DNA from: Cellulomonas citrea
GTDB taxonomy: Bacteria > Actinomycetota > Actinomycetes > Actinomycetales > Cellulomonadaceae
Assembly (NCBI RefSeq): GCF_009829685.1
Contig: NZ_VWSD01000015.1
Span: forward strand, 1-36,375
Length of the DNA stretch: 36,375 nucleotides
Direction of reading: 5' to 3'
Shown: one piece after another, positions 1 through 36,375 of the stretch
Numbering within the stretch: the first letter of the stretch is position 1
Layout of the letters: each line of letters opens with the position of its first letter
Made by a program: the position numbers and the translations under genes
Notes under the pieces: model-generated
Told to the model about the DNA's origin: nothing
Database searches by the model: none
Seen by the model: only the letters and a program-made list of their open reading frames with translations

Positions 1-2
1 CT

Positions 3-1307
3 CGGCTGGCGCAGCGGCTGCCGGGTCGCACGCTCGTGGTGCCGGCCGGCAGCCCGACGGTGCGCTCGAACGACACCGACCACCGGTTCCGCCCGCACGC
101 CGCGTTCGTGCACCTCACCGGCCTGACCGACGAGCAGGAACCGGGTGCGGTGCTCGTGCTGCACGCCGACGGCGGCGCGGCGCTGCACCTGCGCCCGCTG
201 GCCGGCCGGGACACCCCGGAGTTCTTCTCCGACGCGGCCACCGGCGAGTTCTGGGTGGGCCCGCGCCCGACGCTGGCGGACATGGCGACCCTCACCGGTC
301 TGGGCACCGCCGACCTGGCCGACCTGCGCGACGCGCTGGCCAAGGACGTCGCCGACGGCGGCCAGGTGCTCGTCGTGCCCGGTGCGGACGCGGCGGTGCA
401 GGCGCTCGTCGACGAGGTCCGCGGCGGCCCGGCGGACGGCGACGCGACGCTCGGCGAGGCGGTCTCCGAGCTGCGCCTGGTCAAGGACGCCTACGAGATC
501 GACCAGATGCGCACCGCGGTGGCCGCCACCATCGAGGGCTTCGAGCAGGTGGTGCGCGCCCTGCCGCGCGCGGTCGCGCACGAGCGGGGCGAGCGCGTGG
601 TCGAGGGCACCTTCCTCGGCCACGCCCGCACGGTCGGCAACTACGTGGGCTACGAGACCATCGCCGCCTCGGGCCCGCACGCCACGACGCTGCACTGGAC
701 GGACGACGACGGCCCGGTGCGCCCCGGCGACCTGCTGCTGCTCGACGCGGGGGTCGAGGCCCGGTCGCTCTACACCGCCGACGTCACCCGGACCCTGCCG
801 GTGAACGGCCGGTACTCCCCCGTGCAGCGCAAGGTCTACCAGGCCGTGCTCGACGCGGCCGACGCGGCGTTCGCCGTCGCCCGGCCCGGCACCCGGTTCC
901 GCGAGGTGCACGGCGCCGCGATGCAGGTGCTGGCCGCGCGGCTGGCCGAGTGGGGCCTGCTGCCGGTGCCGGCCGAGGTCGCCCTCGACCCCGACCAGCA
1001 GCAGCACCGGCGCTGGATGGTGCACGGCACCAGCCACCACCTGGGCATCGACGTGCACGACTGCGCCCAGGCCCGCCGCGAGATGTACCTGGACGGGATC
1101 ATCGAGCCCGGGATGGTGTTCACCATCGAGCCGGGGCTGTACTTCCAGCCCGACGACCTGCTCGTGCCGGCCGAGTACCGCGGCATCGGCGTGCGTATCG
1201 AGGACGACGTGCTCGTGACGGCCGACGGGTGCGAGAACCTGTCCGCCGCCCTGCCGCGCGACCCGGACGCCGTCGAGGCGTGGATGGCCGGGCTGCTGGG
1301 CGCCTGA
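3..1307 (+). CDS. pepP: Xaa-Pro aminopeptidase (M24), 5' end missing
   Basis: This is a cytosolic metalloaminopeptidase that releases an N-terminal residue preceding proline. The reading frame is open from the first in-frame codon of the window, and the residues before the GTG at 36 (RLAQRLPGRTL) look like family sequence, so the true start lies upstream. Counting from the codon at 36, the N-terminal domain covers about 1-140 and contains the SNDTDHRFRP motif typical of bacterial aminopeptidase P. The M24 'pita-bread' domain follows, and all five metal ligands are visible: D237, D249, H334 (in HGTSHHLG), E365 (in TIEPG) and E389 (in RIEDD). The catalytic core is therefore complete and should be active. 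Convergent with the next gene, with a perfect palindrome 8 nt after the stop. Family assignment is firm. Confidence 0.95.
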   Translation, partial: RLAQRLPGRTLVVPAGSPTVRSNDTDHRFRPHAAFVHLTGLTDEQEPGAVLVLHADGGAALHLRPLAGRDTPEFFSDAATGEFWVGPRPTLADMATLTGLGTADLADLRDALAKDVADGGQVLVVPGADAAVQALVDEVRGGPADGDATLGEAVSELRLVKDAYEIDQMRTAVAATIEGFEQVVRALPRAVAHERGERVVEGTFLGHARTVGNYVGYETIAASGPHATTLHWTDDDGPVRPGDLLLLDAGVEARSLYTADVTRTLPVNGRYSPVQRKVYQAVLDAADAAFAVARPGTRFREVHGAAMQVLAARLAEWGLLPVPAEVALDPDQQQHRRWMVHGTSHHLGIDVHDCAQARREMYLDGIIEPGMVFTIEPGLYFQPDDLLVPAEYRGIGVRIEDDVLVTADGCENLSAALPRDPDAVEAWMAGLLGA

Positions 1308-1315
1308 CGACGACT

Positions 1316-1341
1316 GCCCGATCCGGACGTCCGGATCGGGC
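1316..1341. terminator. Perfect palindrome, probable bidirectional terminator
   Basis: A 26-nt perfect palindrome (13-nt arms starting GCCCGATCCGG, effectively 11 bp with an ACGT loop) lies 8 nt after the pepP stop and 55 nt from the stop of the convergent gene. There is no T-tract, as is common for GC-rich actinobacterial terminators. Confidence 0.7.
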
Positions 1342-1396
1342 GGTGGGCGCTCGCCCGCGGCCGGCTCGCGTCGACTGCGGGGCGGCCGCGCTGGGC

Positions 1397-1948
1397 TCAG
1401 ACCGTCGGCGGCGCGGGCGGCTCGGTCGTCGCGGGCGGGGTCGTCGGCGCAGCCGGCCACCCGGTGACCACACCGCCGACCTCGGCGAGCAGCGCACGCG
1501 CCTGCGAGGCGAGGTCACCGCTGCACAGCACGGCGTAGTGCGCTGCGACGATCTGGCTGGACGAGGTGAAGTCGCGCCGGCCGCGGGTGAGCGCGTAGCT
1601 GATGACCGAGAAGAGCATGCCGAAGCCGCCACCGATGATGATCGCCGGCAGCAGCAGCCCCTGGCCGTCGGTGCTCAGCAGCGAGAACAGCAGCCCGACG
1701 AACAGCCCGAACCAGGCGCCGGACACGAACCCGCCGAGCGCCACCCGCGGGTAGGACAGCCGGGTGAGCACGCGCTCGACCATCTGCAGGTCGGTGCCGA
1801 CGATGGTGACGTTCTGCACGGCGAACTGCTTGTCGGCCAGGTGGTCGACGGCACGCTGCGCCGCGAGATAGGTGTCGTAGCGGGCCACCGTCTCCCCCTG
1901 GGGCAGGGTCGGGACGGACGGGGTACGGGCATTGCCACCAAGAGACAT
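1397..1948 (-). CDS. General stress protein 17M-like membrane protein
   Basis: 183 residues. The N-terminal part (about 20-65, ARYDTYLAAQRAVDHLADK and NVTIVGTDL) resembles the YflT/GSP17M domain found in general stress proteins, where a short alpha/beta segment precedes glycine-rich membrane helices. Two hydrophobic segments follow at about 69-92 and 97-120. The C-terminus is Pro/Thr/Ala-rich. I chose the ATG at 1948 (MSLGGNARTP) over the longer upstream reading because conserved-looking sequence begins just after it. It is divergent from the MgtE-N/CBS gene, so the two could share a control region of about 110 bp. Role unknown beyond a presumed stress-related membrane function. Confidence 0.75.
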   Translation of the reverse strand: MSLGGNARTPSVPTLPQGETVARYDTYLAAQRAVDHLADKQFAVQNVTIVGTDLQMVERVLTRLSYPRVALGGFVSGAWFGLFVGLLFSLLSTDGQGLLLPAIIIGGGFGMLFSVISYALTRGRRDFTSSSQIVAAHYAVLCSGDLASQARALLAEVGGVVTGWPAAPTTPPATTEPPAPPTV

Positions 1949-2046
1949 GCCCTGATGGTCCCCCAGCAACCTGAACGGCGCCAGGACGCGCGCTGAGTGA
2001 ACGGAAGGTGGCGGCAACCTCACCCCTCCGGTTTGCCGGGCACGTC

Positions 2047-2058
2047 TACCCTGTGGGC
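2047..2058 (+). promoter_or_regulatory. -10 box for leaderless MgtE-like gene
   Basis: TACCCT (2047-2052) matches TANNNT and is followed by exactly 6 nt and a GTG at 2059. This is the classic actinobacterial leaderless arrangement, and it decides the start codon. No convincing -35 is visible. Confidence 0.6.
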
Positions 2059-3333
2059 GTGAGCAGCACGGGTACCCGGGTCTTCGTCGCGCGCCTCGCC
2101 GGTACCAAGGTGTTCGACCCCCTCGGTGACCAGGTGGGGCGCGTGCGCGACGTCGTGCTGCTGGCCCGGGCGAAGGGGGCGCCGAACGCCGTCGGCCTCG
2201 TCGTCGAGGTGCCCGGCCGGCGCCGGGTGTTCGTGCCGATGACCCGGGTGACGGCCATCGACCCGGGACAGGTCATCACGACCGGGCTGGTGAACATGCG
2301 CCGGTTCGAGATCCGGCCGGCCGAGACGCTCGTCGTCGGCGAGCTGTTCGACCGCACGGTGGACCTGCGCGACGGCGGCCAGGCCCGGGTGCAGGACGTG
2401 GCCATCGAGCAGCAGCGCGGCGGCGACTGGCAGGTCACCCGGCTGTTCGTCGCCGACGCCGGCGGCGGCAAGCCGTCGCTGCTGCGTCGCCGGGGCGCCG
2501 CCCGGGTGGTGGAGTTCGACGACGTGCTGGGGCTCGGCCGGTCCGAGGCCACCCAGAGCGCCGTGCTCATGCTCGCCCAGTACGGAGACCTCAAGCCGGC
2601 GGACCTGGCCGACGTGCTGCAGGACCTCGACCTCACCCGACGGCTGGAGGTCGCCGGCGCGCTGTCCGACGAGCGCCTCGCGGACGTCCTCGAGGAGCTG
2701 CCCGAGGACGACCAGGTGGAGATCCTGCGCGGCCTGGAGCTGGCCCGCGCCGCCGACGTCCTCGAGGCCATGCAGCCCGACGACGCCGCCGACCTGCTCT
2801 CCGAGCTGCCGGCCGAGCAGGCCAGCGAGCTGCTCGAGCTCATGGAGCCGGAGGAGGCGCGGGACGTGCGCCGCCTGCTGGCCTACGAGGACAACACCGC
2901 GGGCGGTCTCATGACCACCGAACCGGTGGTGCTCGGCCCCGAGACCTCGATCGCCGCCGCGCTGGCGCATGTGCGGCGCATCGACCTCAACCCGGCCCTG
3001 GCGTCGCTGGTGTTCGTCACCCGACCGCCGCTGGAGACCCCGACCGGCCGGTTCATCGGGGTGGTCCACCTGCAACGCATGCTGCGCGAACCCCCGCACG
3101 AACCCATCGGCTCGGTGGTGGACACCGACATCGAGCCGGTCACCGTGCACGCTCCGCTGCTCACCGTGACGCGCCGCCTGGCGACGTACAACCTGCTGGC
3201 GCTGCCCGTGGTCGACGAGCAGCGTCGGCTGCTGGGCGCGGTCTCCGTCGACGACGTGCTCGACCACCTGCTGCCGGACGACTGGCGCGAGGTCGACGAC
3301 GTCCCGACCAAGCCAGAGGTCCGTCATGGCTGA
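2059..3333 (+). CDS. Soluble MgtE-N / CBS-domain protein
   Basis: 424 residues from the leaderless GTG. Three parts are visible: a PRC-barrel-like N-terminal region (about 1-150, starting FVARLAGTKVFDPLGDQVG), an MgtE N-terminal superhelical domain (about 175-285, with repeated DVLEELPEDD and AADLLSELP type helices), and a CBS pair (about 290-415, starting at GGLMTTEPV and ending at VSVDDVLDHLLP). In MgtE channels the N and CBS domains sense Mg2+ and gate the pore, but the five-helix membrane domain is entirely absent here and no other membrane segment is present. It overlaps the DUF1003 gene by 8 nt, so a stable partnership with that membrane protein is a fair inference. It is a regulator or sensor rather than a transporter by itself. 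Confidence 0.88.
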   Translation: MSSTGTRVFVARLAGTKVFDPLGDQVGRVRDVVLLARAKGAPNAVGLVVEVPGRRRVFVPMTRVTAIDPGQVITTGLVNMRRFEIRPAETLVVGELFDRTVDLRDGGQARVQDVAIEQQRGGDWQVTRLFVADAGGGKPSLLRRRGAARVVEFDDVLGLGRSEATQSAVLMLAQYGDLKPADLADVLQDLDLTRRLEVAGALSDERLADVLEELPEDDQVEILRGLELARAADVLEAMQPDDAADLLSELPAEQASELLELMEPEEARDVRRLLAYEDNTAGGLMTTEPVVLGPETSIAAALAHVRRIDLNPALASLVFVTRPPLETPTGRFIGVVHLQRMLREPPHEPIGSVVDTDIEPVTVHAPLLTVTRRLATYNLLALPVVDEQRRLLGAVSVDDVLDHLLPDDWREVDDVPTKPEVRHG

Positions 3334-3970
3334 CCGCCTCGACACCCCGCTCGAGCGGCGCGGGCTGCTCACCCGCGGCCCGCGCGACGAGGACGCCTCG
3401 GGCCGCGCCGCCGAGGCCATCGCCCGGTTCTTCGGGACGCCGCGCTTCATCATCTGGCTCACGCTGTTCTGCGTCGTGTGGATCGCCTGGAACACCCTCG
3501 GGCCGTTCGCGTGGCGGTTCGACCAGCCGGCCAACGGGTTCACGGCGCTCACGCTCATGCTCTCGTTGCAGGCCTCGTACGCCGCGCCGCTCATCCTGCT
3601 CGCGCAGAACCGGCAGGCCGACCGCGACCGGGTGACCGCCGAGCAGGACCGCCAGCGCGCCGAGCGGAACCTGGCCGACACCGAGTTCCTGGCCCGTGAG
3701 ATGGCCGCCGTCCGCATCGCGCTGGCCGACGTCGCCACCCGTGACTTCGTCCGCTCCGAGCTGCGTGACCTGCTCGAGGCGGTCGGCACGGACGACGACG
3801 GGGAGACGTCGGGCAAGGAGCGCGGGAAGGACAAGCCGCGCAAGTCCAAGGGCGCCAAGGCGGCCAAGGCTGCACCCGCCGAACCGGCCGAGCCCGCCGC
3901 ACCTGCGGAGCCGGCCGCACCCGCCGACGCCCCGCCCCCCGCGGACGCCGAGGCAGACCCCGCCGACTGA
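3326..3970 (+). CDS. DUF1003 membrane protein
   Basis: 214 residues. Two transmembrane helices, about 41-61 and 71-93, are followed by the diagnostic DUF1003 stretch (LTLMLSLQASYAAPLI, then LAQNRQADRDR). A charged helical region (about 95-155) probably lies in the cytosol. The last 60 residues are low-complexity: a Lys-rich stretch, then Pro/Ala/Glu repeats. The start ATG overlaps the end of the MgtE-N/CBS gene, so the two are translationally coupled. DUF1003 proteins are often found beside MgtE-like genes in actinobacteria; the biochemical role is unknown. A joint Mg2+-related membrane complex is an inference from gene order. Confidence 0.9.
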   Translation: MADRLDTPLERRGLLTRGPRDEDASGRAAEAIARFFGTPRFIIWLTLFCVVWIAWNTLGPFAWRFDQPANGFTALTLMLSLQASYAAPLILLAQNRQADRDRVTAEQDRQRAERNLADTEFLAREMAAVRIALADVATRDFVRSELRDLLEAVGTDDDGETSGKERGKDKPRKSKGAKAAKAAPAEPAEPAAPAEPAAPADAPPPADAEADPAD

Positions 3971-4061
3971 GCGGCCGACCGCCCGCATCCCGGCCGGCGG
4001 GGAGGCTCCTCCACCCGCCGCGCGACCGGCCCCCGCCGGAAGGTCCGCACGCACGCCCACC

Positions 4062-4073
4062 TACGATGGGTGC
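4062..4073 (+). promoter_or_regulatory. -10 box for leaderless mrp
   Basis: TACGAT (4062-4067), then 6 nt, then ATG at 4074. This gives the Mrp gene its own leaderless transcript although it lies only 103 bp after the DUF1003 gene. Confidence 0.6.
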
Positions 4074-5198
4074 ATGCCCCTGCTCGACGACGTCCGCACC
4101 GCGCTCACCGGTGTCCTCGACCCCGAGATCCACCGTCCGATCACCGAGCTGGGCATGGTCCGCTCGCTCGAGGAGACCGAGGGCGTGGTCCGCGTCGGGG
4201 TGGACCTCACGGTGGCCGGCTGCCCGCTCAAGGACACCCTCACGCGCGACGTGACGGCGGCCGTGAGCGCGGTCGACGGCGTCACCGAGGTGCGCGTCGA
4301 GCTCGGGGTGATGACCGCCGAGCAGCGTTCCGCCCTGCGCACCCAGCTGCGCGGCAGCAGCCGCGAACCGGTCGTCCCGTTCGCCCAGCCGGGTTCGCTC
4401 ACCCGTGTCCTGGCAGTGGCCTCCGGCAAGGGCGGGGTGGGCAAGTCGACCGTGACGGCCAACCTCGCCGTCGCGCTCGCCGCGCAGGGGCTGCGGGTGG
4501 GCGTGGTGGACGCCGACATCTACGGCTTCTCCATCCCCCGGATGCTCGGCGTCGACCGGGCCCCGACCAAGGTCGACGACATGCTGCTGCCGCCCCGGGC
4601 GCACGGGGTCGACGTGGTGTCCATCGGCATGTTCGTCCCGGCCGGGCAGCCCGTCGTGTGGCGCGGGCCGATGCTGCACCGCGCGCTCCAGCAGTTCCTC
4701 GCCGACGTGTTCTGGGGCGACCTCGACGTGCTGCTGCTCGACCTGCCCCCGGGCACGGGCGACATCGCGATCTCGGTGGCCCAGCTGCTGCCGGGCAGCG
4801 AGCTGCTCGTGGTCACCACCCCGCAGGCCGCGGCGGCCGAGGTCGCCGAACGGGCCGGCACGGTCGCCGCGCAGACCGGGCAGCGGGTCATCGGCGTGCT
4901 GGAGAACATGTCCTGGCTGGAGCTGCCGGACGGCTCCCGGCTCGAGGTCTTCGGCTCGGGCGGCGGCGCGCAGGTGGCCGCCGGGCTCTCGGACCGGCTC
5001 GACACCGAGGTGCCGCTGCTCGGTCAGGTGCCGCTGGACACCCAGCTGCGCGAGGCCGGCGATGCCGGGACGCCCGTCGTGGTCTCCGCCCCCGACTCCC
5101 CCGCGGCGCTCGCCCTGCGCGAGGTCGCCCGTCGGCTGGCCGCCACCCCGCGCGGCCTGGCCGGGCGCCCGCTGCCGGTGACCCCCGTCAGCCACTGA
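4074..5198 (+). CDS. mrp: Mrp/ApbC-family P-loop ATPase
   Basis: 374 residues. An N-terminal MIP18/DUF59 domain (about 1-80, with the conserved AGCPLKD segment, C50) is joined to a MinD/Mrp-type ATPase domain. The deviant Walker A GKGGVGKST is at 118-126, switch-like VVDADIYG at 144-151 and LLLDLPPGTGD at 220-230. The family carries or scaffolds iron-sulfur clusters in the cytosol. In E. coli ApbC a C-terminal CxxC holds the bridging cluster; the matching stretch here (after LENMS, WLELPDG) has no cysteine, and C50 is the only cysteine in the protein. From memory, mycobacterial Mrp proteins share this. The start is fixed by the leaderless -10 box; the longer upstream frame runs through non-coding sequence. 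Confidence 0.93.
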   Translation: MPLLDDVRTALTGVLDPEIHRPITELGMVRSLEETEGVVRVGVDLTVAGCPLKDTLTRDVTAAVSAVDGVTEVRVELGVMTAEQRSALRTQLRGSSREPVVPFAQPGSLTRVLAVASGKGGVGKSTVTANLAVALAAQGLRVGVVDADIYGFSIPRMLGVDRAPTKVDDMLLPPRAHGVDVVSIGMFVPAGQPVVWRGPMLHRALQQFLADVFWGDLDVLLLDLPPGTGDIAISVAQLLPGSELLVVTTPQAAAAEVAERAGTVAAQTGQRVIGVLENMSWLELPDGSRLEVFGSGGGAQVAAGLSDRLDTEVPLLGQVPLDTQLREAGDAGTPVVVSAPDSPAALALREVARRLAATPRGLAGRPLPVTPVSH

Positions 5199-5366
5199 CG
5201 GCCGGCGCCCGCGCCACGCACGTCCCGCACCCCGCGATGGTGTCCCTGAGATGGGGGCCGAGGTCGCACAGCCGGTGCACGTCTCCGTCCCAGGGATGAT
5301 GCGCGGGCGCGCCGCGGTCGCCAGGATCGTGCCGGGCGACCCGCAGGGGGCTGCTCGGCACACTGC

Positions 5367-5372
5367 AGGAGG
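5367..5372 (+). promoter_or_regulatory. Strong RBS fixing the exporter adaptor start
   Basis: AGGAGG, 6 nt ahead of the GTG at 5379. A perfect Shine-Dalgarno sequence; it selects GTG as the start. The 180-bp gap before it holds no other gene that I can support. Confidence 0.7.
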
Positions 5373-5378
5373 CCGCCG

Positions 5379-6407
5379 GTGGGCGTCGTTCGTCGCGTCA
5401 TCTTCCCCACGCTCCGCCTGATCATCTGGGCCGTCATCGCGGTCGCGCTGGTCAAGCTCGCCTTCGCCGGCGCCGACGTGAAGGCGTCGGGCGACCCGTT
5501 GCAGCCGACCGGGTCGGTCACCGAACCGACGGTGCAGGTCGAGCAGGCCACGATCACCAACACGGTGGACGTCGAGGCCTCCGTCGTCGCCGACCCGCCC
5601 GTCCCGGTGAAGGCGACCGCGGCCGGGACCGTCGCGAAGCTGCTGGCCGCCGACGGCGCCACGGTCGCCGCGGGCGACCCCGTGCTCCAGGTGCGGCAGG
5701 AGACCCCGCAGGACCCGGTGACCTCGACCGACCCGACCACCGGTGACCCGGTGACCACGCAGCCCGCCCCCAAGGTGACGACCACGGTGGTCAAGGCCAC
5801 AGCGGGCGGGGTGCTGTCGCTGCCGACGCTCAAGGACCAGGTCGTCGCCGTCGGTGACGTCGTCGCCACGGTGACGCCCGGGACGCTGTCGGTGACCGGC
5901 ACCCTCACGGCGGACCAGCAGTACCGCCTGGTCAACGCCCCGAGCGAGGCCCAGGTGACGCTCAAGGGCGGTCCGGCACCGTTCGCCTGCACCGGTCTGA
6001 AGATCTCCACCCAGACCACCGGCTCCACCCCCAGCGAGGGCGGCGGGGCGGCGCCCAGCACGACGTCAGGCACGATCAGCTGCGCCGTCCCGGCCGGTGT
6101 CGTCGCATTCGCGGGGCTCGGTGCCGACCTGGCGGTCACCAACGGCACCGCCGACGGGCCGACGGTCCCGGTCACGGCCGTGCAGGGCTCGGTGCAGAAC
6201 GGCAACGTGTGGGTGGTGGCCGACGGGAAGGAGCCCGAGCAGCGCGCCGTGACCCTCGGCCTCACCGACGGCAAGATCGTCGAGATCACCAGCGGGCTCG
6301 CGGTCGGCGACACGGTGCTGCAGTTCATCCCGGTGCCGGGCGGCGCGTCCGGACCGGTCGACTGCACCGACCCTCGGCAGTACGACCCGACCGTCTGCGG
6401 CGGCTGA
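5379..6407 (+). CDS. Membrane-anchored periplasmic-adaptor-like (MacA/HlyD) protein
   Basis: 342 residues. A signal-anchor helix lies at about 12-30, and the rest should be extracytoplasmic. A biotinyl/lipoyl-like half-motif is visible at about 74-106 (VKATAAGTVAKLLAADGATV, then GDPVLQV), with a second barrel-like stretch at 135-166 (VVKATAGGVLSLPTLKDQVV, then VGDVVATV), as in membrane-fusion proteins that lack a long hairpin. The segment between them is Pro/Thr-rich. Four cysteines, C204, C235, C329 and C340, all lie outside the membrane and could form two disulfides. The next two genes encode the ATPase (1 nt gap) and FtsX-like permease, so this is the adaptor of a MacAB-like exporter. The substrate cannot be read from sequence; in Gram-positives such systems export peptides or lipids or give antibiotic resistance. 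Confidence 0.85.
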   Translation: MGVVRRVIFPTLRLIIWAVIAVALVKLAFAGADVKASGDPLQPTGSVTEPTVQVEQATITNTVDVEASVVADPPVPVKATAAGTVAKLLAADGATVAAGDPVLQVRQETPQDPVTSTDPTTGDPVTTQPAPKVTTTVVKATAGGVLSLPTLKDQVVAVGDVVATVTPGTLSVTGTLTADQQYRLVNAPSEAQVTLKGGPAPFACTGLKISTQTTGSTPSEGGGAAPSTTSGTISCAVPAGVVAFAGLGADLAVTNGTADGPTVPVTAVQGSVQNGNVWVVADGKEPEQRAVTLGLTDGKIVEITSGLAVGDTVLQFIPVPGGASGPVDCTDPRQYDPTVCGG

Positions 6408-6408
6408 C

Positions 6409-7266
6409 GTGATCGACCTGCGCGCGATCACCCGCACGGTCAGGCTGCCCGACGACCGGATGCTGCACATCCTGCGCGGCGTCGACCTCACGGTCGCGAC
6501 CGGGGAGCACGTCGCCGTCGTCGGCCGGTCCGGGACCGGCAAGTCGACGCTGCTCAACCTCCTGGGTCTGCTCGACGCCCCGACCGACGGCGAGTACCTG
6601 CTCGAGGGCGTCCCGGTGAGCCGGCTGTCGAACCGGGCGCGGACGCTGCGGCGGGGCGCGGACTTCGGCTTCGTGTTCCAGCAGTTCAACCTGCTGCCCG
6701 GGCGCACCGTGCTGGAGAACGTGGTGGCCCCGCTCATGTACGCCAAGGGGCGGGAGTTCTGGCGGCGGCGCACCCTGGCCGCGCAGATGCTCGACCGCGT
6801 CGGGCTGGGCGACCGGCTGGACGCGATGCCGGAACGGCTGTCGGGCGGTGAGCAGCAGCGCATCGCGATCGCCCGCGCGCTGGTGCGCGGCCCCCGCGTC
6901 ATCCTGGCCGACGAGCCGACCGGAGCCCTCGACGTGCAGACCGGGCAGGTCGTCATGGACCTGCTGGACTCGGTGGCCGCCGAGACCGGTGCGGCCCTCG
7001 TGACCATCACGCACGACCTGTCGGTCGCGGCCCGTGCGCAGCGCGTCTACCGGCTCGCCGACGGGGTGCTCGTCCCGCTCGACCTCGGCACGGCCGGTGC
7101 CGAATGGGTGGGTGACGTCCCGACGGCGGTCGGCGCGGCCGCACGGCCCCGCGAGCTGGCTCCCCCGGTGCCCCGCGAACCGGCACACCGCGAACCGGCC
7201 GAACCGGCCGCACCGGCGCCGGACCAGCAGCCGGCCGCCCGGCACGACGGTGGTGAGCGCCGATGA
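6409..7266 (+). CDS. MacB/LolD-type ABC exporter ATPase
   Basis: 285 residues. A complete nucleotide-binding domain: Walker A GRSGTGKST (39-47), Q-loop FVFQQFNLLPG (about 88-98), signature LSGGEQQ (144-150), Walker B VILADEP (164-170) and switch His in ITHD (H202). Sequence style is that of the MacB/LolD/FtsE group. The GTG start follows the adaptor stop by 1 nt. The last 55 or so residues after the NBD form a Pro/Ala/Glu-rich tail, unusual in this family, which usually ends near 225-240. The stop overlaps the permease start (ATGA), so stoichiometric synthesis is expected. It powers the permease encoded next. Confidence 0.95.
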   Translation: MIDLRAITRTVRLPDDRMLHILRGVDLTVATGEHVAVVGRSGTGKSTLLNLLGLLDAPTDGEYLLEGVPVSRLSNRARTLRRGADFGFVFQQFNLLPGRTVLENVVAPLMYAKGREFWRRRTLAAQMLDRVGLGDRLDAMPERLSGGEQQRIAIARALVRGPRVILADEPTGALDVQTGQVVMDLLDSVAAETGAALVTITHDLSVAARAQRVYRLADGVLVPLDLGTAGAEWVGDVPTAVGAAARPRELAPPVPREPAHREPAEPAAPAPDQQPAARHDGGERR

Positions 7267-8468
7267 GCGGGTTCGTCGGCGCTGTCCTGGAGGCGTGGGA
7301 CGAGCTGCGCATCCACAAGGTGCGCGTGCTGCTCTCCCTCATCGGGGTGGCCGTGGCCGTCACCGCGATCACGGGCGTCACCGCCGCGGTCGCGATGCTC
7401 AAGCAGGGGTTCGCCGAGCAGGCCGACCGGTACAACGGCCGGCCCGTCACCCTCATGGTGAACGCCTACTCCTCGACGGGTCCGGCGACGTCGGCCGCTC
7501 AGACGGCCACGTACGACGCCGCGTACCAGCAGGCGCTCGCGCGGTACTCGATCACCTGGGCCTCCCGCACCCAGCAGACGATGGCGCCGTTCCGGTTCCC
7601 CCAGGGCACCCAGACCGTGCCGATCAACGCGGTCGACCCCGCCTACGGCGCGATCTACCGGACCCGGGTCATCGAGGGCCGGTGGTTCACCCCGGAGGAC
7701 GAGAAGGCCTTCGCGCCCGTGCTCGTGGTCAACCAGGCGTTCTTGACCCAGCTCGGCGTCGCGGACCTGCGCAGCCACCCGACGGTGCAGCTCGGCGACG
7801 CCGTGACCGCGACGATCATCGGCGTCCAGCCCGAGCAGTGGTCGGGCGAGAGCCCGACCGCCTTCGTCCTCTACGACCAGCTGACGCACTGGTACCAGGT
7901 CGACCCGACGATGGGCCAGGCGTTGCCGACCCTGGCGATGTGGGTGCCGACCGACCAGGTCGACGGGCTCTCCTCGCACCTGGTCCGGGACATGAAGGCC
8001 GCAGTCCCCGGACTGCAGGTGGACGTGCAGGACAACCGGACCTGGGGCGGCGGTGAGCTCGACTCGGCGACCAAGTGGATCGGGCTCGGGGTCGGTGGCT
8101 TCGCGCTGCTGCTCGGCGGGCTGGGGCTGGTGAACATCTCGCTCACCACCGTCCGGTACCGGATCCGGGAGATCGGCATCCGGCGCTCGTTCGGTGCCAC
8201 GTCGGGGCGGGTGTTCTTCGGGGTCATGATGGAGTCGGTGGTCGCCACGGTGGTCGCCGGGCTGGCGGGGGTCGTGCTCGCGGTGGTGCTGCTGAAGAAC
8301 CTCCCGATCGACAGGGTCTTCGGCGGCGGGCTGCAGGACATCCCGCCGTTCCCGGTCTCGGCCGCGCTCGTCGGGATGGCGGCGGCCACCGGGGTCGGCG
8401 CGCTCGCCGGCATCATTCCCGCACTCGTCGCCGTCCGGGTGAAGGTGATCGACGCGATCCGCTACTGA
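7263..8468 (+). CDS. MacB/FtsX-type ABC exporter permease
   Basis: 401 residues. The architecture is typical of MacB: one N-terminal helix (about 18-42, VRVLLSLIGVAVAVTAITGV), a large extracytoplasmic domain (about 45-270), then three C-terminal helices. These are near residues 275-295 (GLGVGGFALLLGGLGLVNI), 320-345 and 365-395. The IREIGIRRSFGAT motif between helices 2 and 3, a hallmark of the FtsX/MacB fold, is present. It uses a mechanotransmission mechanism with the ATPase and adaptor encoded just upstream. Start ATG overlaps the ATPase stop by 4 nt. Confidence 0.93.
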   Translation: MSGFVGAVLEAWDELRIHKVRVLLSLIGVAVAVTAITGVTAAVAMLKQGFAEQADRYNGRPVTLMVNAYSSTGPATSAAQTATYDAAYQQALARYSITWASRTQQTMAPFRFPQGTQTVPINAVDPAYGAIYRTRVIEGRWFTPEDEKAFAPVLVVNQAFLTQLGVADLRSHPTVQLGDAVTATIIGVQPEQWSGESPTAFVLYDQLTHWYQVDPTMGQALPTLAMWVPTDQVDGLSSHLVRDMKAAVPGLQVDVQDNRTWGGGELDSATKWIGLGVGGFALLLGGLGLVNISLTTVRYRIREIGIRRSFGATSGRVFFGVMMESVVATVVAGLAGVVLAVVLLKNLPIDRVFGGGLQDIPPFPVSAALVGMAAATGVGALAGIIPALVAVRVKVIDAIRY

Positions 8469-8532
8469 CGCCCCGGTCGTCGCCGCGTCAGGTGCGCGGC
8501 CGACAGGACTGCCCGGACGAGCCGCGCTCGAC

Positions 8533-8538
8533 TAGGTT
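8533..8538 (+). promoter_or_regulatory. Possible -10 box for the NCS1 permease operon
   Basis: TAGGTT, 35 nt ahead of the ATG at 8574, fits TANNNT; GGGGAGGA just before the start is a good RBS. No clear -35, so this is tentative. Confidence 0.35.
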
Positions 8539-8573
8539 GACCTGCACGGGGGTCTGCGTCCTGGGGAGGAACC

Positions 8574-10046
8574 ATGGCTGACGTCGTCGAGCCCACCGGC
8601 GGTATCCGGGTCGAGACGCACGGGGTCGAGGTGATCTCCGACGCCGAGCGCAAGGGCAGGCCCCGCGACCTGTTCTGGCCCTGGTTCGCCGCCAACATCT
8701 CGGTGTTCGGGATCGGCTACGGCGCCTGGGTGCTGGCGTTCGGGATCTCCTTCGGGCAGGCCCTGGTCGCCGCCCTGGTCGGGATCACGTTCTCGTTCGC
8801 GCTGTGCGGGTTCGTGGCGCTGGCCGGCAAGCGCGGGTCGGCCCCCACCATGACGCTGTCCCGGGCGGCGCTCGGCGTCAACGGGAACCGGGTGGCCTCG
8901 GGCATCTCCTGGGTGCTCACCGTCGGCTGGGAGACGGTCCTCACCTACCTGGCCACGACGGCCGTGGTCACGGTCTTCGACCGCCTCGGTTGGCACACGG
9001 GTGCCGCCACCAAGGTGGTCGCCGTCCTTGTGATCGCCGCCCTCATCATCGCCGGCGGGGTGGTGGGCTTCGACCTCATCATGCGGATGCAGACGGCGAT
9101 CACCGTCATCACCGCGGTTCTCACGATCGTCTACGTCGTCATCACCTGGGGCCACGTCGACCTGGCTGCCGTGACCTCGCTGCCGTCGGGCTCGTCGGCC
9201 GCGTTCATCGGCGCGCTCGTGTTCGTCATGACCGGGTTCGGGCTCGGCTGGGTCAACATGGCCGCCGACTACTCGCGGTACCTGCCGCGCAGTGCGTCGA
9301 GCGCCGGGGTGGTCGGCTGGACGACGTTCGGGGCGGCGCTCGCCCCGCTCGCGCTGCTGCTGTTCGGGCTGCTGCTCGCCGGTTCGGACGCCGACCTCAA
9401 CGCGGCAATCAGTGCCGACCCCATCGGCGGGCTCGCCTCGATCCTGCCGACCTGGTTCCTCGTGCCGTTCCTCGTCGTGGCCATCCTGGGGTTCGTCGGC
9501 GGGGCGGTGCTCGACATCTACTCCTCCGGAATCGCGCTCATCTCGACCGGGCTGCCGGTCAAGCGACCGGTGGCGGCCGGGATCGACGGCGTCGTCATGG
9601 TGCTCGGCACGCTCTACCTGCTGTTCGTCGCAGGCTCGTTCTTCGGCCCGTTCCAGGGCTTCCTCATCACGCTGGGGGTGCCGATCGCGGCGTGGGCCGG
9701 GATCTTCCTGGCCGATGTGCTGGCGCGCAAGGCCGACTACGACGTCGCCGACCTGTTCCGCCCCGAGGGCCGCTACCGCTCAGTGGACTGGACCTCGATG
9801 GCGCTGCTCGTCGTCGGCACGGTGCTGGGCTGGGGGCTGGTGGTCAACGGCTACGCCGGCTGGCTCGGCTGGCAGGGCTACCTCATGGACCTCATCGGCG
9901 GGAAGGCCGGCGCGTGGGCCGGCGCCAACGTCGGGGTCCTCGTGGCCCTCGTCGTCGGCTTCGTCGGTGGGCTGGCGCGCGCTGGCGCGATCCGTCACCA
10001 GGAGGCGCTGCCCGCGACGCAGGCCACGCTGGTGGAGACCCCGTGA
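8574..10046 (+). CDS. NCS1-family nucleobase (cytosine/purine/allantoin-type) permease
   Basis: 490 residues with about twelve hydrophobic segments, matching the NCS1 (CodB-like) fold. Family features visible: an N-terminal cytoplasmic stretch ending in RPRDLFWPWFAANISVFGIG (first helix with the conserved aromatic/Asn pattern), a GWETVLTYLATTA segment in the third helix region, and a GLGWVNMAADYSRYLP segment near helix 6. NCS1 proteins are cation symporters for cytosine, purines, allantoin, hydantoins or thiamine precursors. The exact substrate cannot be read here. The stop overlaps the next gene (GTGA), a hydrolase of the isochorismatase family, suggesting uptake followed by hydrolysis of a nitrogen compound. 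Confidence 0.9.
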   Translation: MADVVEPTGGIRVETHGVEVISDAERKGRPRDLFWPWFAANISVFGIGYGAWVLAFGISFGQALVAALVGITFSFALCGFVALAGKRGSAPTMTLSRAALGVNGNRVASGISWVLTVGWETVLTYLATTAVVTVFDRLGWHTGAATKVVAVLVIAALIIAGGVVGFDLIMRMQTAITVITAVLTIVYVVITWGHVDLAAVTSLPSGSSAAFIGALVFVMTGFGLGWVNMAADYSRYLPRSASSAGVVGWTTFGAALAPLALLLFGLLLAGSDADLNAAISADPIGGLASILPTWFLVPFLVVAILGFVGGAVLDIYSSGIALISTGLPVKRPVAAGIDGVVMVLGTLYLLFVAGSFFGPFQGFLITLGVPIAAWAGIFLADVLARKADYDVADLFRPEGRYRSVDWTSMALLVVGTVLGWGLVVNGYAGWLGWQGYLMDLIGGKAGAWAGANVGVLVALVVGFVGGLARAGAIRHQEALPATQATLVETP

Positions 10047-10621
10047 GCCCTGCGCTGGCCGTCATCGACATGCAGCGCGTGTTCGGTGACGCCGACAGCC
10101 CGTGGCGCACACCGCGGTTCGACGAGGTGGTCGCACCCGTGCGGGCGCTGGCCGAGGCGTACGCGCAGCGCGCCGTGTTCACCAGGTTCATCGCCCCGGC
10201 GCGTCCCACCGGGGCATGGCAGGCGTACTACGCGGACTGGCCGTTCGCCCTGCAGCCGGCCAACGCCCCCGCCTGGGACGTGGTCGGCGAGCTGGCCGAC
10301 GTGGCCGCCCGGGTGGCCGGCACCGACGGGCATGGCGGCACCCTGGACGCGACGACCTTCGGCAAGTGGGGTCGCCAGCTCGCCGACCTCGTCGGGGACG
10401 ACAACCGGCTCGTCGTGTGCGGGGTGAGCACCGACTGCTGCGTGCTGTCCACGGTGCTCGCGGCGGTCGACGCCGGGGTCCAGGTGCTCGTGGCCTCCGA
10501 CGCCTGCGCCGGCCTCGACGACGCCTCGCACGCCAAGGCCCTCGACGTCATCGCGCTGTACGCCCCGCTGGCCACGGTCGTCACCACCGAGCAGGCCCTC
10601 GCGCTGGTCGCCGCGGGCTGA
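10043..10621 (+). CDS. Isochorismatase-family cysteine hydrolase
   Basis: 192 residues from a GTG that overlaps the permease stop. The catalytic triad of the family is complete: D9 (LAVIDMQ), K108 (TTFGKWG) and C133 (GVSTDCCV). The cis-peptide segment before the cysteine is also typical. Members hydrolyse isochorismate, nicotinamide, N-carbamoylsarcosine, ureidoacrylate, biuret and related amides. Translational coupling to an NCS1 permease favours an amide or carbamoyl product of nucleobase or hydantoin breakdown rather than isochorismate, but that is inference. Confidence 0.9.
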   Translation: MSPALAVIDMQRVFGDADSPWRTPRFDEVVAPVRALAEAYAQRAVFTRFIAPARPTGAWQAYYADWPFALQPANAPAWDVVGELADVAARVAGTDGHGGTLDATTFGKWGRQLADLVGDDNRLVVCGVSTDCCVLSTVLAAVDAGVQVLVASDACAGLDDASHAKALDVIALYAPLATVVTTEQALALVAAG

Positions 10622-10658
10622 GCTGCGGAGACTGAGCCGCGGAGGCTGACCGGCGGTC

Positions 10659-10696
10659 GCGGCAGGCCCGCGCGGGCGACCGCGCGGGCCTGCCGC
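10659..10696. terminator. 17-bp perfect hairpin between convergent genes
   Basis: Arms 10659-10675 and 10680-10696 are perfectly complementary, with loop GCGA (10676-10679). It lies between the hydrolase (plus) and exodeoxyribonuclease (minus) stops. No T-tract. A second copy of the right arm (14 bp) recurs at 10710-10723. Confidence 0.8.
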
Positions 10697-10758
10697 GCGT
10701 CACCAGCCCCGCGGGCCTGCCGCACGCGCCCGGCTCCGACGCCGCGCGTCCTACCTGG

Positions 10759-11562
10759 TCAGCGGTGCGAGGCCAGGTCGTACTCGACGACGAACGGCGC
10801 GTGGTCGCTGAACCGCTCGGCGTAGGTCAGCGCCCGGTCCACCCGGGCCGTCACGGCGGCCGAGCCCAGCGCCGGGCTCGTGAGCTGGTAGTCGATGCGC
10901 CACCCGGCGTCGTTGTCGAACGCCTTGCCGCGCCAGGACCACCACGTGTACGGCCCCGGGCCGGGGCCGCCGAGCGACCGACCGACGTCGGTCCAGCCCA
11001 GCTCGTCGAACCAGCGGTCCAGGTAGGCCCGTTCGGCCGGCAGGAAGCCGGCCTTGTCGAGGTTGCCCTTCCAGTTCTTGATGTCGACCTCGCGGTGGGC
11101 GATGTTGAGGTCTCCGCCGACCACCGCACGGGCGTCACCCAGCTCGCGCAGGCGCCGCGTGATGTGCTCGCTGAACGCGTACTTCGCGTCGAGCGACGGG
11201 TGGTCGGCGGTCGCCGAGTAGAGGTACACCGAGACCACCGTGAGCAGGCCGTCGGGGGTCTCCAGATCGGCCTCGACCCACCGCCCCTCGTCACCCGGCA
11301 CATCGGTGCCGAGCCCGATCCGCACCGCCTGCATGGGCAGCCGGGACGCGACCGCCACCCCCGCACGTCCGGCCGCAGCGCCGGCCTGGTGCACGAGGTG
11401 CCAGCCGGGCAGCAGGGAGGCGAGCGTGCCGTCGTCCGCCCGCACCTCCTGCAGCAGCAGGACGTCCGGTGAGCACCGGGCGAGCCAGTCCCCCATCCCC
11501 CGGCGGAAGGCCGCCCGGACCCCGTTGACGTTGACGCTCGCGATGGTCAGTGCGCTGGTCAC
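10759..11562 (-). CDS. xthA: Exodeoxyribonuclease III / AP endonuclease
   Basis: 267 residues. This is the EEP-fold nuclease of base-excision repair, cleaving at abasic sites and degrading 3' ends. Visible motifs: VNVNGVRAA (metal-site Asn), LLLQEVRA (metal-binding Glu), GDLNIAH (catalytic Asp/Asn), and the C-terminal SDHAPFVVEYD (catalytic Asp-His). The segment RIDYQLTS is also diagnostic of the ExoIII group. I chose the GTG at 11562, preceded at 7 nt by AGGA, over ATGs up to 27 nt upstream, because the conserved beta-strand begins six residues after it. Start confidence is moderate; identity is firm. Confidence 0.95.
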   Translation of the reverse strand: MTSALTIASVNVNGVRAAFRRGMGDWLARCSPDVLLLQEVRADDGTLASLLPGWHLVHQAGAAAGRAGVAVASRLPMQAVRIGLGTDVPGDEGRWVEADLETPDGLLTVVSVYLYSATADHPSLDAKYAFSEHITRRLRELGDARAVVGGDLNIAHREVDIKNWKGNLDKAGFLPAERAYLDRWFDELGWTDVGRSLGGPGPGPYTWWSWRGKAFDNDAGWRIDYQLTSPALGSAAVTARVDRALTYAERFSDHAPFVVEYDLASHR

Positions 11563-11619
11563 CGGGTCATCCTCGCCCATGCCACCCACATCGCCGCCAC
11601 CCGCTGCGCCGCCCCGCGC

Positions 11620-12093
11620 TCAGCCGGCCGCGGCCGCCCGCAGGGCCGCGATGTCGAGCTTGGTCATCTGCAGCATCGCGGCCATCGCGCGACCGACCCC
11701 CGCCGGGTCGCCCGACATCACCTCGGCCATCCCGGTCGGGACCACCTGCCAGGAGACCCCGAACCGGTCCTTGAGCCAGCCGCACTGCCCGGCCTGGCCG
11801 CCGTCGGCCGACAGCGCCGCCCAGAAGTGGTCGATCTCCTCCTGGGTCTCGACCTCGAGCAGGAAGGAGAACGCCTCGTCCAGCGCGAACGTCGGACCGC
11901 CGTTGAGCAGGGTCACCGGGACGCCGGCCACCTCGGCCTCGACGACGAACACGGTCCCCTCGGCCACCCCCGGGGTGCCCGCCGGGGCGCTGGTCACCGA
12001 CACGACACGAGAGCCCGGGACGGTCCGTTCCCAGAACCGGGCGGCCTCGAGCGCCCGGTCGTCGAGCCACAGGTGCACGCGGACGGTGGGCAT
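11620..12093 (-). CDS. PhnB-like VOC-family protein
   Basis: 157 residues from an ATG with AGGAGG 4 nt upstream. The fold is that of the glyoxalase/VOC superfamily, in the PhnB or '3-demethylubiquinone methyltransferase-like' group. It shows HLWLDDRALEAARFWERTVP near the N-terminus, LLNGGPTF in the middle, and CGWLKDRFGVSWQVVP late in the protein, which is very characteristic of the group. Biochemical function of these proteins is generally unknown. The stop is only 57 nt from the exodeoxyribonuclease start, so co-transcription is possible. Confidence 0.88.
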   Translation of the reverse strand: MPTVRVHLWLDDRALEAARFWERTVPGSRVVSVTSAPAGTPGVAEGTVFVVEAEVAGVPVTLLNGGPTFALDEAFSFLLEVETQEEIDHFWAALSADGGQAGQCGWLKDRFGVSWQVVPTGMAEVMSGDPAGVGRAMAAMLQMTKLDIAALRAAAAG

Positions 12094-12169
12094 GGGGCCT
12101 CCTGCGAACGGGGACGGACGGCCCCACCATGAGAACCCACGCCGGCCCGACTCGCGCGGCGGGGCGCGC

Positions 12170-13639
12170 TCATGCGGTGCAGACCCGGTTGCGCCCCTCG
12201 TCCTTCGCCCGGTAGAGCGCCATGTCGGCACGACGCAGCAGGTCCTCGACGTCGCCGTCGGGCTCCAGCGCGAAGACGCCGATGCTCACCGTGATGGTGA
12301 TCTCACCGTCCGCCGCGGGCACCCGGAGATCGGCGCAGGAGCGGCGCAGGTCCTCCATCCGCACCAGCGCACCGTCGAGCGTCTCGCCGATCATGAGCAG
12401 CAGGAACTCCTCCCCGCCGAACCGCACCTGGGCGTCACCCAGCCGGGCCCGCCGCTGCACCTGGGCGGCCACCCGAGCGAGCACCCGGTCGCCTGCGGGG
12501 TGCCCGAAGGTGTCGTTGACCAGCTTGAAGTGGTCGATGTCGACCATCGCGGCCACGACGCCCTGCCCGCCGGCCCGCGCCTGGTCGACGATCTCCTGCC
12601 CGCGCTCGAGGAAGAACCGGCGGTTGCGCAGCCCGGTGAGGGCGTCGGAGACCGCCTGGTCGGCCAGCTCGGCACGCACCTGCTCGAACTCGGTGACGTC
12701 GCGCAGCTGGACCGCCATGCCCACCTGGACACCGTTGGCCATCACCGGCGCGGGCCGCACATCGATGAACCGGTCACCGCTGCTCAGCAGCCCGCCGAGC
12801 TTGGCCACGGGCTGGTCGGCCTCGGGCACCACCTCGCGCCAGTGCCGACCCCGGACCTGGCCGGCGAAGCCGTGCGCCTCCAGGATCTGCCGCGCGGCAC
12901 GGTTGGCCACCAGCACCACACCGCGCCCGTCGACGACCACCAGCCCGTCGGCCAGGGACTCCACCATCTGGTCCACGGAGATCGGTGTCCGGGGGCGCAG
13001 TCCCCACCCGCCCCGGTCGGCCCACAGCCACATCAGCGCGGTCGCCACGAACGCCACCGGCGTGGGGTCGGACGGCTGCCGGTCGGCATGCACGAGCACC
13101 ACGACGCTGGTCGCCATCGGCAGCAGCAGAGCCGAGAGGGCGAGCCACGAGGACAGCCGGTCGCGCAGCCCACGCTCCACCGCCAGGGCGAGCAGCCCGA
13201 ACGCCACCGCCAGGACGGCCCGGCTGTACAGCGCGTTGGTCCAGAACAGCAGGCTGCCGCCCACACCGTGCGGCCCGACGAGGAGCGGGTGCCACGAGCT
13301 GGTCAGGACGAGGACCAGGACGACCACAGGCTCGACCGCGAGGATCTGGGCCCACCGGCGGCTCCATCGGTTGCCGGTGAACAGCGTGACGAACCAGAGG
13401 GCGCCATACCCGATCAGACCGGCCGCGGGCAGCCGGGCGGCGTCCATGACATGGCGCACCCGCGCGTCCGACGAGCTGAGCTGGACCACCTCGCACCACG
13501 CCCACCACGTGGCGGACAGCAGCACCAGCGCGACCGGCCACGACGTCGGGCGTCGCGCGGCGGGCCGCAGCACGGCGGCAGCCGACACCAGTCCGACGAC
13601 GATACCGGCGGCCAGCACGAGGACGTCCTCGTTCGGCAT
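12170..13639 (-). CDS. 7TM-PAS-GGDEF diguanylate cyclase
   Basis: 489 residues. Seven N-terminal membrane helices (about 5-210) resemble the histidine-kinase N-terminal 7TM sensory domain. A PAS-like domain follows (about 222-320, starting MVESLADGLVVVDGRG), then a GGDEF domain (about 325-489). The active-site motif is GGEEF (408-412), competent for making cyclic di-GMP from two GTP. An RxxD product-inhibition site, RLGD (399-402), lies the standard five residues before it, so feedback inhibition is expected. The metal-binding VDIDHFKLVND is intact. Start ATG at 13639 has GGAGG just upstream; a longer reading would add only Arg/Pro-rich non-coding-like sequence. No phosphodiesterase or effector gene is adjacent, and the sensed signal is unknown. 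Confidence 0.93.
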   Translation of the reverse strand: MPNEDVLVLAAGIVVGLVSAAAVLRPAARRPTSWPVALVLLSATWWAWCEVVQLSSSDARVRHVMDAARLPAAGLIGYGALWFVTLFTGNRWSRRWAQILAVEPVVVLVLVLTSSWHPLLVGPHGVGGSLLFWTNALYSRAVLAVAFGLLALAVERGLRDRLSSWLALSALLLPMATSVVVLVHADRQPSDPTPVAFVATALMWLWADRGGWGLRPRTPISVDQMVESLADGLVVVDGRGVVLVANRAARQILEAHGFAGQVRGRHWREVVPEADQPVAKLGGLLSSGDRFIDVRPAPVMANGVQVGMAVQLRDVTEFEQVRAELADQAVSDALTGLRNRRFFLERGQEIVDQARAGGQGVVAAMVDIDHFKLVNDTFGHPAGDRVLARVAAQVQRRARLGDAQVRFGGEEFLLLMIGETLDGALVRMEDLRRSCADLRVPAADGEITITVSIGVFALEPDGDVEDLLRRADMALYRAKDEGRNRVCTA

Positions 13640-13677
13640 GCCCCTCCGTCCTGCCGCCGCCGGCTCTGGTCTCTCCG

Positions 13678-13695
13678 CCGACGGCCTGCCGTCGG
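13678..13695. terminator. Short perfect hairpin
   Basis: CCGACGGC (13678-13685) and GCCGTCGG (13688-13695) form a stem in the 121-bp gap between folD and the diguanylate cyclase. Could belong to either transcript unit. Confidence 0.4.
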
Positions 13696-13720
13696 GTCCC
13701 CCGTCCCATCGGCGGGTGGT

Positions 13721-13749
13721 CGGCAGGCGTGAGAGACCCGCGCCTGCCG
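13721..13749 (-). terminator. Probable folD terminator hairpin
   Basis: CGGCAGGCG (13721-13729) pairs with CGCCTGCCG (13741-13749) across an 11-nt loop, 11 nt after the folD stop. No T-tract. Confidence 0.5.
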
Positions 13750-13760
13750 GCCCGACCCAC

Positions 13761-14642
13761 TCAGCCTGCGGCGCGCTCGGCGATCTCGACGACGTTGGCC
13801 AGGAGCATCGCACGGGTCATCGGACCGACGCCGCCGGGGTTCGGCGACACCCAGGCCGCGACCTCGCGCACGTCGGGGTGCACGTCCCCGGCGACCCGCG
13901 ACCGACCGGTGGCCTCGTCCACGACGCGCGAGACACCGACGTCGACCACGACCGCACCCGGGGCGACCATGTCGGCGGTGACCAGGCCGGGCACCCCGGC
14001 GGCGGCGACGATGACGTCAGCCGTCCGGGTGAGGGCTGCCAGGTCACGGGTGCCGGTGTGGGTGAGGGTCACCGTGGCGTTGACCTCGCGCCGGGTGAGC
14101 AGCAACCCGATCGACCGCCCTACCGTCACCCCCCGCCCGACGACGACGACGTGCGCGCCGCGCAGCGGGACGTCGTGCCGCACGAGCAGCTCGACGATGC
14201 CCCGCGGGGTGCACGGCAGCGGTGAGGCGACCGGTTCGTTGACCCGCAGCACGAGACGCCCGAGGTTGGTCGGGTGCAGCCCGTCGGCGTCCTTGTCCGG
14301 GTCGACGAGCTCGAGCATCGCCTGGGTGTCGACGCCGGCGGGCAGCGGCAGCTGCACGATGAACCCGGTGCAGGCCGGGTCCTCGTTGAGCCGCCGGATC
14401 GCGGCCTCGACCTGCGCGGGCGTCGCATCGGCGGGCAGGTCCTCGCGGATCGAGGCCAGCCCCACCTGCGCGCAGTCGCGGTGCTTGCCCGCGACGTACA
14501 GCTGGGAGCCCGGGTCGTCGCCGACGAGCAGGGTGCCGAGCCCGGGGTGCACGCCGCGGGCCGCCAGCGCGGCGACCCGCTGCGCGAGCTCGTCCTTGAT
14601 CGAGGCCGCGGTCGCCTTGCCGTCCAGCAGCCGAGCGACCAT
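13761..14642 (-). CDS. folD: Bifunctional methylene-THF dehydrogenase / methenyl-THF cyclohydrolase
   Basis: 293 residues. FolD interconverts 5,10-methylene-, methenyl- and 10-formyl-tetrahydrofolate with NADP+, in the cytosol. The catalytic lysine is K53 in [12 protein letters not shown]. Other signatures are IVQLPLPAG, the nucleotide-binding [17 protein letters not shown] and the C-terminal [17 protein letters not shown]. The residue after the nucleotide-loop VGR is Gly where many homologues have Ser; this is a minor variation. The ATG overlaps the glyA stop by 1 nt (TGATG), so the two are translationally coupled and share control by the riboswitch ahead of glyA. Length is normal. Confidence 0.97.
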
Positions 14643-15925
14643 CAGTACTGCACCAGGTCGGCGTAGAGCGGCAGCCGTGCGGCGAGCGCGGCCGTGCGGG
14701 TGCGCAGCGCGGCCACGTCGGTGGCGGCGCCCTGCACGAGCGCCGTCGCGATGACGTCGGCGACCTCGGTGAACTCCGCGTCGCCGAAGCCGCGGGTGGC
14801 CAGCGCCGGGGTGCCGATCCGCAGCCCGGAGGTCACCATCGGCGGCCGGGGGTCGTTCGGCACGGCGTTGCGGTTCACCGTGATGCCGCACTCGTGCAGC
14901 AGGTCCTCGGCCTGCTTGCCGTCGATCGCGGCGTCGCGCAGGTCGACGAGCACGAGGTGCACGTCGGTGCCGCCCGACCGCACCGAGATCCCGGCAGCGG
15001 CGACGTCGGGTGCGGTGAGCCGCTCCGCGAGGATCGCCGCACCGCGCACGGTGCGCTCCTGGCGGTCACGGAACTGCGGCGTCGCGGCGATCTTGAACGC
15101 CACGGCCTTGGCGGCCACGACGTGCATGAGCGGCCCGCCCTGCTGACCGGGGAAGACGGCGGAGTTGATCTTCTTCGCCAGCTCGGCGTCGTTGGTGAGG
15201 ATGAAGCCGGAGCGGGGCCCGCCGATGGTCTTGTGCACGGTGGAGGACACGACGTGCGCGTGCGGCACCGGGGACGGGTGCAGCCCTGCGGCGACCAGAC
15301 CGGCGAAGTGCGCCATGTCGACCCACAGGTAGGCGCCGACCTCGTCGGCGATCTCGCGGAACCGGGCGAAGTCGAGCTGGCGGGGGTAGGCCGACCAGCC
15401 GGCGATGAGCACCTTCGGCCGGTGCTCGAGGGCGAGCCGGCGCACCTCGTCCATGTCGACGAGGGACGTGGTCGGGTCGACCCCGTAGGCCGCGACCTTG
15501 TAGAGCCGGCCGGAGAAGTTGATCTTCATGCCGTGCGTGAGGTGGCCGCCCTGGTCGAGGGCCAGGCCCAGGATGGTGTCGCCGGGCCGGGCCAGCGCGT
15601 GCAGCACGGCGGCGTTGGCGGTGGCGCCCGAGTGCGGCTGGACGTTGGCGAACTGGGCGCCGAACAGGGACTTGGCACGCTCGATGGCGATCGTCTCGGC
15701 GACGTCCACCTCTTCGCAGCCGCCGTAGTACCGGCGGCCCGGGTACCCCTCGGCGTACTTGTTGGTGAGCACGGAGCCCTGTGCCTGCAGGACGGCGCGG
15801 GGCACGAAGTTCTCCGAGGCGATCATCTCGAGCGTCTGCTGCTGGCGGGCCAGCTCGGCGTCGAGGACCGCGGCGATCTCCGGGTCGAGCTCGGCGATGC
15901 CCTGGTTCATCAGGTCGTCGGTCAT
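14642..15925 (-). CDS. glyA: Serine hydroxymethyltransferase
   Basis: 427 residues. It transfers the serine hydroxymethyl group to tetrahydrofolate, giving glycine and methylene-THF, using pyridoxal phosphate. The PLP lysine is K232 in [21 protein letters not shown] (203-210) holds the cofactor Asp and His; [10 protein letters not shown] (33-42) and [15 protein letters not shown] (55-69) are further SHMT signatures. Start ATG at 15925 has AGGAG five nt upstream; the longer reading would add 16 residues from the leader. It is the first gene of glyA-folD and is preceded by a ZTP riboswitch, so it is probably raised when folate-dependent purine synthesis stalls. Confidence 0.98.
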
Positions 15926-15947
15926 GGGTTCTCCTGGCGGACGAGCC

Positions 15948-15961
15948 GGCCGCACGCGGCC
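15948..15961 (-). promoter_or_regulatory. Leader hairpin before glyA RBS
   Basis: GGCCGC, 2 nt, GCGGCC: a perfect GC hairpin between the ZTP aptamer and the AGGAG RBS. It may be part of the expression platform (terminator-like without U-tract, or affecting ribosome access). How it would switch is not visible. Confidence 0.45.
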
Positions 15962-15980
15962 AGCACCGGACAAGGTGATG

Positions 15981-16066
15981 ACCGGGGCCCAGGCGTTCGA
16001 CCCGTGGTCCTGCTGACGTCGTCGCTCCCCGGTGGTGACCCACCCGTTGCGCCAGTTGCGACGCCG
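15981..16066 (-). ncRNA. ZTP (pfl) riboswitch in the glyA-folD leader
   Basis: Read on the minus strand, the leader holds the conserved ZTP aptamer elements in order: ACTGGCG (16050-16056), a hairpin GGTGG-gtca-CCACC (16031-16044), the near-invariant CCACCGGGGAGCGAC, a variable stretch, then GAACGCCTGGGC (15987-15998) with the hallmark CGCCTGGGC. GGCG pairs with CGCC to close the helix. The class senses ZTP/ZMP, the purine intermediate that builds up when 10-formyl-THF is short, and turns on one-carbon genes such as glyA and folD, exactly the genes that follow. Boundaries are approximate. Identified by eye from the consensus; a covariance search would settle it. Confidence 0.88.
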
Positions 16067-16067
16067 C

Positions 16068-16856
16068 TCAGCCTAGCCGACCCGGCTGCCCGGTCGGCAG
16101 CCGGCCCGTGCCCGGGTCGCGGTCGGTGAGGCAGTACGGCGAGCCGGCCGGGTCGCGCAGCACCGTCCACCGGGCGCCCTCCCCCACGGCCGTCGCCCCC
16201 AGGCCGACGTGCTCGGTCACGACGGTGCGCCGGTCGGGGCCGCCCGCGGCCAGGTCGAGGTGGGCGCTCGTCTCGGTGCGCCCGTCGTCGGCACCCAGGC
16301 GCTGCACGAGCAGGCGCAACGGCATCCCGGCCGGTCGGGTGAGCGGGACGAGCGTGCCGGTGACGTCACCGTCGGGCGCCCAGCCGGTGAGGGAGGTCCA
16401 GAACTCCAGCTCGCGGGCCACCAGAGCCGCCGGCACGTCGAGCGCCAGCTGGTCGACGAGCGCACGCCCGCCGAGCGCGCCGGTGACGGGCCCCGGGCGG
16501 TGACGTTCGCCACGGTCGGGCACCAGGCAGAACACGAAGCCGCCGGGCGAGGCCAGCACGACGTGCTCGGCCGCGAGCAGCACGTGCGCGCCCAGCGCGG
16601 TGGCGAGCCGCGCACCTGCGGGCACGTCGTCCACGTGCAGGTCGAGGTGCACGCGCGGCGCACCCTCGAGCCGTTGCACCCGCAGGAAGGCGTCACCCGT
16701 ACCGGGCAGCAGGGTGGCGAACTGCCCGCGGTCCCCGCGCGACACAGACGGCGTGGTCGCAGTCACGGCCGCCCAGAAGGCCACTGTCGCCGCGTGCACG
16801 GCCTCCGGCAGGTCGAGGAACGCCGTCGTCCAGCGGACCTCGAGACCGGCGTCCAC
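16068..16856 (-). CDS. VOC-family (glyoxalase-like) protein, two-domain
   Basis: 262 residues from a GTG 5 nt after the GNAT stop. Two halves each resemble a VOC-fold domain. The first (about 1-120) includes [14 protein letters not shown] and ends with [16 protein letters not shown]. The second (about 135-245) begins [20 protein letters not shown] and ends with [20 protein letters not shown]. This two-domain glyoxalase-like layout is common in actinobacteria with no known substrate. It is probably co-transcribed with the GNAT gene upstream. The last codons carry the TAGGCT that I take as the glyA -10 box. Confidence 0.82.
16070..16075 (-). promoter_or_regulatory. Probable -10 box of glyA-folD
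   Basis: TAGGCT on the minus strand, inside the last codons of the VOC gene and 4 nt before the riboswitch begins, so transcription would start at the edge of the aptamer. Matches TANNNT; -35 not convincing. Confidence 0.5.
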
Positions 16857-16861
16857 GGGCG

Positions 16862-17362
16862 TCAGGCGTTCTCGTCCGCCGGCTCCTCGCCGAGCAGCCG
16901 GCGCAGGTAGGCGTAGGTGAGGTCGCCGATCATCTGGTCGTGCTGGTGCTCGTAGCCCTGGCTCGTGTAGAAGGCGAGGTTCTGCAGCGAGTCCCGGCCG
17001 GTGAACACCCAGACCTCGGCGGTGCCCTCGGGCAGCCGCGGCACGATCTCGACGAGCAGCCGGCTGCCGATCCCCTTGCCCTGAAGGTCCGGCGCCACCG
17101 CGAACCGGCCGAGGGTGGCCTTGCCGTCCTCCAGCAGCACCCGGATGGACCCGACGAGCCGGTGCCCCAGCCACGCCCCGAGGGTGATGACGTCCGGTCG
17201 GGCCAGGTCGGCCTTGAGCTCGGCGAGGGTCTGGGTCAACGGCGGGATGTGCGGGTCGTCGTACTGCTGGGCCTCGGTGACGAAGGCGGCCCTGCGCAGC
17301 GTGAACAGCTCCCCGGCATCGGTGGCCGCCACCGTGCGGACCTCGAGCTCGTCGGTCGTCAT
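16862..17362 (-). CDS. GNAT-family N-acetyltransferase
   Basis: 166 residues. The acetyl-CoA binding signature is clear: LGRFAVAPDLQGKGIGSRLL (motif A, with Q/RxxGxG/A as QGKGIG), preceded by an acceptor-side stretch with HIPPLTQTLAELKADL, and followed by LAFYTSQGYE (motif B). The acceptor is unknown. I chose ATG 17362 (MTTDELEV) over ATG 17371; CACGAT lies 7 nt ahead of it, which would fit a leaderless start. It is divergent from purU and followed after 5 nt by the VOC gene. Confidence 0.9.
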   Translation of the reverse strand: MTTDELEVRTVAATDAGELFTLRRAAFVTEAQQYDDPHIPPLTQTLAELKADLARPDVITLGAWLGHRLVGSIRVLLEDGKATLGRFAVAPDLQGKGIGSRLLVEIVPRLPEGTAEVWVFTGRDSLQNLAFYTSQGYEHQHDQMIGDLTYAYLRRLLGEEPADENA

Positions 17363-17396
17363 GGCGCCCATCGTGTCAGGCCCGGGCAGCGCGCAC

Positions 17397-17402
17397 TACT
17401 CT
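17397..17402 (+). promoter_or_regulatory. -10 box of purU
   Basis: TACTCT ends 8 nt before the GTG at 17411, so the transcript would begin at or within 2 nt of the start codon (near-leaderless). TGTCAG about 18 bp upstream could be a -35. Confidence 0.5.
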
Positions 17403-17410
17403 CGTGGTTC

Positions 17411-18259
17411 GTGTCGACCCCGCAGCGCGTGCTCACCCTGTCGTGCCCCGACCGCCCCGGGATCGTGCATGCGGTGACGGGGCTGCTCGCCGAGCACGGG
17501 GGCAACATCACCGAGTCCCAGCAGTTCGGCGACCCGCAGTCGGGTCTGTTCTTCATGCGTGTCCAGTTCACCTCGGACAGCCCGGCGGCTCCGCTCGACG
17601 CCTCGTTCGAGTCCCTGGCCGCGCGGTTCGACATGAGCTGGCACCTGGACGTGGCCGGCCGGCCGGTGCGCACGCTCGTCATGGGTTCGACCGCCGCGCA
17701 CTGCCTCAACGACCTGGCGTTCCGGCAGCGTTCGGAGGGGCTGCCGATCGACATCGTGGCCGTGGTCTCCAACCACACCCGGCTCGAGCCGCTGGCCCGG
17801 TTCTACGACATCGACTTCCACCACGTCCCGGTGACCGCTGCGACGAAGGCGGACGCCGAGGCCCGGCTGCTCGAGCTGGTCGACGAGCTCGACGTCGAGC
17901 TCGTCGTGCTGGCCCGGTACATGCAGATCCTGTCCGACGACCTGTGCCGGGCGCTGTCCGGCCGGGCGATCAACATCCACCACTCGTTCCTGCCGAGCTT
18001 CAAGGGCGCCCGCCCCTACGCCCAGGCGCACGACCGCGGCGTCAAGCTCATCGGCGCGACCGCGCACTACGTGACGGCCGACCTGGACGAGGGCCCGATC
18101 ATCGAGCAGGACGTCGAGCGGGTGGACCACACGCACGCCGCCGACGACCTCGTGCGCCTGGGTCAGGACGTCGAGCGCCGGGCGCTGGCCCGTGCGGTGC
18201 GCTGGCACGCCGAGCACCGCGTCCTGCTCGACGGGCACCGCACCATCGTCTTCCGCTGA
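17411..18259 (+). CDS. purU: Formyltetrahydrofolate deformylase
   Basis: 282 residues. PurU hydrolyses 10-formyl-THF to THF and formate, balancing the one-carbon pool. An N-terminal ACT domain (about 6-80, starting VLTLSCPDRPGIVHAVTG) would sense methionine/glycine as in E. coli. The formyltransferase-fold domain (about 86-282) contains AINIHHSFLPSFKGARPY with the catalytic N188 and H190, and ADLDEGPIIEQD with catalytic D226. These are the three catalytic positions shared with PurN. The GTG start is fixed by the -10 box. It is divergent from the GNAT/VOC pair and lies close to glyA-folD, so the neighbourhood handles one-carbon folates. Confidence 0.96.
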   Translation: MSTPQRVLTLSCPDRPGIVHAVTGLLAEHGGNITESQQFGDPQSGLFFMRVQFTSDSPAAPLDASFESLAARFDMSWHLDVAGRPVRTLVMGSTAAHCLNDLAFRQRSEGLPIDIVAVVSNHTRLEPLARFYDIDFHHVPVTAATKADAEARLLELVDELDVELVVLARYMQILSDDLCRALSGRAINIHHSFLPSFKGARPYAQAHDRGVKLIGATAHYVTADLDEGPIIEQDVERVDHTHAADDLVRLGQDVERRALARAVRWHAEHRVLLDGHRTIVFR

Positions 18260-18268
18260 GCAAGCCGG

Positions 18269-18295
18269 GCCGGCGCGCACCCGTCGCGCACCGGC
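18269..18295. terminator. Possible terminator between purU and the sugar module
   Basis: GCCGGCGCG (18269-18277) can pair with CGCG-ca-CCGGC (18285-18295) with a 2-nt bulge. Convergent stops on both sides. Weak. Confidence 0.4.
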
Positions 18296-18326
18296 GGGCG
18301 ACCTGCCCCTCGCCGGGGGGCCGCCG

Positions 18327-19118
18327 TCAGATCGCCGAGCGCAGCCGCGGCCCGGCGGTCGTCGCACCCGTGATCGCCGCCAGGATGTCCTCGTAGCTCG
18401 CGGTCGCCGCGTCGAACGACCCGTTGTTGCGCCCGTGCCGCAGCACCTCGATGCGGTCGGACACCGCCCGAACATCGTTCATGTTGTGGCTGATGAGGAT
18501 GACGCCGAGCCCCAGGTCGCGCAGCCGTTCGATGTGTGTGAGGACCTCGGCGGTCTGCACCACCGACAGGGCGGCCGTCGGCTCGTCGAGCACGACGATC
18601 CGCGGCTCGCCGATGAGCGTGCGGGCGATGGCGACCGCCTGCCGCTGACCGCCGGACAGCTGGTTGAGCGGGGTGCGCGCGGACGGCACCCGCGCCCGCA
18701 GCCGCTGCAGCGCTTCCCGGGTGACGTGCTCCATCCGGGCCTCGTCGAGCATGCCAGTACCCGTGCGCAGCTCGCGCCCGAGGAAGATGTTGGCGGTCAC
18801 GTCGAGGTTCTCGCAGACCGCGAGGTCCTGGAACACGGTGGCCACGCCCATCTCGAGCGCCGACGAGGGCGAGCCGACGGCGACCTGCTCACCGTCGATC
18901 TCGATCAGCCCGGCGTCGGGGACCAGCACCCCCGAGATGACCTTGGCCAGCGTCGACTTGCCCGCACCGTTGTCACCGACGAGCGCGACCACCTCGTGGG
19001 CGTGCACCGTGAGGTCGACCCCGACCAGCGCCTCGACCGCGCCGAAGCGCACGCTGACCTCGCGCATCGAGAGCAGCGGGACACGACCCGGCCGTCCGGC
19101 GCCGTCGCCTGGGCTCAT
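18327..19118 (-). CDS. Single-NBD sugar ABC ATPase (FrcA-like), module 1
   Basis: 263 residues, one complete nucleotide-binding domain: Walker A GDNGAGKST (48-56), Q-loop VFQDLAVCENLDV (Q97), signature LSGGQRQ (154-160), Walker B RIVVLDEP (173-180), switch His in LISHNMNDV (H211). The style is that of single-domain monosaccharide ATPases such as FrcA, or XylG-type ATPases next to ROK regulators in Streptomyces. Half-length compared with the tandem-NBD ATPase encoded in the same module. It lies 62 bp after the ROK regulator gene and no permease follows. It may replace the tandem ATPase on the module permease, serve a permease elsewhere, or act with the regulator; the sequence does not decide. 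RBS GAGGAG lies 11 nt before the ATG. Confidence 0.93.
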   Translation of the reverse strand: MSPGDGAGRPGRVPLLSMREVSVRFGAVEALVGVDLTVHAHEVVALVGDNGAGKSTLAKVISGVLVPDAGLIEIDGEQVAVGSPSSALEMGVATVFQDLAVCENLDVTANIFLGRELRTGTGMLDEARMEHVTREALQRLRARVPSARTPLNQLSGGQRQAVAIARTLIGEPRIVVLDEPTAALSVVQTAEVLTHIERLRDLGLGVILISHNMNDVRAVSDRIEVLRHGRNNGSFDAATASYEDILAAITGATTAGPRLRSAI

Positions 19119-19180
19119 CAGCTCACCTGCTCCTCATCGGGCCTGTGTCTTGTGAAGTGAAGTCCTGCGGTCTGCGGCCG

Positions 19181-20383
19181 TCAACCGAGACCCCGCCAGG
19201 TCATCGGTTCGAGCTCGTCGCGCGTCACCAGGTCCGTGGACTGCAGCACGAGCTGCAGCGCACCGGTCACCTCGGCCCGCTCCCCGAGCGCGGCCGGGAA
19301 CACCTCGAGCGGGGCGATCTGGTTGAGCAGCACGCGACGACGGATGGCCTCGCGCAGCGGTCCGGTGAGCACCTCGCCGGTCTCGGCGAGCTCGCCCCCG
19401 ACGACGACGCACTGCGGGTTGACCGCCACGCAGAGCCCGGCGACCACCGCCCCGATGGTGGCACCGGCGTCGGCGATGACCTGCCGGCAGCCCGGGTCGC
19501 CCTCGTTCGCCGCGGCGATCACGTCGCGCAGCGCGAGCGCGCCGTGGCTGGCCCGCAGCGGTTCGAGCAGTGCCTGGGAGCCCACCACGGTGTCCAGGCA
19601 GCCGCGGGAGCCGCACAGGCAGATCCGGCCCGACGGGTCGACCTGCACGTGCCCGATCTCACCGGCCGTCCCGGCGAAGCCGCGGTGCAGCCGGCCACCG
19701 ATCACCAGACCGGCCCCGGTGCCGTACGAGGCGCGCACGTAGATGGAGTCCTGGTACTGCCGGGAGGCGCCCAGCGTGCTCTCCGCGAGCCCGCCGAGGT
19801 TCGCGTCGTTGTCGACGAAGACCGGACGGGCGAGCCGCTTGGACAGCACGTGCGCGACCGGCACCTCGTCCCAGCCCCGCATGATCCCCTTGACCGAGAC
19901 CATGCCGGTGGCCACGTCGACCGGGGCCGGCAGCCCGACCCCGATGCCCAGCACCTCGTCGAGCGAGGCGCCCATCCGGTCGAGCAGGTCCGTGATGAGC
20001 AGCGCGGCCCGGTCCAGCGTGGTGTCCACCCGGTGCTGCGCCGGTAGCGGCAGCAGCTGCTCGGCGACCACGTCGTGCGCGACGTCCCCGAGGACCACCC
20101 GCATGTGCCGCAGCCCGATGTGCACCCCGACCGCGAGCCCGACCCTGCGGGCGAGCGTGACGAGCTGGGCGCGCCGCCCGGTCCGCACGGTGCTGCGCAC
20201 CTCGACCAGCTCGGCACCGACGAGCTCCTTGACGATCGTGGAGACCGTCGCGGCCGACAGCCCGGTCGCCCCGGTGAGCTCGACCTGGGTCAGCCCGCCG
20301 TGCTGCTTGAGCGCGTCGAGGATGAGCCCGCGGTTCGCCCCACGCAGGGCCGACTGCGAGCCCGCCGCCGGGCGATCTGCCAT
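19181..20383 (-). CDS. ROK-family transcriptional regulator, module 1
   Basis: 400 residues. A winged helix-turn-helix (about 14-75; GGLTQVELTGATGLSAATVS, recognition helix around SAATVSTIVKEL) precedes a ROK sugar-kinase-like domain. The latter has the sugar-site GEIGHVQVD and the zinc motif CLCGSRGC. Members bind DNA as repressors (or activators) and release it on binding a sugar or sugar phosphate; examples are XylR, NagC, Mlc and Rok7B7. Its ATG follows a TAGGCT box by 6 nt (leaderless), and a strong hairpin separates it from the permease, so it has its own transcript. The probable target is the inverted repeat at 24565-24589 ahead of the module-1 binding-protein gene. Ligand unknown. Confidence 0.94.
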   Translation of the reverse strand: MADRPAAGSQSALRGANRGLILDALKQHGGLTQVELTGATGLSAATVSTIVKELVGAELVEVRSTVRTGRRAQLVTLARRVGLAVGVHIGLRHMRVVLGDVAHDVVAEQLLPLPAQHRVDTTLDRAALLITDLLDRMGASLDEVLGIGVGLPAPVDVATGMVSVKGIMRGWDEVPVAHVLSKRLARPVFVDNDANLGGLAESTLGASRQYQDSIYVRASYGTGAGLVIGGRLHRGFAGTAGEIGHVQVDPSGRICLCGSRGCLDTVVGSQALLEPLRASHGALALRDVIAAANEGDPGCRQVIADAGATIGAVVAGLCVAVNPQCVVVGGELAETGEVLTGPLREAIRRRVLLNQIAPLEVFPAALGERAEVTGALQLVLQSTDLVTRDELEPMTWRGLG

Positions 20384-20395
20384 GGTCTGAGCCTA
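20384..20395 (-). promoter_or_regulatory. -10 box for leaderless ROK regulator 1
   Basis: On the minus strand TAGGCT (20390-20395), 6 nt, then ATG at 20383. Same layout as ROK regulator 2. Confidence 0.6.
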
Positions 20396-20415
20396 TCGAC
20401 GCAGGTCGGACGAAT

Positions 20416-20456
20416 GGTGCACGGCCCGGCGCCACGCGGGCGCCGGGCCGTGCACC
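20416..20456 (-). terminator. 18-bp perfect hairpin after module-1 permease
   Basis: Arms 20416-20433 and 20439-20456 are perfectly complementary (GGTGCACGGCCCGGCGCC and its complement) with a 5-nt loop, 6 nt after the permease stop. It should end the binding protein-ATPase-permease transcript before the ROK gene. Confidence 0.8.
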
Positions 20457-20462
20457 GCCGGC

Positions 20463-21640
20463 TCAGCGAGCGGCGGCAGCCCGTCGCTTGTTGTAGATGT
20501 CGAACGCCACCGCGAGCAGCAGCACCAGACCCTTGACGACCTGCTGGATGGACTGGTCGATGCCGAGCAGCTGCATGCCGTTGCTCATCACGGCCATCAC
20601 CAGACCACCGACCATGGCACCGCCGACCCGGCCGATGCCGCCCGAGACGGACGCCCCGCCGATGAAGCAGGCGGCGATCGCGTCGAGCTCGAACATGTTG
20701 CCTGCGGCCGGCTGGGCGCTGTTGGAGCGCGAGGAGTAGACGATGCCGGCCACCGAGGCCAGCACGCCCATGTTGACGAAGATCCAGAAGTTGACCTTCT
20801 TCACCTTGACGCCGGACAGCTGAGCGGCGTTGAGGTTGCCGCCGATGGCGTACACGTGGCGGCCGAACACGGTCTTCGTCGTGACCACCGAGTAGGTCAT
20901 GATGAGGACGGCCATGATGATGAGCACGATCGGCAGCCCGCGGCTGCTGGCCAGCCGGTACGCGAACGCCATGACGACGGCGGCCACGAGGACGATCTTC
21001 GCGACGAACAGCGGCATCGCCTCGACCGCCTGCTGGTACTTGAGGCGGCCCTGCCGGCTGCGGTACTGGCTGTAGGCGAACCCGGCGATCCCGATCGCGG
21101 CGATGACCAGCGTGAAGACGTCGTAGCCGTTCCCACCGAGGATGCCGTTGAGGAAGCCACCGGCGATCTTCTGGTACTCCGGCGGGAAGGGCGACAGCGA
21201 GATGTTGTTGAGCACCCGCAGCGTGAGCCCGCGGAACAGGAGCATGCCGGCCAGCGTCACGATGAACGCCGGCACTCCGACGTAGGCGACCCAGAAGCCC
21301 TGCCAGGCCCCGACCACGAGGCCGACCGCGAGCGCCGCGAGCACACCGGCCCACCACGGTCCGCCGTGCTTGATGACGACGATCGCCGAGACGGCCCCGG
21401 TGAGCGCCACCACCGAGCCGACGGACAGGTCGATGTGCCCGGCGACGATGACGATGAGCATGCCGAGGGCGAGGATCAGCACGTAGGAGTACTGGAGCAC
21501 GATGTTCGTGAGGTTCTCCGGGCCGATCGACACCCCCTTGGTGAGCACGGCGAAGAGGGCCACGATCGCGACGAACGCGATGTAGATGCCGCTCTGGCGC
21601 AGGTTCCTCGTGAGCAGGTCCCGCAGGGAGGTGACGACGT

Positions 21641-21644
<4 letters not shown>
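20463..21644 (-). CDS. mmsB: Monosaccharide ABC permease (MmsB/GguB/XylH-like), module 1
   Basis: 393 residues, about ten hydrophobic segments, no NBD: a homodimeric permease of the ribose/xylose (CUT2) class. Family signatures are [20 protein letters not shown] in the second/third helix region and [20 protein letters not shown] further on; [19 protein letters not shown] near the C-terminus is the conserved cytoplasmic coupling loop. Its length and the partner genes fit the multiple-monosaccharide permease GguB/MmsB best. The ATG overlaps the ATPase stop by 4 nt (ATGA). It transports the sugar delivered by the lipoprotein at 23277-24431. Confidence 0.94.
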
Positions 21645-23182
<1,538 letters not shown>

Positions 23183-23214
23183 GCCTCGCTCCGTCCTTCG
23201 TGGGTGGGCACGAC

Positions 23215-23253
23215 ACCCGGGTCGGCCGGCGGGGTGCGCCGGCCGACCCGGGT
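23215..23253 (-). terminator. 17-bp attenuator-like hairpin, module 1
   Basis: Arms 23215-23231 and 23237-23253 are perfectly complementary with a 5-nt loop, in the gap between the binding-protein and ATPase genes. In this position such hairpins usually protect the 3' end of the binding-protein mRNA or partly terminate, giving more binding protein than membrane components. Confidence 0.75.
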
Positions 23254-23276
23254 CCGTGCAGGGTGCTGCGGGAGCG

Positions 23277-24431
23277 TCAGCCTGCCTGGCCGGCCTTGAC
23301 CTCGGCCTCGGTGTAGTACCCGGAGTCGATGAGCAGGGACTTGATGTTGTCCTTGTAGACGATGTCGGACTGCAGGAGGAAGGACGGCACGACCTTCACG
23401 CCGTTGTTGTACGACTTGGTGTCGTTCGCCTCGGGGGTCTTGCCCGCCATGAAGGCCGAGGCCGAGGTGACGGCCTGGTCGGCCAGCTTGCGGGTGTCCT
23501 TGAAGATGGTCGCGAACTGCACGCCGTCGTTGATCAGCTTGACCGAGGCGATCTCGGCGTCCTGACCGGTGACGATCGGCAGGCCCTGGGCGATCGTCGG
23601 GCCGTAGCCCGCGTTCTGCAGCGCGGTGATGATGCCGCGGGAGATGCCGTCGAACGGCGAGAGCACGCCCTGGACCTTGTCACCCTTGGAGTAGGTGGAG
23701 GTCAGCAGGTCCTCCATGCGCTTCTGCGCGGTCTCCTGGCTCCAGCGCAGCGTCGCGGCCTGCTCGATGCTGGTCTGGCCGGACTTGACGACGAGGGTGC
23801 CCTTGTCCATGTACGGCTTGAGCGTGTCGATCGCACCGTCGAAGAAGAACTTGGCGTTGTTGTCGTCGAGCGAACCGGCGAACAGCTCGATGTTGAACGG
23901 CCCGGTGGCCTTGCCCGCGGACCCGTCGGCGTTGAGGATGCCGAGGCCGACGAGCAGCGACGTGGCCTGCTGGACGCCGACCTTGTAGTTGTCGAACGTC
24001 ACGTAGAAGTCGACGTTCGCGCTGTCCCGGATGAGGCGGTCGTACGAGATGACCTTGATGCCCTTGTCGGCGGCGCTCTGCAGCTGGTTGGCCAGCGCGG
24101 TGCCGTCGATGGAGGCGACGATCAGGAGCTTGGCGCCCTTGGTGATCATCTGGTCGATCTGCTGCTGCTGGGTCGGGATGTCGTCGCCCGCGTACTCCAG
24201 GTCGACGGTGTAGCCCGCCTTCTCCAGCCCGTCCTTGACGGCCTTGCCGTCGTTGATCCAGCGCTCGGAGGTCTGCGTCGGCATCGCGACGCCGATGAGG
24301 CCACCGGCCGCGGCCGACGAGCCACCCGTCGAGCCGGAACCGCTGCCCGCACCGGCACCGCCGCCCGAGCAGGCGGCCAGGCCGAGCGCCATGACGGCCC
24401 CCACGGCCGCGACGAAGATCTTTGTCCTCAT
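23277..24431 (-). CDS. chvE: ChvE-like sugar-binding lipoprotein, module 1
   Basis: 384 residues. Signal peptide with lipobox LAAC (C21), then a Gly/Ser linker and a type-I periplasmic-binding fold. From memory of Agrobacterium ChvE, the protein is colinear with it along the mature chain: [76 protein letters not shown] and [11 protein letters not shown]. ChvE and its actinobacterial relatives bind several monosaccharides (galactose, arabinose, glucose, xylose), feeding GguAB/MmsAB; here the lipoprotein would be tethered outside the membrane. Start ATG 24431 is chosen because it opens directly on MRTKIF and the hydrophobic signal; the longer reading adds 43 unrelated residues. Confidence 0.94.
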
Positions 24432-24564
24432 GTCTTCAACCCTTCTCGTCATCGAGAGTGCGCTGCGCCCGTCGTCGGGGCGGTGAGGAGGGCTGGTGCC
24501 CACCTCGCCGTTGACCCGGGCTCCCGACGGCCACAGTGGCGACGGGACCAGCGCGACCACTGTG

Positions 24565-24589
24565 CTTGTCTTCGGTTCTCGAAGTCAAG
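24565..24589. promoter_or_regulatory. 25-bp inverted repeat, probable ROK operator (module 1)
   Basis: CTTGTCTTCG (24565-24574), 5-nt spacer GTTCT, CGAAGTCAAG (24580-24589): 9 of 10 arm positions are complementary. A possible -35, TTGACT, sits in one arm, so binding would block transcription of the binding-protein operon. Regulator 1 (19181-20383) is the natural candidate. Confidence 0.65.
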
Positions 24590-24641
24590 GGCGCGAGGGT
24601 GGGATGCGATTGCGGTTCGATAACAGTCAGATCGCGAATTC

Positions 24642-24653
24642 GTGAGCGCTCAC
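24642..24653. promoter_or_regulatory. GTGAGCGCTCAC palindrome
   Basis: Perfect 12-bp palindrome with the CG-centred GAGCGCTC core typical of LacI/GalR-family operators (compare the symmetric lac operator and CebR sites). No LacI-family gene is in the window, so the regulator, if any, is encoded elsewhere. Confidence 0.5.
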
Positions 24654-24804
24654 ACGGCCTCCGCGCGGCGCCGCACGCACCCTCGCACCCCCGGAGGGCC
24701 CCCACCTGGGCAAATGGGACCAAGGCGAGCCACATCGGCCGCACACAGCGGGCTCATTGGCTTCTAGAGTCGAACAGTGAGAGGAGCTGCGCTCCCCCGC
24801 CGGC

Positions 24805-25578
24805 TCAGACCACCTGCAGCCGCCGCGGTGCGACGCGGGCCCCCGTCATCGCGCCGATGAGCTCCTCCTGGCTCGTGGTCGCGGTGTCGAACGAGCCGTG
24901 GTTGCGCCCGTGCCGCAGCACCTCGACCCGGTCCGCCACCGCGAGCACGTCCGTCATCGAGTGGCTGATGAAGACGACCCCCAGCCCCAGGTCGCGCAGC
25001 CGCTGGACGTGGATGAGCACCTCCGCCGTCTGCGGGATGGACAGCGCGGCGGTGGGCTCGTCCAGCACCACCACCCGCGGCTGGCCGATGAGCGTGCGCG
25101 CGATCGCGACCGCCTGGCGCTGACCGGCCGACAGCTCCCGCAACGGGGTCCGGGCCGACGGGATCCGGCTCGCCAGGGAGTCCAGCACCTGGACCGCGAT
25201 CTCCTCCATGCGCGCGTCGTCGCGGCCGAACGGCCCGCGCAGCTCACGCCCGAGGAACAGGTTCGACGTGACGTCGAGGTTGTCGCACAGCGCCAGGTCC
25301 TGGAACACCATCTCCACGCCCTGCGCCCGGGCCGCCGCCGGGTTGGGCAGCACCACCGGGTGACCACCCAGCTCGACCACACCCGCGTCCGGGGACAGCA
25401 CCCCCGCGACGATCTTGGCCAGCGTCGACTTGCCCGCGGCGTTGTCGCCCACGACGGCGACGACCTCGTGCGACCGGACCTGCAGGTCGACGTCCACGAG
25501 TGCCTCGACCGCCCCGAAGCACTTGGTGATGCCCTGCAACGACAGCAGGACGTCGACGCTCTCCGGCGAGGTTCCCAT
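24805..25578 (-). CDS. Single-NBD sugar ABC ATPase (FrcA-like), module 2
   Basis: 257 residues, paralogue of the ATPase at 18327-19118 and colinear with it. Walker A GDNAAGKST (44-52), Q-loop VFQDLALCDNLDV, signature LSAGQRQ (149-155; second residue Ala where LSGGQ is usual), Walker B RVVVLDEP (168-175), switch H206 in FISHSMTDV. All catalytic residues are present, so it should hydrolyse ATP. It lies 49 bp after ROK regulator 2 and, as in module 1, is followed by no permease. The ATG has GAGGAG 6 nt upstream. Its retention in both modules argues for a real role. Confidence 0.93.
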   Translation of the reverse strand: MGTSPESVDVLLSLQGITKCFGAVEALVDVDLQVRSHEVVAVVGDNAAGKSTLAKIVAGVLSPDAGVVELGGHPVVLPNPAAARAQGVEMVFQDLALCDNLDVTSNLFLGRELRGPFGRDDARMEEIAVQVLDSLASRIPSARTPLRELSAGQRQAVAIARTLIGQPRVVVLDEPTAALSIPQTAEVLIHVQRLRDLGLGVVFISHSMTDVLAVADRVEVLRHGRNHGSFDTATTSQEELIGAMTGARVAPRRLQVV

Positions 25579-25627
25579 CAGCTGCTCCTCGATGAGCTGG
25601 GTGGACGATGGTGGTGCAACGCCGTCG

Positions 25628-26821
25628 TCAAACTACCTCGACGGCGGTCTCGGGCGACACCGGAACCGACACCTCCGTCGCCTGCAGTGCCAGCAGCATC
25701 GCGCCCATGACCTCGGCACGCGAGCCGAGCTCGGCCGGCACGATCTCCAGCGGTGCCACGCTGTTGCCGACCACCCGGTGGCCGATCCGCTCCCGCAGCG
25801 GCCCCAGGAACACCTCGCCGGTCTCGGCCAGCTCCCCGCCGACGACCACCACCTGCGGGTTGACCACCATCGCGACGACCGCGACGACGGCACCGACCTG
25901 GGCACCGGCATCGGCCACGACCCGGGCGCACGCCGGTTCGCCGTCACCGGCCCGGCGCACCACGTCCGTGAGCGTGAGCGAGCCGAGCACCGGGCGCACC
26001 GACTCGGCGAGCGCCGCACCGCCGGCCACCGTGTCCAGGCAGCCCCGGTTCCCGCAACGGCACATCCGGCCCTGCGGGTCGACCATGACGTGACCGATCT
26101 CGCCCGCCACGCCCGCGTAGCCGCGGTGCACGTTGCCGGACACCACGACCCCCGCAGACACCCCGTACGAGGCGCGCACGTAGACGACGTCGCGGACCTG
26201 GCGACCGGCACCCAGCGCGCTCTCGGCCAGGGCGCCGACGTTCGCGTCGTTGTCGACGTACACCGGGCGCCCCGTCCGCTTGGACAGCGTCTGGGCGATG
26301 TCCACCCCGTCCCACCCCGGCATCACCCCGGCGACCGAGATGCTCCCGGTGCCGGCCTCCACCGGCGCCGGGACCGCGACGCCGACCCCGGCCACGTCGT
26401 CGAACGACGCGCCGACCCGTTCCAGCAGGTCCGCCATGAGCACCGTCGCACGGTCCAGGCCGGTGTCGACCCGGTGCTCGAAGGGCAGCGGCAGCGTGTG
26501 CTCGGCGATCGGGTGCAGCGCGAAGTCCGCCAGCACGACGTGCACGTGACGCCGGCCGAACTGGATGCCGACCGCCAGGCCCATCCGTCGTGACACGGTG
26601 ACGAGCTGGGCCCGGCGGCCGTTGCGGGTGGTCGTGGCCGTCTCGACGACGCCAGCGGCGAACAGGTCGCGCACGATCGTCGAGACGCTCGCCGGCGAGA
26701 GCCCGGTGGCGGCGGCCAGCTCGATCTGGGTCAGGCCGCCCCACCGCTGCACCGTCTGCAGCACCAGGGCCTTGTTCGCCGCACGCAGCGACGACTGGGA
26801 GCCCGGGGCTTTCCTGACCAC
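25628..26821 (-). CDS. ROK-family transcriptional regulator, module 2
   Basis: 397 residues, colinear paralogue of regulator 1. HTH at about 14-75 (GGLTQIELAAATGLSPASVS; recognition helix around SPASVSTIVRDL, which differs from regulator 1), then a ROK domain with GEIGHVMVD and zinc motif CRCGNRGC. The GTG start (26821) follows TAGGTT by 6 nt, so it is leaderless. It probably controls module 2 through the TTCArGTCnTGAA sites at 30993-31005 and 31088-31100. The different recognition helix agrees with the different operator. Ligand unknown, presumably the sugar imported by module 2 or its phosphate. Confidence 0.94.
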   Translation of the reverse strand: MVRKAPGSQSSLRAANKALVLQTVQRWGGLTQIELAAATGLSPASVSTIVRDLFAAGVVETATTTRNGRRAQLVTVSRRMGLAVGIQFGRRHVHVVLADFALHPIAEHTLPLPFEHRVDTGLDRATVLMADLLERVGASFDDVAGVGVAVPAPVEAGTGSISVAGVMPGWDGVDIAQTLSKRTGRPVYVDNDANVGALAESALGAGRQVRDVVYVRASYGVSAGVVVSGNVHRGYAGVAGEIGHVMVDPQGRMCRCGNRGCLDTVAGGAALAESVRPVLGSLTLTDVVRRAGDGEPACARVVADAGAQVGAVVAVVAMVVNPQVVVVGGELAETGEVFLGPLRERIGHRVVGNSVAPLEIVPAELGSRAEVMGAMLLALQATEVSVPVSPETAVEVV

Positions 26822-26833
26822 GACGCGAACCTA
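26822..26833 (-). promoter_or_regulatory. -10 box for leaderless ROK regulator 2
   Basis: On the minus strand TAGGTT (26828-26833), 6 nt, then GTG at 26821. The region upstream to the permease stop is only 35 bp more, with a weak GGCTCG/CGAGCC hairpin (26836-26859). Confidence 0.6.
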
Positions 26834-26868
26834 CCGGCTCGCTCCCGGCCGACCGAGCCCCGGCACCG

Positions 26869-28095
26869 CTACTGCGTCCCGGCGCGGCGCTTGTTCATCA
26901 GGTCGAAGGCGACCGCCAGCAGCAGCACGAGACCCTTGATCGCCATCTGCCACGACGGGTCGACGGCCATGATCGACAGCCCCATGTTGAGCACGCCCAT
27001 GACGAGGGCACCGACGATCGCCCCGGAGACGCGTCCGATGCCACCGGTCACCGCCGCACCGCCGATGAAGCAGGCCGCGATCGCGTCCAGCTCGTAGTTG
27101 GTGCCCGCCGCGGCGATCGCCGCACCTGAGCGCGCGGTCGTGACCACGGCGGCCACCCCCGCGAGCGCACCGATGTTCACGAAGATCCAGAAGTCGACCT
27201 TGCGCGTGTTCACCCCGGACAGCCGGGCCGCCTGGCGGTTGCCGCCGATCGCGTAGATGTGCCGGCCGAACACGGTGCGCCCCATGACGAACGTGTAGGC
27301 CACGACGAGGGCGCCGACCAGCACGAGGACGATCGGCGTGCCACCGGCCGAGAAGGACAGGATCACGGTGAGCGCCCCGACGCCGGCCGCCACCAGGATG
27401 AGCTTGATCGCGAACACGACGGGCGGCTCGACGTGCAGCCGGTGCTTGCGCAGCGAGATCCGTGCGCGCGCCTGCGAGACCACGATCGCTGCGATGGCCA
27501 GCGCGCCGATCACCAGGGTGACCACGTCGGAGTTCCCGGCGAACCCGAGCACGTTGGGCAACGAGCCCTTGGAGATGTTGATGAACGACGGCGGCAGGCC
27601 CGCGATGGTCTCCCCCACGATGACCAGCGCCAGCCCGCGGAACAGCAGCATGCCCGCCAGCGTCACGATGAAGGCGGGCACGTTGACGTACGCCACCCAG
27701 AAGCCCTGCCAGGCACCGACCAGAGCGCCGACGGCGACCCCGAGCAGCACCGCGACCAGCCACGGCATCCCCCAGTCGCGCATGCTCACCGCGACGATGC
27801 CGCCGACGAAGGCCACCACGGAGCCCACCGACAGGTCGATGTGCCCGGCGACGATGACCATCACCATGCCGATGGCCAGGATCATCACGTAGGCGTTCTG
27901 CTGGAACAGCGCCGCCACGTTGTTGGCCATGAGCAGCTTGCCGCCGGTCAGCCACTGGAACAGCGCGATGATGACGATGAGCGCGGCGACGATGCCGTAC
28001 TGGCGCGCATTGCCACCCAGCCCTTGCAGCCGCCGGCCCCAGGACACGTCGGTGTCCGGCCCCGGGGAGGGCACCAGCTTCGTGTCGGTGCTCAT
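26869..28095 (-). CDS. Monosaccharide ABC permease (XylH/MmsB-like), module 2
   Basis: 408 residues with about ten membrane segments after a 30-residue cytoplasmic N-terminus. Colinear with the module-1 permease: [40 protein letters not shown] and [19 protein letters not shown] are all kept. It overlaps the ATPase stop by 4 nt (ATGA). Partner of the tandem-NBD ATPase at 28092-29639 and the lipoprotein at 29741-30871. Unlike module 1 there is no strong hairpin between its stop and the ROK gene. Confidence 0.94.
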
Positions 28096-29639
28096 CGTGC
28101 GATCACGTCCTTCTCCATGGTCATGTACCTCATGAGGAGCTCCTGGGTCGCGTCGGCCCGGGCGACCTCGCCCGTCACGCGCCCCTGGCTCAGGGTGTAG
28201 ATCCGGTCACAGGTGCCGATCAGCTCGGGCAGCTCCGAGGAGATGAAGACGACCGCCTTCCCCGCATCGGCGAGCCGGTTGATGATCGTGTAGATCTCGT
28301 ACTTGGCCCCCACGTCGATGCCCCGCGTCGGCTCGTCGAGGATGAGCACGTCCGGGTCGGCGAAGATCCACTTGGACAGCACGACCTTCTGCTGGTTGCC
28401 GCCGGACAGCTTGCCGACCAGCGCCGTCACCGACGGGGTCTTGATGTTGAGGTCGCGGCGGTACTGCTCGGCCGTCCGCGCCTCCTCACCCGCATCGATG
28501 ACCCCGTGCCGGGACACCTTGGCGATCGCGGCCGCCGAGATGTTGTGCTGGATGGTGTCGATGAGGTTGAGCCCGTACCGCTTGCGGTCCTCGGTGGCGT
28601 AGGCGATGCCGTGCTCGATCGCGTCCTGCACGGTGTGCACCGAGATCTCGACGCCCGCCTTGTACACGCGCCCGCTGATCCGCGACCCGTAGGTGCGGCC
28701 GAACAGGCTCATCGCGAGCTCGGTGCGTCCGGCCCCCATGAGCCCGGCCAGCCCGACGATCTCGCCGCGCCGCACGGCGATCGAGGCTCCGTCGACGACC
28801 TTGCGGGCCTGGTCGATCGGGTGGTGCACGGTCCAGTCCTCGACCCGCAGCACCTCGTCCCCGATGGTCGGGGTGTGCGCGGGGAACCGGTTGTCCAGCG
28901 GCCGGCCCACCATGCCCCGGATGAGCCGTTCCTCGCTCACCGGTTCGGCCCCGTGCATCGAGACCGTCTCGACGGTGCGGCCGTCCCGCACGATCGTCGT
29001 GGTGTCGGCGATCGAGCGGATCTCGTTGAGCTTGTGGCTGATGATGATCGAGGTGATCCCCACCTCGCGCAGACCGCGGATCAGCCCCAGCAGGTGGGTG
29101 CTGTCCTCGTCGTTGAGGGCCGCGGTCGGCTCGTCCAGGATGAGCAGCCGCACCTCCTTCGACAGCGCCTTGGCGATCTCGACGAGCTGCTGCTTGCCGA
29201 CCCCGATGTCGACCACCCGGGTGTCCGGCCGTTCGGACAGGCCCACGCGCTCCAGGAGCCGCGCCGCGGCCTCGTTGGTCTCGTTCCAGTCGATGACGCC
29301 GCGGGACGCCTGCTCGTTGCCGAGGAAGATGTTCTCCGCGATCGACAGGAACGGCGAGAGCGCCAGCTCCTGGTGGATGATGACGACGCCGCGGCGCTCG
29401 GAGTCACGGATGCTCCGGAACTCCACCGACTCACCGTCGAGCACGATGTCGCCCTCGTAGGTGCCGTGCGGGTAGATGCCCGACAGCACGTTCATCAGGG
29501 TCGACTTGCCTGCACCGTTCTCACCGCAGATGGCGTGGATCTCGCCGCGACGCACCTGCAGGGTCACGTCGTCGAGCGCGACCACGCCGGGGAACCGCTT
29601 GGTGATCCCTCGCATCTCGAGGATGTTCTCGCTGTCCAT
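28092..29639 (-). CDS. Tandem-NBD monosaccharide ABC ATPase, module 2
   Basis: 515 residues, colinear paralogue of the module-1 ATPase. NBD1 has GENGAGKST Walker A, the atypical signature GVGKQQ and LLILDEP Walker B. NBD2 has degenerate GLMGAGRTE, canonical LSGGNQQ and LILDEP, with Ser replacing the switch His. Same asymmetric, single-active-site design as other CUT2 ATPases. The best conserved stretch around [14 protein letters not shown] is shared by both modules. It follows the binding-protein gene after a 101-bp gap with a hairpin. Confidence 0.95.
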
Positions 29640-29663
29640 GTCTCCTCGTCCGGGGTCTGCCGT

Positions 29664-29703
29664 GCTGTGCCGGCCGCACCCAGCGGGGCGCGGCCGGCAC
29701 AGC
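29664..29703 (-). terminator. 14-bp attenuator-like hairpin, module 2
   Basis: Arms 29664-29677 and 29690-29703 (GCTGTGCCGGCCGC and its complement) with a 12-nt loop, between binding-protein and ATPase genes. Same position as the module-1 hairpin but different sequence. Confidence 0.7.
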
Positions 29704-29740
29704 GTCGATCAGGGCCTGATCGGGTCGGTCGTGACCGAGG

Positions 29741-30871
29741 TCACTGACCGAGGTCGGCCTTCGTGTAGAACCCGGAGTCGGTGAGGATGTTCACCGTGTC
29801 CTTGGTGACGACCTGCGGGTCGAGCAGGTAGGTCGGCACGTTCTTGACACCGTTGTTGTAGCTCGTGGTGTCGTTGACGGTGACGTCCTTGCCGGACACG
29901 ATCTCGGACACCATCTTGGCGACCTGGTCACCGAGCTGACGGGTGTCCTTCCAGACGGTCATCGACTGCTTGCCTGCGAGGATGTTGAGCACGTTCGCCT
30001 TGTCGGCGTCCTGGCCGGTGAGCACCGGGTAGCTGTCGCCCGGGGCGTAGCCGGCGCCCTGCAGGGCCTGGGCGATGCCCAGGGCCAGCGAGTCGTTCGG
30101 CGACAGGACGACGTTGACCTTCTTGTCCGTGTAGAACGAGTTGAGCCGGTTCTGCATCTCCGACTGCGCGGTGTCCGAGCTCCAGCCCTGGATGCCGATC
30201 GAGGCCCAGTCGTCGTCCGTCTTCGGCGCCTTGCCGGACGGGACGACCAGCTGGCCCTTCTGCACGTACGGGTTGAGCACGTCCCACGCACCGGCGAAGA
30301 AGAACTTCGCGTTGTTGTCGTCGGGCGACCCGGCGAACGGCTCGAGGTTGAACGGGCCCTTGCCGTCGGCCAGACCGAGGGCCTTCTCGATGTACTGGCC
30401 CTGCATCTTGCCGACGCCGTAGTTGTCGAACGTCGCGTAGTAGTCGACGTTCGGGGTCTTGTTGATGAGCCGGTCGTAGGCGATGACCTTGATGCCGGCG
30501 GCGGCGGCGGTGTCGAGCACCGGGCCGAGCGCCGTACCGTCGATCGAGGCGATGACCAGGACCTTGGCGCCCTGGTTGATCATGTTCTGCAGCTGGGTGA
30601 TCTGCTGGTCGACCTTGTTGTCGGCGTACTGCAGGCTGGTCTTGAACCCGTCCGCCTTGAGCAGCTCCTCCAGGTGGGCGCCGTCCCGGTTCCAGCGCTC
30701 GAGGCTCTTGGTCGGCATCGCGATGCCGATGAGCGTGTCGCTGGCCGCGGCGGTCCCGCTCGACGTGCTGCCCGAGGTCGAGCTACGGGTCGAGCTGCAT
30801 GCCGCCACCGAGCTGACCATGAGGCCGAGCCCGACGACGCCGGCCGCGACCTTCCTCCATGAAAGTGACAT
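29741..30871 (-). CDS. XylF/ChvE-type sugar-binding lipoprotein, module 2
   Basis: 376 residues. Signal peptide with lipobox VAAC (C25), Ser/Thr linker, type-I binding fold. Homologous to the module-1 lipoprotein, but several pocket segments differ and look more like E. coli XylF as I remember it: SLERWNRD (XylF LERWQKD), LSPNDSLALG (XylF NDATAGG), TGQDADKANV (XylF GQDADLAGI), and a Trp in IQGWSSDTAQ. The ligand is therefore likely a monosaccharide different from module 1, with D-xylose the best guess. It is the first gene of the module-2 transcript. Confidence 0.93.
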   Translation of the reverse strand: MSLSWRKVAAGVVGLGLMVSSVAACSSTRSSTSGSTSSGTAAASDTLIGIAMPTKSLERWNRDGAHLEELLKADGFKTSLQYADNKVDQQITQLQNMINQGAKVLVIASIDGTALGPVLDTAAAAGIKVIAYDRLINKTPNVDYYATFDNYGVGKMQGQYIEKALGLADGKGPFNLEPFAGSPDDNNAKFFFAGAWDVLNPYVQKGQLVVPSGKAPKTDDDWASIGIQGWSSDTAQSEMQNRLNSFYTDKKVNVVLSPNDSLALGIAQALQGAGYAPGDSYPVLTGQDADKANVLNILAGKQSMTVWKDTRQLGDQVAKMVSEIVSGKDVTVNDTTSYNNGVKNVPTYLLDPQVVTKDTVNILTDSGFYTKADLGQ

Positions 30872-30991
30872 CCTCGTCCGCTCCCTGTCGTTGCACGCGC
30901 GGTCTGCGGCACCACCTCGAGGCGTCGGCGCCCCGGGTCCGCTCGTTCGTCATCTGCGCTGACCGAACGTTCACCTCAGACCGGCAATTGG

Positions 30992-31020
30992 ATTCAAGTC
31001 CTGAACGCTAGGTCTGACAA
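30992..31020 (-). promoter_or_regulatory. Promoter of the module-2 binding-protein operon
   Basis: On the minus strand TTGTCA (-35, 31015-31020), 17-bp spacer, TTGAAT (-10, 30992-30997). The proximal operator overlaps the -10 and spacer, the standard arrangement for repression. Confidence 0.55.
30993..31005. promoter_or_regulatory. TTCAAGTCCTGAA, probable proximal ROK operator (module 2)
   Basis: Palindromic 13-mer (TTCA...TGAA) overlapping the predicted -10. Matches the distal site at 31088 except at two positions. Confidence 0.55.
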
Positions 31021-31087
31021 GTCCCGTTACCGAACCGTGTCCGAGGGGGCTGGATCGCTGCGGATGCGCTCCCATCGACCTTTGGGG

Positions 31088-31100
31088 TTCAGGTCGTGAA
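31088..31100. promoter_or_regulatory. TTCAGGTCGTGAA, probable distal ROK operator (module 2)
   Basis: Second copy of the TTCArGTCnTGAA palindrome, centred 95 bp from the proximal one, close to nine helical turns, so looping is possible. Confidence 0.5.
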
Positions 31101-31168
31101 CACAATGGTGTGATGACCGTCTCACTCGGGAGGTCAGGTACGGGCTGCGCGCTCCGTCCACGACACGA

Positions 31169-31185
31169 CCGCGGGCTGTCCGCGG
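31169..31185 (-). terminator. Weak hairpin after the DUF167 gene
   Basis: CCGCGG, 5-nt loop, CCGCGG, 10 nt beyond the stop of the DUF167 gene. Short; tentative. Confidence 0.35.
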
Positions 31186-31195
31186 ACCAGGACGA

Positions 31196-31471
31196 TCAGC
31201 CCGCGGCGCCCAGCAGCGCCGCGACCCTCGCCGCGAGGTCCTGCGCCGCGTCGTCGTCGACCTCGACCACCTTGTCGCGGCTCGTCGCCCCCAGCACCAG
31301 CCGCACCTGGCGCGGACGCACCGCCAGGGCCTTCGCCACCGCGTCCAGCGCGGCCTGGGTGGCCGCACCGTCGACCGCCCGCTTCGTCACGGCCACCACG
31401 AGACGCCCGTCGTACGAACCACCGACCCGGGTCCGCGACGCCCCCGGCCGGACCCGGATCTCGATCCTCAC
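31196..31471 (-). CDS. DUF167 (YggU-family) protein
   Basis: 91 residues, normal for the family. Signature elements: IRVRPGASRTRVGG near the N-terminus, VDGAATQAALDAVAKAL in the middle, then VRLVLGATSRDKVVEVD. The small alpha/beta fold has no established function. The start is a GTG without a clear RBS, 54 nt after the stop of the hypothetical gene upstream, with which it may be co-transcribed. Confidence 0.9.
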   Translation of the reverse strand: MRIEIRVRPGASRTRVGGSYDGRLVVAVTKRAVDGAATQAALDAVAKALAVRPRQVRLVLGATSRDKVVEVDDDAAQDLAARVAALLGAAG

Positions 31472-31525
31472 GCCCGTCCCGCCCGCGGCGCGGCACGGTG
31501 CGTGTCCCGCACCTGCGGTGGTCGC

Positions 31526-31999
31526 TCAGCCCTGCGGGGAGGCACCCGGACCGTCCGGCGACTCGTCACCCGGGTGCCCGAGCCTGAACCCGAAGATCGT
31601 CGTCGGGGGCGCCGGCAGCAGGTCGTACCCCGCCGGCGGGACAGGCAGCGGGCCCTGCGGGGCGGGGCCGACCCACACCCGCAGCCACGTGCCGTCGTGG
31701 TAGACGACGCCGGGCGCCACGAGCGGCGCGCTCCCGGCCGCACCGAGCTGGCGCTGCACGTCGGCGAGGTGGTCCGGCGGGACGAAGCCGACGTTGCGGT
31801 TACGCCACACGACGACCACACGCCCTGCGGCACCGGGAGCGAAGCCCAGCTCGACGGGCAGCGGCCCGCCGCCCTCGCCCAGCTCGAACGCCGAGCGGAT
31901 GGTGGCCTGCAGCGCCGGGGCCTCCGTCGCGACGAAGCCGGCACCGACCTCGGCGGGACGGGACGCACGACGGCGCCGCCACGGGAGCGGGGGGACCAT
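31526..31999 (-). CDS. Hypothetical actinobacterial protein
   Basis: 157 residues. I do not recognise a family. There is no signal peptide or membrane segment. A basic N-terminus (PWRRRRASRP) is followed by a mixed alpha/beta region (about 20-100; FVATEAPALQATIRSAFELG, GRVVVVWRNRNVGFVPPDH) and a Pro-rich region (PAPQGPLPVPPAGYDLLPAPP); the tail is Gly/Pro-rich. Codon use is like the neighbours, and it lies between the mdh terminator and the DUF167 gene in the same direction, which supports it as real. Start ATG 31999 has a poor RBS and could be later. Confidence 0.7.
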   Translation of the reverse strand: MVPPLPWRRRRASRPAEVGAGFVATEAPALQATIRSAFELGEGGGPLPVELGFAPGAAGRVVVVWRNRNVGFVPPDHLADVQRQLGAAGSAPLVAPGVVYHDGTWLRVWVGPAPQGPLPVPPAGYDLLPAPPTTIFGFRLGHPGDESPDGPGASPQG

Positions 32000-32014
32000 C
32001 CCGGCATCCTGCCA

Positions 32015-32050
32015 CGCCCCGCCGGCCGCAGGTCGCCGGCCGGCGGGGCG
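32015..32050 (-). terminator. 14-bp hairpin after mdh
   Basis: Arms CGCCCCGCCGGCCG (32015-32028) and CGGCCGGCGGGGCG (32037-32050), perfect, 8-nt loop, 5 nt after the mdh stop. Confidence 0.75.
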
Positions 32051-32055
32051 GGTGC

Positions 32056-33048
32056 TCAGATGAGGCCGAGGCCCTCGACCGCGGCGCGCTCCTCGACGAG
32101 CTCGGCGACCGACGCGTCGATCTTGCCCCGCGAGTAGGCGTCGATCTCCAGGTCCGGGACGATCTGCCAGGCGCCGTCCACGGCGGTCACCGGGAACGAT
32201 GCGATGAGACCGGCCGGCACGCCGTACTCGCCGTGCGAGACGACACCGGCGCTGGTCCAGTCCCCGGCCGGGGTGCCGTGCACCCAGGTGTGCACGTGGT
32301 CGATCGCCGCGCTGGCCGCCGACGCCGCCGACGACGCGCCGCGGGCCTCGATGATCTGGGCGCCACGCTTGGCGACCACCGGCACGAAGGTGTCCTTGAC
32401 CCAGGCCTCGTCGGCGATCACGTCGAGCGCGGGGGCGCCGCCGATCGTCGCGTGCGTGAGGTCCGGGTACTGGGTCGCCGAGTGGTTGCCCCAGATCGCG
32501 ACCTTGGCGATGTCCGTGAGGGCGGCGCCGGTCTTGACCCGCACCTGTGCGAGGGCGCGGTTGTGGTCGAGCCGGGTCATCGCGGTGAAACGCTCGGCCG
32601 GGACGTCCGGCGCGTGCCGCTGGGCGATGAGCGCGTTGGTGTTGGCCGGGTTGCCCACGACGAGCACCCGCACGTCGTCCGCCGCACCGGCGTTGATCGC
32701 GGCACCCTGCGGGCCGAAGATCCCGCCGTTCGCGGCCAGCAGGTCGCCACGCTCCATGCCGGCGGTCCGCGGGCGGGCGCCGACCAGCAGCGCCACGTTC
32801 ACGCCGTCGAACGCCGTGGTCGCGTCGTCGTAGATGTCCGTGCCGTCGAGCAGCGGGAACGCGCCGTCCTCGAGCTCGAGCGCGACCCCCTCGGCCGCCT
32901 TGACCCCCTGCGGGATCTCCAGCAGCCGCAGCCGGACCGGCTGGTCGGGACCGAGCAGCTGCCCGGACGCGATCCGGAACAGCAGCGCGTAGCCGATCTG
33001 ACCCGCCGCACCGGTGACGGTGACGACGGCGGGGGTGGTGGTGGGCAC
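32056..33048 (-). CDS. mdh: Malate dehydrogenase
   Basis: 330 residues, the cytoplasmic type-2 (eukaryote-cytosol-like) group. It oxidises malate to oxaloacetate with NAD+ in the TCA cycle. The dinucleotide loop GAAGQIGY is at 13-20; the mobile loop with substrate arginines is [24 protein letters not shown] and the catalytic histidine in [12 protein letters not shown] are clear. The GTG start has AAGGAG upstream. TAGATT (33109-33114 on the minus strand) could be its -10 box. It lies downstream of icd but a hairpin between them suggests separate transcripts. Confidence 0.97.
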
Positions 33049-33200
33049 GGAAGACTCCTTCGTTCGACCTGGTGGCGCCGCGGGAGCTGAGCCGGCGGCT
33101 GCCTCAGCAATCTACCGGCGAGGTGCGAGCGGGGCGCCGCGTCGACGGCCGAAAGTCCTGCCGAACTTCCGGTCCGCGGACGCATCCGTCCCACCGGTCA

Positions 33201-33233
33201 GGTGCTGCCGACCCGCGGCGGGCCGGCAGCACC
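33201..33233 (-). terminator. Hairpin after icd
   Basis: GGTGCTGCCG (33201-33210) pairs with CGGCAGCACC (33224-33233), with an inner CCCG/CGGG pairing, 7 nt after the icd stop. Confidence 0.75.
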
Positions 33234-33240
33234 GCAGGCG

Positions 33241-34458
33241 TCAGGCCAGGGCCGCGGCCAGGTTGGTGTCGAGCGCCGCCAGGAAGTCCTCGGTGGTGAG
33301 CCAGGACTGGTCCGGGCCGACGAGCAGCGCGAGGTCCTTGGTCATCTGCCCGGACTCGACCGTCTCGACGACCACGCGCTCGAGCGTCTCGGCGAACTCC
33401 ACGACCTCGGGCGTGCCGTCGAGCAGACCGCGGTGCTTGAGGCCACCGGTCCAGGCGTAGATCGAGGCGATCGGGTTGGTCGAGGTCGGCTTGCCGGCCT
33501 GGTGCTGCCGGTAGTGGCGCGTCACCGTGCCGTGCGCCGCCTCGGCCTCGACCGTCTTGCCGTCCGGGGTCATGAGCACGCTCGTCATGAGACCCAGCGA
33601 GCCGAAGCCCTGGGCCACGGTGTCGGACTGGACGTCACCGTCGTAGTTCTTCGTGGCCCAGACGTAGCCGCCCTCCCACTTCATGGCGGAGGCGACCATG
33701 TCGTCGATGAGCCGGTGCTCGTAGGTGAGCCCGGCCGCGGCGAACTGCTCGGCGAACTCGGTGTCGAACACCTCCTGGAAGATGTCCTTGAAGGCACCGT
33801 CGTACGCCTTGAGGATCGTGTTCTTCGTCGACAGGTAGACCGGGTAACCACGCTTGAGGCCGTAGGCGAGGCTGGCCCGGGCGAAGTCGCGGATCGAGTC
33901 GTTGAAGTTGAACATGCCCATCGCGACCCCACCGCCCTCGGGGTAGACCGCGACCTCCTGCTCGATCGGCTCCGAGCCGTCGGACGGGGTGAACGTGAGG
34001 GTGAGGCGGCCGGCGCCCGGCACCTTGAAGTTGGCGGCCTTGTACTGGTCGCCGTGCGCGTGCCGGCCGATGATGATCGGCTTGTTCCAGCCCGGCACCA
34101 GGCGCGGGATGTTCGAGATGATGATCGGCTCGCGGAACACCACGCCGCCGAGGATGTTGCGGATCGTGCCGTTGGGCGACAGCCACATCTTCTTCAGGCC
34201 GAACTCCTCGACCCGCGCCTCGTCGGGCGTGATCGTCGCGCACTTGACGCCGACCCCGTGCTCCTTGATCGCGTAGGCGGCGTCGACCGTCACCTGGTCG
34301 TCCGTCGCGTCGCGGTTCTGGATCGACAGGTCGAAGTAGCGCAGGTCGATGTCCAGGTACGGGTGGATCAGCCGATCCTTGATGAAGTGCCAGATGATGC
34401 GCGTCATCTCGTCGCCGTCGAGCTCGACGACCGGACCCACGACCTTGATCTTCGCCAT
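33241..34458 (-). CDS. icd: NADP-dependent isocitrate dehydrogenase (dimeric, eukaryote-type)
   Basis: 405 residues. It decarboxylates isocitrate to 2-oxoglutarate, producing NADPH. The sequence is of the subfamily II (eukaryote-like homodimer) enzyme: [14 protein letters not shown] at the N-terminus, [18 protein letters not shown] (substrate Ser/Asn/Arg), [19 protein letters not shown] (metal-binding Asp) and [15 protein letters not shown] with the NADP-specific Arg-His. Length is usual. The promoter region has a strong TAATCT -10 box joined to a perfect palindrome (34535-34546), pointing to specific regulation. Divergent from the MIP channel. Confidence 0.98.
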
Positions 34459-34528
34459 GCGAGGTTCTCTCTGTAGTCGGGAAGCCGGGCCGGGCGGTCC
34501 GTCGTCGGTCCGCCGAGCGCCCCGACGA

Positions 34529-34546
34529 AGATTACTCGATATCGAG
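34529..34546 (-). promoter_or_regulatory. icd -10 box with adjacent perfect palindrome
   Basis: On the minus strand TAATCT (34529-34534) is directly preceded by the 12-bp palindrome CTCGATATCGAG (34535-34546), which fills most of the -35/-10 spacer. A repressor bound there would block the promoter. The regulator is not identifiable from this window. Confidence 0.6.
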
Positions 34547-34660
34547 AGACTTTCGTGCGGACCGGGCCCCGGAGGCCGACGCGCGGCCGGTGCCGTCCCT
34601 GCCTATCCCAGCCGCGGCTGCCATGCTGGCCTGGACCTGTGCCCCGAACGAGGACCCATG

Positions 34661-35605
34661 ATGACCAGCAGCGGCAGCACCGCACCCCGACCCGACGAGC
34701 CCGGCGACCCGGAGCTCGACCCGACGGCCGTCGACCTGACGGCGGACGACGAGGACCTCGTCGAGGACTGGGAGGAGGAGGCTCCCTCCGGCCCGGGCTG
34801 GCCTGCGCTGCTGGCGGCCGAGGCGTTCGGCACGTTCGTGCTCGTGCTCGCCGGCGTCGGCGTCGCGGTCTACTCCGGGCTGTCCGGCATCGGCGGCGGT
34901 CCGCTCGCGGTCGCGCTGGCCTTCGGGCTCGCGCTCGCGGTGTCGGTCACCGCCGTCGGCCGGGTGTCCGGCGGGCACTTCAACCCGGCTGTCACCCTCG
35001 GTGCGGTCGTCGCGGGGCGGACCCCGCTCGTCCGGCTGCTGCCCTACTGGGTCGCCCAGGTGATCGGCGGCCTCGGCGGTGCGCTCGTCGCCTTCGTCGC
35101 CGTGCCGACCGCGCTGCCGACGGCCGTCTCCGGCGCCTCCACCAGCGTGCGCACCTACTTCTCGGCCGTGTCCAACGGGTACGACGCGTCCGCGACGGCT
35201 GCCCACTCCCCGCTCGGCCGCGTCGCCTCCCAGGTGATGACCGGGCCCGCGTCGGCCTTCCTCGTCGAGTCGGTGCTCACCGCCGTCTTCGTCGGCGTGA
35301 TCCTTGCGGTCACGCACCGGCGGGCCAACCCGCAGCTGGCGCCGTTCGCGATCGGCGGCACGCTCGCCGTGCTCATCCTGGTGGCGCTCCCGCTGACCAA
35401 CGCCGGCCTCAACCCGGCCCGGTCGCTGGCCACCGCGGTGCTGTCCGAGCCGTGGGCGCTCTCGCAGGTCTGGCTGTTCTGGGTGGCACCGCTCGTCGGT
35501 GCGCTCGTCGCCGGGCTCGTCGGCCGCATCTTCCAGGCCCAGGCCGTGGCGTCCGAGCCCGAGGACGACGAGGACGACGACGTGATCGAGGTCGTCGTCC
35601 GCTGA
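34661..35605 (+). CDS. MIP-family channel (aquaporin/glycerol facilitator) with acidic tails
   Basis: 314 residues. Six membrane segments between about 48 and 292, with both half-helix motifs intact: HFNPAVT (NPA 108-110) and LNPARS (NPA 251-253). Water or small-solute passage is therefore expected; the selectivity cannot be settled by eye. Both ends are strikingly acidic: residues 12-41 are rich in Asp/Glu (DLTADDEDLVEDWEEE) and the C-terminus ends EPEDDEDDDVIEVVVR. The extracellular loop at about 155-185 is long. I chose ATG 34661 (6 nt after AGGA) over the ATG just before it. Divergent from icd. Confidence 0.9.
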   Translation: MTSSGSTAPRPDEPGDPELDPTAVDLTADDEDLVEDWEEEAPSGPGWPALLAAEAFGTFVLVLAGVGVAVYSGLSGIGGGPLAVALAFGLALAVSVTAVGRVSGGHFNPAVTLGAVVAGRTPLVRLLPYWVAQVIGGLGGALVAFVAVPTALPTAVSGASTSVRTYFSAVSNGYDASATAAHSPLGRVASQVMTGPASAFLVESVLTAVFVGVILAVTHRRANPQLAPFAIGGTLAVLILVALPLTNAGLNPARSLATAVLSEPWALSQVWLFWVAPLVGALVAGLVGRIFQAQAVASEPEDDEDDDVIEVVVR

Positions 35606-35623
35606 CGCCGGTCGCTCGGGGCC

Positions 35624-35908
35624 CTACTGCGCGGGCAGCAGGGTCCCGAGCACCCCGACGAGCACGGCGAGCCCAGCCTGCACCGTCACGTCGAGCCACC
35701 TGCCGCGGACCGTGATCGCGAGCGGGCCGGGCTCGGGCAGCACCGCGCGCGCCACGGCGCACGCCACCAGCACCGCGGCGAGCGTCCAGGCCGCCGCGCG
35801 AGTGCTCGCCCCGAGCGTCGCCACGGCCGTCGTGAGCACGACACCGGCGACCGTCCACCACAACGAACGTGCACCTCGGGCGCCCTGCTGAGCCCCGTCG
35901 TCCGCCAT
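35624..35908 (-). CDS. DUF3017 membrane protein
   Basis: 94 residues. Three membrane segments (about 17-33, 38-56 and 76-92) separated by a short RAVLPEPGPLAITVRGRWLDV stretch, which is the DUF3017 pattern (LP-x-x-GLLAVRxR-DV). In actinobacteria this small protein is often encoded near folD or mdh; function unknown. The ATG at 35908 has AAGGGG 4 nt upstream. Convergent with the channel gene, 18 nt apart with no visible hairpin. The longer reading frame upstream is antisense to the next gene and is rejected. Confidence 0.82.
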   Translation of the reverse strand: MADDGAQQGARGARSLWWTVAGVVLTTAVATLGASTRAAAWTLAAVLVACAVARAVLPEPGPLAITVRGRWLDVTVQAGLAVLVGVLGTLLPAQ

Positions 35909-35950
35909 CGCACCCCTTCCACCGCACGGTCCTTCCCGCCAGGGCGAGGC

Positions 35951-35962
35951 TACCGTTGCGGG
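35951..35962 (+). promoter_or_regulatory. -10 box for leaderless FAD oxidoreductase
   Basis: TACCGT (35951-35956), 6 nt, ATG at 35963: the same leaderless spacing as mrp and the MgtE-N gene. Confidence 0.6.
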
Positions 35963-36375
35963 ATGCCCCTCCCCGACCCGGCACCGGTCACCGACGTGCT
36001 CGTCGTCGGGGCCGGGCTCGCGGGCACCGCGACCGTCGCCGAGCTGCGGCGGCGCGGCTTCACCGGCAGCGTCCGGGTGCTCGGGGCCGAACCGATCGCC
36101 CCGTACGACCGGCCCCCGCTGTCCAAGAAGCTCCTCGAGCGCGACAGCCCCCGCTGGCTCGCCGACGAGATCGGGGCCGACCTCCTGCAGCTGGCCGACG
36201 ACGTGCGGATGGTCGAACCGGCGACCGGGCTGGACCTGTCCGGCCGGCACCCGCAGGTCCGCACCGCCCGCGCGGCCTACCCCGCGAGGACCGTGGTGCT
36301 CGCCAGCGGGTCCCGGGCGCTCACGCCGGCCGGCTGGCAGGGCGCGGCACGGCTGCACACCTTCGCCGACGCGGC
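35963..36375 (+). CDS. FAD-dependent ferredoxin-reductase-type oxidoreductase, 3' end missing
   Basis: 137 codons are visible before the window ends, with no stop. The N-terminus has the FAD Rossmann motif DVLVVGAGLAGTATVAELR (GxGxxG), then EPIAPYDRPPLSKKLL, the hallmark of rubredoxin/ferredoxin reductases of the BphA4/putidaredoxin-reductase group, and RTVVLASGSRALTP (the ATG/SGS strand ending the first FAD half). Such enzymes pass electrons from NAD(P)H to a ferredoxin, often for cytochrome P450 or dioxygenases. The partner would lie outside the window. Start fixed by a leaderless -10 box. Confidence 0.88.
   Translation, partial: MPLPDPAPVTDVLVVGAGLAGTATVAELRRRGFTGSVRVLGAEPIAPYDRPPLSKKLLERDSPRWLADEIGADLLQLADDVRMVEPATGLDLSGRHPQVRTARAAYPARTVVLASGSRALTPAGWQGAARLHTFADA

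What the first reader, a model, noticed from the sequence alone, without database searches (positions are those of the whole stretch)
18327..30871. Tandem, colinear five-gene sugar importer/ROK modules
Two adjacent blocks of nearly equal length (6105 and 6067 bp) carry the same five gene families in the same order and strand, with the same overlaps (4-nt ATPase/permease) and a hairpin after the binding-protein gene in each. Every protein pair aligns by eye along its length, yet pocket residues, operators and hairpin sequences have diverged. This looks like duplication of a whole import-plus-sensing cassette followed by specialisation. The two could form a graded or cross-talking sugar sensing system.
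Basis: partly seen in the sequence, partly recalled or inferred. Interest (0 to 1): 0.72.

Follow-up and report, generated by a model that had tools for sequence, protein, structure and literature searches.

The report
Two sugar importers with looped switches
A Cellulomonas bacterium carries two look-alike sugar-import gene sets side by side; gene trees suggest they were put together from parts of different age rather than copied as one block, and each has a pair of helix-phased DNA sites that probably serve its own repressor.

Summary
In detail: two five-gene blocks (6067 and 6105 bp), same order and strand, 4-nt ATPase/permease overlaps, a strong hairpin after each binding-protein gene. Both encode complete ChvE-GguA-GguB importers (six of six proteins pass NCBIfam cut-offs), followed by a ROK regulator and a lone single-domain ABC ATPase. 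Duplication of the whole cassette is not supported. A-B distance relative to orthologues is 2.3, 1.6 and 2.8 for binding protein, ATPase and permease, but 1.02 and 0.97 for ROK and lone ATPase. The grouping found in the ROK and lone-ATPase trees is rejected by all three transporter genes (p 0.0017, 4.9e-5, 1e-64); the reverse test is borderline (p 0.04-0.07). So one ROK-ATPase pair was probably copied onto different, older transporters. The window's only four TTC-N7-GAA sites are two upstream of each module. Across relatives the paired sites keep helical phase (13 hand-drawn lineages each: A p<5e-5, B p 0.0036), which points to repression loops, as known for NagC. Of 81 Cellulomonas genomes, 21 hold both types and 10 of these in tandem. 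Substrate, looping and the lone ATPase's job are untested.

The parts
29741..30871 (-). Module A binding protein, ChvE type
   Evidence: NCBIfam NF040907 470.8 bits, cut-off 460; PDB relatives 4ys6, 3urm, 4wwh
28092..29639 (-). Module A two-domain ATPase, GguA
   Evidence: NF040905 861 bits, cut-off 810
26869..28095 (-). Module A permease, GguB
   Evidence: NF040906 498 bits, cut-off 450; 4-nt overlap with the ATPase gene
25628..26821 (-). Module A ROK regulator
   Evidence: PF00480 plus winged HTH
24805..25578 (-). Module A lone single-domain ABC ATPase
   Evidence: PF00005; ATPase motifs present; similar ATPases stand in ROK-SBP-ABC-permease and SBP-ABC-permease operons
23277..24431 (-). Module B binding protein, ChvE type (longest ORF starts at 24560)
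   Evidence: NF040907 518.7 bits, cut-off 460 (run on the longest ORF); start by signal peptide
21641..23182 (-). Module B two-domain ATPase, GguA
   Evidence: NF040905 865 bits, cut-off 810
20463..21644 (-). Module B permease, GguB
   Evidence: NF040906 542 bits, cut-off 450
19181..20383 (-). Module B ROK regulator
   Evidence: PF00480 plus winged HTH
18327..19118 (-). Module B lone single-domain ABC ATPase
   Evidence: PF00005; motifs present
30993..31005 (-). Module A proximal operator-like site TTCAGGACTTGAA, overlapping a TTGAAT -10-like element (promoter read by eye)
31088..31100 (-). Module A distal site TTCACGACCTGAA, 95 bp (9.05 turns) upstream
24571..24583 (-). Module B proximal operator-like site TTCGAGAACCGAA, directly at a TTGACT -35-like element (24583-24588, one base shared; promoter read by eye)
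24762..24774 (-). Module B distal site TTCGACTCTAGAA, 191 bp (18.2 turns) upstream, between the two modules
29664..29703 (-). Hairpin after module A binding-protein gene
   Evidence: z -7.3 for the gap; coordinates
23215..23253 (-). Hairpin after module B binding-protein gene
   Evidence: z -5.2 for the gap; coordinates
20416..20456 (-). Hairpin between module B permease and ROK genes, no counterpart in A
   Evidence: z -5.45 against -1.2 in A; coordinates

Best explanation
Each block is an autoregulated monosaccharide importer of the ChvE-GguAB (CUT2) type. Binding protein, two-domain ATPase and permease import the sugar. The ROK protein represses its own operon by binding two TTC-N7-GAA operators on the same face of the helix and closing a DNA loop at the promoter (A: over the -10 element; B: at the -35), and lets go when a cytoplasmic sugar or sugar phosphate binds. 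A hairpin after the binding-protein gene helps keep that protein in excess. The lone ATPase is an active FrcA-like subunit inherited with the ROK gene, not with a transporter; most likely it serves a CUT2 permease as a second motor. The two blocks were not duplicated as one unit: two transporter types that had already split each came to stand beside a copy of one ROK-ATPase pair. Shown: gene content, homology, tree conflict, site pairs and their phasing. Inferred: promoters, looping, repression, effector release, role of hairpins and of the lone ATPase.
For: Six of six transporter proteins pass equivalog cut-offs. The trees conflict: A+B(+O) without D has support 100/99.8 in ROK and 98/94.9 in the lone ATPase, while A+B without D is rejected by binding protein (p 4.9e-5), permease (p 1e-64) and ATPase (p 0.0017). 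A-B over orthologue distance: 2.30, 1.60, 2.77 against 1.02, 0.97. Positions fixed differently in A and B: 40, 6, 37 against 1 (ROK) and 0 (lone ATPase); D sides with A at 38 of 40, 3 of 6 and 33 of 37. Row L179 has B-type transporter genes with D-like ROK and lone ATPase, and the pair also stands beside a third transporter type O. Distal sites are in 28 of 34 A and 18 of 34 B upstream regions; eight other letter orders in 0-5 of 34. Phasing: R 0.87 (p<5e-5) and 0.64 (p 0.0036), best period 10.8 in both. Hairpins. Lone-ATPase motifs are kept in 62 of 62 rows, with small variants.
Against: Forcing A+D in ROK is not rejected at 0.05 (p 0.066); lone ATPase 0.0395; both joined 0.048. In the lone-ATPase careful tree the A rows form a clade at only 52/63; B as one clade in the joined ROK and lone-ATPase set has p 0.054. 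The grouping tested was suggested by the ROK tree, and rows were chosen by me after seeing trees. L275 and L280 may hold transferred B genes. 16 of 34 B upstream regions have no exact distal site, 8 of them from one lineage. The phasing was seen before it was tested and lineage groups were drawn by hand. No sugar-catabolic gene was found among 11 neighbour ORFs of four loci, so the sugar is open. The one ROK position fixed differently in A and B (R51/K52) is also R in two D rows that carry a B-like operator, so it does not by itself explain operator choice. Four sites in the window are not rare as a number (5 of 100 shuffles reach four); their placement is the point.
Confidence: 0.65

Rival explanations
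1. The whole five-gene cassette was duplicated in tandem and then specialised.
For: Same order, strand, overlaps and nearly equal lengths; 9 genomes have the order A then B; modules lie in the same chromosomal slot between icd and glyA in 20 of the 25 genomes where this could be read.
Against: The five trees do not agree; transporter paralogues are 1.6-2.8 times as far apart as orthologues, ROK and lone ATPase are not; B transporter genes group with rows of two other families.
Confidence: 0.13
2. An old whole-cassette duplication, after which the ROK-ATPase half of A was overwritten by that of B (gene conversion).
For: Would give the same younger age of ROK and lone ATPase and explains the collinearity.
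Against: A ROK rows form one clade at 97/98, so at most one ancient event, not continuing exchange; the A-like D type has its ROK-ATPase pair in the opposite orientation; the pair also occurs with type O. It cannot be told apart from recruitment of a copied pair.
Confidence: 0.2
3. The lone ATPase is a leftover of an old ROK-SBP-ABC-permease operon without function.
For: Similar ATPases in other settings sit in such operons; it has no permease of its own.
Against: ATPase motifs are kept in 62 of 62 rows and 65 of 263 columns are invariant; it follows the ROK gene beside three transporter types.
Confidence: 0.1

Closest known systems
ChvE-GguA-GguB multiple monosaccharide importer (NCBIfam NF040907, NF040905, NF040906)
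   Same: All three subunits of both modules pass the cut-offs.
   Different: ROK regulator and lone ATPase in the same block; two copies of different ancestry side by side.
NagC of E. coli, a ROK repressor that needs two operators and a DNA loop
   Same: ROK protein with two operator-like sites, here in helical phase. That NagC loops: one passage seen in PMC5401889 and the title of Plumbridge and Kolb 1993 in the reference list of PMC10634360.
   Different: NagC cut-off not reached (187 and 182 of 650 bits); site is TTC-N7-GAA; looping not shown here.
RokB of Streptomyces coelicolor
   Same: ROK regulator; one of its sites is the inverted repeat TTTGTTC-N11-GAACAAA, with TTC and GAA half-sites (passages of PMC4856308).
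   Different: Half-sites further apart; other targets; sequences not compared.
Rok7B7 with xylFGH in Streptomyces coelicolor
   Same: ROK regulator of a xylose ABC importer (passages of PMC4848846).
   Different: Streptomyces sequences were not compared here; the importer in the window is ChvE-GguAB type with an extra ATPase.
AraU with araFGH in Bifidobacterium
   Same: ROK regulator with a conserved motif upstream of a sugar ABC importer (passages of PMC5928203).
   Different: araU is divergent from araFGH in most of those genomes; in A and B modules ROK follows the permease gene. Sequences not compared.

Membership tests
ChvE-GguAB importer | Binding protein, ATPase and permease above curated cut-offs | tested here: met
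   471/460, 861/810, 498/450 and 519/460, 865/810, 542/450 bits
ChvE-GguAB importer | Imports several monosaccharides | not testable with these tools
   No assay; no sugar-catabolic gene among 11 neighbour ORFs of four loci
ROK-family sugar repressor | ROK domain with N-terminal winged HTH | tested here: met
   PF00480 198.5 and 203.6 bits; MarR_2 and HTH_24 matches
ROK-family sugar repressor | Operator in its own control region | tested here: inconclusive
   Conserved paired sites; binding not shown
NagC-like looping repressor | Two operator-like sites in helical phase | tested here: met
   28 of 34 A and 18 of 34 B regions; R 0.87 and 0.64
NagC-like looping repressor | Loop formed in the cell | not testable with these tools
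   Needs reporter or footprint work
NagC equivalog | Score over the NF047937 cut-off | tested here: not met
   187 and 182 of 650 bits
Whole-cassette tandem duplication | Five gene trees place A and B alike | tested here: not met
FrcA-type CUT2 transporter ATPase | Single ABC domain with intact motifs | tested here: met
   the name FrcA is recalled, no FrcA sequence was compared
FrcA-type CUT2 transporter ATPase | Own binding protein and permease beside it | tested here: not met
   Neighbours are ROK and a complete GguAB set

The most novel reading that the evidence does not exclude
The ROK gene and the lone ATPase form a portable control unit: the ATPase no longer drives a transporter of its own but reports transport or energy state to the ROK repressor, and the pair is plugged onto different importers, whose operons it controls by helix-phased DNA loops.
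Probability: 0.12. Interest if true: 0.72.

Novelty: new variant of a known kind. Interest (0 to 1): 0.45.

Why it matters
It shows sugar importers in a genus known for degrading plant polymers being built from exchangeable halves: a transporter half that differs strongly between types and a ROK-ATPase half that is nearly type-neutral. The paired operators give a simple comparative signature of DNA looping (spacer changes in whole helical turns) that can be tested at the bench and looked for in other ROK operons. The orphan ATPase that follows the regulator, not the transporter, poses a clear question: second motor or sensor.

Tried and rejected
Whole-cassette duplication was tested on five trees and dropped. 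A decaying lone ATPase was dropped because its motifs are conserved. A species tree from icd and rpoB was made to ask whether tandems arose once; deep forks stay open, so I make no claim; glyA was left out because it shows two identity classes (84-87% and 78-81%). Neighbour genes gave no clue to the sugar (11 ORFs of L145, L154, L155, L172; prfB, ftsE, ftsX, nrdD, a LacI-type regulator, an MFS transporter, a sigma-factor-like ORF, a weak acetoacetate-decarboxylase match, two without a match). The idea that R51/K52 sets operator choice was weakened by D rows with R and a B-like site. Paper searches for this combination: searches found 0, one search found 1 unrelated paper; the listings showed none by title or start of abstract.

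Limits of the operator test: proximal patterns were loosened after reading the first alignment, so that all 34 A and 34 B regions had a proximal site. Identical upstream regions were counted once. D rows, and binding-protein rows under 60% identity to the window or without a usable signal-peptide start or full upstream stretch, were left out (one search kept 75 regions, copies included). Lineage groups for the phase test were drawn by hand, 13 for A and 13 for B; no row had more than one distal site. The phasing was noticed in the output before it was tested.
Full report
What is there. The window lies in a Cellulomonas genome: the nearest named relative of the B lone ATPase is a Cellulomonas record at 91%, and contigs of genomes of the same genus code match named Cellulomonas records in length (for example G060 C1 and C. 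terrae, 449260 bases). On the minus strand, block A (30871..24805, 6067 bp) and block B (24431..18327, 6105 bp) each hold binding protein (SBP), two-domain ATPase, permease, ROK regulator and a lone ABC ATPase. Identities are 50.7, 70.7, 54.9, 59.2 and 62.6%. Six of six transporter proteins pass the NCBIfam cut-offs for ChvE, GguA and GguB; the ROK proteins pass none of 13 listed families, the lone ATPases none of the best 25 shown.

Survey. Using the permease as marker, A-type is in 38 and B-type in 51 of 81 genomes of the genus, both in 21, neither in 13 (counted from the listings, A at 69% identity or more, B at 63% or more; 72 of the 81 genomes are at least 90% complete and at most 5% contaminated, so some absences are unsure). 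Of the 21, nine have A then B in tandem (G000, G007, G012, G044, G047, G053, G065, G072, G079; in G012 only the B binding-protein gene is on the same contig), one has B then A (G032), one cannot be read because of contig ends (G029), and in ten the two types are far apart or on different contigs. Of 30 genomes chosen by me for icd and glyA, 25 have both on one contig, and in 20 of these a module lies between them: the same slot holds A, B, A-B or B-A. In G008 the A module lies between prfB and ftsE.

Trees. Rows were labelled by arrangement: A and B collinear; D, A-like transporter genes divergent from a ROK-ATPase pair; O, a ROK-ATPase pair followed by another ATPase-permease-SBP set; F, ROK-SBP-ABC-permease operons used as outgroup. 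The trees use 66 ROK, 66 lone-ATPase, 62 SBP, 61 ATPase and 63 permease rows; L195 was left out of the last three. In SBP and permease trees A joins D (100*, 99*) and B stands apart (96*, 99*); in the ATPase tree A, B and D are each one clade (98*, 98*, 99*), order open. In ROK and lone-ATPase trees D lies outside (92 and 85, not starred) together with one B row (L179), and A falls among B rows, in the lone-ATPase tree with many open forks. With rows of other families added, B transporter genes group with L275 and L280 (100*, 99*, 100*) and A with D (100*, 98*, 100*). L275 and L280 belong to two other families of the order; either the A-B split is older than the family, or those rows came by transfer.

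Tests. For smaller row sets chosen by me (34 rows for ROK and lone ATPase, without L179, L193 and L195; 35-36 for the others), A+B(+O) without D is supported 100/99.8 in ROK and 98/94.9 in the lone ATPase. The corresponding grouping A+B without D is rejected by SBP (p 4.9e-5), permease (p 1e-64) and ATPase (p 0.0017). The reverse constraint A+D has p 0.066 in ROK, 0.0395 in the lone ATPase and 0.048 in both joined. Forcing A+B+D without L275 and L280: SBP 0.056 and permease 0.0034, ATPase 0.060. Searches used quick trees, and the grouping was suggested by the ROK tree. Independently of trees, in 14 genomes with both modules (13 for SBP) the A-B distance over the window-to-other orthologue distance is 2.30 (SBP), 1.60 (ATPase), 2.77 (permease), 1.02 (ROK), 0.97 (lone ATPase). 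Positions fixed in at least 90% of A and of B rows but different: 40, 6, 37, 1, 0. So the transporter halves are old and distinct, the ROK-ATPase halves younger and nearly neutral. One ROK-ATPase pair came to stand beside A-type, B-type and O-type transporters.

Control regions. The whole window has four TTC-N7-GAA sites, two upstream of each module and none elsewhere; 1.17 are expected in shuffles, and 5 of 100 shuffles reach four, so the number alone is not rare but the placement is. By eye, the proximal site lies over a TTGAAT -10-like element in A (TTCAGGTCTTGAA in 17 of 34 rows, the rest variants) and at TTGACT, a -35-like element, in B (TTGACTTCG in all 32 rows aligned; two further rows read TTGACTTTG). 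In five D rows a B-like element stands in the SBP direction, clear in L169 and with changes in L180, L192, L194, L197: the operator seems to go with the ROK type. O and F rows show no such site upstream of ROK. In relatives a distal TTC-N7-GAA lies upstream in 28 of 34 A and 18 of 34 B regions; eight other letter orders give 0-5, other spacers 0-2 except N12 (8 and 6). Spacings run 84, 94-96, 115-116, 127-128, 137-139, 160 bp in A and 95-191 in B. One value per hand-drawn lineage gives R 0.87 (p<5e-5 of 20000) and 0.64 (p 0.0036) at 10.5 bp; with the period left free between 9 and 12.5, p is below 7e-4 and 0.0067, best at 10.8 in both. The pattern was noticed before it was tested. This is what a repressor loop would leave; NagC, another ROK protein, is reported to work so.

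Function. The lone ATPase keeps Walker A, Q-loop, signature, Walker B and H-switch in 62 of 62 A, B, D and O rows, with small variants, so it should be active. Similar ATPases in F-type operons have a permease; the window's genome has one such operon on contig C377. Which permease the lone ATPase serves, if any, is open. Sugars cannot be named from these data: A is nearest in PDB to 4ys6 (340 bits) with ChvE 3urm close (338), B to 4wwh and 3urm (390, 388) against 313 for 4ys6.

Verdict. Ordinary parts, unusual assembly. The new points are the tree-backed mixing of a ROK-ATPase half with three transporter types and the helix-phased site pairs.

Noticed in passing
L267 (G000 contig C416) 7407-10249, minus: A third ChvE-type binding protein without a permease on its contig stretch overlaps by 4 nt with the gene of a chemoreceptor-like protein (named by eye): perhaps sugar chemotaxis.
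   Followed up: partly
L131, L132, L191: A second binding protein (55-58% to B) stands after the lone ATPase of a B module; long-branched in the two rows put in the tree.
   Followed up: no
L155 (G008) and L145 (G052): An A module lies near ftsX, in L155 between prfB and ftsE.
   Followed up: partly
Upstream of A proximal sites (window about 31022-31040) and of some B sites: Further conserved blocks (GGTAACG or GGTCACG before the A -35-like element; GTGATG and TTCG in some B regions) and TTC-N12-GAA in 8 A and 6 B regions are unexplained.
   Followed up: no
G044 contig C1 3195934-3198594 and 3284954-3287614: Two rpoB copies with equal scores in one genome.
   Followed up: no
window 14642-15973 (glyA) and relatives: glyA falls into two identity classes (84-87% and 78-81%) that cut across close relatives, suggesting recombination.
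   Followed up: no
window 20416-20456: A 41-nt hairpin separates permease and ROK genes in B but not A; the median folding energy of this gap is also lower in B than in A relatives, lengths not matched.
   Followed up: partly
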